Of a DNA stretch of 36,940 bases, positions 1 to 36,940 are shown one piece after another. Below the pieces are notes generated by a model, which worked only from the letters and a program-made list of their open reading frames with translations, searched no databases and was not told the DNA's origin. Every line of letters starts with the position of its first letter. The first letter of the stretch is position 1. The position numbers and the translations under genes are program-made. Source of the stretch: Polaromonas sp. (GTDB lineage Bacteria; Pseudomonadota; Gammaproteobacteria; Burkholderiales; Burkholderiaceae_C); NCBI GenBank assembly GCA_030650875.1, contig JAUSDK010000037.1:1-36940 (forward strand), in the 5' to 3' direction.

Positions 1-2
1 TG

Positions 3-380
3 ATACCGCCGCTGGGCCGTGACCGGGCCGAGGTCAAGACCTGGGAAGCCCTGGCCGATGGCCTGCTGGACGCGTCCATCCTGGCGCGGCTGGAGGCCAC
101 TTGGGCCGGGCGCAGCGATGAACAGCGCAGCCAGGCCTGGATCGACCGCCAACTCGACAAGGTGCAGGCCGCTGTCAAGTCCATGAGCCACGGGCTGGGC
201 GACAAGCCGTTTTGTGCCGGCATTCACCTCGGTCTGGCCGACATCGCGGTGGGTTGCGCCCTGGGTTATCTGGATTTCCGCTTTGCCCAGATTGACTGGC
301 GCACCGACCACCCCAACCTGCACAAGCTGCATGACAAGCTGATGCTGCGGCCCAGCTTTGCCGACACCCTGCCGGTCTGA
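3..380 (+). CDS. Glutathione S-transferase family protein, C-terminal part (5' end outside window)
   Basis: The reading frame is open from the window edge to a TGA at 378-380 and gives about 125 residues. This is the all-helical C-terminal domain of a cytosolic GST. The segment around KPFCAGIHLGLADIAVG has the spacing of the GST helix-6 N-capping box (x-LADIAVG-x), and the tail, ending HDKLMLRPSFADTLPV, resembles the last helix of YibF-like GSTs. The thioredoxin-fold N-terminal domain, which holds the glutathione site, lies upstream of the window, so neither catalytic residue nor class can be read. GSTs of this type conjugate or reduce electrophilic substrates in the cytoplasm; the substrate is unknown. 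The next gene converges from the other strand 17 bp away. Confidence 0.85.
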   Translation: MPPLGRDRAEVKTWEALADGLLDASILARLEATWAGRSDEQRSQAWIDRQLDKVQAAVKSMSHGLGDKPFCAGIHLGLADIAVGCALGYLDFRFAQIDWRTDHPNLHKLHDKLMLRPSFADTLPV

Positions 381-397
381 TCGGCACAGCCCCCTTC

Positions 398-1630
398 TTA
401 CCAGAGACGGTCTGAGGCCGGTGACTTGGTCAACGCCAGCAGGCGTTGCAGGTTGATTTTCACCTTGACGTCACGGTACGCCACGCCGGCCATGATGCGG
501 AATTCAGCCTTGCTGGTGTCGCGCACGATCAGCTCCCCGGTAGGCATGCCGCTGCGGTTGATCAAAATGGCCACGCGTGGGGTGGTGGTGTTGGCGCCGC
601 GTTTGATGACCACCGCAACCTCGTTGGTGGCCAGGCGTACGAACGAGCCCGGTGAGTAAATCCCCACGGCCTTGATCAAGGCTGCGCCGGCTTCATCGAT
701 CTGGCGGTTTTCATCAAAATAACTGGCCTGCATGGCAGTGGCGGGCGAGTCCGGCAGGCGCGAGGCGCGCGGCGCCAGGCGTGCCGCAAACATGTCGGCG
801 CGCTGGATCAAGCGTGCCATTCGCTGGCTTTCGGTGCGATCCGCCATTGGGCCCGGTGTCTTGGTGTGATGGTCCAGCACGGCTTCAAGCCATCGCAGGT
901 CTGTCACCCCCAGTTGTTCCAGGAGCTGGACGGAGCGAACGGCATGCGCGTTGATCTGTTGTCGCTGCTCCGGGCTTGGGGCCTGCTTTTGCATTGCCAG
1001 CCGGTCCTGCAGCTCGGTCATGCCGATGTTCATGGTCAGCGCCGCCTTGCACAGCGTAGCCTCCAGTTCGGCGGGCCACTTCAACACCTCCCGGGCGGCC
1101 AGGCTGCACATCACGCTGACCAGCATGGCATGCGTCGCACTGTACAGCAGCACTTCACTGCTGGAGAGGTGGATCAGCGCAAACAAGGTGCCATCCGGGT
1201 TGAGGCGCGCATGCCGGCTGAGCTGCGCCTGCAGTTTATCCAGCCGATGGCGAAAGCTCGCCGGGTTGCTGTCGCGCAGCATGGCGTGGGTCTGCGCCTG
1301 CAGGTCCAGCCAGTCGGGCTCCCCGGTGTCTGTGGTGTCGCGGGCACTGGCCAACTCAAAAGTAGAGAACTGGCTGTCGGCGATTTGTCCCAGGGGAATG
1401 TCGTCCCGCACCAGGTCATGAAGTTTGCCCACGTAGGCGCGGCGATGGCTCTCGGAATCGGCGACATCAATGAACAGATTGCTGCGCCGTCCGATCATGA
1501 GGTCCAGCTCCTCCCGGTTTTCCACCACATAGCCCTTGTGCGCCAGCAAGATGCCGCTTTCATCCCGGAGTGCAAAGGGCAGCGGCTGGCCGATGCGAAT
1601 GGAGTCGACGGTGACGGTGACGAGGTTCAT
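398..1630 (-). CDS. Degenerate HD-GYP-like regulatory protein
   Basis: This 410-residue protein has an N-terminal domain of about 60 residues (IRIGQPLPFALRDESG, then LLAHKGYVV), like the small beta domains that often precede HD-GYP modules. A helical HD-GYP-like region covers about 150-290. HD-GYP enzymes hydrolyse cyclic di-GMP with a metal centre built from H...HDxGK...H...HH...D. Here H167, H229, H254-H255 and D279 are in place, but the defining HD pair is Met200-Asn201 (MNIG instead of HDIG) and the GYP segment after HH is absent. By family knowledge it should therefore be catalytically dead, or use other ligands, and may act as a binding or adaptor protein. A C-terminal region of about 100 residues (GSFVRLATNEVAVVIKRG) resembles the tail of many HD-GYP proteins. 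ATG start at 1630; divergent from hldC. The fold call is good; the biological role is unknown. Confidence 0.75.
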   Translation of the reverse strand: MNLVTVTVDSIRIGQPLPFALRDESGILLAHKGYVVENREELDLMIGRRSNLFIDVADSESHRRAYVGKLHDLVRDDIPLGQIADSQFSTFELASARDTTDTGEPDWLDLQAQTHAMLRDSNPASFRHRLDKLQAQLSRHARLNPDGTLFALIHLSSSEVLLYSATHAMLVSVMCSLAAREVLKWPAELEATLCKAALTMNIGMTELQDRLAMQKQAPSPEQRQQINAHAVRSVQLLEQLGVTDLRWLEAVLDHHTKTPGPMADRTESQRMARLIQRADMFAARLAPRASRLPDSPATAMQASYFDENRQIDEAGAALIKAVGIYSPGSFVRLATNEVAVVIKRGANTTTPRVAILINRSGMPTGELIVRDTSKAEFRIMAGVAYRDVKVKINLQRLLALTKSPASDRLW

Positions 1631-1721
1631 GGGGTGAGGGAATTATGCCAATAGACGCAGGTGCACGGGCAGTGCGTTGGTCTGGCGTCACTGAGCTTAA
1701 GGGATTGCCCGGCCTGCTAGC

Positions 1722-2234
1722 ATGCAAGCCATGACCGACTTGCCCCCCATTTCTGCCCTTTCCGCCCTTTCCGACAAGATTTGCAGCCGTGCCAGCGTGT
1801 CGGCGCGGGTGGCGCTGCTGCCTCGTCCGCTGGTGTTTACCAATGGGGTATTTGACGTGCTGCACCGCGGCCATGTCATGTACTTGGCGCAGGCGCGTGC
1901 CCTGGGCGCCAGTCTGCTGGTGGCGCTGAACACCGATGCGTCGGCCCGGCGCTTGGGCAAAGGGCCGGACCGCCCGCTCAATAACGAAGCCGACCGGGCT
2001 TTTGTCATGGCGGCGCTGGCGTCGACCAGCCTGGTGACCTGGTTTGACGACGACACGCCGCTGGAATTGATTGCTGACCTCAAACCCGACATTCTGGTCA
2101 AGGGCGGTGACTACGACATGAGTCGGCTGGCCGAGACGCGCGTGGTCGAGTCCTACGGCGGGCGGGCGCTGGCGCTGCCTTTTGTGGACGGCTATTCGAC
2201 CACGGCGCTGGTCCGGAAAATCCGTCAAAGTTAA
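1722..2234 (+). CDS. hldC: D-glycero-beta-D-manno-heptose 1-phosphate adenylyltransferase
   Basis: 170 residues. It transfers AMP from ATP to heptose 1-phosphate, giving ADP-heptose for the lipopolysaccharide inner core; cytoplasmic. The cytidylyltransferase fold is marked by FTNGVFDVLHRGHVMYL at about 39-55 with the nucleotide-binding HxGH (HRGH, 48-51), and by KGGDYD and YSTTALVRKI towards the end. It matches the C-terminal half of E. coli HldE (RfaE2) and lacks the N-terminal ribokinase-like half; separate kinase and adenylyltransferase genes are usual in Betaproteobacteria. Two ATGs compete (1722 and 1731); I kept the first. It stands alone here: the following bases are a repeat and a gene remnant, not another LPS gene. 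An alternative symbol is rfaE2. Confidence 0.92.
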   Translation: MQAMTDLPPISALSALSDKICSRASVSARVALLPRPLVFTNGVFDVLHRGHVMYLAQARALGASLLVALNTDASARRLGKGPDRPLNNEADRAFVMAALASTSLVTWFDDDTPLELIADLKPDILVKGGDYDMSRLAETRVVESYGGRALALPFVDGYSTTALVRKIRQS

Positions 2235-2295
2235 GAGTCAAATTGGTCTCTAGCGCCCGTTAAATAAGTGGAAGTAGCTATTTAATTTGTAGCAA
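2235..2295. repeat. Short dispersed intergenic repeat, Comamonadaceae type
   Basis: Directly after the hldC stop lies an AT-richer stretch containing TCTAGCGCCCGTTAAATAAG and AAGTAGCTATTTAATTTGTAGC-like sequence. Its reverse complement can be aligned by eye to the stretch at about 36416-36476: both have TGCT...ATAGCT...CGCCCG or GGGCGCTA...TTTTTA/TTTGA in the same order. I associate this kind of element with many intergenic regions of Polaromonas, Acidovorax and relatives, where copies carry imperfect dyads. Function unknown. Its composition differs clearly from the flanking genes. Confidence 0.5.
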
Positions 2296-2333
2296 ATGGC
2301 CGATCCATTGCTCGTACAAGGAGTTGAGCCTGC

Positions 2334-2408
2334 ATGGACCATAACGTCTCCCTGATCACCACGATTGCCGCCGTCGCGCCAACGCACCCGGGGCAGCCTG
2401 GGCCGTAG
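2334..2408 (+). pseudogene. Remnant of the start of a Kef/YbaL-type cation:proton antiporter gene
   Basis: A 24-codon frame opens with ATG at 2334, ten bases after a strong AAGGAG at about 2318-2323. Its first residues, MDHNVSLITTIAAV, closely resemble the conserved N-terminus of YbaL-type monovalent cation:proton antiporters, as I remember them from Burkholderiales. After codon 14 the resemblance stops, and the frame ends at TAG after an unrelated Pro/Gly-rich tail. The simplest reading is that a deletion or rearrangement removed the rest of the antiporter gene, leaving its ribosome-binding site and first codons between hldC and the LacI-type gene. It could instead be a real leader peptide for the downstream gene, or chance. 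The identification rests on recognition of only 14 residues. Confidence 0.45.
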
Positions 2409-2438
2409 ATCACGCGCGGCGCAGGTGCTACCATCGCC

Positions 2439-2452
2439 TGAAACTGGTTTCA
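2439..2452. promoter_or_regulatory. Operator upstream of the LacI-type regulator gene (PtxS-like)
   Basis: TGAAACTGGTTTCA is a 14-bp palindrome broken only at the centre. It differs by one base from the perfect copy at 3614-3627 and from the PtxS operator of Pseudomonas (TGAAACCGGTTTCA). It ends 31 bp before the regulator's ATG, a position that suits autorepression. Confidence 0.75.
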
Positions 2453-2483
2453 TACAGTCCATCCCACGCTTGTCTCACTTGCA

Positions 2484-3557
2484 ATGTCCGCTTCACCTCA
2501 TTCTCACAACACGCCCGCCGCCTTGGCCCCGGCACGTCCCACTATTGCGGATGTCGCGCGCGTCGCGGGCGTCTCCAAGGCCACCGTCTCCCGCTTCCTG
2601 AACCACCGCGACAAGCTGCTCACCAAAGACATCGCCACGCGCGTGGAGGTCGCCATTGCGGCCCTGGCCTACAGCCCCAGCCCGATGGCGCAGGCGCTCA
2701 AGCGCGGGCGCTCGCGCCTGATTGGCCTGGTGGTGGCGGACGTGACGAATCCTTTTTCGGTGGCCGTGCTGCGCGGTGCCGAAAAAGCCTGCCAGGACGC
2801 CGGCTACCTGCTGATGCTGTTCAACCTCGGCAATGACAGCCGGCGCGAAAGCGAAGCCATTGAAGCGCTCACCGCCTACCAGGTGGAAGGCTTCATCCTC
2901 AACACGCTGGGCCGCGACGCCAAGGCCGCCGCCGAAGCCGCGCGGCACGGCAAGCCGGTGGTGCTGGTGGATCGGCGCCACCCCGGCATGCAGGCCGACT
3001 TTGTGTCGCTGGACAACGCCGGCGCGGTGCGCCTGGGTGCCAGCCACCTGGTGGAGGCCGGCTACCGGGAGCTGCTGTTCATCTCGGAGCCGGTCAAAAA
3101 CGTCAGCTCGCGCGAGGAGCGCGAGGCGGCTTTTCGCGGCTTTATCCGCGAGTCGGCCGCCGATGTAGCCGGCCTGCAGGGTCGGACCTTTGAGAACACA
3201 GCGGACGACCCGCAAGCGCTGGACGAGGCCTTGCGTGATTTGCGCCAGCGCGCCGGGCCGCGCCTGCCCGGTGTGCTTTCCAGCAATGCCGTGGTGACCT
3301 TGCGCGTGGTGGCGGCCATGGCGCGCCTGGGCTGGCAGTTCGGCGCCGATGTCGGCCTGGTGGGCTTCGATGACACCGAGTGGTCGCCTTACATCGGGCC
3401 GGGCCTGAGCACCATCGCCCAGCCGACCGACGAGTTGGGGCGCATTGCGGCCGGCTGCCTGATCGAGCGTCTGAAAGGCATGGTGCTGCCGCCGCGCCAG
3501 ATTCTGCTGTCCGGCCGTCTGGTGCCGCGCGGCTCCTCGGTGCACGCCGCCATTTAG
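2484..3557 (+). CDS. LacI-family transcriptional regulator, PtxS-like, of the 2-ketogluconate locus
   Basis: 357 residues. The N-terminal helix-turn-helix is at 20-40 (TIADVARVAGVSKATVSRFLN), then the hinge helix, then a periplasmic-binding-protein-like effector domain from about 75 (LIGLVVADVTNPFSVAVLRG) to the end. LacI proteins bind palindromic operators as dimers and let go when a sugar or sugar acid binds. Matching operators stand before this gene and before the transport operon that follows in the same direction, so it probably represses both. PtxS of Pseudomonas recognises the same palindrome and responds to 2-ketogluconate; neighbourhood and operator together make this a PtxS counterpart, though KdgR-type regulators are related. 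The ATG at 2484 lacks a good ribosome-binding site but gives the normal length of tail before the helix-turn-helix. Confidence 0.88.
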   Translation: MSASPHSHNTPAALAPARPTIADVARVAGVSKATVSRFLNHRDKLLTKDIATRVEVAIAALAYSPSPMAQALKRGRSRLIGLVVADVTNPFSVAVLRGAEKACQDAGYLLMLFNLGNDSRRESEAIEALTAYQVEGFILNTLGRDAKAAAEAARHGKPVVLVDRRHPGMQADFVSLDNAGAVRLGASHLVEAGYRELLFISEPVKNVSSREEREAAFRGFIRESAADVAGLQGRTFENTADDPQALDEALRDLRQRAGPRLPGVLSSNAVVTLRVVAAMARLGWQFGADVGLVGFDDTEWSPYIGPGLSTIAQPTDELGRIAAGCLIERLKGMVLPPRQILLSGRLVPRGSSVHAAI

Positions 3558-3603
3558 CCCGTATTAGGGTTTTCCATAGTTACCGAGCGGTTTAGGCTAC
3601 TTT

Positions 3604-3609
3604 TATAAT
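3604..3609 (+). promoter_or_regulatory. Candidate -10 box of the importer/2-ketogluconate operon promoter
   Basis: A perfect TATAAT lies in the 147-bp gap between the regulator stop and the first permease start. The -35 region (around 3580-3586) is a poor match, TTACCG at 18-bp spacing. The expected start point, near 3616, falls inside the palindrome at 3613-3628, so a bound repressor would block initiation. Confidence 0.6.
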
Positions 3610-3612
3610 TCA

Positions 3613-3628
3613 CTGAAACCGGTTTCAG
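3613..3628. promoter_or_regulatory. PtxS-type operator of the transport/catabolic operon
   Basis: CTGAAACCGGTTTCAG is a perfect 16-bp palindrome. Its core, TGAAACCGGTTTCA, is the sequence known for PtxS of Pseudomonas, and a near copy precedes the regulator gene. It begins 4 bp downstream of TATAAT, the classic position for repression by a LacI-type protein. Confidence 0.82.
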
Positions 3629-3704
3629 ACTTTTACCCAGAGGCGGATGCGGAACCCGGTTGATCCGTTAATTTTTGTGCTCAACCTGGCGATTGCGCCC
3701 GCTC

Positions 3705-4376
3705 ATGAACTACTCATTCCAATTCGGTGATGTCTTTGCCGCCTGGCCGCTGCTGGTCAAGGGCACGCTCAGCACCATCGAGCTCTCGCTGCTGGCCATG
3801 CTGCTCGGCCTGCTGCTGGCGATCGTGTGCGCCTGGGGCAAGACCGCCGGGCCGCGCCCGCTGCGCTGGCTCATCAATGCCTACATCGAGCTGATCCGCA
3901 ACACGCCGTTTCTGGTGCAGCTGTTCTTCTTCTTTTTCGCGTTGCCGGCGCTGGGTCTGCGCTGGTCGGCCTACGCCGCCGCGCTGGTCGCCATGGTGGT
4001 GAACCTGGGCGCCTACGCCACCGAGATCATCCGCGCCGGCATCGAGTCGATTCCCAAAGGCCAGATCGAGGCCGGCCTGGCGCTCAACCTGAAACGCCAT
4101 GAAATCTTCCGCTTCGTGATTTTGAAGCCGGCGCTGCGCACGGTGTACCCGGCCCTCACCAGCCAGTTCATCCTGCTGATGCTCAGCTCGGCCGTGGTGT
4201 CGGCGATTTCGGCCGACGACCTGACCTCGGTGGCGGCCAACCTGCAGTCACAGACCTTCCGCAGTTTCGAGATTTACATCGTCGTGGCCGGCATCTACCT
4301 GCTGCTGGCGCTGTCGTTTTCCGCCTTGTTCCGGGTGATCTACCGCCTGGCCCTCAACTACCCGGCAGCTCGCTGA
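3705..4376 (+). CDS. ABC transporter permease, polar-amino-acid type (first subunit)
   Basis: 223 residues from ATG 3705 (MNYSFQFGDVFAAWPLL). An in-frame TTG at 3675 would add ten residues that do not look like the family. It is an inner-membrane subunit of the HisM/GlnP type with about five hydrophobic segments, starting with TLSTIELSLLAMLLGLLLAI. The coupling (EAA) loop toward the ATPase is visible at EAGLALNLKRHEIFRFVILKP. It should form a heterodimer with the next permease. By sequence alone it would be called an amino-acid permease. Its position, first in an operon ending in three sugar-acid genes and behind a PtxS-type operator, suggests it carries 2-ketogluconate or a related aldonate. 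No strong Shine-Dalgarno sequence is visible. Confidence 0.9.
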   Translation: MNYSFQFGDVFAAWPLLVKGTLSTIELSLLAMLLGLLLAIVCAWGKTAGPRPLRWLINAYIELIRNTPFLVQLFFFFFALPALGLRWSAYAAALVAMVVNLGAYATEIIRAGIESIPKGQIEAGLALNLKRHEIFRFVILKPALRTVYPALTSQFILLMLSSAVVSAISADDLTSVAANLQSQTFRSFEIYIVVAGIYLLLALSFSALFRVIYRLALNYPAAR

Positions 4377-4380
4377 CTAT

Positions 4381-4455
4381 GGCCCCCACACTCGGCACTT
4401 CGTGTCCTCCCTGCCCCCCAAAGGGGTTGATTCGTCTTGGGGCGGCCCGGCGCCG
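4381..4455. repeat. Intergenic repeat inserted between the two permease genes
   Basis: The stretch reads as CACTCGGCACTTCGTGTCC, then CTGCCCCCCAAAGGGG, then CTTGGGGCGGCCCGGCG. It contains the short dyad CCCCAAAGGGG. I recognise near-identical strings from intergenic regions of Polaromonas, Variovorax and other Comamonadaceae, where they recur many times. It is translatable in the frame of the downstream permease, which misleadingly extends that gene to a GTG at 4402. Confidence 0.55.
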
Positions 4456-4461
4456 AATCTG

Positions 4462-5115
4462 ATGCGTACTTTTGGTTTTCCCGAATTTCTGTTCATCCTC
4501 GAGGCGGCCAGGTGGACCGTGGCGCTCTCCATGATCGCCTTCATTGGTGGCGCCATCGGCGGCCTGGTCATCGCGCTGAGCCGCACCTCGCACAACAGTC
4601 TGGCGCGGCTGCTGTCCGGCGCCTTCATCCAGGTCTTCCAGGGCACGCCGTTGCTGCTGCAGCTGTTTCTGGTGTTCTTCGGCGCGCCGGTGCTGGGGCT
4701 GGAAATCAACCCCTGGGTGGCGGCCGGCGCGGCGCTGATTCTCAACAGCAGCGCCTTTTTGGGCGAGATCTGGCGCGGCTGCATCCAGGCGATACCGGGC
4801 GGTCAATGGGAGGCGGCGCAGGCGCTGAGCCTGCCTTATGTGTCGCGCATGCGGGACGTGATCCTGCCGCAGGCCTTCAAAATTGCGCTGGCGCCGACGG
4901 TCGGCTACCTGGTGCAGATCATCAAGGGCACCTCGCTGGCGGCCATCATTGGTTTTTCCGAAATCACCCGCACCGGGCAGATCATCAACAACGCCACCTT
5001 CCAGCCGCTGATCGTGTTCAGCGTGGTCGCCGCGATTTATTTTGCGCTGTGCTGGCCACTGTCTTTTCTGGCCGCGCGCATGGAGCGCCGGCATGCCGCC
5101 GCGCTGGCCCGCTGA
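4462..5115 (+). CDS. ABC transporter permease, polar-amino-acid type (second subunit)
   Basis: 217 residues from ATG 4462 (MRTFGFPEFLFILEAARWTV). The frame stays open back to a GTG at 4402, but those 20 codons lie inside the repeat, so I reject the longer start. It has the typical BPD_transp_1 fold: several hydrophobic helices and the EAA loop EAAQALSLPYVSRMRDVILP, including the classic xLPQA that follows. It pairs with the upstream permease to form the channel of one importer. A 49-bp gap separates it from the binding-protein gene. Substrate inferred from context to be a keto-sugar acid rather than an amino acid. Confidence 0.9.
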   Translation: MRTFGFPEFLFILEAARWTVALSMIAFIGGAIGGLVIALSRTSHNSLARLLSGAFIQVFQGTPLLLQLFLVFFGAPVLGLEINPWVAAGAALILNSSAFLGEIWRGCIQAIPGGQWEAAQALSLPYVSRMRDVILPQAFKIALAPTVGYLVQIIKGTSLAAIIGFSEITRTGQIINNATFQPLIVFSVVAAIYFALCWPLSFLAARMERRHAAALAR

Positions 5116-5164
5116 GCCGCCCCCTTTCACCCTGCCTTTTTTCACCACCAACCGGAGACTTCAC

Positions 5165-5971
5165 ATGATCAAGCATCTGCAACGCCGCGTATTCACGGGC
5201 ACCGCCCTGGCCCTGGGTCTGGCCGCCACCTTGTCGGCATGGGCGCCCGCCGCCAGTGCCCAGTCGGTGGCGGACATCAAGAAAAAAGGCGAGCTGACCA
5301 TCGGCATGCTGGTGGACTTTCCGCCCTACGGCACCACGAACAGCAGCAACCAGCCGGACGGCTACGACGCCGATGTGGCGCGCCTGATGGCCAAGGACCT
5401 CGGCGTCAAGCTCAACCTGGTGCCCGTGACCGGCCCCAACCGCATCCCCTTCCTGCTGACCAACAAGGTCGATCTGCTGGTGGCCTCGCTGGCCGTCACG
5501 CCCGAGCGCGCCAAGCAGGTCCAGTTCTCCAAGCCCTATGCCGCCGCCAGCATCGTGGTCTACGGCGACAAGAAGGCCGGCATCAAATCCGCCGCCGACC
5601 TGAAGGGAAAACGCGTGGGTGTTGCCCGTGCCAGCACGCAAGACGTGGCGCTGACGGCCGTGGCGCCTGAAGGCACCGAGATCCGCCGCTTCGACGACGA
5701 CGCATCGGCCATGCAGGCCCTGATGTCGGGCCAGGTGGATGCGATTGGCTGCTCGACCACGGTGGCCGCGCAGATTGAAAAGCGCGCGCCGGCCAACAGC
5801 TTTGAAAACAAGTTTTTGCTGCGCCAGCAGGTCATGGCCGTGGCCATGCGCCCCGGCCAGGCCGAGTTGCTCAAAACCGTGGACGACTTCGTGGCCCGCA
5901 ACACGGCCAACGGCGAGCTCAACAAGCTCTACCGCAAGTGGCTCGAAACCGACCTGCCAAAGCTGCAGTAA
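5165..5971 (+). CDS. Periplasmic solute-binding protein, polar-amino-acid family, probable sugar-acid ligand
   Basis: 268 residues from ATG 5165, preceded by GGAGA. A signal peptide (RR near the start, hydrophobic core, cleavage about ASAQ-S at 33-34) sends it to the periplasm. The fold is SBP_bac_3: IKKKGELTIGMLVDFPPYG at the mature N-terminus, DADVARLMAKDLG, and ASLAVTPERAKQVQFSKPY. In HisJ of this family, Arg77 holds the ligand carboxylate and Asp161 the alpha-amine. Aligned by eye without gaps, Arg115 here matches Arg77, but Asp161 falls on Ser197 (VDAIGCS against IDAAFQD). This fits a carboxylate ligand without an amine, such as 2-ketogluconate. The ligand is inference; the family is certain. 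Confidence 0.88.
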   Translation: MIKHLQRRVFTGTALALGLAATLSAWAPAASAQSVADIKKKGELTIGMLVDFPPYGTTNSSNQPDGYDADVARLMAKDLGVKLNLVPVTGPNRIPFLLTNKVDLLVASLAVTPERAKQVQFSKPYAAASIVVYGDKKAGIKSAADLKGKRVGVARASTQDVALTAVAPEGTEIRRFDDDASAMQALMSGQVDAIGCSTTVAAQIEKRAPANSFENKFLLRQQVMAVAMRPGQAELLKTVDDFVARNTANGELNKLYRKWLETDLPKLQ

Positions 5972-6019
5972 GCCCCGAGACCCATACCCGATACCCGACC
6001 GACCGACCACGGTGACTTC

Positions 6020-6811
6020 ATGACAGACGCAATGCTTTCCCCCAACCCGGCAGCAACCGGGGCCGAGCCCATCATCCGCATCGACGCGGTGGACAAATGG
6101 TATGGCAAGTTCCAGGTGCTGACCGACATCAACCTGAACGTCGCGGCCGGGGAACGCATTGTGGTCTGCGGGCCGTCGGGCTCGGGCAAATCGACGCTGA
6201 TCCGCTGCATTAACCGGCTGGAGACCGTGCAGAAAGGCCGCATCGTGGTCGACGGCATAGACCTGACGGCCGGCGGCAAAAACGTCGATTCGGTGCGCCA
6301 GGAAGTCGGCATGGTGTTCCAGCAGTTCAACCTGTTTCCGCACCTGACGATTTTGCAGAACTGCATGCTGGCGCCCATGCGCTCGCGCGGCCTGAGCCAG
6401 GAAGAAGCCGAAACCATCGCGATGAAATACCTGACGCGGGTGCGCATTCCCGAGCAGGCCAAGAAATACCCGAGCCAGCTGTCGGGCGGCCAGCAGCAGC
6501 GCGTGGCCATTGCCCGGGCCCTGTGCATGACGCCCAAGATCATGCTTTTCGACGAGCCCACCTCGGCGCTCGACCCCGAAATGGTCAAGGAAGTGCTGGA
6601 CACCATGATCGGCCTGGCCGACGACGGCATGACCATGCTGTGCGTGACCCACGAAATGGGCTTTGCCCGCAGCGTGGCCGACCGCGTGATCTTCATGGCC
6701 GAAGGCAAGATCATCGAGCAGGCGCCGCCGCAGCAATTCTTCAGCAACCCGCAGCATGAAACCACCCGTAATTTTCTGGGCCAGATTCTGAATTCGCAAC
6801 ATGCCCACTGA
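6020..6811 (+). CDS. ABC transporter ATP-binding protein, polar-amino-acid type
   Basis: 263 residues. All ABC motifs are intact: Walker A GPSGSGKST (51-59), Q-loop VFQQFNLF (99-106), signature LSGGQ (154-158), Walker B IMLFDEP (174-180) and the switch His211 (VTHEMGF). It is most like GlnQ/HisP ATPases and drives the importer formed with the two upstream permeases and the binding protein. The last 11 bases overlap the start of the next gene in a different frame, which suggests translational coupling between import and catabolism. The Shine-Dalgarno sequence is weak (GGTGAC). The first 15 residues precede the nucleotide-binding domain and are variable in the family. Confidence 0.93.
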   Translation: MTDAMLSPNPAATGAEPIIRIDAVDKWYGKFQVLTDINLNVAAGERIVVCGPSGSGKSTLIRCINRLETVQKGRIVVDGIDLTAGGKNVDSVRQEVGMVFQQFNLFPHLTILQNCMLAPMRSRGLSQEEAETIAMKYLTRVRIPEQAKKYPSQLSGGQQQRVAIARALCMTPKIMLFDEPTSALDPEMVKEVLDTMIGLADDGMTMLCVTHEMGFARSVADRVIFMAEGKIIEQAPPQQFFSNPQHETTRNFLGQILNSQHAH

Positions 6812-7625
6812 CGTTTCAAGCGCTGCAGCCGCCGCTGCGCCGCCCATCCTGATTTCCCTGACGGCGTTTGGCGCCGCCGAGGTGCGCCGCCACGGCCAGT
6901 GCTGGTTTACCCAGCTCAGCCATGCAGCCGGCGCCGATGGTGTGGAAGTGCGCAGCGAATTGCTGGTGGATGCGGCCAGCGAACTCCCGGCCATTGCCAG
7001 GGCTGTGCGCGACGCCGGCCTGTGCGTGGTGTATTCGAGCGCCGAGTACCTCTGGGCGGCCGACGGCACGCTGGATGTCGCCGCACTGGAAAGCGCGCTG
7101 GCCGCCGCCAAGGCGCTGGGTGCCCCCCGGCTGAAAATGGCGATAGGCGGCTTTGGCCCGGCTTCCCGCCACACGCTCGCGGCATTACAGGGCCAGCTGG
7201 ACGCTGCCAAGGTCGAGCTCGTGATCGAGAACGACCAGACGCCTGCCGCCGGCACCTTGCCCGCCTTGCAAGACTTCTTCAGCGTCGCCAATGGCCAGGG
7301 GATTTTTCTCGGCATGACCTTTGACATGGGCAACTGGCACTGGACCGGCGAATGCCCGCTGCAGGCCGCCCACGCGCTGGCGCCGCAGGTGCGTTATGTG
7401 CACTGCAAGGGTGTGCAGCGCCAGCCGCAGCGCTGGGTCGCGGTGCCGCTGGCCGAGTCCAGCGCGCCCTGGCGCGCCGTGTTGCGCGCCTTGCCGGCCG
7501 ATGTGCCCTGGGCGATTGAATACCCGCTGATCGGCGACGACCTGCTCGCGGTGACGCGCCGGGAAATCGACCAGTTGCGCAGCGTTGCCGCCCGCATGGC
7601 TGGCCGCATTCGCATTCCTTCCTGA
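6801..7625 (+). CDS. kguE: KguE-like sugar phosphate isomerase/epimerase (TIM barrel)
   Basis: 274 residues. It has the xylose-isomerase/AP-endonuclease-2 TIM-barrel fold. Likely metal ligands are the Glu of LVIENDQT, the Asp of TFDMGNWHW, the His of VRYVHCKG and the Glu of WAIEYPL, in the usual order. In Pseudomonas kguE is the first gene of the 2-ketogluconate operon kguEKTD; the exact reaction of its product is not firmly established as far as I know. Here too it is followed by a PfkB kinase and a 2-hydroxyacid dehydrogenase, which is the main reason for the symbol. Its start overlaps the ATPase gene by 11 bases. The alternative is an unspecific sugar isomerase of the same superfamily. Confidence 0.72.
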   Translation: MPTDVSSAAAAAAPPILISLTAFGAAEVRRHGQCWFTQLSHAAGADGVEVRSELLVDAASELPAIARAVRDAGLCVVYSSAEYLWAADGTLDVAALESALAAAKALGAPRLKMAIGGFGPASRHTLAALQGQLDAAKVELVIENDQTPAAGTLPALQDFFSVANGQGIFLGMTFDMGNWHWTGECPLQAAHALAPQVRYVHCKGVQRQPQRWVAVPLAESSAPWRAVLRALPADVPWAIEYPLIGDDLLAVTRREIDQLRSVAARMAGRIRIPS

Positions 7626-7644
7626 ATCACAACAAGAGACTTTT

Positions 7645-8592
7645 ATGACCCGCGCACTGGACGTGATTACTTTTGGCGAAGCCATGATGCTGCTGGTCGC
7701 TGACCGGCCCGGCCCGCTGGAACAAGCCGAAACCTTTTTCAAGCGCACCGCCGGCGCTGAAACCAATGTCGCCATCGGCCTGGCGCGGCTAGGCCTGAAG
7801 GTGGGCTGGGGCAGCCGCCTGGGCACCGATTCCATGGGCCGCTATTTGCTGGCCGCCATGGAAAAAGAAGGTATCGACTGTTCGCACGTCGTTTCCGATC
7901 CGTCACAAAAAACCGGCTTCCAGTTCAAGGGCAAGGTGCTTGATGGCAGCGACCCGCAGGTCGAATACCACCGCCAGGGCTCGGCCGCCAGCCACATGGG
8001 CGAGGCTGACATTGACCAGCCCTGGCTGCTGTCGGCCCGGCACCTGCACGCCACCGGCGTGTTTGCCGCCATTTCGGCCAGCACCCTGCCCGCTGCCCGC
8101 ACCACCATGGACCTGATGCGCGCCGCCGGCCGCAGCGTGTCGTTCGACCCCAACCTGCGCCCCACGCTGTGGGCCAGCCCCGAGCTGATGCGCCAAGCCA
8201 TCAACGACCTGGCCACACGCGCCGACTGGGTGTTGCCCGGCCTGGAGGAAGGCCGGTTTTTGACCGGCGAGGACAGCGCCGAAGGCATTGCCCGGTTTTA
8301 CCGCGAGCGCGGTGCCCAACTGGTCGTCGTCAAGCTGGGCGCGCAGGGGGCTTACTTCGACAGCGCCACGGCCGGCTGCGGCCATGTCCCCGGCTTTGCC
8401 GTGGCCCAGGTGATTGACACCGTGGGCGCCGGCGACGGCTTTGCGGTCGGCGTGATCAGCGCCCTGCTCGATGGCCAGGGCGTTCCCGAGGCGGTCAGGC
8501 GCGGCGCCTGGATTGGCGCGCGCGCGGTGCAGGTGCTGGGCGACAGCGAAGGACTGCCGACCCGCGCCGAGCTTGACGCGGCAGGGCTGTAA
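7645..8592 (+). CDS. kguK: PfkB-family kinase, 2-ketogluconokinase (or 2-keto-3-deoxygluconokinase)
   Basis: 315 residues from ATG 7645, preceded by AAGAGA; upstream in-frame codons belong to the previous gene's coding region. The ribokinase fold shows GAETNVAIGLARLG near the N-terminus (sugar site and lid) and DTVGAGDGFAVG near the C-terminus with the catalytic Asp and anion hole. The family phosphorylates 2-keto-3-deoxygluconate (KdgK) or 2-ketogluconate (KguK) at C6 using ATP. Sequence alone does not separate the two. Context favours KguK: a kguE-like gene before it, a reductase gene after it and PtxS-type operators. The product, 2-keto-6-phosphogluconate, would be the substrate of the next enzyme. 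It sits 19 bp after kguE and 3 bp before the dehydrogenase. Confidence 0.8.
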   Translation: MTRALDVITFGEAMMLLVADRPGPLEQAETFFKRTAGAETNVAIGLARLGLKVGWGSRLGTDSMGRYLLAAMEKEGIDCSHVVSDPSQKTGFQFKGKVLDGSDPQVEYHRQGSAASHMGEADIDQPWLLSARHLHATGVFAAISASTLPAARTTMDLMRAAGRSVSFDPNLRPTLWASPELMRQAINDLATRADWVLPGLEEGRFLTGEDSAEGIARFYRERGAQLVVVKLGAQGAYFDSATAGCGHVPGFAVAQVIDTVGAGDGFAVGVISALLDGQGVPEAVRRGAWIGARAVQVLGDSEGLPTRAELDAAGL

Positions 8593-8595
8593 GCG

Positions 8596-9597
8596 ATGAG
8601 CACCCCAACGCGCAAAAAAGTATTGGTCTTTCGCGAACTGCCGCCCGACCAGCTGGCCCGCCTGCAAGCGCAGCATGACGTCACCGTTGCCAACCCGCGC
8701 CTGCCCGGGCAGTTGCCCGCCTTCGAGGCCGCTCTGGCCACGGCCGAGGGCATGATCGGCTCCAGCTACCCCATCGGCGAAGCGCTGCTGGCCCGGGCAC
8801 CACAGCTCCAGGTGATCTCCAGCGTGTCGGTGGGTGTCGACAACTACGCCCTGGGCGCACTGGCGGCGCGCGGCATTGTGCTGTGCCACACGCCCGGCGT
8901 GCTGACCGAAACCACCGCCGACACCATCTTTTCCCTCATCATGGCCACCAGCCGCCGGCTGGTCGAGTTGGCCAGCCATGTGCGCGAAGGCCGCTGGAGC
9001 CGCAACATCGGCGAAGACCTGTTTGGCTGGGATGTGCATGGCAAGACCCTGGGCATTCTGGGCTTTGGCCGCATCGGCCAGGCCGTGGCGCGGCGCGCGG
9101 CGCTGGGCTTTGGCATGCCGGTGCTCTACCACTGCCGCCGCCCGGTAGACCTGGCCACCACTTCACCCGAACTGGCCGGCAAAGCCACCCGCACAACGCT
9201 CGATGAACTGCTCCAGCGCGCCGACATCGTCGCGGCCGTGCTGCCCCTGTCCGCTGAAACGCGCGGCCTGATGGGCGAGCGCGAATTCGGCCTGATGAAG
9301 CCGGGCGCCATTTTCATCAACGGCGCGCGCGGCGCCATCGTGCACGAGGGCGCCCTGCTCCACGCGCTGGACCACGGCACCCTGCGCGCCGCCGGCCTCG
9401 ACGTATTCGCCACCGAACCGCTGCCGCTGGATTCGCCGTTGCGCACCCACCCCAAGGTCACCGCCCTGCCGCACATCGGCTCAGCGACGTTTGAAACGCG
9501 CCACGCCATGGCCGTGCTAGCCACCAGCAACTTGCTGCAGGCCCTGGCGGGCGAGCGGCCGGATGCCGTGTTCAACCTGGAAACGGCAGCGATCTAG
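8596..9597 (+). CDS. kguD: D-2-hydroxyacid dehydrogenase, probable 2-ketogluconate-6-phosphate reductase
   Basis: 333 residues. It is an NAD(P)-dependent D-isomer-specific 2-hydroxyacid dehydrogenase: Rossmann motif GILGFGRIGQAVARRA in the middle, and the catalytic triad Arg (NGARGAIV), Glu (FATEPLP) and His (LPHIGSAT). KguD of Pseudomonas reduces 2-keto-6-phosphogluconate to 6-phosphogluconate, which enters the Entner-Doudoroff pathway; GhrB/TkrA relatives reduce 2-ketogluconate or glyoxylate. As last gene of this operon, 3 bp after the kinase, the KguD role fits best. An imperfect hairpin follows the stop. The specific substrate is inferred. Confidence 0.82.
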   Translation: MSTPTRKKVLVFRELPPDQLARLQAQHDVTVANPRLPGQLPAFEAALATAEGMIGSSYPIGEALLARAPQLQVISSVSVGVDNYALGALAARGIVLCHTPGVLTETTADTIFSLIMATSRRLVELASHVREGRWSRNIGEDLFGWDVHGKTLGILGFGRIGQAVARRAALGFGMPVLYHCRRPVDLATTSPELAGKATRTTLDELLQRADIVAAVLPLSAETRGLMGEREFGLMKPGAIFINGARGAIVHEGALLHALDHGTLRAAGLDVFATEPLPLDSPLRTHPKVTALPHIGSATFETRHAMAVLATSNLLQALAGERPDAVFNLETAAI

Positions 9598-9640
9598 CGC
9601 CAGCGGCCACAAGCAGCCACTGCGCGCTGTCAGGTTTCTT
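9596..9640 (+). terminator. Weak candidate terminator after the sugar-acid operon
   Basis: AGCGC at 9596-9600 can pair with GCGCT at 9624-9628, with further pairing of GGC and GCC inside, and a broken T-rich tract (GGTTTCTT) follows. The stem is imperfect and the gap to the converging gene is only 32 bp, so this is tentative. Confidence 0.25.
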
Positions 9641-10589
9641 CAGGCTTGGCCGGCCGGGGGATCTTCTTGAACTTGATCAGCCGGTTGGTTTCGATCTTGT
9701 CTTTTTTGACCTGCCGCTCGGCGTCCAGCTTTTGCCCTGCGGCCAGCCACTGGGCATACTCTTCGGGGGTTTCCAGCGTGATGCGGCCGGTGGTCGCGGC
9801 ACGAAATTCGTAAATCACGATTTCAGCGGCTTTTTGCAGGTTGATGCGGCCCTTGGTCAACACCGCGCCGCGCTTGCGACCAATGTTTTCGAGCAACTCT
9901 TCATCGGTGATGCCGGGCGGCACGTCGACCTTGTAGCGCGCCTGCAGCAAGCCGGGGTAATTTTTAATCAGGTAATCGAGCAGCTCCAGCGCGACCTCCT
10001 CTTCTTCGAAGGCGTTGCGGCCAATGGCGCCGCTGGCAGCCAGGTTGTAACCGCTTTTGGCGACGATGATGCGCGGCCAGAGCATGCCGGGCGTGTCCCA
10101 CAAATAAAATCCGTCGGCCAGCACGATGCGCTGCTCCAGCTTGGTCACGCCGGCCTCGTCGCCGGTCTTGGTCACGCGCTTGCCGGTCAGGGTGTTGATC
10201 AGCGTCGATTTGCCGACGTTGGGGATGCCGCAAATCAGCACGCGCATCGGCTTGACCATGCTGCCGCGCGTGGGCGCCAGCGCATGGCAGGCCTCGATCA
10301 GGGCTTTGGCCGGTGTGGTCATGCTGGCGTCCAGCCCGATGGCCCGGGTGCCGGGCAGACTGTTGTAGTGGGCCAGCCAGAGCGCGGTGCGCGCCGGGTC
10401 GGCCAGGTCCTGCTTGTTCAGCACCTTGAGCGCAGGCTTGGCGCCGGTCAATTCGGCCAGCATCGGGTTGGCGCTGGAGCCGGGCAGGCGCGCATCGAGC
10501 AGCTCGATCACGACATCAATTTCCTTGATGCGCTCCTGAATTGCTTTTTTGGTCAAATGCATGTGACCCGGAAACCATTGAATAGCCAT
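9630..10589 (-). CDS. rbgA: Ribosome biogenesis GTPase RbgA/YlqF
   Basis: 319 residues from the ATG at 10589 (MAIQWFPGHMHLTKKAI), the conserved start of this family; the frame is open further upstream, but those residues are not family-like. The G motifs are circularly permuted as in YlqF/YjeQ-type GTPases: G4 NKQD at 58-61 precedes G1 GIPNVGKST (121-129) and G3 DTPG (165-168). In Bacillus RbgA acts in late assembly of the large ribosomal subunit; the proteobacterial counterpart is presumed similar. A basic C-terminal tail (RLIKFKKIPRPAKP) may touch rRNA. It converges with the sugar-acid operon and diverges from a small membrane protein gene. Confidence 0.9.
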   Translation of the reverse strand: MAIQWFPGHMHLTKKAIQERIKEIDVVIELLDARLPGSSANPMLAELTGAKPALKVLNKQDLADPARTALWLAHYNSLPGTRAIGLDASMTTPAKALIEACHALAPTRGSMVKPMRVLICGIPNVGKSTLINTLTGKRVTKTGDEAGVTKLEQRIVLADGFYLWDTPGMLWPRIIVAKSGYNLAASGAIGRNAFEEEEVALELLDYLIKNYPGLLQARYKVDVPPGITDEELLENIGRKRGAVLTKGRINLQKAAEIVIYEFRAATTGRITLETPEEYAQWLAAGQKLDAERQVKKDKIETNRLIKFKKIPRPAKPEET

Positions 10590-10750
10590 CTCTGAACGTT
10601 CTTTCTTTACTTTTTGCACTGCACGAGCACGGATTGTCAACGCTCTGGCCGGGATGAAGGAAAATTGCGCCAAGCGGACTTGAAAAACGCGGCGTCACGC
10701 TGCAAGCCCATCCCCTCATTACCCCATCACCCCAACGAATTGACTACCCC

Positions 10751-11020
10751 ATGCCCTTACCCGAAGCCCCCACCCGCCGCCCCAACAACCCGGCCAGCCG
10801 CCAGGCGGACCACAAAGCCAACAACGACGTGCTGATCAAGGGGATCTTGTGCATCCTGATCGGCCTGGGCGTGGTGGTGTCGCCCTATTTCATCACGTCA
10901 CCGGGCATGCAGGGCATTGTGGCCAACACTGCAGTCGTCGGCTGGTTTTCGCTGGTGCTGGGATGCGGGTTCATCGGCGTGTACATCAAGCGGCGCATGG
11001 CAGCCTCAAAAAAACCGTAA
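10751..11020 (+). CDS. Small two-helix membrane protein of unknown function
   Basis: 89 residues. A polar, Pro/Arg/Asn-rich N-terminus of about 27 residues is followed by two hydrophobic segments (ILCILIGLGVVVSPYFI and TAVVGWFSLVLGCGFIGVYI) and a basic tail (KRRMAASKKP). The positive-inside rule puts both ends in the cytoplasm. I do not recognise a characterised family. The next small gene starts 17 bp downstream, so they are probably cotranscribed. Confidence 0.72.
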   Translation: MPLPEAPTRRPNNPASRQADHKANNDVLIKGILCILIGLGVVVSPYFITSPGMQGIVANTAVVGWFSLVLGCGFIGVYIKRRMAASKKP

Positions 11021-11037
11021 GTTCGCGAGCCAGGGCC

Positions 11038-11247
11038 ATGCCGGACCTCCCCACCGACCGCGAAGCCGCGCTTGCGTCCATGCACGCCTTGCAAGCGCGC
11101 GCCCAGGCCGCCAGCGTGGCGCTGCGAGCGCCGCCGCAGGAACCCACGACCTGCTGCGGGCGCGGCTGCAATGGCTGCGTCTGGGAAGGCTACTACAGCG
11201 CGGTAGCCTGGTGGCGCGAAGATGCGCTGCTCACGCTGCAAGCCTGA
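11038..11247 (+). CDS. Small Cys-rich Oxidored-like protein
   Basis: 69 residues from ATG 11038. The second half contains PPQEPTTCCGRGCNGCVWEGYY, the signature of the Oxidored-like domain (C-C-G-x-G-C-x-x-C-V-W) found at the N-terminus of some eukaryotic oxidoreductases and as small stand-alone proteins in proteobacteria. The four cysteines suggest metal or redox binding, but no activity is known to me. The start is chosen because upstream in-frame sequence overlaps the preceding small membrane protein gene. gshA ends on the other strand 49 bp away. Confidence 0.75.
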   Translation: MPDLPTDREAALASMHALQARAQAASVALRAPPQEPTTCCGRGCNGCVWEGYYSAVAWWREDALLTLQA

Positions 11248-11296
11248 GCCCGCGTGAAGCGACCAAAGGCCTTTTCTACCTGAATATTACCGAGTC

Positions 11297-12871
11297 TCAC
11301 GCAGGCACGGCCTTGGGGGCCGGCACGCCCAGGCGCTCGGCCGACACATACTGCTGGCGGTAAACCTCAAAGGGCATGGTGTCCGACGCTTCAATCTGCT
11401 TTTGCGCCTGGATCGACGCCTCGGTCATCGCCGTGAAGCGGGCCAGTTGCTCGTCTGACAAGGGCAGTTTTTCCAGTTCAAGGTGCGTCTTTTCGGACTG
11501 GGCCCGGGCAAACTGGACAAAGGAGTTGCCATAGTCCTGCGCCATGGCCGCCAGCACACGGGCCGATGGCAGGCTGCTGGCGTCGCGCAAGCCGGCCTGG
11601 GCAGCAACCAGCGTTTCGCTGTACTGGGTGCCGCCATGCACGGCGTCCAGCGCGGCGGCAATCGGCGCGAATTCGGCCACCAACTCGGTGCCCCACACCG
11701 TCAGGGGCACTTCGCCACCCGCGCGCTTCAGGGTCAGGCCAGGCTGGCGGCCGCGCTCGGCCGTCTGGTGCTGGTTGTGCTTGAGTTCGGTGATCTCCTG
11801 CGGCGTGTCGTCAGGGCTGCCCGATAGCAGGCAGTGCAGCAGAAATACGTCGATGAAACGCATGGTTTGCGCATTGATGCCCACGGTCTCGAACGGGTCC
11901 AGGTCCATCAGCCGCACTTCCACGTATTCCACGCCGCGCTCGCGCAGCGCGTGCAAGGGGCGCTCGCCCTGGCGGATCACCCGCTTGGGCCGGATGGTGC
12001 CGTAAAACTCGTTTTCAATCTGCAGCAGTGTGGTGGCCAGCTGGTTGTAGTCGCCGCCCGGGTTGCGGATGCCCACTTTTTCATATGGCGGATAAGGCCG
12101 CGTCAGCGCATCCTGCAAGGAAGCGCCGTAACCTTCCAGGCTGTTGTAGCTGACGGCCAGCGAAGCCTGCGCGTCGCTCTGGTAGCCCAGCCGCCCCATG
12201 CGCAGCGAGGTGCCGTGCGGCATGTACATGGTGCTTTCGGCCAGCGGCTGCAGCTCATGCTGGCGCCCGGCGACAAAAGTGGAGCACACGGACGGCGATG
12301 CGCCAAACAGGTAGAGCAGCAAAAACGCGTGGCGGCGGAAATTGCGGATCAGCGCAAAGTACTGCTCGCTCGTCACGCCTGGCAGCGACCAGTTGTAGTG
12401 GATGCCCGAAATGGTCTGCATGCGCCGGCCATAGCGGTGGCTCAGGCCCATGCGGTAGACGCTCTTGGCGCGCCCGACGTTGGACGCGCCGAAGCGGGCA
12501 ATCGGAATGGTCTCGTCGGTCGGCAAATCGCAGGGCATGCTGGAGACCCAGAGCATTTCGTCGCCCATGTCCTTCATGGCGCGGTAGGTGAACTGGTGCA
12601 ATTGCGTGAGTTCTTCGAGCGCGGCCTCGGGGCTGGCGTGCACGTCCGTCACCAGTTCGACCTGGGACTCGCTGAAATCGGTGGTGATGTGCGGGTGCGT
12701 CAGGGCTGAGCCGAGTGCGGCCGGATGCGGCGTCAGCGCCAGGGCGCCGCTGGGCTGGGCGCGCAGGCTTTCCTTTTCGATACCCCGGCGCATGCCCTTG
12801 AGCCGGTCTGGCGTCAGCGCTTTCAGGCGGTCCTGCAAAAGCGCGCCCGCAGGCGCATGCAACTTGGTCAT
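11297..12871 (-). CDS. gshA: Glutamate-cysteine ligase
   Basis: 524 residues from ATG 12871, with GGGAACG about ten bases upstream. It catalyses the ATP-dependent joining of glutamate and cysteine, the first and rate-limiting step of glutathione synthesis, in the cytoplasm. It resembles the E. coli-type (class 1) enzyme in length and in segments such as GIRNPGGDYNQLATTLLQIE, YVEVRLMDLDPF and MRFIDVFLLHCLL. The frame extends about 50 codons upstream to 13021 without family-like sequence, so the shorter start is preferred. No gshB is nearby. Its upstream region is the long gap 12872-13256. Confidence 0.93.
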   Translation of the reverse strand: MTKLHAPAGALLQDRLKALTPDRLKGMRRGIEKESLRAQPSGALALTPHPAALGSALTHPHITTDFSESQVELVTDVHASPEAALEELTQLHQFTYRAMKDMGDEMLWVSSMPCDLPTDETIPIARFGASNVGRAKSVYRMGLSHRYGRRMQTISGIHYNWSLPGVTSEQYFALIRNFRRHAFLLLYLFGASPSVCSTFVAGRQHELQPLAESTMYMPHGTSLRMGRLGYQSDAQASLAVSYNSLEGYGASLQDALTRPYPPYEKVGIRNPGGDYNQLATTLLQIENEFYGTIRPKRVIRQGERPLHALRERGVEYVEVRLMDLDPFETVGINAQTMRFIDVFLLHCLLSGSPDDTPQEITELKHNQHQTAERGRQPGLTLKRAGGEVPLTVWGTELVAEFAPIAAALDAVHGGTQYSETLVAAQAGLRDASSLPSARVLAAMAQDYGNSFVQFARAQSEKTHLELEKLPLSDEQLARFTAMTEASIQAQKQIEASDTMPFEVYRQQYVSAERLGVPAPKAVPA

Positions 12872-13256
12872 TTCGTCGTTCCCAGATTCTTGAAGTGGCG
12901 TGGAAGGTATCACAGGCCAGCCGTTTGCGCTGGCGCAAAGGCCTTGCCTGCATGGCGCGCTGGAGTCTGCCAGGGACTGCGTGCGGCGGGATGGCAGGCT
13001 TGGCGCTGCTGCCTTGATCATACAAGGCTGTTTTTAGACCGGTGCCATGGCCTTTGGCCCCGGGTGTCACGCCCCAACCACGTCCGACTGGCCTGAAGAA
13101 GAAACTTGACTTGACTTGACTTGCCGGCCGGGCTCAACGACGATAAAAAGTGTTTTACGATCCATAGAGGTCGCTTGCCACCCAAGGCCAAAGGGATTTC
13201 GGATTAACAGGACTTCATGCGCCCGTGCCCTTTTTCAATGGAGGCTCAAAAGAATT
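12872..13256. other. Intergenic region between gshA and the uncharacterised 222-residue gene
   Basis: I see no convincing gene in these 385 bases. It must hold divergent promoters. The clearest structure is a tandem array of four ACTTG units at 13104-13123, which makes several overlapping TTGACT strings (-35-like); GATAAA lies at 13142-13147. None of the TTGACT copies has the ideal 17-bp spacing to it. A Shine-Dalgarno-like GGAGG is at about 13240, a little far from the ATG at 13257. Confidence 0.5.
13104..13123. repeat. Pentanucleotide tandem repeat (ACTTG)4
   Basis: Four exact ACTTG units lie 133 bp before the start of the downstream gene. Each junction creates TTGAC, so the array consists of repeated -35-like strings, and a change in unit number would move them relative to any downstream -10 box. 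Confidence 0.9.
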
Positions 13257-13925
13257 ATGAAATTGATACAAAAAATCTTCAGCAGGCCCACACCAGATTC
13301 ACTGACGCCTACGCCTGCGCTGCCCCCTAAAGCCCAGGACCCGCACGACAAGACCCCGTCCCTACTGGAAGGGTCGGAGAATGCCACGCGGAGTCATCTG
13401 GCCCATGTGCTGCTGCGCGACCTCCTGCGTAAACACGGCATACCGGCGCAATGGATTGACCTGAAAATGCTGGTGGTGTCCAGCATCAGCCGTGGCGCGG
13501 GCCTGCACATGCGGCTGATCGTCAAACAGTGGGACCCACGGCTCATGAACTACGCCCTGGCGCTGCAAAACGAGGTGATGACCGATGCGGTGCGCTTTGA
13601 CCCGCAGGCCTCGCAGTGGCTGCACGGCATTTCGTGGCAACTGGAAATGGCGGACAGCTGCCCCTACACCAAGCTGCCCGACAAGGCCTTCTGGCTTGAT
13701 GAGACAGAAAAACAGGCAGCGCCCATGACGGCCACAGCCCCTGTTGCCCAGGCGTTGACCGTCAGTCAGGCGGCAGAAGCAGAAGCAGAAGCAGAAGCAG
13801 ACGATGCCGAGGAAGATTTGAACCGCCTGTTTTTCATACGCGATCAGGAACTTGAAAGGTCTGCCAGCGGGCACGCGCCGCTCGGCTACGAGAGCACCCA
13901 GCCCTCACCGCTTGAGCCTATGTAA
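13257..13925 (+). CDS. Uncharacterised protein with Glu-Ala repeat
   Basis: 222 residues from ATG 13257 (MKLIQKIFSRPTPDS). The first 50 residues are Pro/Thr-rich and look disordered. A folded core of about 50-150 follows (SHLAHVLLRDLLRKHGIPAQWIDLK, then RGAGLHMRLIVKQWDPRLM), mixed alpha/beta by appearance. An acidic low-complexity stretch of Ala-Glu repeats comes next, encoded by GCAGAA tandem units at 13773-13802. No signal peptide or membrane segment, so probably cytoplasmic. I do not recognise a characterised family; proteins of this look occur in Comamonadaceae. Real coding is supported by the Lys-rich N-terminus and strong third-position GC. Confidence 0.7.
   Translation: MKLIQKIFSRPTPDSLTPTPALPPKAQDPHDKTPSLLEGSENATRSHLAHVLLRDLLRKHGIPAQWIDLKMLVVSSISRGAGLHMRLIVKQWDPRLMNYALALQNEVMTDAVRFDPQASQWLHGISWQLEMADSCPYTKLPDKAFWLDETEKQAAPMTATAPVAQALTVSQAAEAEAEAEADDAEEDLNRLFFIRDQELERSASGHAPLGYESTQPSPLEPM
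13773..13802 (+). repeat. In-frame hexanucleotide repeat (GCAGAA)4 plus a variant unit
   Basis: Four exact GCAGAA units followed by GCAGAC encode the Ala-Glu tract of the surrounding gene. Unit gain or loss would keep the frame and lengthen or shorten the acidic linker. Confidence 0.9.
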
Positions 13926-14017
13926 GCCGCCCAGCGGCTGGGTATGCGCTATTGGGCCGCCGGGTACGCCCGCGCCACCTGCGCCAACGCTCCTTTTTCA
14001 CCGTGTATCGAGCCGGC

Positions 14018-14680
14018 TCAGGCCAGCACGCGACGCAACCATTGCGCCAGGTCGGCAATCTCCTGCGGGCAGACCGAGTGCTCCATCGGGTAGTCGTGCC
14101 ACTCCACCGGGTAGCCCAGCGCCAGCAGCGCGTCGCGCGTGTCGGTGGCGCGCGGCAGCGCCACCACGCCGTCGCGCGTACCGTGGCCCAGGAACAGCGG
14201 CACATCCTGGTTGGCGGCGCTGCGCTCGGCTGCCGTTTTATCGGCCAGCGGTAAATAGCCTGAAAGATTCACAACGCCGGCCAAACGCTCGCCGTGGCGC
14301 AGGCCGGTCATGAGGGCCATGGCACCGCCCTGCGAGAAACCAGCCACCACGATGCGGTGGGCCGGAATGCCGCGCGATTTTTCCTGGTCAATCAGCGCTT
14401 CAATCGCCGCCTGCGAGTGGCGCAAGCCGCCCTCATCTTCGCGCCGGATCAGGTCGGCGCCCAGAATGTCGTACCAGGCCGGCATGACGTAGCCGCCATT
14501 GATGGTGACGGGAATGCTCGGGGCGCTTGGAAACAAAAAGCGCACCGGGCCCACGCCAGACAGATCGAGCTGCTCGGCAATCGGCACAAAGTCGCGCCCG
14601 TCCGCGCCCAGCCCGTGCATGATGAGAATGGTGGCAACGGGTTGGTCGCCGGTTTGGGCTTCCAGAACTTCAAGAGACAT
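14018..14680 (-). CDS. Carboxylesterase / phospholipase family hydrolase
   Basis: 220 residues from ATG 14680 (MSLEVLEAQTGDQPVATILI); the frame reads farther upstream but without family-like sequence. Alpha/beta hydrolase of the acyl-protein thioesterase/carboxylesterase type. The oxyanion region LIMHGLGADGRDF is near the N-terminus, the nucleophile Ser116 sits in GFSQGG, Asp170 in GHGTRDGVV, and His201 in YPMEHSVCPQE, giving a complete triad in the right order. It likely hydrolyses short-chain esters or lysophospholipids in the cytoplasm. It resembles esterase EstB of Pseudomonas fluorescens by memory. It stands alone between converging and parallel small genes. Confidence 0.87.
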   Translation of the reverse strand: MSLEVLEAQTGDQPVATILIMHGLGADGRDFVPIAEQLDLSGVGPVRFLFPSAPSIPVTINGGYVMPAWYDILGADLIRREDEGGLRHSQAAIEALIDQEKSRGIPAHRIVVAGFSQGGAMALMTGLRHGERLAGVVNLSGYLPLADKTAAERSAANQDVPLFLGHGTRDGVVALPRATDTRDALLALGYPVEWHDYPMEHSVCPQEIADLAQWLRRVLA

Positions 14681-14839
14681 GCGATGACCCGATACAGGTG
14701 AGGATGTAAAAAAGCGGTGGAACGGTGGGCGCCTGACAGGATCAGGCGCGGCAAGGGCCACACCAGGCCCCGATTCTAGGGGCGCCGCCATGATCAAAAA
14801 ACACGCAGGGTTATGGGCCGGACAGCAGGCAACCAGCCC

Positions 14840-15244
14840 CTAGCGATTGAGCCAGGTGATGCTGAGCTGCAGCACCGTGGCAAACGCCACCCACAGCAGG
14901 TAGGGAATGTTCACATACGCCACCCAGCGCGTGCGGCGCCAGATGGCGGCCAGGGCCCAGACCAGCGTGCCCAGCACCAGCAAAATATCGGCGCTGGCCA
15001 GCAGGTTGTTCTTCAGGCCGAACTGGATCGGCGTGTAGGCCGCGTTGAACACCAGGTTCAAAATAAAGGGCAGCAGCAGCCCAAATGGCAAGCGCCGCTT
15101 CAGATACTGCACCAGCACATAGCCAAAGCTGATGGCGATGATGACGTAGAGCACGCTCCAGACCGGGCCAAACAGGAACGCGGGCGGTGCAAAAAAAGGT
15201 TTGGTGAGTTGCGCGTACCACTGGGCGCTGCTGGTGCTGTCCAT
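14840..15244 (-). CDS. TspO/MBR family membrane protein
   Basis: 134 residues from ATG 15244 (MDSTSSAQWYAQLTKPFFAPP). The TspO signatures are clear: WYxxLxKPxFxPPxxxFGPVWSVLY, then FxLNLVFNAAYTPIQFG and a final helix (IPYLLWVAFATVLQLSI). TspO proteins are five-helix membrane proteins that bind porphyrins and steroids and act as stress or oxygen-dependent regulators. From this start only four helices are present. The same frame continues upstream to ATGs at 15277 and 15400 and a GTG at 15457, and a hydrophobic stretch (FGGFAGVLALASYL) there could be helix 1, though with an unusually long, Cys-containing linker. The start is therefore uncertain; the family is not. Confidence 0.82.
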   Translation of the reverse strand: MDSTSSAQWYAQLTKPFFAPPAFLFGPVWSVLYVIIAISFGYVLVQYLKRRLPFGLLLPFILNLVFNAAYTPIQFGLKNNLLASADILLVLGTLVWALAAIWRRTRWVAYVNIPYLLWVAFATVLQLSITWLNR

Positions 15245-15500
15245 GAATTTTTCCAGGTAAGTTGTTTTATGCGGCATGGAGTCCTGTGCAGGAATCACCG
15301 TACTGATTTTGTAGCACAGGGCACACGCCGGTCTGGCACCCGTCCGGCTGGAGCCAAGGTAGGACGCCAGTGCCAAAACGCCTGCAAAGCCCCCGAACAT
15401 CCAGAATCTCAATTGGTGCGTACTTTTTTGTAAGCACTTGCGGCATGATGACGACACAACATGTTACGAGCCCTTTAAACCGACGCCGGGAGGCCTCCAG

Positions 15501-15956
15501 ATGACACCTGCTTCGCATTTCCTGATGCCATCGCTGGCAAGGCTGCTGGCCGCGCTCGTGGCCGCCGTGATGCTGCTGGCGCCCGCCCACGCCGCCACGC
15601 TTTCAGCAGCCGACGAAAAAAGCGTGCATGCCGTGGTGCAAGGCCAGCTCACGGCGCTGGCCAGGGATGACGCCAGCAAGGCGTTTTCTTATGCCGCCCC
15701 CAATGTGCGCCAGGCCGTAGGCACGGCAGCCGGCTTCATGGCCCTGGTGCGGCGCAGCTACCCGGCGATCTACCGCCCCGCTTCGGTTGCTTTTTTAAGG
15801 CCCGAAAGCAAGGACGGCCAGGTGATTCAGCGGGTGCAGATGCGGGACGAACGCGGTGACGAGTGGCTGGCCACTTACAGCCTGCAGCGGCAAAAAGACA
15901 AGGCGTGGCGCATCACCGGCTGCCTGGTGGTGCGCAACAAGGGGCGCATGGCCTGA
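15501..15956 (+). CDS. Exported DUF4864-type protein
   Basis: 151 residues from ATG 15501, with GGGAGG just upstream. The N-terminus is a signal peptide (LARLLAALVAAVMLLAPAHA, cleavage before ATLS). The mature part, with DEKSVHAVVQGQLTALARDDASKAFSYAAPNVR and a C-terminal WRITGCLVVRNKGR, has the NTF2-like pattern of DUF4864. These are exported proteins of unknown role. The upstream 256 bp separate it from tspO, which is divergent. norR ends on the other strand 63 bp downstream. Confidence 0.78.
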   Translation: MTPASHFLMPSLARLLAALVAAVMLLAPAHAATLSAADEKSVHAVVQGQLTALARDDASKAFSYAAPNVRQAVGTAAGFMALVRRSYPAIYRPASVAFLRPESKDGQVIQRVQMRDERGDEWLATYSLQRQKDKAWRITGCLVVRNKGRMA

Positions 15957-16019
15957 GGGCACGGCCTTTTTTCTGCGCTTTCAGTCGCCATGACGACCCC
16001 AAACGCCCGCGCCCGCTTT

Positions 16020-17597
16020 TCAGGCGTCAACCCCGCGCCGGGCGCTCAAGCCCAGCCTTTTTGCCAGCCTGACCAGATTGGCGCGGTGCAAGCCCAGTTC
16101 CCGCGCGGCCGACGCCCAGTTGCCATGGTGCCGCGCCAGACTCGCTTCAATGCGCTGGCGCTGGTGCGCCTCCATGGACGTGCGCAAATCCAGGGCGGGC
16201 GCCGCCGCGGTCTCTTCGCTGGCGGCGGGGGCTGGCGCGGCGGCCCTGGGCGGCGGCTGCAAATCAAGATGCGCTGCCGTCAGGCTCACGATGCGGGGCC
16301 GCTTGGCCAGCCCGGTCAGGGCTTTGAGCGCGCTGCGGCCCACCAGGTGCTCGAGTTCGCGCACGTTGCCAGGCCAGTCGTGGGCCAGCAGGGCGGCCTG
16401 CGCACCGGCACCGAGGCGCAAGCCGCCCAAGCCCAGGCGGGACCGGTTTTGCTCCAGAAAATAGCCGGCCAGCATCAGCACGTCATGGCCGCGCTCGCGC
16501 AGCGGCGGCACCACCAGCGGGTAGACACTGAGCCGGTGGTAAAAGTCAGCGCGAAAGCGTCCGGCGCGCACCTCCTGGGCCAGGTCGCGGTTGGTGGCGG
16601 CAATCACCCGCACATCGACCTGGTGCTCGCGGTCAGAACCCAGCCGCTGCAGTTGCCCGCCCTGCAGCACGCGCAGCAGCTTGGCCTGCACCGCCAGAGA
16701 CAGCTCGCCCACTTCATCCAGAAACAACGTGCCGCCGTCGGCCAGTTCGAACTTGCCGCGCCGGTCCGCCACGGCCCCGGAAAACGCGCCGCGCACATGG
16801 CCAAACAGCTCGCTTTCCACCAGCGTTTCAGGCAGTGCCGCGCAGTTCAGGCTGACCAGCGGGCGCGCGGCGCGGGGCGACGCGGCGTGTAGCGCCTGGG
16901 CCACCAGCTCCTTGCCAACGCCGGTTTCACCCAGCAGCAGCACGGTGAGCGCGCTGCTGCCCACCACGGCGATTTCTTCCAGCAAGCGCTGGTGCGCGGT
17001 ACTGTGGCCCATCAGCGTGGGCGGCGCGGTTTTTTCAGCCACCAGCGCGCGGTAGCTGTCGGCGCGCTGGCGCTCGTCTTCCACCCGCAGCGCCAGGCCT
17101 TCCATGCGCTGCACCACGCTGACGGTGGCGGCGGCCAGGCTGGCAAAGGCCTGCAGGTCGCCCAGGTCCACAGCCGACAGCCGCTCCTTGCCCAGCGCGT
17201 CCAGCGTGAGCAGGCCCCACGGCTGTTCACCGACCTGCACCGGGCAGCCCATGCAGTCATGCACTTCCAGTTGCCCTTGCAGGCCCTCGACCAGGCCGTC
17301 ATACGGGTCGGGCAGCGCGCTGTCGGCCGGAAAGCGCGTGGGACCGTCGGCCGCCAGCAGCAGCTTGAAGCGCGGATGCTCGTCCACCTTGAAGCGCCGG
17401 CCCAGCGTGTCGCGGCTCAGGCCGTCCACGGCCAGCGGCACCAGCCAGCCACCGTCCAGCCGCAGCAGCGCGGCCGCATCACAGGGCAGCAAGGCCCGCA
17501 CGGCTTCCAGCAGCCGGCGGTAGCGCTCGCCGTCGGGCAACTCGCGGGCCAGGTCATCGACCAGTGGCACCAGCGCCTGCAGCATTGGCTTTGTCAT
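16020..17597 (-). CDS. norR: Nitric-oxide-responsive sigma-54 activator NorR
   Basis: 525 residues from ATG 17597 (a TTG three bases earlier is also in frame); AAGGAG lies upstream. Domains: N-terminal GAF (about 20-165), AAA+ activator (about 190-430), C-terminal Fis-type helix-turn-helix (LARHHGNWASAARELGLHRANLVRL). In E. coli NorR the NO-sensing iron is bound by Arg75, Asp96, Asp99, His111, Cys113 and Asp131; the equivalents here, Arg76, Asp97, Asp100, His113, Cys115 and Asp133, are all present. The AAA+ domain has Walker A GETGVGKE, the sigma-54 contact loop GAFSGA and Walker B GTLFLDE. It should activate the divergent hmp gene with sigma-54 when NO binds. Confidence 0.93.
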   Translation of the reverse strand: MTKPMLQALVPLVDDLARELPDGERYRRLLEAVRALLPCDAAALLRLDGGWLVPLAVDGLSRDTLGRRFKVDEHPRFKLLLAADGPTRFPADSALPDPYDGLVEGLQGQLEVHDCMGCPVQVGEQPWGLLTLDALGKERLSAVDLGDLQAFASLAAATVSVVQRMEGLALRVEDERQRADSYRALVAEKTAPPTLMGHSTAHQRLLEEIAVVGSSALTVLLLGETGVGKELVAQALHAASPRAARPLVSLNCAALPETLVESELFGHVRGAFSGAVADRRGKFELADGGTLFLDEVGELSLAVQAKLLRVLQGGQLQRLGSDREHQVDVRVIAATNRDLAQEVRAGRFRADFYHRLSVYPLVVPPLRERGHDVLMLAGYFLEQNRSRLGLGGLRLGAGAQAALLAHDWPGNVRELEHLVGRSALKALTGLAKRPRIVSLTAAHLDLQPPPRAAAPAPAASEETAAAPALDLRTSMEAHQRQRIEASLARHHGNWASAARELGLHRANLVRLAKRLGLSARRGVDA

Positions 17598-17617
17598 CAA
17601 ATAGACTCCTTAAAGAA

Positions 17618-17651
17618 TCAAAAAGACTACTTACTACAAGTATCTTTTTGA
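17618..17651. promoter_or_regulatory. 34-bp dyad in the norR-hmp gap, candidate enhancer
   Basis: TCAAAAAGACTACTT at 17618-17632 and AAGTATCTTTTTGA at 17638-17651 form an inverted repeat with one base inserted in the left arm. Its centre lies roughly 96 bp before the start point predicted from the sigma-54-like promoter, a normal enhancer distance. It does not contain the GT-N7-AC pattern of E. coli NorR sites, so the bound protein is open. Confidence 0.55.
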
Positions 17652-17681
17652 CTCTATTATTTTCCATATTTTGATAAGCAG

Positions 17682-17695
17682 TTGATTTATATCAA
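17682..17695. promoter_or_regulatory. FNR/ANR/DNR-type box upstream of hmp
   Basis: TTGATTTATATCAA is a perfect match to the TTGAT-N4-ATCAA consensus of the FNR/DNR branch of Crp-family regulators. Its centre is about 42 bp upstream of the start point estimated near 17731, the class II activator position. It suggests oxygen- or NO-dependent control by an FNR or DNR protein not encoded in this window. Confidence 0.75.
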
Positions 17696-17704
17696 TGTTT
17701 TTTT

Positions 17705-17720
17705 TGGCACGGTTATTGAA
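17705..17720 (+). promoter_or_regulatory. Sigma-54-like -24/-12 promoter of hmp
   Basis: TGGCACGGTTATTGAA matches the consensus TGGCACG-N4-TTGCW except for A in place of C in the -12 element. It lies 72 bp before the hmp ATG and points toward it. A sigma-54 promoter here is expected from the adjacent norR gene. Confidence 0.72.
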
Positions 17721-17792
17721 TAAGGAGTCGGACCCGGCCATGGGTCCTGCTTCGCAACCGGCGCAGCAACCCGGCCACCTTCTGGAGAATTC

Positions 17793-18974
17793 ATGCTGAC
17801 CCCCGAACAACGCGCCATCGTCAAATCCACCGTGCCTCTGCTGGAGAGCGGCGGCGAAGCGCTGACCACGCACTTCTACAACATCATGCTGGCCGAACAC
17901 CCCGAGGTGCGGCCCTTCTTCAACCAGGCACACCAGGCCAGCGGCGACCAGCCGCGCGCGCTGGCCAACGGCGTGCTGATGTACGCCCGCAACATTGACA
18001 AGCTGGAGCAGCTCGGCGGGCTGGTGTCGCAAATTGTCAGCAAGCATGTGTCGCTGCAGATTGACCCGGCCCACTACCCCGTCGTGGGCGCGTGCCTGCT
18101 GCGCGCCATTCGCGAAGTACTGGGCGCCGACATTGCCACCGACGCCGTGATTGCGGCCTGGGCTGCGGCCTACCAGCAGCTGGCTGACATCCTGATCGGC
18201 GCCGAAGAAAAGGTCTACGCCGACGTGGCCGCAGCACCCGGCGGCTGGCGCGGCGGGCGGGCCTTTCGGGTGGCGCGCAAGGCGGCCGAAAGCGCCGAGA
18301 TCACGTCTTTTTACCTCGAACCCCAGGACGGCGGCGCGCTGGCCAGCTTTGCGCCCGGCCAGTACATCGGCCTGCGCCTGGTGGTCAACGGGCAGGAAAT
18401 CCGCCGCAGCTATTCGCTGTCGGCCGCGCCCAACGGCCGCGATTACCGCATCAGCGTCAAGCGCGAAGCGGGCGGTGTCGCATCCAACTACCTGCATGAC
18501 GCCGTGCATGAAGGCGACCTGCTGGAACTGTCGCCGCCAGCGGGCGACTTTGTGCTGGCCGATGGCGACAAGCCGGTGGTGCTGATCAGTGGCGGCGTGG
18601 GCATCACGCCGACACTGGCGATGCTGGACGCGGCCCTGCAGGGCACACGGCCGGTGCACTTTATTCACTTTGCGCGTAACCGCGACGCGCACGCGTTTCG
18701 CGATGCCATTGACGCGCGCAACACCCGGCACGCGCAGCTCAAGCGCTTTTACGTCTATGACGAGCACGCCGACGAAGCGGGTGCGCCGCACGCCACCGGC
18801 CGGCTCAGCAGCGCGCAACTGGCCGCCTGGCTGCCGGCGTCACGCGATGTGGATGCGTATTTCCTGGGCCCCAAGCCCTTCATGCGCCAGGTCAAGAAGC
18901 AACTGCGCGAACTGGGCGTGCCCGAAGCCCAGACCCGCTACGAGTTCTTTGGGCCGGCCAGCGCGCTGGAGTAA
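17793..18974 (+). CDS. hmp: Flavohemoglobin, nitric oxide dioxygenase
   Basis: 393 residues, preceded by CTGGAGA. It oxidises NO to nitrate with O2 and NAD(P)H in the cytoplasm. Globin domain at 1-140: distal Tyr29, Leu57, proximal His85 in SKHVSL. FAD domain: RSYSLS near 205. NAD domain: SGGVGITPTLAML near 270 and a C-terminal FGPASAL (FGP motif). All three parts are complete. Divergent from norR, with an FNR-type box, a sigma-54-like promoter and a dyad between, so NO-induced expression is expected. A small hairpin (GGGC/GCCC at about 18976-18987) lies in the 18-bp gap to the convergent DUF1993 gene. Confidence 0.95.
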   Translation: MLTPEQRAIVKSTVPLLESGGEALTTHFYNIMLAEHPEVRPFFNQAHQASGDQPRALANGVLMYARNIDKLEQLGGLVSQIVSKHVSLQIDPAHYPVVGACLLRAIREVLGADIATDAVIAAWAAAYQQLADILIGAEEKVYADVAAAPGGWRGGRAFRVARKAAESAEITSFYLEPQDGGALASFAPGQYIGLRLVVNGQEIRRSYSLSAAPNGRDYRISVKREAGGVASNYLHDAVHEGDLLELSPPAGDFVLADGDKPVVLISGGVGITPTLAMLDAALQGTRPVHFIHFARNRDAHAFRDAIDARNTRHAQLKRFYVYDEHADEAGAPHATGRLSSAQLAAWLPASRDVDAYFLGPKPFMRQVKKQLRELGVPEAQTRYEFFGPASALE

Positions 18975-18992
18975 CGGGCAAAGGCCCGGCCT

Positions 18993-19502
18993 TCAGTACG
19001 CGCCGATGTAGTCTTTCTTGCCCACGTCCACGCCGTTGTGGCGCAAGATGGAATACGCCGTGGTGGTGTGAAAGAAGAAATGCGGCAGGCCGTAGTTGAG
19101 CAGGTAGGACTGGCCGGTGAAGCGCTTTTCCTTGGGCGTGCCGGCCTGGCTGACGATCTCGCGCGCGGCTGCGCCTTCAAACTGGGCCGGATCCAGCCCT
19201 TCGACAAAGGCCAGTACGGTGGCAATGCGCGCCTGCAGGTCGGCAAAGGTCTTCTCGTTGTCGTCCAGCTTGGGCACTTCCACGCCGGCCAGACGGGCTG
19301 CCACGCTTTTGGCAAAGTCGGTGGCGACCTGCACCTGGCGCAGCAGCGGGAACATGTCAGGAAACAGGCGGGCCTGCAGCAGCGCGTTGGGGTCTATTTT
19401 TTTGGCGTCAGCGTGGGCCTGGGCTTTGCCCAGCACCTCGCTGAGGCCGCCCAGCATTTGCTTGAAAACAGGAATCGAGGCGGTGTGGATGGCGTTGTTC
19501 AT
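18993..19502 (-). CDS. DUF1993 family protein
   Basis: 169 residues from ATG 19502 (MNNAIHTASIPVFKQMLGGL). The DinB-like four-helix bundle pattern of DUF1993 is clear: an N-terminal helix with PVFKQML, LLQARLFPDMFPLLRQVQVATDFAKSVAARLAG in the middle, and NYGLPHFFFHTTTAYSILRHNGV at the end, where His residues could bind metal. Such proteins are common in proteobacteria and have no established function. No signal peptide. It is downstream of modE on the same strand, 97 bp after its stop, and may be separately transcribed. Confidence 0.85.
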   Translation of the reverse strand: MNNAIHTASIPVFKQMLGGLSEVLGKAQAHADAKKIDPNALLQARLFPDMFPLLRQVQVATDFAKSVAARLAGVEVPKLDDNEKTFADLQARIATVLAFVEGLDPAQFEGAAAREIVSQAGTPKEKRFTGQSYLLNYGLPHFFFHTTTAYSILRHNGVDVGKKDYIGAY

Positions 19503-19599
19503 TTTGTCTTTCGAGGGTGTCATGAAGGATTGCAGCGCGGGCTGCCAGCAGGCTGTGGATTCTCGCCGGATTCCGGGGCTGATGCTTTGCGTGCCTGCA

Positions 19600-20367
19600 T
19601 CAGCCCGGCAACGCCACCACCACCGCGGCCTCATCGACATAGGCAAGCGCCGGGCTGCGCGCCTTCACCCCACTGGCCGGCCCCACGAAACCCACCAACT
19701 GCAGGCCGCTGCCCAGCGCCAGTGACGCTTCGCCGCCAGCGGCGGCGCGCGCGCACCGCGTGACATGCCCCTGGAGCCGGTTGCGCCCCTGAACCGGCTC
19801 GCCGGCGCGCACAACATCCACCGCCGTGGCTTTGCACAGGGCCAGCACAGCCTGGCCCGGCTGCAGGGCCAGCAACTCGGCGCTTTCGCGGGTGATGCGC
19901 GAAAACAGGGCGCTCCCATCGGCCAAAGCCAGTTCCACCCGCATGGCCTGCCCGTGCGACCTGAGGGCCGCCACGGTGCAGGGCAACTGGTTGCGCATGC
20001 TGGTGCGCAGCCCCAGCGCGGCAAAACGGGTCACGCCTGCCAACGCACCGGCCGGCCGGCAGTCGAGCCGGGCCAACACCTGCGCCCTGGCGTGAGCCAG
20101 CCATTGCGCGGCCTGCAACAGTTGCCGGCCCGCTGGCGTCAGTTGTGCACCGCCGCCGCCAGCACCGCCCACCGTGCGCTCCAGCAGCGCAGTGCCCGCC
20201 AGATTGCTCAGGGTGTCGATGGCCTGCCATGCCGCCTTGTAGCTCACACCAGCGCCGCGCGCGGCCTCGGAAATGGAGCCTGCCTCGCCGATGCGCCGCA
20301 GGATGTCCAGCCGTTTGTCGGCCACCTCGTAGCCCAGCGCATTGGTCAGTTGTGGTGTGGGTTTCAT
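19600..20367 (-). CDS. modE: Molybdate-responsive regulator ModE
   Basis: 255 residues, close to the 262 of E. coli ModE. The N-terminal winged helix-turn-helix (RLDILRRIGEAGSISEAARGAGVSYKAAWQAID at about 19-51) is followed by two molybdate-binding Mop/TOBE repeats in the second half (ATAVDVV and GLRTSMRNQLPCTVAAL type segments). Molybdate-bound ModE dimers repress molybdate uptake genes. modABC lies divergent with an 83-bp gap containing a candidate ModE operator, which confirms the pairing. The glycine run GGAGGGG at about 66-73 lies in the wing and is longer than usual. Confidence 0.9.
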   Translation of the reverse strand: MKPTPQLTNALGYEVADKRLDILRRIGEAGSISEAARGAGVSYKAAWQAIDTLSNLAGTALLERTVGGAGGGGAQLTPAGRQLLQAAQWLAHARAQVLARLDCRPAGALAGVTRFAALGLRTSMRNQLPCTVAALRSHGQAMRVELALADGSALFSRITRESAELLALQPGQAVLALCKATAVDVVRAGEPVQGRNRLQGHVTRCARAAAGGEASLALGSGLQLVGFVGPASGVKARSPALAYVDEAAVVVALPG

Positions 20368-20413
20368 CGTGCGCCTATTGTGTCGCCAGAACCTGTAAAA
20401 AGGGTCCCAAGGC

Positions 20414-20419
20414 TATACT
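20414..20419 (+). promoter_or_regulatory. Candidate -10 box of modABC
   Basis: TATACT lies 31 bp before the modA start codon and immediately upstream of the ModE-type dyad. No good -35 box is visible at the right spacing, so activation or a weak promoter is likely. Confidence 0.4.
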
Positions 20420-20420
20420 T

Positions 20421-21906
<1,486 letters not shown>

Positions 21907-21910
<4 letters not shown>

Positions 21911-22992
21911 GCGGCACGGACAACGTCATCCGCTTGACCCAGGCGCGGCCCGACTTCACGCTGGAAGTGGACTTGCGGCTGCCGGCACGCGGCATCACGG
22001 TGCTGTTTGGCGCCTCGGGCTCCGGCAAGACCACGCTGCTGCGCTGCGTGGCGGGGCTGGAGCGACCGCACCACGCACAGATCAAAATTGCCGATGCGGT
22101 CTGGCAAGACGACGCGCAACAGGTTTTTTTGCCGCCCTGGCGCCGACCGCTGGGCTACGTGTTTCAGGAAGCCAGCCTTTTTGACCACCTCGATGTGCAG
22201 GGCAACCTGGAATACGGCCTGCGCCGCGCGGGCCTGGGCAGGCAGCCGGCGACGCTGGACGCGGCCATAGAACTGCTGGGCATCGGGCCGCTGCGCAAGC
22301 GCCGCAGCCATCAACTGTCGGGCGGTGAACGCCAGCGCATCGCCATTGCCCGCGCGCTGGCCATGCAGCCAAAGTTGCTGCTGCTGGATGAGCCGCTGGC
22401 CTCGCTGGACCACGCGCGCCGCCAGGACATCCTGCCCTGGCTGGAGCGGCTGCGCGACGAAATCCACATCCCCATGCTCTACGTCACCCATGCGGCGGAC
22501 GAGGTCGCGCGGCTGGCCGACACGCTGGTGGTGCTTGCGCGCGGACAAGTGACTGCCGCCGGACCAGCGGCCCAGGTGCTGGCAGGCATTGAAACCCCCG
22601 TGGTGCTCGGTGAAGACATGGGCGCCCTGCTGGAGGGGACGGTGCAGGAGCGCGACGCGCAATGGCATCTGGCCAGGGTGCAGTTTGCGGGCGGCAGCCT
22701 GTGGCTGCGCGACAGTGGCGTAGCGCTTGGCCGGCGGGTTCGCCTGCGGGTGCTGGCGCGCGATGTCAGCGTGAGCACCGAGGCCCCGCAGCACACCAGC
22801 ATCCAGAACCTTTTGCCCTGCATGGTCGAGTCGGTCGCGCCCGACGCCCATCCCTCACAGGCCTTGCTGCGGCTGGCTTGCGGCGAGACCGTTTTGCTGG
22901 CGCGCATCACCGCGCGCGCCGTCGATGCGCTCCAGTTGCTGCCTGGCAAACCGGTGTGGGCGCAGGTGAAGTCGGTGGCCCTGGTTGAATGA
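21907..22992 (+). CDS. modC: Molybdate ABC transporter ATP-binding protein
   Basis: 361 residues from GTG 21907, overlapping the modB stop. Walker [10 protein letters not shown]-loop VFQEASLF, signature LSGGERQR, Walker [13 protein letters not shown] and H-loop VTHAADEV are all intact. A C-terminal Mop/TOBE domain from about residue 290 ([14 protein letters not shown], then [17 protein letters not shown]) is typical of ModC and may sense molybdate. It powers uptake by ModAB at the inner membrane. The convergent dusC stops 8 bp beyond. Confidence 0.94.
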
Positions 22993-22999
22993 CCAAGGG

Positions 23000-23956
23000 C
23001 TAAGGCGCCGCCATGCCGGCCAGCCAGGCGTCTATCAGGACCGGGTCGTTGACGCCCTTGAGCTGCTGGTAGGCGGTTTCAGCCTCGGGAAAACGGCGGC
23101 GCAAAAAATTGAGCCACTGCTTGAGCCGTCCGGGCCGAGAGCGCGCATCGAGCCGGGTACACACCAAAAACCAGAATTGCGCCAGCAGCGGCACCAGCGC
23201 GGGCCAGCCGATGGGCGCAGCACCCCTGGACGCCTGCAGGTCGGCCTTGATGGCCTGCGCCAGCCCCGGATCGCTGACGGCGCCGCGCCCCAGCATCAGC
23301 ATGCTGCAGCCCGATGCTTCGCGGCAGCGGCGCGCGTCATCGACGGTCCAGATTTCGCCGTTGGCCACCACCGGAATCCGCACCGCCGCGCGAATGTCGG
23401 CAATGCGCTCCCAGTAGGCCGGCGGCCGGTAGGCCTGCGCCTTGGTGCGGGCGTGCACCACCAGCTCTTCGGCGCCGCTCTCGGCCATGGCCAGCGCGCA
23501 CTCGACCGCGCGCGCATCGTCGTGGTAGCCCAGCCGCATCTTGGCCGACACCGGCACATGGGCGGGCACGCTGCGGCGCACCGCCGACACGATGGCGGCA
23601 ATGGTTTCAGGCTGCTCCAGCAGCGCGGCACCGCCGCCATGGCGGTTCACTATTTTTGCCGGGCAGCCAAAGTTCAGGTCAATGCCGGCCGGGCCCAGGC
23701 TGGCCAACAGTGCCGCGTTGTCGGCCATGCAGGACGGGTCCGAGCCCAGTAGCTGGGCCCGCACCGGCACGCCGGCCAGCGTGCGGCCGCCGTTGTGCAG
23801 TTCAGGCACGATGCGGGTGAACACGCGCTCGGGCAGCAGCTGGTCGGTGATGCGGATGAATTCAGACACGCAGCGGTCAATGCCGCCGGCCCGCGTCAGG
23901 ATGTCGCGCAGCACGAAGTCCAGCAGCCCTTCCATGGGCGCGAGCAAGATCGTCAC
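23000..23956 (-). CDS. dusC: tRNA-dihydrouridine(16) synthase
   Basis: 318 residues. The GTG at 23956 gives MTILLAPMEGLLDFVLRDILT, the expected Dus N-terminus. FMN-dependent TIM-barrel enzyme that reduces uridine to dihydrouridine in tRNA. The catalytic Cys is in LNFGCPAKIVNRHGGGAALL, and phosphate-binding VVANGEIWTV and SGCSMLMLGRGAV segments follow. The opening LLAPMEGLLDFVLRDILTRAG and the ISEFIRIT-like section point to the DusC subfamily (U16 in E. coli). It begins 13 bp after the methyltransferase gene on the same strand, so both are probably in one transcript. Confidence 0.92.
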   Translation of the reverse strand: MTILLAPMEGLLDFVLRDILTRAGGIDRCVSEFIRITDQLLPERVFTRIVPELHNGGRTLAGVPVRAQLLGSDPSCMADNAALLASLGPAGIDLNFGCPAKIVNRHGGGAALLEQPETIAAIVSAVRRSVPAHVPVSAKMRLGYHDDARAVECALAMAESGAEELVVHARTKAQAYRPPAYWERIADIRAAVRIPVVANGEIWTVDDARRCREASGCSMLMLGRGAVSDPGLAQAIKADLQASRGAAPIGWPALVPLLAQFWFLVCTRLDARSRPGRLKQWLNFLRRRFPEAETAYQQLKGVNDPVLIDAWLAGMAAP

Positions 23957-23969
23957 GGCCGGGAAAGGA

Positions 23970-25226
23970 TCAGGCGACAGCCAGGCGCCAGAGCGAGGTC
24001 ACTTCAGCAGCGCGCGCCTTGTGCAGCGGGTTGCTTTCATCGGCCACCTTGGGGTGCTCGGGCTTGGCATCAATGCGGCCCAGCACCTTGAGCCCCGCGT
24101 CCTTGATCGCCGCCAGCAACTCCGCGCGGGTGCGCAGGCCCAGCTTTTCGGCAAAATTGGACAAAATCAGCCAGCCCTCGCCGCCCGGCGCCAGATGGCT
24201 TGGGAGCCCCTTGAGGAAACCCAGCAGCATGCGGCTGCCTTCGTCGTACACGGCACCTTCAAGCGGCGAGCCGGGGCGCGCTGGCAGCCAGGGCGGATTG
24301 CAGACAATGACGGACGCCTGTCCCTCTGGAAACAGATCGGCCTGCATCACCTTGACCGGATTTGGCAGGCGCAGGCGGTAGATGTTTTCGCGTGCGCATT
24401 CCAGCGCGCGCGGGTCCAGATCGGTGGCCACCACCTGGTCGACTTCGTCGCGCATCGCCAGCACCGCCGACAGCACGCCGGTGCCGGTGCCGATGTCGAA
24501 GGCGACAAACTTGGCGCCTGGGCTGGCGGGCAAGGGCGCGTTGGCCACCAAATCAACATACTCGCCGCGTACCGGCGAAAACACGCCGTAGTGCGGATGA
24601 ATGCGGTTGTTCGGCGCCTTGCCCAGGGCCGGGATTTCAACGCCCTTCTTGCGCCACTCGTGGGCGCTGATCACACCCATCAACTCGCGCAGCGACGCCA
24701 CGCTGGGCTGGGCATCTTCGCCGGGCGCGCCCCAAGCCTCGGCACAGGCCTGCCTGGCATCGGGCGCTCGGCGCAGGTCGATGCCGTAGTCAGCGCCAAA
24801 CTCGATCAGCACCATGCCCAGCACCCGGGCGCGCTGCGACTGGGCCTGGCGGTGCAGGTGAAAATCCTGGCCGGCCGGCACGCCGGAGACGGCGTTGTCG
24901 GCGACTTTCTTCTGCGCAACCCGGGCCAGCTTGGAGGCCTTGGGCGGCTTGTCGATGCGCCGGGCCAGCGCCTGCACCATCTGCCGCGCATTCTGGAAAT
25001 CGCCGCGCCAGAGCAGGCCGGTGCCTTCGCAGGCCAGCCGGTAGGCGGTGTCGGCGGCCATGGTGTCGTCGGCCTCGACGATGCGCCGGGGCGGCGGCGC
25101 GCCACGCTCGGAACGCCAGAGCGCAGAATGCGCCACACCCGCTTCCTTCCACTCGATACGGGTGGAGGCCGGGGCGGCGGTTGTTTCAGGAAGCGTGACG
25201 GCGGTCACGGAGAAAAAGGTAGGCAT
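23970..25226 (-). CDS. Class I SAM-dependent methyltransferase with NPPW motif
   Basis: 418 residues from ATG 25226 (MPTFFSVTAVTLPETT). The C-terminal half is a Rossmann methyltransferase: SAM loop FDIGTGTGVLSAVLA, acidic DLDPRALECARENI, and NPPW (VIVCNPPWLPARPG). NPP(Y/W) marks enzymes that methylate an amide or exocyclic amine, such as PrmB/PrmC or RlmG. The N-terminal 190 residues are a separate, largely helical domain (LLWRGDFQNARQMVQALARRI), as in several rRNA or release-factor methyltransferases with a recognition domain. The cotranscribed dusC hints at an RNA substrate, but this is only context. Substrate unknown. Confidence 0.83.
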   Translation of the reverse strand: MPTFFSVTAVTLPETTAAPASTRIEWKEAGVAHSALWRSERGAPPPRRIVEADDTMAADTAYRLACEGTGLLWRGDFQNARQMVQALARRIDKPPKASKLARVAQKKVADNAVSGVPAGQDFHLHRQAQSQRARVLGMVLIEFGADYGIDLRRAPDARQACAEAWGAPGEDAQPSVASLRELMGVISAHEWRKKGVEIPALGKAPNNRIHPHYGVFSPVRGEYVDLVANAPLPASPGAKFVAFDIGTGTGVLSAVLAMRDEVDQVVATDLDPRALECARENIYRLRLPNPVKVMQADLFPEGQASVIVCNPPWLPARPGSPLEGAVYDEGSRMLLGFLKGLPSHLAPGGEGWLILSNFAEKLGLRTRAELLAAIKDAGLKVLGRIDAKPEHPKVADESNPLHKARAAEVTSLWRLAVA

Positions 25227-25358
25227 GGGCAAGGCAGTCAGAAAGAAAAGACCCCGTGTTTTAACAGATGGACAGCGCATTACCGTTAAATAATCCCCTG
25301 CCGCCCGGATTTCTTGTCAATGTACGGTCTCAAAGCGCCTCATTGCGGCGTCAACGGC

Positions 25359-26294
25359 CTAAGCTTTTATCCGCTTGATGCCCGTGACCCCCAGCAAGAC
25401 CAGCGCCCCGGCGACAACGCCCACCAGGCCATCGACGGCCAGCGGCGTGACGGTGCCCAGCACGCCTCCTATGGTGCCTACCTCGCTGGCCCACTGGGTC
25501 ACCGCTTCGATCAGATGATGCAGGGGTGTCAAGCCATGGGTGAGGATGCCGCCGCCCACCAGAAACATGGCGATCGTGCCAGCCAGGGAAAGGCCTTTCA
25601 TGAGCCACGGCGCGGCCAGCACAATGCCCCGCCCCAGGCTGCGCCGAAAGCGGTCCCAGGCGCTGGCGCCAGCGCGCCCGCTCAGGTAGAGCCCGGCATC
25701 GTCGATTTTCACAATGCCAGCCACCAGGCCATAGACGCCCGCAGTCATGACAATCGCGATGCCGCTGAGCACCGCCACCTGCGTGATGAAGGGGCTGCCC
25801 TGCACCGTTCCCAGCGTGATGGCGATGATTTCGGCCGACAAAATGAAGTCGGTGCGAATGGCGCCCTTGATCTTGGCTTTTTCCAGCGCCAGCAGATCCA
25901 CGCTGGGGTCCACCAACGCAGACACCAGCGCCTGGTGCTGCGCTTCCAGCTCGGCGGCGCTGTGCAGAAACCGGTGGGCCAGTTTTTCAAACCCTTCATA
26001 GCAAAGAAAGGCACCGCCCACCATCAACAGCGGCGTCACGGCCCAGGGCGCAAAGGCACCAATCGCCAGCGCGGCCGGCACCAAAATGGCCTTGTTGATG
26101 AACGAGCCTTTGGCCACGGCCCAGACCACGGGCAGTTCCCGGTCCACCTTGACGCCGGACACCTGCTGGGCATTGAGCGCCAGATCGTCGCCCAGCACAC
26201 CCGCTGTTTTTTTTGCGGCCACCTTGGAAAGCAGCGCCACATCGTCCAGTACGGAGGCGATGTCATCAATCAGTGCGAACAGGCTGGTGGCCAT
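25359..26294 (-). CDS. DUF808/YedI family inner-membrane protein
   Basis: 311 residues. It starts MATSLFALIDDIASVLDDVALLSKVAAKKTAGVLGDDLALNAQ-like, the conserved opening of the DUF808 (YedI) family, and continues with KVDRELPVVWAVAKGSF. About six to eight hydrophobic segments follow, for example WAVTPLLMVGGAFLCYEGFEKLAH and two Gly-rich helices at the end. Function unknown; the family is widespread in proteobacteria. The 132-bp gap to the methyltransferase on the same strand, and a terminator on its upstream side, suggest it is transcribed on its own. Confidence 0.88.
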   Translation of the reverse strand: MATSLFALIDDIASVLDDVALLSKVAAKKTAGVLGDDLALNAQQVSGVKVDRELPVVWAVAKGSFINKAILVPAALAIGAFAPWAVTPLLMVGGAFLCYEGFEKLAHRFLHSAAELEAQHQALVSALVDPSVDLLALEKAKIKGAIRTDFILSAEIIAITLGTVQGSPFITQVAVLSGIAIVMTAGVYGLVAGIVKIDDAGLYLSGRAGASAWDRFRRSLGRGIVLAAPWLMKGLSLAGTIAMFLVGGGILTHGLTPLHHLIEAVTQWASEVGTIGGVLGTVTPLAVDGLVGVVAGALVLLGVTGIKRIKA

Positions 26295-26387
26295 AATTTA
26301 TTTAGTGTTGTGAATGGTGGGTGGGCCAGGAAGGCCGGGCTGAAGGATAGCAGCCTGGCTGGGCAAAGATTAGGACCGTGGGCGCCA

Positions 26388-26413
26388 ACAAAAAAACCGT
26401 CCGGGGACGGTTT
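26388..26413 (-). terminator. Rho-independent terminator of the YqjD-like gene
   Basis: Read on the minus strand, AAACCGTCC (26413-26405) pairs with GGACGGTTT (26402-26394) around a very tight turn, and a run of seven T follows at 26396-26390. It lies about 33 bp after the stop of the minus-strand YqjD-like gene. Confidence 0.85.
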
Positions 26414-26446
26414 ACGAAATGCCCGCCTGGCAGGCAGGCGTTCGCT

Positions 26447-26791
26447 TCATCGGCGCGAGGTGATCCGGCCCAGAATAAACCCGAGCGCCAGTGCCGCGCC
26501 CACCGCTTCGAGCGGCCTGTCTTGCACCCACGACCTGGAATACTCCAGCGTGCGGGAAGGCGCTTCTGCGACGCGCCGTGTCTGGTCGGCGAAACGGTCG
26601 ACCACATGGGACGCGTTGCTGGCCAGCTTGTCGACGGTTTCATGCGCCGCGGTGGACAGGCGGTCCACCGTGCTGCGCGCAGGCTCCGCGACCTTGTCGA
26701 TGGTGCTGTGCAGCGCCGCGCCTGCCGAGTCCAGGCCCCGGTGGACGGCGCTGTCCGTCGGGATGCCGGTCGTCACGTTGAATTTTTCCAT
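26447..26791 (-). CDS. YqjD/ElaB-like (DUF883-type) membrane-anchored protein
   Basis: 114 residues from ATG 26791, with AAGGAAAA at ideal spacing. The middle is a long charged amphipathic helix with repeated STVDRLSTAAHETVDKLASNASHVVDRF-like heptads. A C-terminal segment (PLEAVGAALALGFILGRITSRR) is the single membrane anchor, with the Gly-x-Leu-x-Gly-Arg end typical of YqjD/ElaB. In E. coli such proteins are stationary-phase inner-membrane proteins that bind ribosomes; whether that applies here is unknown. A strong terminator follows. It is divergent from a small acidic protein gene, with a 204-bp shared upstream region. Confidence 0.8.
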   Translation of the reverse strand: MEKFNVTTGIPTDSAVHRGLDSAGAALHSTIDKVAEPARSTVDRLSTAAHETVDKLASNASHVVDRFADQTRRVAEAPSRTLEYSRSWVQDRPLEAVGAALALGFILGRITSRR

Positions 26792-26995
26792 GCTATTTTC
26801 CTTAAAAAATCGGTGATTCAGTTTAAAACCAGGCCGGGCATGCGCCGTGTGCGGCGCCGCAGGCACCGGCTGTAGGACAAATGACGGTTCATGGACAAAA
26901 AGCCGGATTTTTAATATTTGTTTGGGGTTTATTTGCTCTTGGTTAAGGCACCAGCCGTTCAAACCGGGATCATCCGGCTTTTAAGGAGACTTCTC

Positions 26996-27169
26996 ATGCC
27001 TGTCACCGCAAGCGCTATCCGCAGAACCAGCCCGCTCAACCACGGCCACCCGCACCGGGGACCGTCCGAGGACGACGAGGAGCAGGAAGGACTGGAACTG
27101 CCGGTCGACCCGGACGAAGGCACGCCGCTGATGCCCGACGAGGAAGGCGAGGTGCAGGTGCCATCCTGA
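26996..27169 (+). CDS. Small acidic protein of unknown function
   Basis: 57 residues from ATG 26996, with AAGGAGACTT in ideal position, which is the main evidence that it is real. The N-terminus is basic (SAIRRTSPLNHGHPHRG); the rest is strongly acidic with a Pro pattern (LELPVDPDEGTPLMPDEEGEVQVPS). Small proteins with an LPV-x-PDEG-x-P pattern occur in several Proteobacteria, as I recall, without known function. No membrane segment; probably disordered. Divergent from the YqjD-like gene, so the two may be co-regulated. Confidence 0.68.
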   Translation: MPVTASAIRRTSPLNHGHPHRGPSEDDEEQEGLELPVDPDEGTPLMPDEEGEVQVPS

Positions 27170-27277
27170 CCCGCACGGCGCTGGTCAATGCTCAATGGCA
27201 ACCCACTTGATGCAAAGCAAGCCCGCACGAGGCGGCGCGCCTAGCATGGGGCACTGTCCTCACCACTGGGAGCCGCC

Positions 27278-27928
27278 GTGAACACACTGACCAAAATGGC
27301 CTTGGGAATGATTGGCCAACTCAAGCCCCAGCCTGCGCAGGGCGACGCCGCCCGCCTGCTGACCCTGCCGCCGCCGCAAACCGGAAGCGGCCTGCCGCTG
27401 ATGCAGGCCTTGCAGCAGCGCCAGTCGAAGCGGGACTTTGACGCCGCGCCGCTGCAGGCACAGACGCTGTCGGACCTGCTATGGGCGGCTGCGGGCGTCA
27501 ACCGGCCCGAACTGCAGGGGCGCACGGTCCCGAGCGCCATGAATTCGCAGGAAATTGATGTTTATGTGGCGCTGCCCGAGGGCTTGTACGGCTATGACGC
27601 GCCGGCCCACGCGCTCAAGCTGGTCAGCGCGACCGACGTGCGGCGCGTCACCGGCTACCAGGACTTTGTGGACCGCGCCCCGCTGGAGCTGATTTTTGTG
27701 GCCGACCACGCCCGCATCAAGGCCGTTCCCGTCGCGCAGCGCGAGTCGTATGCGTCGATGTCTGCAGGGGCGATGGCGCAAAACGTGTACCTGTTTTGCG
27801 CGTCAGCCGGGCTGTCGACCGTGATTCGCGCCTGGTTTGATCGCCACGCGCTGTCGCAGGCCATGGGGCTGGAGCCCGACCAGCAAATCCTGCTGGCGCA
27901 AACCGTCGGCTGGCCGGCAAAAAGTTAA
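27278..27928 (+). CDS. Nitroreductase-family (SagB-like) flavoprotein
   Basis: 216 residues from a GTG at 27278, with GGGAG upstream. The FMN-binding nitroreductase fold is indicated by QALQQRQSKRDFDAAPLQAQTLSDLLWAAAGVNR at the N-terminus (Arg and Ser contacts to FMN phosphate) and by SAGAMAQNVYLFCASAGLSTVIRAWFD in the second half. It likely reduces quinones, nitro compounds or other electron acceptors with NAD(P)H in the cytoplasm; the natural substrate is unknown. The first 20 residues (KMALGMIGQLKPQP) precede the core. It converges with the GNAT gene with a 4-bp gap. Confidence 0.85.
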   Translation: MNTLTKMALGMIGQLKPQPAQGDAARLLTLPPPQTGSGLPLMQALQQRQSKRDFDAAPLQAQTLSDLLWAAAGVNRPELQGRTVPSAMNSQEIDVYVALPEGLYGYDAPAHALKLVSATDVRRVTGYQDFVDRAPLELIFVADHARIKAVPVAQRESYASMSAGAMAQNVYLFCASAGLSTVIRAWFDRHALSQAMGLEPDQQILLAQTVGWPAKS

Positions 27929-27932
27929 ATCG

Positions 27933-28454
27933 TCAGTCCACCGCGCGCTTGAGGCGGATTTCTTCGAGCTTCTCGGTGCCAAAGGCAACCGTCTTGAGCG
28001 AGGGCATTTCGCGCTTGAAGCCTGCGGCGTATTCGCAAAAATTCAGCGCCGCCTCGTTGCGCAGCAGCACCCACATGCTCACCTGCGTGCAACCTTCTTC
28101 TTTCAGTCCGTCGCGGGCGCCGTCCCACAGCGCCAGCCCGGCGCCCTGGCGCCAGTGCGGTGGTGCGACATACATGGCCCAGATTTCGCCCATGGTGGAG
28201 CGGGTGCCGGCGTCGCGCGAGCGATCGTAGCCGACAAAGCCGACGACTTGCTCGCCTTCGGTCGCGACCAGCAGTTGCGGCTCGCTGAATTCAATGGCTT
28301 CGCGCCAGTAGGCCTGGCGCTTTTCGACCGTCATCGACTTGAGGTAGTCCGCAGGCATCACATCCTTGTAGGCGACTTGCCAGGCGGCAACGTGAATTTC
28401 GGCAATGGCTTTGGCATCGCGGGCGGTGGCGGGACGAACGGAGTAGCTGGACAT
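27933..28454 (-). CDS. GNAT-family N-acetyltransferase
   Basis: 173 residues from ATG 28454. The start (YSVRPATARDAKAIAEIHVAAWQVAY) is the classic GNAT opening, and the acetyl-CoA-binding motif A is MYVAPPHWRQGAGLALW (Q-G-A-G in place of R/QxxGxG/A). The C-terminal WVLLRNEAALNFCEYAAGFKRE is motif B. It transfers an acetyl group from acetyl-CoA to an unknown amine, perhaps a small molecule or ribosomal-protein-like substrate. Cytoplasmic. Divergent from the ferredoxin gene. Confidence 0.88.
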   Translation of the reverse strand: MSSYSVRPATARDAKAIAEIHVAAWQVAYKDVMPADYLKSMTVEKRQAYWREAIEFSEPQLLVATEGEQVVGFVGYDRSRDAGTRSTMGEIWAMYVAPPHWRQGAGLALWDGARDGLKEEGCTQVSMWVLLRNEAALNFCEYAAGFKREMPSLKTVAFGTEKLEEIRLKRAVD

Positions 28455-28596
28455 GAAAAAATCGCTTGTGAATCAGTAAGGGAAAGGATCGGGAGGCGGA
28501 ATTGTCGCGCAAATTGCGGCGCGGCCACTTGGGCTTACGGCAAAGCCAGTATGCAGCCGCGCCGGCGCCTGCTGCAAAATCAAGCATTTTGACCCT

Positions 28597-28932
28597 ATGC
28601 TTGCCCTCTCGCCCTTACCCCTTGCGCCAGACCAGACCAGCCCGGCAGATCCGGCCTGCACTGTCTTTGAGGCGCACATTCAGCCCGGTGGCCCCGCGTT
28701 TGCGGCGCCGGCGTCAGTGACGCTGCTGCAGGCGGCAGAGCGGGCGGGGCTGGCGCTGGCGAGTTCATGCCGCAACGGCACCTGCCGCACCTGCCTGTGC
28801 CAGCTGGTCAGTGGCCAGGTGCTGTACCGTATCGAATGGCCCGGCCTGAGTGCGCAAGAAAAGCAGGAGGGCAGCATCCTGCTTTGCGTGGCCTATCCGG
28901 CGTCTGACGTGGTGATTGCGCTGCCTTTGTAA
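28597..28932 (+). CDS. Plant-type [2Fe-2S] ferredoxin
   Basis: 111 residues. The cluster ligands are in SCRNGTCRTCLC (C-x4-C-x2-C) and a fourth Cys at LLCVAYP, with normal spacing for the adrenodoxin-like/plant-type fold. The first 20 residues are a Pro/Ala-rich extension. It is an electron carrier; no partner reductase or oxygenase is adjacent, so its pathway is unknown. ATG 28597 has no strong Shine-Dalgarno sequence. Similar short ferredoxins often stand alone in Comamonadaceae. Confidence 0.87.
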   Translation: MLALSPLPLAPDQTSPADPACTVFEAHIQPGGPAFAAPASVTLLQAAERAGLALASSCRNGTCRTCLCQLVSGQVLYRIEWPGLSAQEKQEGSILLCVAYPASDVVIALPL

Positions 28933-29157
28933 TTTCTGATTTCTGATCGTCGCTTGCCCCCGGCCAGGCACGGGCATCGGCGACCGGCACGGGCGCATCG
29001 GGCGGCCTGAGGCAAAATCAGGACGCTCCCCGAACGGGGCCATACACCCCATGAAGAACCCGTTTCGGCAAGCGGATGGCCTCCTTGCCTGCCAGCTCGG
29101 CGCGGGCCGCCTGCCCTCACGCCAGCGCAAGGCTTTTGAGACCCGATTGATTGAGGC

Positions 29158-29934
29158 ATGATTTTTTCCATGACAAACACCCCTTTTATTTTTCTGGCGC
29201 GCGGACTTGCCGCGCTCGTGCTGATGGCGTGCGGCCTGCCCGACCCGGCCCGCGCCGCCGCGCCATTTGAAGACACCATCGCGCAGCGCACCCTGGCCTG
29301 CACCGCCTGCCATGGCCCGCAGGGACGCGCCGCACCCGACGGCTATTACCCGCGCCTGGCCGGCAAGCCGGCCGGCTACCTCTACAACCAGTTGCTCAAC
29401 TTTCGCGATGGGCGGCGCCACTACGGCCTGATGACGCAGCTGCTGGAGCCGCTGAGCGGCCCGGCTGGCGACGCCTACCTGATGGAGATTGCGCAGTATT
29501 TCTCCCGGCTTGAGCTGCCCTACCCGGCGCCGCTGCCCACCACCGCGTCGCCTGCGCTCTTGCGCCAGGGCCAGCAGCTGGTGACGCAGGGCGACGCGGC
29601 GCGGCAGGTTCCGGCCTGCGTGCAGTGCCACGGCCAGGCCATGACGGGCGTGGCGCCTGACATTCCGGGCCTGCTGGGCTTGCCGCGCGACTACCTCAAT
29701 GCGCAACTGGGCGCCTGGAAGGCCGGGCAGCGCCGCGCCCACGCCCCTGACTGCATGAAGGCCGTGGTGGCGCGGCTGACGCTGGACGACATCAATGCAG
29801 TCGCCACCTGGGTCGCCGCACAGCCCCTGCCAGCCAACACCAAGCCCCTGACGGTGATGCCTGTGCTGGCACCCGGCGCTGCCGCCATCGACTGCGGCAG
29901 TGCGCCCACAGCCTCATTGAAAGCCCTGAAATGA
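29158..29934 (+). CDS. Diheme cytochrome c, c4-like
   Basis: 258 residues (a second ATG at 29170 is equally possible). The signal segment (FLARGLAALVLMACGLPDPARA) contains LMAC, so it may be a lipoprotein rather than a cleaved soluble protein. Two CxxCH heme sites: C48-TAC-H52 and C154-VQC-H158, one in each half of a duplicated cytochrome c4-like fold. It carries electrons in the periplasm. It overlaps the next gene by ATGA, so the two cytochromes are coupled. No oxidase or dehydrogenase lies next to them. Confidence 0.9.
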   Translation: MIFSMTNTPFIFLARGLAALVLMACGLPDPARAAAPFEDTIAQRTLACTACHGPQGRAAPDGYYPRLAGKPAGYLYNQLLNFRDGRRHYGLMTQLLEPLSGPAGDAYLMEIAQYFSRLELPYPAPLPTTASPALLRQGQQLVTQGDAARQVPACVQCHGQAMTGVAPDIPGLLGLPRDYLNAQLGAWKAGQRRAHAPDCMKAVVARLTLDDINAVATWVAAQPLPANTKPLTVMPVLAPGAAAIDCGSAPTASLKALK

Positions 29935-31247
29935 AAAAAATCGCCAAGTTTGTGCTCGGCCTCGGCGTGCTGCTGGTGGGCACGGCCGCCCTGGTCTGGG
30001 CGCTGAACGTGCAGGACGAAGTGGACGTGCGGGCGCCCATGGCCCGCGCCGCCGCCAGCGACAGCCTGGTGGCGCGCGGCGCCTACCTGGCCCTGGCCGG
30101 CAACTGCATGACCTGCCACACCGCGCGCGGCGGGCAAGCCTATGCGGGCGGGCGCGCCATTGACACGCCGTTTGGCACCGTGTTCACGTCCAACCTGACG
30201 CCCGATGACAAAACCGGCCTGGGCACCTGGTCGCCTGCACACTTCTGGCGCGCCATGCACAACGGGCGTTCCAAAAACGGTCGGCTGCTCTACCCGGCTT
30301 TTCCGTATGCCAACTACACGCAGGTGACGCGGGAGGATTCAGACGCCCTGTTTGCCTACCTGGGCAGCCTGCCCGCCGTGGCGCAGGCCAACCGGCCGCA
30401 CGCACTGCGCTTTCCTTACCAGTCGCAAGCCGCACTGGCGGTGTGGCGCGCGCTGTATTTCAGCCCCGGCGTGTACCAGCCCGACGCCAGCCGCAACGCC
30501 GAATGGAACCGCGGCGCCTACCTGGTCAATGGCCTGGGCCACTGCAGCGCCTGCCACACCCCTCGCAACGCGCTGGGCGCGAGCAACGACAAGCTCAACC
30601 TGGCGGGCGGGCTGATCCCGATGCAGAACTGGTACGCGCCTTCACTGGTTTCGCCGCACGAAGCGGGCGTGGGCACGTGGGACCGGGCGGACGTTGTGCG
30701 CCTGCTGCAAGCCGGCGTGTCGCCGCAGGCCTCGGTCCTGGGCCCGATGGCGGAGGTGGTGCAACGCAGCACACAGCATTTGACCCAGGAAGACCTGGGC
30801 GCCATGGCCCAGTTTTTAAAGGAACTGCCGCAAAAGCAAGAACAAGTGCAAAAGCAGACCGAGGCCCGGTCAGGCCCTGCCAGCACACCGGCTCAAGAAT
30901 CAGCATCGGGCGTCTTGACGGGCGGCGCCAAGCTCTACGACCAGCATTGCGCGCAATGCCACGGCGCGCAAGGCCAGGGCGTCGCCAACGCCTACCCGGC
31001 ACTGGCCGGGAACCGCGCGGTGACGCTGCCGCAGACCGCCAATCTGGTGCAGATTGTGCTGAACGGGGGCTACGCGCCAACCACCCAAGGCAACCCGAGG
31101 CCTTTCGGCATGCCGCCGTTTGTGCTGGTGCTCAGCGACAGCGAAGTGGCGACAGTGCTCACGCATATCCGCAGCGCCTGGGGCAACCAGGGAAGTGCCG
31201 TCACCGCCCTGGAAGTGCATCGCGTCCGCGCCAATCAGGGGCGTTGA
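29931..31247 (+). CDS. Triheme cytochrome c, dehydrogenase-subunit type
   Basis: 438 residues. The N-terminal hydrophobic helix (FVLGLGVLLVGTAALVWAL) is a signal or anchor. Three heme sites: C59-MTC-H63, C205-SAC-H209 and C340-AQC-H344. This three-domain layout matches the cytochrome subunits of membrane alcohol dehydrogenase (AdhB), gluconate 2-dehydrogenase and molybdenum hydroxylases such as nicotinate or isoquinoline dehydrogenases, which pass electrons to ubiquinone. A Gln/Lys/Glu-rich linker (about 300-325) separates the third heme domain. No catalytic subunit is beside it. A gluconate dehydrogenase role would make the 2-ketogluconate that the first operon uses, but that is speculation. 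Confidence 0.9.
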   Translation: MKKIAKFVLGLGVLLVGTAALVWALNVQDEVDVRAPMARAAASDSLVARGAYLALAGNCMTCHTARGGQAYAGGRAIDTPFGTVFTSNLTPDDKTGLGTWSPAHFWRAMHNGRSKNGRLLYPAFPYANYTQVTREDSDALFAYLGSLPAVAQANRPHALRFPYQSQAALAVWRALYFSPGVYQPDASRNAEWNRGAYLVNGLGHCSACHTPRNALGASNDKLNLAGGLIPMQNWYAPSLVSPHEAGVGTWDRADVVRLLQAGVSPQASVLGPMAEVVQRSTQHLTQEDLGAMAQFLKELPQKQEQVQKQTEARSGPASTPAQESASGVLTGGAKLYDQHCAQCHGAQGQGVANAYPALAGNRAVTLPQTANLVQIVLNGGYAPTTQGNPRPFGMPPFVLVLSDSEVATVLTHIRSAWGNQGSAVTALEVHRVRANQGR

Positions 31248-31261
31248 ACGAGACCAGCGCG

Positions 31262-32497
31262 CTAGGGTCCACCCATACGGTCGCGGTTGGCCAGCGCGGG
31301 AAAGCCCTTGAGCCAGAGCACGGCCACCAGCAGCGTCCCGATCCCGCCGGCCACCACCGAGCCGACCGGCCCCAGCAGGGCCGCCGTCGCGCCCGATTCA
31401 AACTCTCCCAGCTGATTGGACGCGCCGATAAACACGGAATTGACCGCGCTGACGCGGCCGCGCATGTCGTTGGGCGTTTCAATCTGCACCAGTGTCTGGC
31501 GCACCACCACACTCACCATGTCGGCACCGCCGGAAACGGCCAGCGCCACCAGTGACAGCACAAAATGGGTGGACAAGCCAAACACCAGCATGCAGACGCC
31601 ATAAACCGCCACCGCCAGCAGCATGATGCGGCCGACCCGCCGGTCCAGCGACCAGCGCGTCAGCATCACCGACATCAGCAAGGCGCCCGCCGCCGGCGCC
31701 GCGCGCAACAGGCCCAGCCCCCAGGGACCGACATGCAGGATGTCCTTGGCAAACATCGGCAGCAGCGCCGTGGCACCGCCCAGCAGCACCGCAAACAGGT
31801 CCAGCGACACAGCGCCCAGAAGCGCCTTGCGGTGCCAGACAAATTCCGCACCGGCCAGCAGCGTGCGCATGGAAACCGGTTCACGCGGCGGCGGCACATG
31901 GTCGTAGCGCAGCACCCAGATCAGGCCGCAGCCGGTGGCAAACAGGAAGGCGCTCACGGCATACACCGCCGTGGCGCCGGCCACAAAAATCACGCCGCCC
32001 AGCGCCGGGCCGCTGATGACCGCGGCCTGCATGCCGGCCGAACTGAAGGCCATGGCACGCGGCAGCATGACGGGCGACACCAGCATCGGCGTCAGGGCCT
32101 GCTGGGCCGGCATCTGAAACGCCCGCGCCACGCCCAGCATGACCGACACGCCCAGCAGCAACTCACGCGAAGCCCAGCCGGACGGCGCGCCCCAGCCTTG
32201 CGTGGCGGCCACCAGAATCAGCGCCACGCCGGCCTGCGCCACCATGCAGACCGCCACGATGCGACCCCGGTGCAGGCGGTCGGCCACATGGCCGGCCACC
32301 AGCGTGAGCAGCAGCGCAGGCGCAAACTGGTACAGGCCGACCAGCCCCAGGTCCCAAGCGCTACCGGTCAGTTCATACATCTGCCAGCCGACGGCGACCA
32401 TCAGCATCTGGTTGCCAGTGGTGCCAAACAGGCGGGCAAACCACATCCGCATGAAGGCGCGCTGGTGGGTGAGTTCGGTAAAGCTGTGGACAGGCAT
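31262..32497 (-). CDS. MFS transporter, EntS/MFS_3-like exporter
   Basis: 411 residues with about 12 hydrophobic segments. The opening (FMRMWFARLFGTTGNQMLMVAVGWQMYELTGSAWDLGLVGL) and the loop HVADRLHRGRIVAV (MFS motif A) are typical of the MFS_3 group that includes enterobactin exporter EntS. A second motif-A-like loop, TRWSLDRRVGRIMLL, lies midway. Proteins of this type export siderophores, drugs or metabolites by proton antiport; the substrate here is not evident. Converges with the cytochrome pair (14-bp gap) and diverges from the 47-residue protein gene. Confidence 0.88.
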   Translation of the reverse strand: MPVHSFTELTHQRAFMRMWFARLFGTTGNQMLMVAVGWQMYELTGSAWDLGLVGLYQFAPALLLTLVAGHVADRLHRGRIVAVCMVAQAGVALILVAATQGWGAPSGWASRELLLGVSVMLGVARAFQMPAQQALTPMLVSPVMLPRAMAFSSAGMQAAVISGPALGGVIFVAGATAVYAVSAFLFATGCGLIWVLRYDHVPPPREPVSMRTLLAGAEFVWHRKALLGAVSLDLFAVLLGGATALLPMFAKDILHVGPWGLGLLRAAPAAGALLMSVMLTRWSLDRRVGRIMLLAVAVYGVCMLVFGLSTHFVLSLVALAVSGGADMVSVVVRQTLVQIETPNDMRGRVSAVNSVFIGASNQLGEFESGATAALLGPVGSVVAGGIGTLLVAVLWLKGFPALANRDRMGGP

Positions 32498-32552
32498 GGG
32501 GCCTGAAGCTTAGCAGCCGATGGCGACACCAACAGGCCCGGGGGGCGCGCTG

Positions 32553-32570
32553 CGGATTCTCCAGAATCCG
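32553..32570. promoter_or_regulatory. 18-bp palindrome in the divergent region before the MFS gene
   Basis: CGGATTCTCCAGAATCCG has perfect 8-bp arms around CC. It lies 56 bp from the MFS start codon and 94 bp from the start of the 47-residue protein. The 2-base centre suits a dimeric repressor better than an RNA hairpin. The regulator is unknown. Confidence 0.5.
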
Positions 32571-32663
32571 TGCTGATCGTGCGGTCTGAAATCATTGACC
32601 GGACGCGCCGCTCACGCATCAAGTTGCACCGATAATCCAGGGATTGTTTAACAGGAGAATGTC

Positions 32664-32807
32664 ATGGCCAAAGGTCAACAGAACACCAGCAAGATGGTGA
32701 AAAAACCCAAAAAAGACACGTCGCCGCCCAAGACCGTGTCCCCCGATGCCGTCCGCCCGACGATCGTGACGCAGGTGCCGTTGCGGGGCAAGCTGAAAAA
32801 CAAATAG
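32664..32807 (+). CDS. Small basic protein of unknown function (47 residues)
   Basis: 47 residues from ATG 32664, with ACAGGAGAAT at ideal distance. Lys-rich start (MAKGQQNTSKMVKKPKKD), a Pro/Thr-rich middle and a basic end (LRGKLKNK). The excellent ribosome-binding site and a stop 7 bp before the next gene support it as a real, cotranscribed gene. Its charge suggests nucleic-acid or ribosome contact. I do not recognise a family. Confidence 0.68.
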   Translation: MAKGQQNTSKMVKKPKKDTSPPKTVSPDAVRPTIVTQVPLRGKLKNK

Positions 32808-32814
32808 GCCACGC

Positions 32815-33138
32815 ATGATGATGTCTGCGGGTCATCCCGATGCTGCATCGCCATCGCCAGCGCCTGCGACCGCCCCGAACCAGCCGGGCAACCCGCTGCA
32901 CGGCGTCAAGCTCGAAACCATGGTCACGGCGCTGGCCGAACACTACGGCTGGGAGGACCTGGGGCAGCGCATCAATATCCGCTGCTTTACCAGCGAACCG
33001 AGCGTGGCGTCCAGCCTGAAGTTCTTGCGCAAGACCCCCTGGGCACGCGAAAAGGTCGAAAGCCTGTACCTTTTCATGCTGCGCGAAGTCAGGCGCGCCA
33101 GCCCGCCGGCACACAACTTCCCGCCACCGCGGGCTTGA
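32815..33138 (+). CDS. VF530 (DUF2132) family putative DNA-binding protein
   Basis: 107 residues; three consecutive ATGs (32815, 32818, 32821) compete for the start. After a Pro/Ala-rich N-terminus, the VF530 domain is unmistakable: NPLHGVKLETMVTALAEHYGWEDLG, INIRCFTSEPSVASSLKFLRKT and PWAREKVESLYLF. The family was described as DNA-binding-like from structure, and its role is unknown. It sits 7 bp after the 47-residue gene and 10 bp before rluA, in a compact plus-strand unit. Confidence 0.88.
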   Translation: MMMSAGHPDAASPSPAPATAPNQPGNPLHGVKLETMVTALAEHYGWEDLGQRINIRCFTSEPSVASSLKFLRKTPWAREKVESLYLFMLREVRRASPPAHNFPPPRA

Positions 33139-33148
33139 CCCCGCACGC

Positions 33149-33808
33149 ATGACAGCGCTCACCGCCGGCTTTGTGCTGGTGCATGCCGACGACAGCCTGC
33201 TGGTGCTCAACAAGCCTTCGGGCCTGCTGTCCGTGCCCGGACGCGGCGAAGACAAACAGGACTGCCTGAGCCGCCGGGTGCAGCAGCGCTACCCTGAAGC
33301 CCTGGTCGTGCACCGGTTGGACATGGCCACCTCGGGCCTGATGCTGATGGCCCGCAGCCCGGCCATTCAGCGCGCGCTCGGCCAGTCCTTTGAACAACGC
33401 GACATTCACAAAACCTACCTGGCGGTGGTGGACGGTTGCCTGGCGGGCGCGCCCAGCCCGGACGGCTGGGGGCTGATTGACCTGCCGATTGCCGCCGACT
33501 GGCTGCGCCGCCCCTTGCGCGTCATTGACGCGGCGCGGGGCAAACCGAGCCAGACCCGCTGGCGGGTACTGGCATTTGACGCGGCCACGAACAGCACCCG
33601 CTTGGCGCTGGAGCCGGTGACCGGCCGGTCGCACCAGCTGCGGGTGCACCTGCAGGCGCTGGGTCACCCGATTCTGGGCGACAGGCTGTACGCCCCAGAA
33701 GCCGTGCAGGCCAAGTCAGCGCGCCTGCTGCTGCACGCCAGCCAACTGCAGCTGACGCATCCAGCCAGCGGGCACAGGCTGACGTTTGAAAGCGCACCTG
33801 GTTTTTAG
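33149..33808 (+). CDS. rluA: RluA-type pseudouridine synthase
   Basis: 219 residues, the same length as E. coli RluA. NKPSGLLSVPGRGEDKQD at about 21-38, then catalytic Asp58 in VVHRLDMATSG, DLPIAADW, TGRSHQLRVHLQALGHPILGDRLY and LLLHASQLQLTHPASG match RluA step by step. RluA makes pseudouridine 746 in 23S rRNA and 32 in several tRNAs. No S4 domain, as in RluA (RluC/D have one). Third gene of the compact unit; converges with the UspA gene. Confidence 0.88.
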   Translation: MTALTAGFVLVHADDSLLVLNKPSGLLSVPGRGEDKQDCLSRRVQQRYPEALVVHRLDMATSGLMLMARSPAIQRALGQSFEQRDIHKTYLAVVDGCLAGAPSPDGWGLIDLPIAADWLRRPLRVIDAARGKPSQTRWRVLAFDAATNSTRLALEPVTGRSHQLRVHLQALGHPILGDRLYAPEAVQAKSARLLLHASQLQLTHPASGHRLTFESAPGF

Positions 33809-33832
33809 GCCAGCGTATTTTTTGCCGGCTGC

Positions 33833-34270
33833 CTATTCGCGCACAACCAGCACGGACAAATGTGCATGCGACAGCACCTGGGCCGTGACGCTGCCCAGCA
33901 CCAGGCGTTCAAGCCCGCGCCGGCCATGCGAGCCCATGACCACCAGGTCGGCATTGACGGACGTAGCCGCGTCAAGAATGCCGCGGTAGATCGAATGCCC
34001 CTCGACCACCGACCCGTTGACGCTGATGCCGCGCGCCTCAAAAACCTGCGTCGCAGCCTTGATGGCGTCATCAGCCTCGGCCGCCGCCGCACTGAGGTAC
34101 TCGGCCTGGCCATAGGCAAAGTCCGTCCCCACGCCGGTAAAGGCATAAGGATCAATGACATAGACAACCGTCACCGCGCTTTTAAAGGCCTCCGCAATCG
34201 CCATGGCTTTGCCGATGGCCTGGCGTGCGGTGGACGAGCCGTCGACAGGAACCAGGATGTGTTTGAACAT
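33833..34270 (-). CDS. Universal stress protein, UspA family
   Basis: 145 residues from ATG 34270, with AAGGAG in ideal position. MFKHILVPVDGSSTARQAI is the standard start. The ATP-binding pattern G-x2-G-x9-G-S is complete (GSHG, nine residues, GS) in MGSHGRRGLERLVLGSVTAQVL, placing it in the nucleotide-binding branch. Cytoplasmic stress-related protein, usually induced by growth arrest or oxygen stress; the exact role is unknown. Confidence 0.92.
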   Translation of the reverse strand: MFKHILVPVDGSSTARQAIGKAMAIAEAFKSAVTVVYVIDPYAFTGVGTDFAYGQAEYLSAAAAEADDAIKAATQVFEARGISVNGSVVEGHSIYRGILDAATSVNADLVVMGSHGRRGLERLVLGSVTAQVLSHAHLSVLVVRE

Positions 34271-34401
34271 GGGGGCAACTCCTTGAAAACCATGGCTGAA
34301 TTCTCGGGAAGCGGGCCATACAGCAGCGTCTGCGTATTCCCACTGTTGTCACTTATAAGCCAGCGCCGGGAAAATCCGCGTCAGACAGAACGCCGATCGC
34401 T

Positions 34402-34683
34402 TCAGGGTTCAATCTTCACGCCCTTCCAGAACGCAACATGCCCCTGGATGCTCTCCGCACCGGACTTGGGTTCGGGGTAATACCAGGCCGCATCGGTGTT
34501 CATTTCGCCATCGACCAGCAGCGAGTAGTAGCTGGCCTGGCCTTTCCAGGAACACGTGGTGTGGTGGTTGCTGAAGGTGACGTAATCCCGATTGAGCGTG
34601 GCTTCGGGGAAATAGTGGTTGCCCTCAAGCACCACGGTCTCGTCACTTTGCGCGATCACTGCGCCATTCCAGATTGCTTTCAT
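34402..34683 (-). CDS. DUF427 family protein
   Basis: 93 residues from ATG 34683 (MKAIWNGAVIAQSDETVVLEGNHYFP). DUF427 hallmarks are present: EGNHYFPEATLN, the CSWKGQASYYSL section and AAWYYPEPKSGAESIQGHVAFW. It is a small beta-rich cytoplasmic protein; the family has no proven function. The frame reads upstream to 34791 without family-like sequence. The gap to yaeQ on the other strand is 171 bp. Confidence 0.88.
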   Translation of the reverse strand: MKAIWNGAVIAQSDETVVLEGNHYFPEATLNRDYVTFSNHHTTCSWKGQASYYSLLVDGEMNTDAAWYYPEPKSGAESIQGHVAFWKGVKIEP

Positions 34684-34854
34684 GGGTTCCTTGCTGAAGT
34701 TGTGCAGATCTTCGCATAACGCCGGGCCATTGTTCGCGCCAGGCATGTGCTGCGGCCCTGCAGCGCGCCCGCCCTTGATGGCGCACCCCAAAAGGCTGTT
34801 CCAATAGCAGGTTTAACGCGGCGCCAACGGGCCGCCACCTGAGAACAATTCCCC

Positions 34855-35412
34855 ATGGCCATCAAAGCCACCATTCACAAAGCCCAACTGCAAATTGCCG
34901 ACATGGACCGCGGCGTTTATGCCGACCACAGCGTGATCATTGCGCGCCACCCGTCCGAGACCGATGAACGCATGATGATCCGCCTGCTGGCCTTTGCGCT
35001 GCATGTGCCGGCCGACGACAAGCAAGGCAAGCTTGAATTTGCCAAAGACCTGTGGGACGTCAACGAGCCCGCCCTGTGGCACAAAGACTATACCGACGCG
35101 GTACTGCACTGGATTGACGTAGGCCAGCCCGACGACAAGCGCCTGATGCGCGCAGCCGGCCGCGCCGAGCGCGTCACCGTCATCGGCTTTTCAAGCAGCA
35201 CGCCGGTGTGGTGGAAAGGCATTGAAAGCAAGCTGACGCGCGCATCCAACCTGGTGGTGTGGCAGATCGAAGCGGCCCAGAGCCAGGCCCTGGCCAAACT
35301 GGCCGAGCGCGGCATGCAGCTGCAGATCACGATTCAGGACGGCACCGTATGGATGAGCACGGCGACCGATTCGGTGGAAATCACGCCGCGCAGGCTCACC
35401 GCCGGCGCCTGA
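34855..35412 (+). CDS. yaeQ: YaeQ family protein
   Basis: 185 residues from ATG 34855. Clear YaeQ family: MAIKATIHKAQLQIADMDRGVY, RHPSETDERMMIRLLAFALH, DLWDVNEPALWHKDYT and WIDVGQPDDKRLMRAAGRA. The structure is related to the PD-(D/E)XK nuclease fold by published work, and E. coli YaeQ has been linked to RfaH suppression; its activity is unresolved. Cytoplasmic. Converges with the K+ channel gene (13-bp gap). Confidence 0.93.
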   Translation: MAIKATIHKAQLQIADMDRGVYADHSVIIARHPSETDERMMIRLLAFALHVPADDKQGKLEFAKDLWDVNEPALWHKDYTDAVLHWIDVGQPDDKRLMRAAGRAERVTVIGFSSSTPVWWKGIESKLTRASNLVVWQIEAAQSQALAKLAERGMQLQITIQDGTVWMSTATDSVEITPRRLTAGA

Positions 35413-35425
35413 CGGGGCCGCTGCC

Positions 35426-36325
35426 TCAAGCTAATTCGGGCGACTTTTCCTGCTGCTGGTAGAGCGGCAACCGGGCGCCGCAGTGAAAGCAGTAGTCAGC
35501 GTCAGGCGTGTGCCCCTCGGTCAGGCACTCGTGGCAGGTGCGTAGGGTCGGGATCTGAAACAGCTGGTACCGCCGCTGTGCGGCCATTTCCGCGGTCACG
35601 ATGCCGGTCGGCACCGCCAGGATGCCCCAGCCCATCAGCATCATGAAAGAGGCAATCAGCCGCCCCAGGTCGGTCTTGGGCGTGATGTCGCCAAAACCCA
35701 CCGTCGTCACCGTGCTGATCGCCCAGTAAACCGAGGTTGGGATGCTGGTGAAGCCGTTTCCCGGCCCTTCGACCACATACATCACCGTGCCCATGACCAG
35801 CACCACCATCAGCACGGCCGACAAAAACACCAGGATCTTGCGCCCGCTGGCCGCGAGAGCGCGCCCGAGAAACTGGTATTCGGCCACATAGGCGGCGAGC
35901 TTGAAGACCCGGAACACGCGCAGCAGGCGCAGCACACGCACATCGATGAGCGCATGCAGCTCGGGGAAAAACAGCGCCAGGTAGGTCGGTAGCACAGCGA
36001 CCAGATCAATGATGCCGAAGAAACTGGTGGCGTACTGCAGCGGCCGGCGCACGCACAGCAGGCGTGCAATGTATTCGGCGGTGAACAGCAGCGTGAAAAT
36101 CCACTCGACGCCATTCAGGGCGCGGCCATAAACCCGATGCACCGACTGCACGCTGTCAGCCATCACCACGGCAATGCTGAGCAGGATGATGACGATCAGC
36201 GCCTGGTCGAACAGGCGTCCGGCGCGGGTGTCCGCCTCGAAAATGATGGTGTACAGGCGCAGTCGCCAGCCGGCCAGCGGCTTGTCGAGCAAGGGATCAG
36301 AAATGGGCGGTGAAGGTTTTTCCAT
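35426..36325 (-). CDS. Voltage-gated-type potassium channel with C-terminal zinc ribbon
   Basis: 299 residues from ATG 36325; a TTG at 36337 would add four. Six transmembrane segments: S1 at about 41-56, S4 with regularly spaced Arg/Lys (RVLRLLRVFRVFKLA, 130-144), S5, and a pore loop with the selectivity filter TTVGFGD at 207-213 followed by S6. The filter and S4 make it a Kv-like K+ channel of the inner membrane. After S6 a short cytoplasmic tail has CHEC at 264-267 and CFHC at 279-282, a C-x2-C...C-x2-C zinc ribbon that may gate or assemble the channel. This architecture has homologues in proteobacteria as far as I recall, but the ribbon's function is unknown to me. Confidence 0.9.
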   Translation of the reverse strand: MEKPSPPISDPLLDKPLAGWRLRLYTIIFEADTRAGRLFDQALIVIILLSIAVVMADSVQSVHRVYGRALNGVEWIFTLLFTAEYIARLLCVRRPLQYATSFFGIIDLVAVLPTYLALFFPELHALIDVRVLRLLRVFRVFKLAAYVAEYQFLGRALAASGRKILVFLSAVLMVVLVMGTVMYVVEGPGNGFTSIPTSVYWAISTVTTVGFGDITPKTDLGRLIASFMMLMGWGILAVPTGIVTAEMAAQRRYQLFQIPTLRTCHECLTEGHTPDADYCFHCGARLPLYQQQEKSPELA

Positions 36326-36415
36326 GAGCGCAGGCAACGCCTCTAGAGCGTCGCACCTGTTCGAAGTCCGGGAAACGAACCTTAACCGATGTTGCCGGGC
36401 GCGAGCGCCAACTCC

Positions 36416-36476
36416 TCCAAAATGCTCTTGTTTTGATAGCTGACTGCGCCCGTCAAAAAAGGGCTACAGGCACTTT
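36416..36476. repeat. Short dispersed intergenic repeat, Comamonadaceae type (second copy)
   Basis: AAAATGCTCTTGTTTTGATA, GCTGACTGCGCCCGTC, and AGGGCTACAGGCACTTTTTA succeed each other between the channel gene and the acyl-CoA synthetase gene. It aligns with the reverse complement of 2235-2295 by eye, although diverged. The 151-bp gap shows no other gene. Confidence 0.5.
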
Positions 36477-36488
36477 TTATTCAAACCC

Positions 36489-36940
36489 TCAGGCGGTGGC
36501 GACTTCCGCCTCCTGCAGGGTCCGCCACATCACCTTGCCCGAGCCGCTTTTCGGCAGGGCATCGACAAACTGCACGACGCGCGGGTACTTGTAAGCCGCC
36601 ATGTTTTCCTTGCACCAGTCGATGATGTCCGCCTCGCTGACCTGCCCCTTGTGGCTTTGCCGCAGCACCACCACCGCCTTGACGGTCTCACCGCGGTACG
36701 CATCTTTGGTACTGATGATGCAGGCCTCCTGGATCGCCGGGTGCTTGAACATCAGCGCCTCCACCTCGGCCGGCCAGACCTTGAAGCCCGACGCGTTGAT
36801 CATGCGTTTGAGGCGATCGGTGATGAAAAAGTAGCCCTCGTCGTCGACGCGACCGAGGTCGCCCGAACGGAAGAAAGACTTGCCGTCGATCTCGATGAAC
36901 GCGGCGGCGGTGGCCTCGGGCCGCTTCCAGTAGCCCGAAA
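36489..36940 (-). CDS. Acyl-CoA synthetase (AMP-forming), C-terminal part (5' end outside window)
   Basis: The frame is open from the window edge to the stop at 36489, about 150 residues. It carries the adenylate-forming family's hinge and C-terminal domain: SGDLGRVDDEGYFFITDRLKRMI (motif A8 with the hinge Asp), GFKVWPAEVEALMFKHPAIQEACII, then the catalytic Lys in KSGSGKVMWRTL (A10). It activates a carboxylic acid to its CoA thioester with ATP. The EVE-x-L-x-x-HP section fits medium/long-chain acyl-CoA ligases (FadD-like). The acyl substrate cannot be read from this part. Confidence 0.9.
   Translation of the reverse strand, partial: SGYWKRPEATAAAFIEIDGKSFFRSGDLGRVDDEGYFFITDRLKRMINASGFKVWPAEVEALMFKHPAIQEACIISTKDAYRGETVKAVVVLRQSHKGQVSEADIIDWCKENMAAYKYPRVVQFVDALPKSGSGKVMWRTLQEAEVATA

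Follow-up and report, generated by a model that had tools for sequence, protein, structure and literature searches.

How 2-ketogluconate might enter the cell is the question raised by a Polaromonas locus in which the kgu catabolic genes lack their usual permease gene. The window analyzed is a stretch of 36,940 nucleotides, and its positions 2439-9597 hold a LacI gene, two PtxS-type operators, a polar-amino-acid-type (PAAT) ABC importer, and kguE-kguK-kguD (Table 1). As described in PMC11678583 and PMC3402500, the Pseudomonas kgu operon shares with this locus the LacI regulator, the 14-bp palindrome, KguE, KguK, and KguD, but there ptxS lies beside kguE, kguK, kguT, and kguD, whereas the Polaromonas operon has no kguT and carries a four-gene ABC importer before kguE. 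The kgu operons of Klebsiella and Chimaeribacter share ptxS-kguE-kguK-kguD homologues with Polaromonas but, unlike it, have the MFS gene kguT between kguK and kguD. An earlier note on this DNA had proposed that the importer takes the place of the MFS permease.

Organization of the Locus

Table 1. Features of the importer-kgu locus, in window coordinates
Feature	Position	Strand	Basis
PtxS-type operator TGAAACTGGTTTCA, 5' of LacI gene	2439..2452		1 mismatch to PtxS palindrome of PMC3402500
LacI-family repressor, likely PtxS orthologue	2484..3557	+	PF00356, PF13377
PtxS-type operator TGAAACCGGTTTCA, 5' of importer-kgu genes	3614..3627		exact PtxS palindrome
ABC permease 1, PAAT type	3705..4376	+	PF00528; TIGR01726 over cut-off
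ABC permease 2, PAAT type	4462..5115	+	PF00528; TIGR01726 over cut-off
Periplasmic solute-binding protein, PAAT type	5165..5971	+	SBP_bac_3
ABC ATPase, PAAT type	6020..6811	+	PF00005; GlnQ best NCBIfam match, below cut-off
KguE-like TIM-barrel protein	6801..7625	+	PF01261
KguK-like PfkB kinase (putative 2-ketogluconate kinase)	7645..8592	+	PF00294
KguD-like 2-hydroxyacid dehydrogenase (putative 2-keto-6-phosphogluconate reductase)	8596..9597	+	PF02826, PF00389

Re-examination of the gene list placed all eight genes where the earlier note had them and confirmed the 11-bp overlap of the ATPase and KguE genes (6801-6811). Permease 1 begins at the ATG at 3705, within a longer TTG frame, and permease 2 at the ATG at 4462, with the GTG at 4402 a possible alternative. 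Pfam and NCBIfam profiles are consistent with the assigned gene classes. The importer and kgu genes are probably carried on a single transcript. A promoter scan of 2200-9800 gave 0 sigma-70-like sites versus 0.8 expected, which is uninformative, and an Rfam scan of 2000-10000 gave no RNA family at the gathering threshold.

Regulator and Kgu Enzymes

The window contains two matches to the PtxS palindrome with two or fewer mismatches, versus an expectation of 0.07, and two matches were not reached in any of 100 shuffles; in the part of the genome searched, the only two sites with at most one mismatch are these operators. Read 5' to 3', TGAAACCGGTTTCA is exactly the Pseudomonas PtxS palindrome, and the effector of PtxS in Pseudomonas is 2-ketogluconate (both from PMC3402500). 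The LacI protein reaches no NCBIfam model cut-off and is 41% identical over 336 aa to the Klebsiella LacI regulator adjoining kguE-kguK (locus L142, preferred as reference to L141, whose gene annotation is split in two). The palindromes and this similarity bear out a PtxS-type regulator with its operators, as found in kgu operons. The main text of PMC4052901, on LacI-family regulons, contains none of the terms "ptx," "kgu," or "ketogluconate."

The Klebsiella similarities and Pfam classes likewise agree with the assignment of the three catabolic genes. KguE, for which PMC11678583 offers no function beyond that of a putative isomerase, is 36.7% identical to the annotated Klebsiella "Epimerase KguE." KguK reaches no NCBIfam cut-off but, by its 56% identity over 306 aa to the annotated Klebsiella enzyme, is a probable 2-ketogluconate kinase, and KguD, whose best NCBIfam match is GhrB, below cut-off, is a probable 2-keto-6-phosphogluconate reductase by 50% identity over 322 aa to the Klebsiella protein whose gene occupies the kguD position of the operon. 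The Polaromonas genome (87.55% complete) encodes a KDPG/KHG-type aldolase; no gluconate-2-dehydrogenase subunit 3 was found in it, which is in line with an outside source of 2-ketogluconate.

Distribution of the Importer-kgu Arrangement

The recurrence of this gene order was surveyed in named loci, the best 80 of 163 relatives. All four importer genes lie 5' of kguE in 62 of the 80 (type A; the contig ends within the first permease in two of these, L063 and L067), and a second, related importer is present in 7 (type B, seen in Cupriavidus and Herbaspirillum). The MFS gene kguT occurs in a single locus, 4 are cut by contig ends, and the exceptions comprise 4 loci with no importer, 1 with the binding protein alone, and 1 with no ATPase. 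An operator with at most one mismatch precedes the importer in 59 of the 60 type-A loci of this set that have enough upstream sequence (57 by systematic count, plus L078 and L126 read individually), and many relatives also have a similar site 5' of the LacI gene. Judged by gene order, the importer-kgu arrangement is the usual one in the sampled Comamonadaceae and Alcaligenaceae loci, families that we take from the genus names, and no peculiarity of this genome; a chance arrangement is ruled out by the operators and by the recurrence of the gene order across dozens of other genomes. A class-wide search with the KguE alignment matched 4 of 369 genomes, including Polaromonas itself and two weak matches, too few to serve as the basis of an importer-versus-kguT count.

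Type A and type B importers have a mean identity of 48% over the permeases and ATPase, and each is 48-49% identical over these proteins to a third, amino-acid-linked importer family. Their branching is weakly supported (84.6/85 in one tree and 12.2/58 in another). A separate binding-protein tree included every fourth type-A row.

Among 200 family genomes, a binding-protein orthologue was found in at least 31 and KguE in at least 26, with both in at least 23, the binding protein alone in 8, and KguE alone in 3; at most 12 candidates were scored per genome, which may have left some orthologues undetected. Relatedness among the species means that the Fisher p of 2e-20 for this co-occurrence overstates the association. 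Nor are the named loci and the family genomes independent sets, since several named loci lie on contigs of the family genomes. Of the 8 genomes with the binding protein and no KguE, 7 have kguK directly after the ATPase gene, and the eighth locus is cut by a contig end; KguE can be lost. A second context appears on plasmids: 12 of the 15 loci inspected (from 16 records at 60% identity or more) lack both kguE and kguK and carry a 2-hydroxyacid dehydrogenase gene along with the importer. The Azospirillum dehydrogenase beside the importer is only 36% identical to KguD.

Importer and Binding Protein

The permeases score 99.8 and 92.3 bits with the NCBIfam model HEQRo_perm_3TM (cut-off 42.2), and the ATPase scores 324.3 bits with GlnQ, under the cut-off of 379. 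With HEQRo-type permease domains, an SBP_bac_3 protein, and an ABC ATPase, the full polar-amino-acid-type importer described in the earlier note is present, and it shares with glutamine/histidine-type PAAT importers the permease, binding-protein, and ATPase families and the binding-protein fold. The closest solved proteins by sequence are amino-acid-binding proteins and their reconstructed ancestors. A fold search agrees, but the matches listed all belong to a single fold family and many of them contain a bound amino acid, and the search therefore carries no information on the ligand of the binding protein.

The window importer differs from usual PAAT systems in its linkage to sugar-acid genes and in the residues that hold the α-amine. 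In LAO these are Ser72 (or Thr) and Asp161, according to PMC4192606 and PMC5740067; in LAO numbering, the window protein keeps the carboxylate-binding Arg77 but has Ala72 and Ser161. Of 67 type-A proteins, 66 have Ser72 and Asp161 replaced, and the other is a truncated sequence without positions 72 and 77; all 9 type-B proteins have both residues replaced. Asp161 is also absent from 11 of 34 paralogue rows from the Polaromonas and related genomes (35 before removal of L157, the kgu-type protein of a congener; three rows, all with Asp161, are duplicates because loci L152 and L171 overlap). A sister binding-protein family encoded near PLP-enzyme, M20-peptidase, and proline-dehydrogenase genes lacks it too, and therefore loss of Asp161 by itself names no sugar acid. 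Loss of the amine-binding residues supports the proposed substrate but does not single it out.

The opine-binding NocT and OccJ belong to the same family as the window protein. Opines retain an amino-acid part, and the Polaromonas locus, unlike opine systems, has no opine genes. NocT resembles the window protein in keeping the Arg and in lacking Ser72 and Asp161, which in NocT are Gly and Ser (PMC4192606). Because PAAT members for opines and for ectoine, which has its own NCBIfam models, are already known, the proposal of a new substrate class has to be narrowed: the importer would have a new substrate within a flexible family. No published account of an ABC importer for 2-ketogluconate was found among titles and abstract openings of the openly licensed literature, and the phrase "ketogluconate ABC transporter" did not occur in the part searched.

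Discussion

The locus is, with good confidence, a 2-ketogluconate utilization operon in which a binding-protein-dependent ABC importer fills the role of KguT. Replacement of the MFS permease is supported by linkage, shared operators, and co-occurrence, and also by the importer-kguK pair that outlives kguE and the second context with a 2-hydroxyacid dehydrogenase. The binding protein would capture periplasmic 2-ketogluconate, or a very close 2-keto-aldonate, with the conserved Arg gripping the carboxylate, and the two permeases and the ATPase would pump it into the cell. KguK would then phosphorylate 2-ketogluconate, and KguD would reduce 2-keto-6-phosphogluconate to 6-phosphogluconate, which would enter the Entner-Doudoroff route. 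Bound at the two palindromes, the LacI protein would keep both its own gene and the importer-kgu operon repressed, and 2-ketogluconate as its ligand would lift the repression. It should be noted that the substrate, the transport, the enzyme activities, and the repression are predictions from sequence.

It is rather unlikely that the importer carries a related acid (2-keto-L-gulonate, gluconate, or 2,5-diketogluconate) that feeds the same enzymes, with 2-ketogluconate secondary or formed inside. The standing of KguE as a putative isomerase would fit such a role, as would the relatives of the importer that lie near other acid genes: an FAA-hydrolase/SDR pair (L243), 3-dehydroquinate dehydratase (L244), and shikimate dehydrogenase (L246). 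However, the importer stays with kguK after kguE is lost, and the operators match those of PtxS, which in Pseudomonas responds to 2-ketogluconate.

Some PAAT importers take glucosaminate, and an ordinary importer of amino acids or amino-sugar acids, merely carried with the kgu genes, would suit the closest solved structures, the many NCBIfam relatives that are amino-acid importers, the sister family near amino-acid or amide genes, and Neorhizobium locus L212, where, two genes beyond the importer operon and on the other strand, a tryptophan 2,3-dioxygenase is encoded. This is very improbable given that linkage and operators are conserved in dozens of genomes, that Ser72 and Asp161 are lost, and that in the other annotated plasmid contexts the importer adjoins dehydrogenases, oxidoreductases, a sugar-acid-type dehydratase, and LacI regulators. 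Hardly to be credited is a redundant importer with an unlinked permease as the real carrier, as may hold in Azohydromonas, where three kguE-K-D loci have neither importer nor kguT nearby: MFS proteins about 29% identical to KguT occur in both Azohydromonas-type genomes tested but also in two importer-bearing ones, linkage to kguE is seen in two related importer lineages, and the best KguT match in the incomplete Polaromonas genome is 26%, partial, and near a contig end.

With uptake of 2-ketogluconate by the importer as the preferred reading, a wider one can be given slightly less than even weight: that a whole branch of PAAT importers serves polyhydroxy acids rather than amino acids, two lineages having joined kgu separately and the Azospirillum/Neorhizobium importer feeding a reductive route through the 2-hydroxyacid dehydrogenase. 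The substrate would be 2-ketogluconate here and other sugar acids or quinate/shikimate-like acids in relatives, the window importer being the best-supported member. Public records label proteins of this branch "polar amino acid transport system" or "amino acid ABC transporter"; if the reading is correct, these labels are misleading for many Burkholderiales and for some Alphaproteobacteria associated with plants, and sugar-acid uptake is missing from metabolic models that rely on them. Glucose oxidation in Pseudomonas yields 2-ketogluconate (PMC11678583), and an importer with a binding protein would suit the scavenging of this compound when dilute.

Results

Re-reading of the window bore out the coordinates that the earlier note had assigned to the eight genes and two operators, together with the 11-bp overlap between the ATPase stop and the KguE start, and confirmed its observation of an ABC importer within a kgu-type operon. 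KguK shares 56% identity with the annotated 2-ketogluconate kinase of Klebsiella aerogenes and KguD 50% with the kguD-position protein of a K. pneumoniae record; for KguE, the identity to an annotated protein of that name is 36.7%. The LacI protein shares 41% identity with the K. pneumoniae LacI regulator beside kguE-kguK, whose K. aerogenes counterpart carries the annotation PtxS, the name of the Pseudomonas repressor. No NCBIfam cut-off was reached by LacI, KguK, or KguD and the search with KguE gave no match, so that these putative names rest on similarity and context. Among the matches listed, the named records with the most similar KguE come from Polaromonas and Rhodoferax (79–84% in the best rows), which would place the window organism near these genera. 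Its genome, a 3.23-Mb draft that is 87.55% complete, has two LacI-family genes, the second only 27% identical to that of the operon.

Features of the window and of fetched loci (L numbers)
Feature	Record	Positions
kgu-type operon	window	2439–9597
Operator	window	3614–3627
Dispersed repeat (∼75 bp, predicted hairpin) in the gap between the permease genes	window	4377–4461
Tandem binding-protein genes before a single permease/ATPase set, type B	Herbaspirillum, L136	6055–7758
Tandem binding-protein genes before a single permease/ATPase set, type B	Herbaspirillum, L139	6102–7782
ptxS annotated as two overlapping pieces	K. aerogenes NCTC10006, LR134124.1, L141	6862–7879
Second importer, of GKN type, near an M24 peptidase and a PLP-dependent enzyme	same genome as the window, contig C286, L196	3014–6030

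Matches of 76–90% to the inter-permease repeat occur in five further fetched loci (L052, L062, L063, L205, and L236); L063 has one full and one partial copy in the same place as the window, and in many relatives the gap between the permease genes is only a few bases long.

A search of relatives for the importer-kguEKD order, as proposed earlier, found it across dozens of family genomes and named loci. KguE was detected at E ≤ 0.001 in 27 of 200 family genomes, 26 of them strongly, including that of the window. When the neighborhoods in the other 25 were read, all four genes of a same-type importer lay directly upstream of kguE in 20 and a related importer in one (L041); contig ends cut two loci with the ATPase still in place (L035 and L051), and the importer was absent from two (L045 and L058). 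Among named kguE loci, the best 80 of 163 relatives, 62 have the complete gene set of the window (type A; the first permease is cut in L063 and L067) and seven, from Cupriavidus, Herbaspirillum, and strain 2FH, have a related importer with the binding-protein gene first (type B). Contig ends cut four, four have no importer (three Azohydromonas and one Variovorax), one has the binding protein as its only importer gene (L127), one lacks the ATPase (L134), and kguT, the MFS permease of Pseudomonas and enterobacterial operons, is present in one (Chimaeribacter). The partial importers of L127 (a Castellaniella MAG) and L134 (Variovorax) stand beside kguE-kguK and possibly reflect loss, use of a shared ATPase, or an assembly fault. 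The Azohydromonas loci (L095, L120, and L124) have kguE-K-D and PtxS-type operators, with neither an ABC importer nor kguT nearby.

In searches that scored at most 12 candidates per genome, a binding-protein orthologue (E below 1e-110) was found in 31 and KguE in 26 of the 200 family genomes, with 23 common to both; the species are related, and a Fisher value for this co-occurrence is therefore not a fair probability. Three further genomes have merely 43–51% relatives of the binding protein. The most informative are the eight genomes that encode the importer protein but no KguE: in seven of them, kguK directly follows the ATPase gene, five of these seven also having kguD; in the eighth, the contig ends inside the binding-protein gene. 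The stable core is thus importer plus kinase, KguE being dispensable, which ties the importer to the substrate of the kinase.

The tabulated operator is identical in every letter to the palindrome that Pseudomonas PtxS is described as binding and from which 2-ketogluconate releases it (PMC3402500). By script count, 52 of 60 testable type-A named loci have an exact copy of the palindrome before the importer, and five have a copy with one mismatch. The count overlooked an exact copy in L078; L126 has one ∼790 bp upstream of the importer, and L076 has none before the importer at up to two mismatches. Of seven type-B loci, two have it exactly, one with one mismatch, and four with three or more.

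Discussion

In LAO, a protein that binds amino acids and whose numbering is used here, the ligand carboxylate is reported to be bound by Arg77 and the α-amine to be held by Ser72 with Asp161, whereas NocT, with Gly and Ser at positions 72 and 161, is described as unable to bind arginine (PMC4192606, PMC5740067). Ala72, Arg77, and Ser161 are present in the window protein and in 66 of 67 type-A proteins, the remaining row being truncated at 72 and 77 with Ser161 present; all nine type-B proteins have Ala72, Arg77, and Pro161. Asp161 is kept in 23 of 34 paralogue rows (20 of 31 without repeats). However, the sister family GKN, whose one copy in the genome of the window is 37% identical to the window protein, has Gly at both amine-binding positions, yet its neighbors are PLP-dependent enzymes, M20 or M24 peptidases, or proline dehydrogenase. 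The loss of these residues therefore probably predates the kgu link, and would signify "not a free α-amino acid held as in LAO" rather than "2-ketogluconate."

Plasmid loci provide a different context. Binding proteins of 60% identity or more occur on sixteen plasmid records; 15 of these records were listed and all of these were fetched, and KguE and KguK are absent from the fetched stretches of all 15. In 12 (nine Azospirillum, two Neorhizobium, and one Variovorax), a 2-hydroxyacid dehydrogenase follows the four importer genes; the Azospirillum and Neorhizobium loci also have a LacI gene, and the Variovorax locus has an IlvD/EDD-family dehydratase, its 2-hydroxyacid dehydrogenase being 67% identical to the window KguD. 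Two Microvirga loci have the importer, the annotated one adjoining GMC and short-chain oxidoreductases, and in one Variovorax record the binding-protein gene stands next to an RraA-family gene, the rest of the importer being absent. A common substrate, phosphorylated or reduced at its 2-keto group, would fit a 2-keto-aldonate. Against this, the Azospirillum dehydrogenase shares only 36% identity with KguD, which makes its reaction uncertain, and in Neorhizobium L212 a gene for tryptophan 2,3-dioxygenase lies on the opposite strand, two genes beyond the dehydrogenase. In the Azospirillum and Neorhizobium loci L211, L212, L214, and L215, permease 1 is preceded by a palindrome of another sequence (TTGGATCGATCCAA or TTAGATCGATCTAA), perhaps an operator for the LacI protein encoded alongside.

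In a four-protein tree, the type-A, Azospirillum, and Microvirga importers group at 100/100 with a relative in L243, which adjoins a pair encoding an FAA hydrolase and a short-chain dehydrogenase; the hydrolase, at 431.4 bits, falls short of the 500-bit cut-off of the model for a sugar-acid (2,4-didehydro-3-deoxy-L-rhamnonate) hydrolase. The Neorhizobium importers join this branch weakly (65.1/71), as do those of L244, beside 3-dehydroquinate dehydratase, and L246, beside shikimate dehydrogenase (81.7/83). These contexts suggest a branch serving hydroxy acids, but L243, L244, and L246 each stand for one locus only, and the dehydratase of L244 and the dehydrogenase of L246 belong to enzyme types that also act in biosynthesis.

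The incomplete draft genome of the window has one KDPG/KHG-type aldolase; gluconate-2-dehydrogenase subunit 3 was not found in it, and a search for KguT gave only a partial 26% match. Cupriavidus JMP134, without 2-ketogluconate kinase genes, is reported to be unable to use 2-ketogluconate, whereas other Cupriavidus strains can (PMC2842291); in Cupriavidus L132 and L133, kguE-K-D is preceded by the type-B importer.

The kgu operon with an ABC importer is widespread and not unique to the window. Several lines of comparison lend good support to the reading that the importer is part of a 2-ketogluconate operon, with this compound as its putative substrate. A bolder reading is that the operon marks a branch of polar-amino-acid-type importers that would serve polyhydroxy acids.
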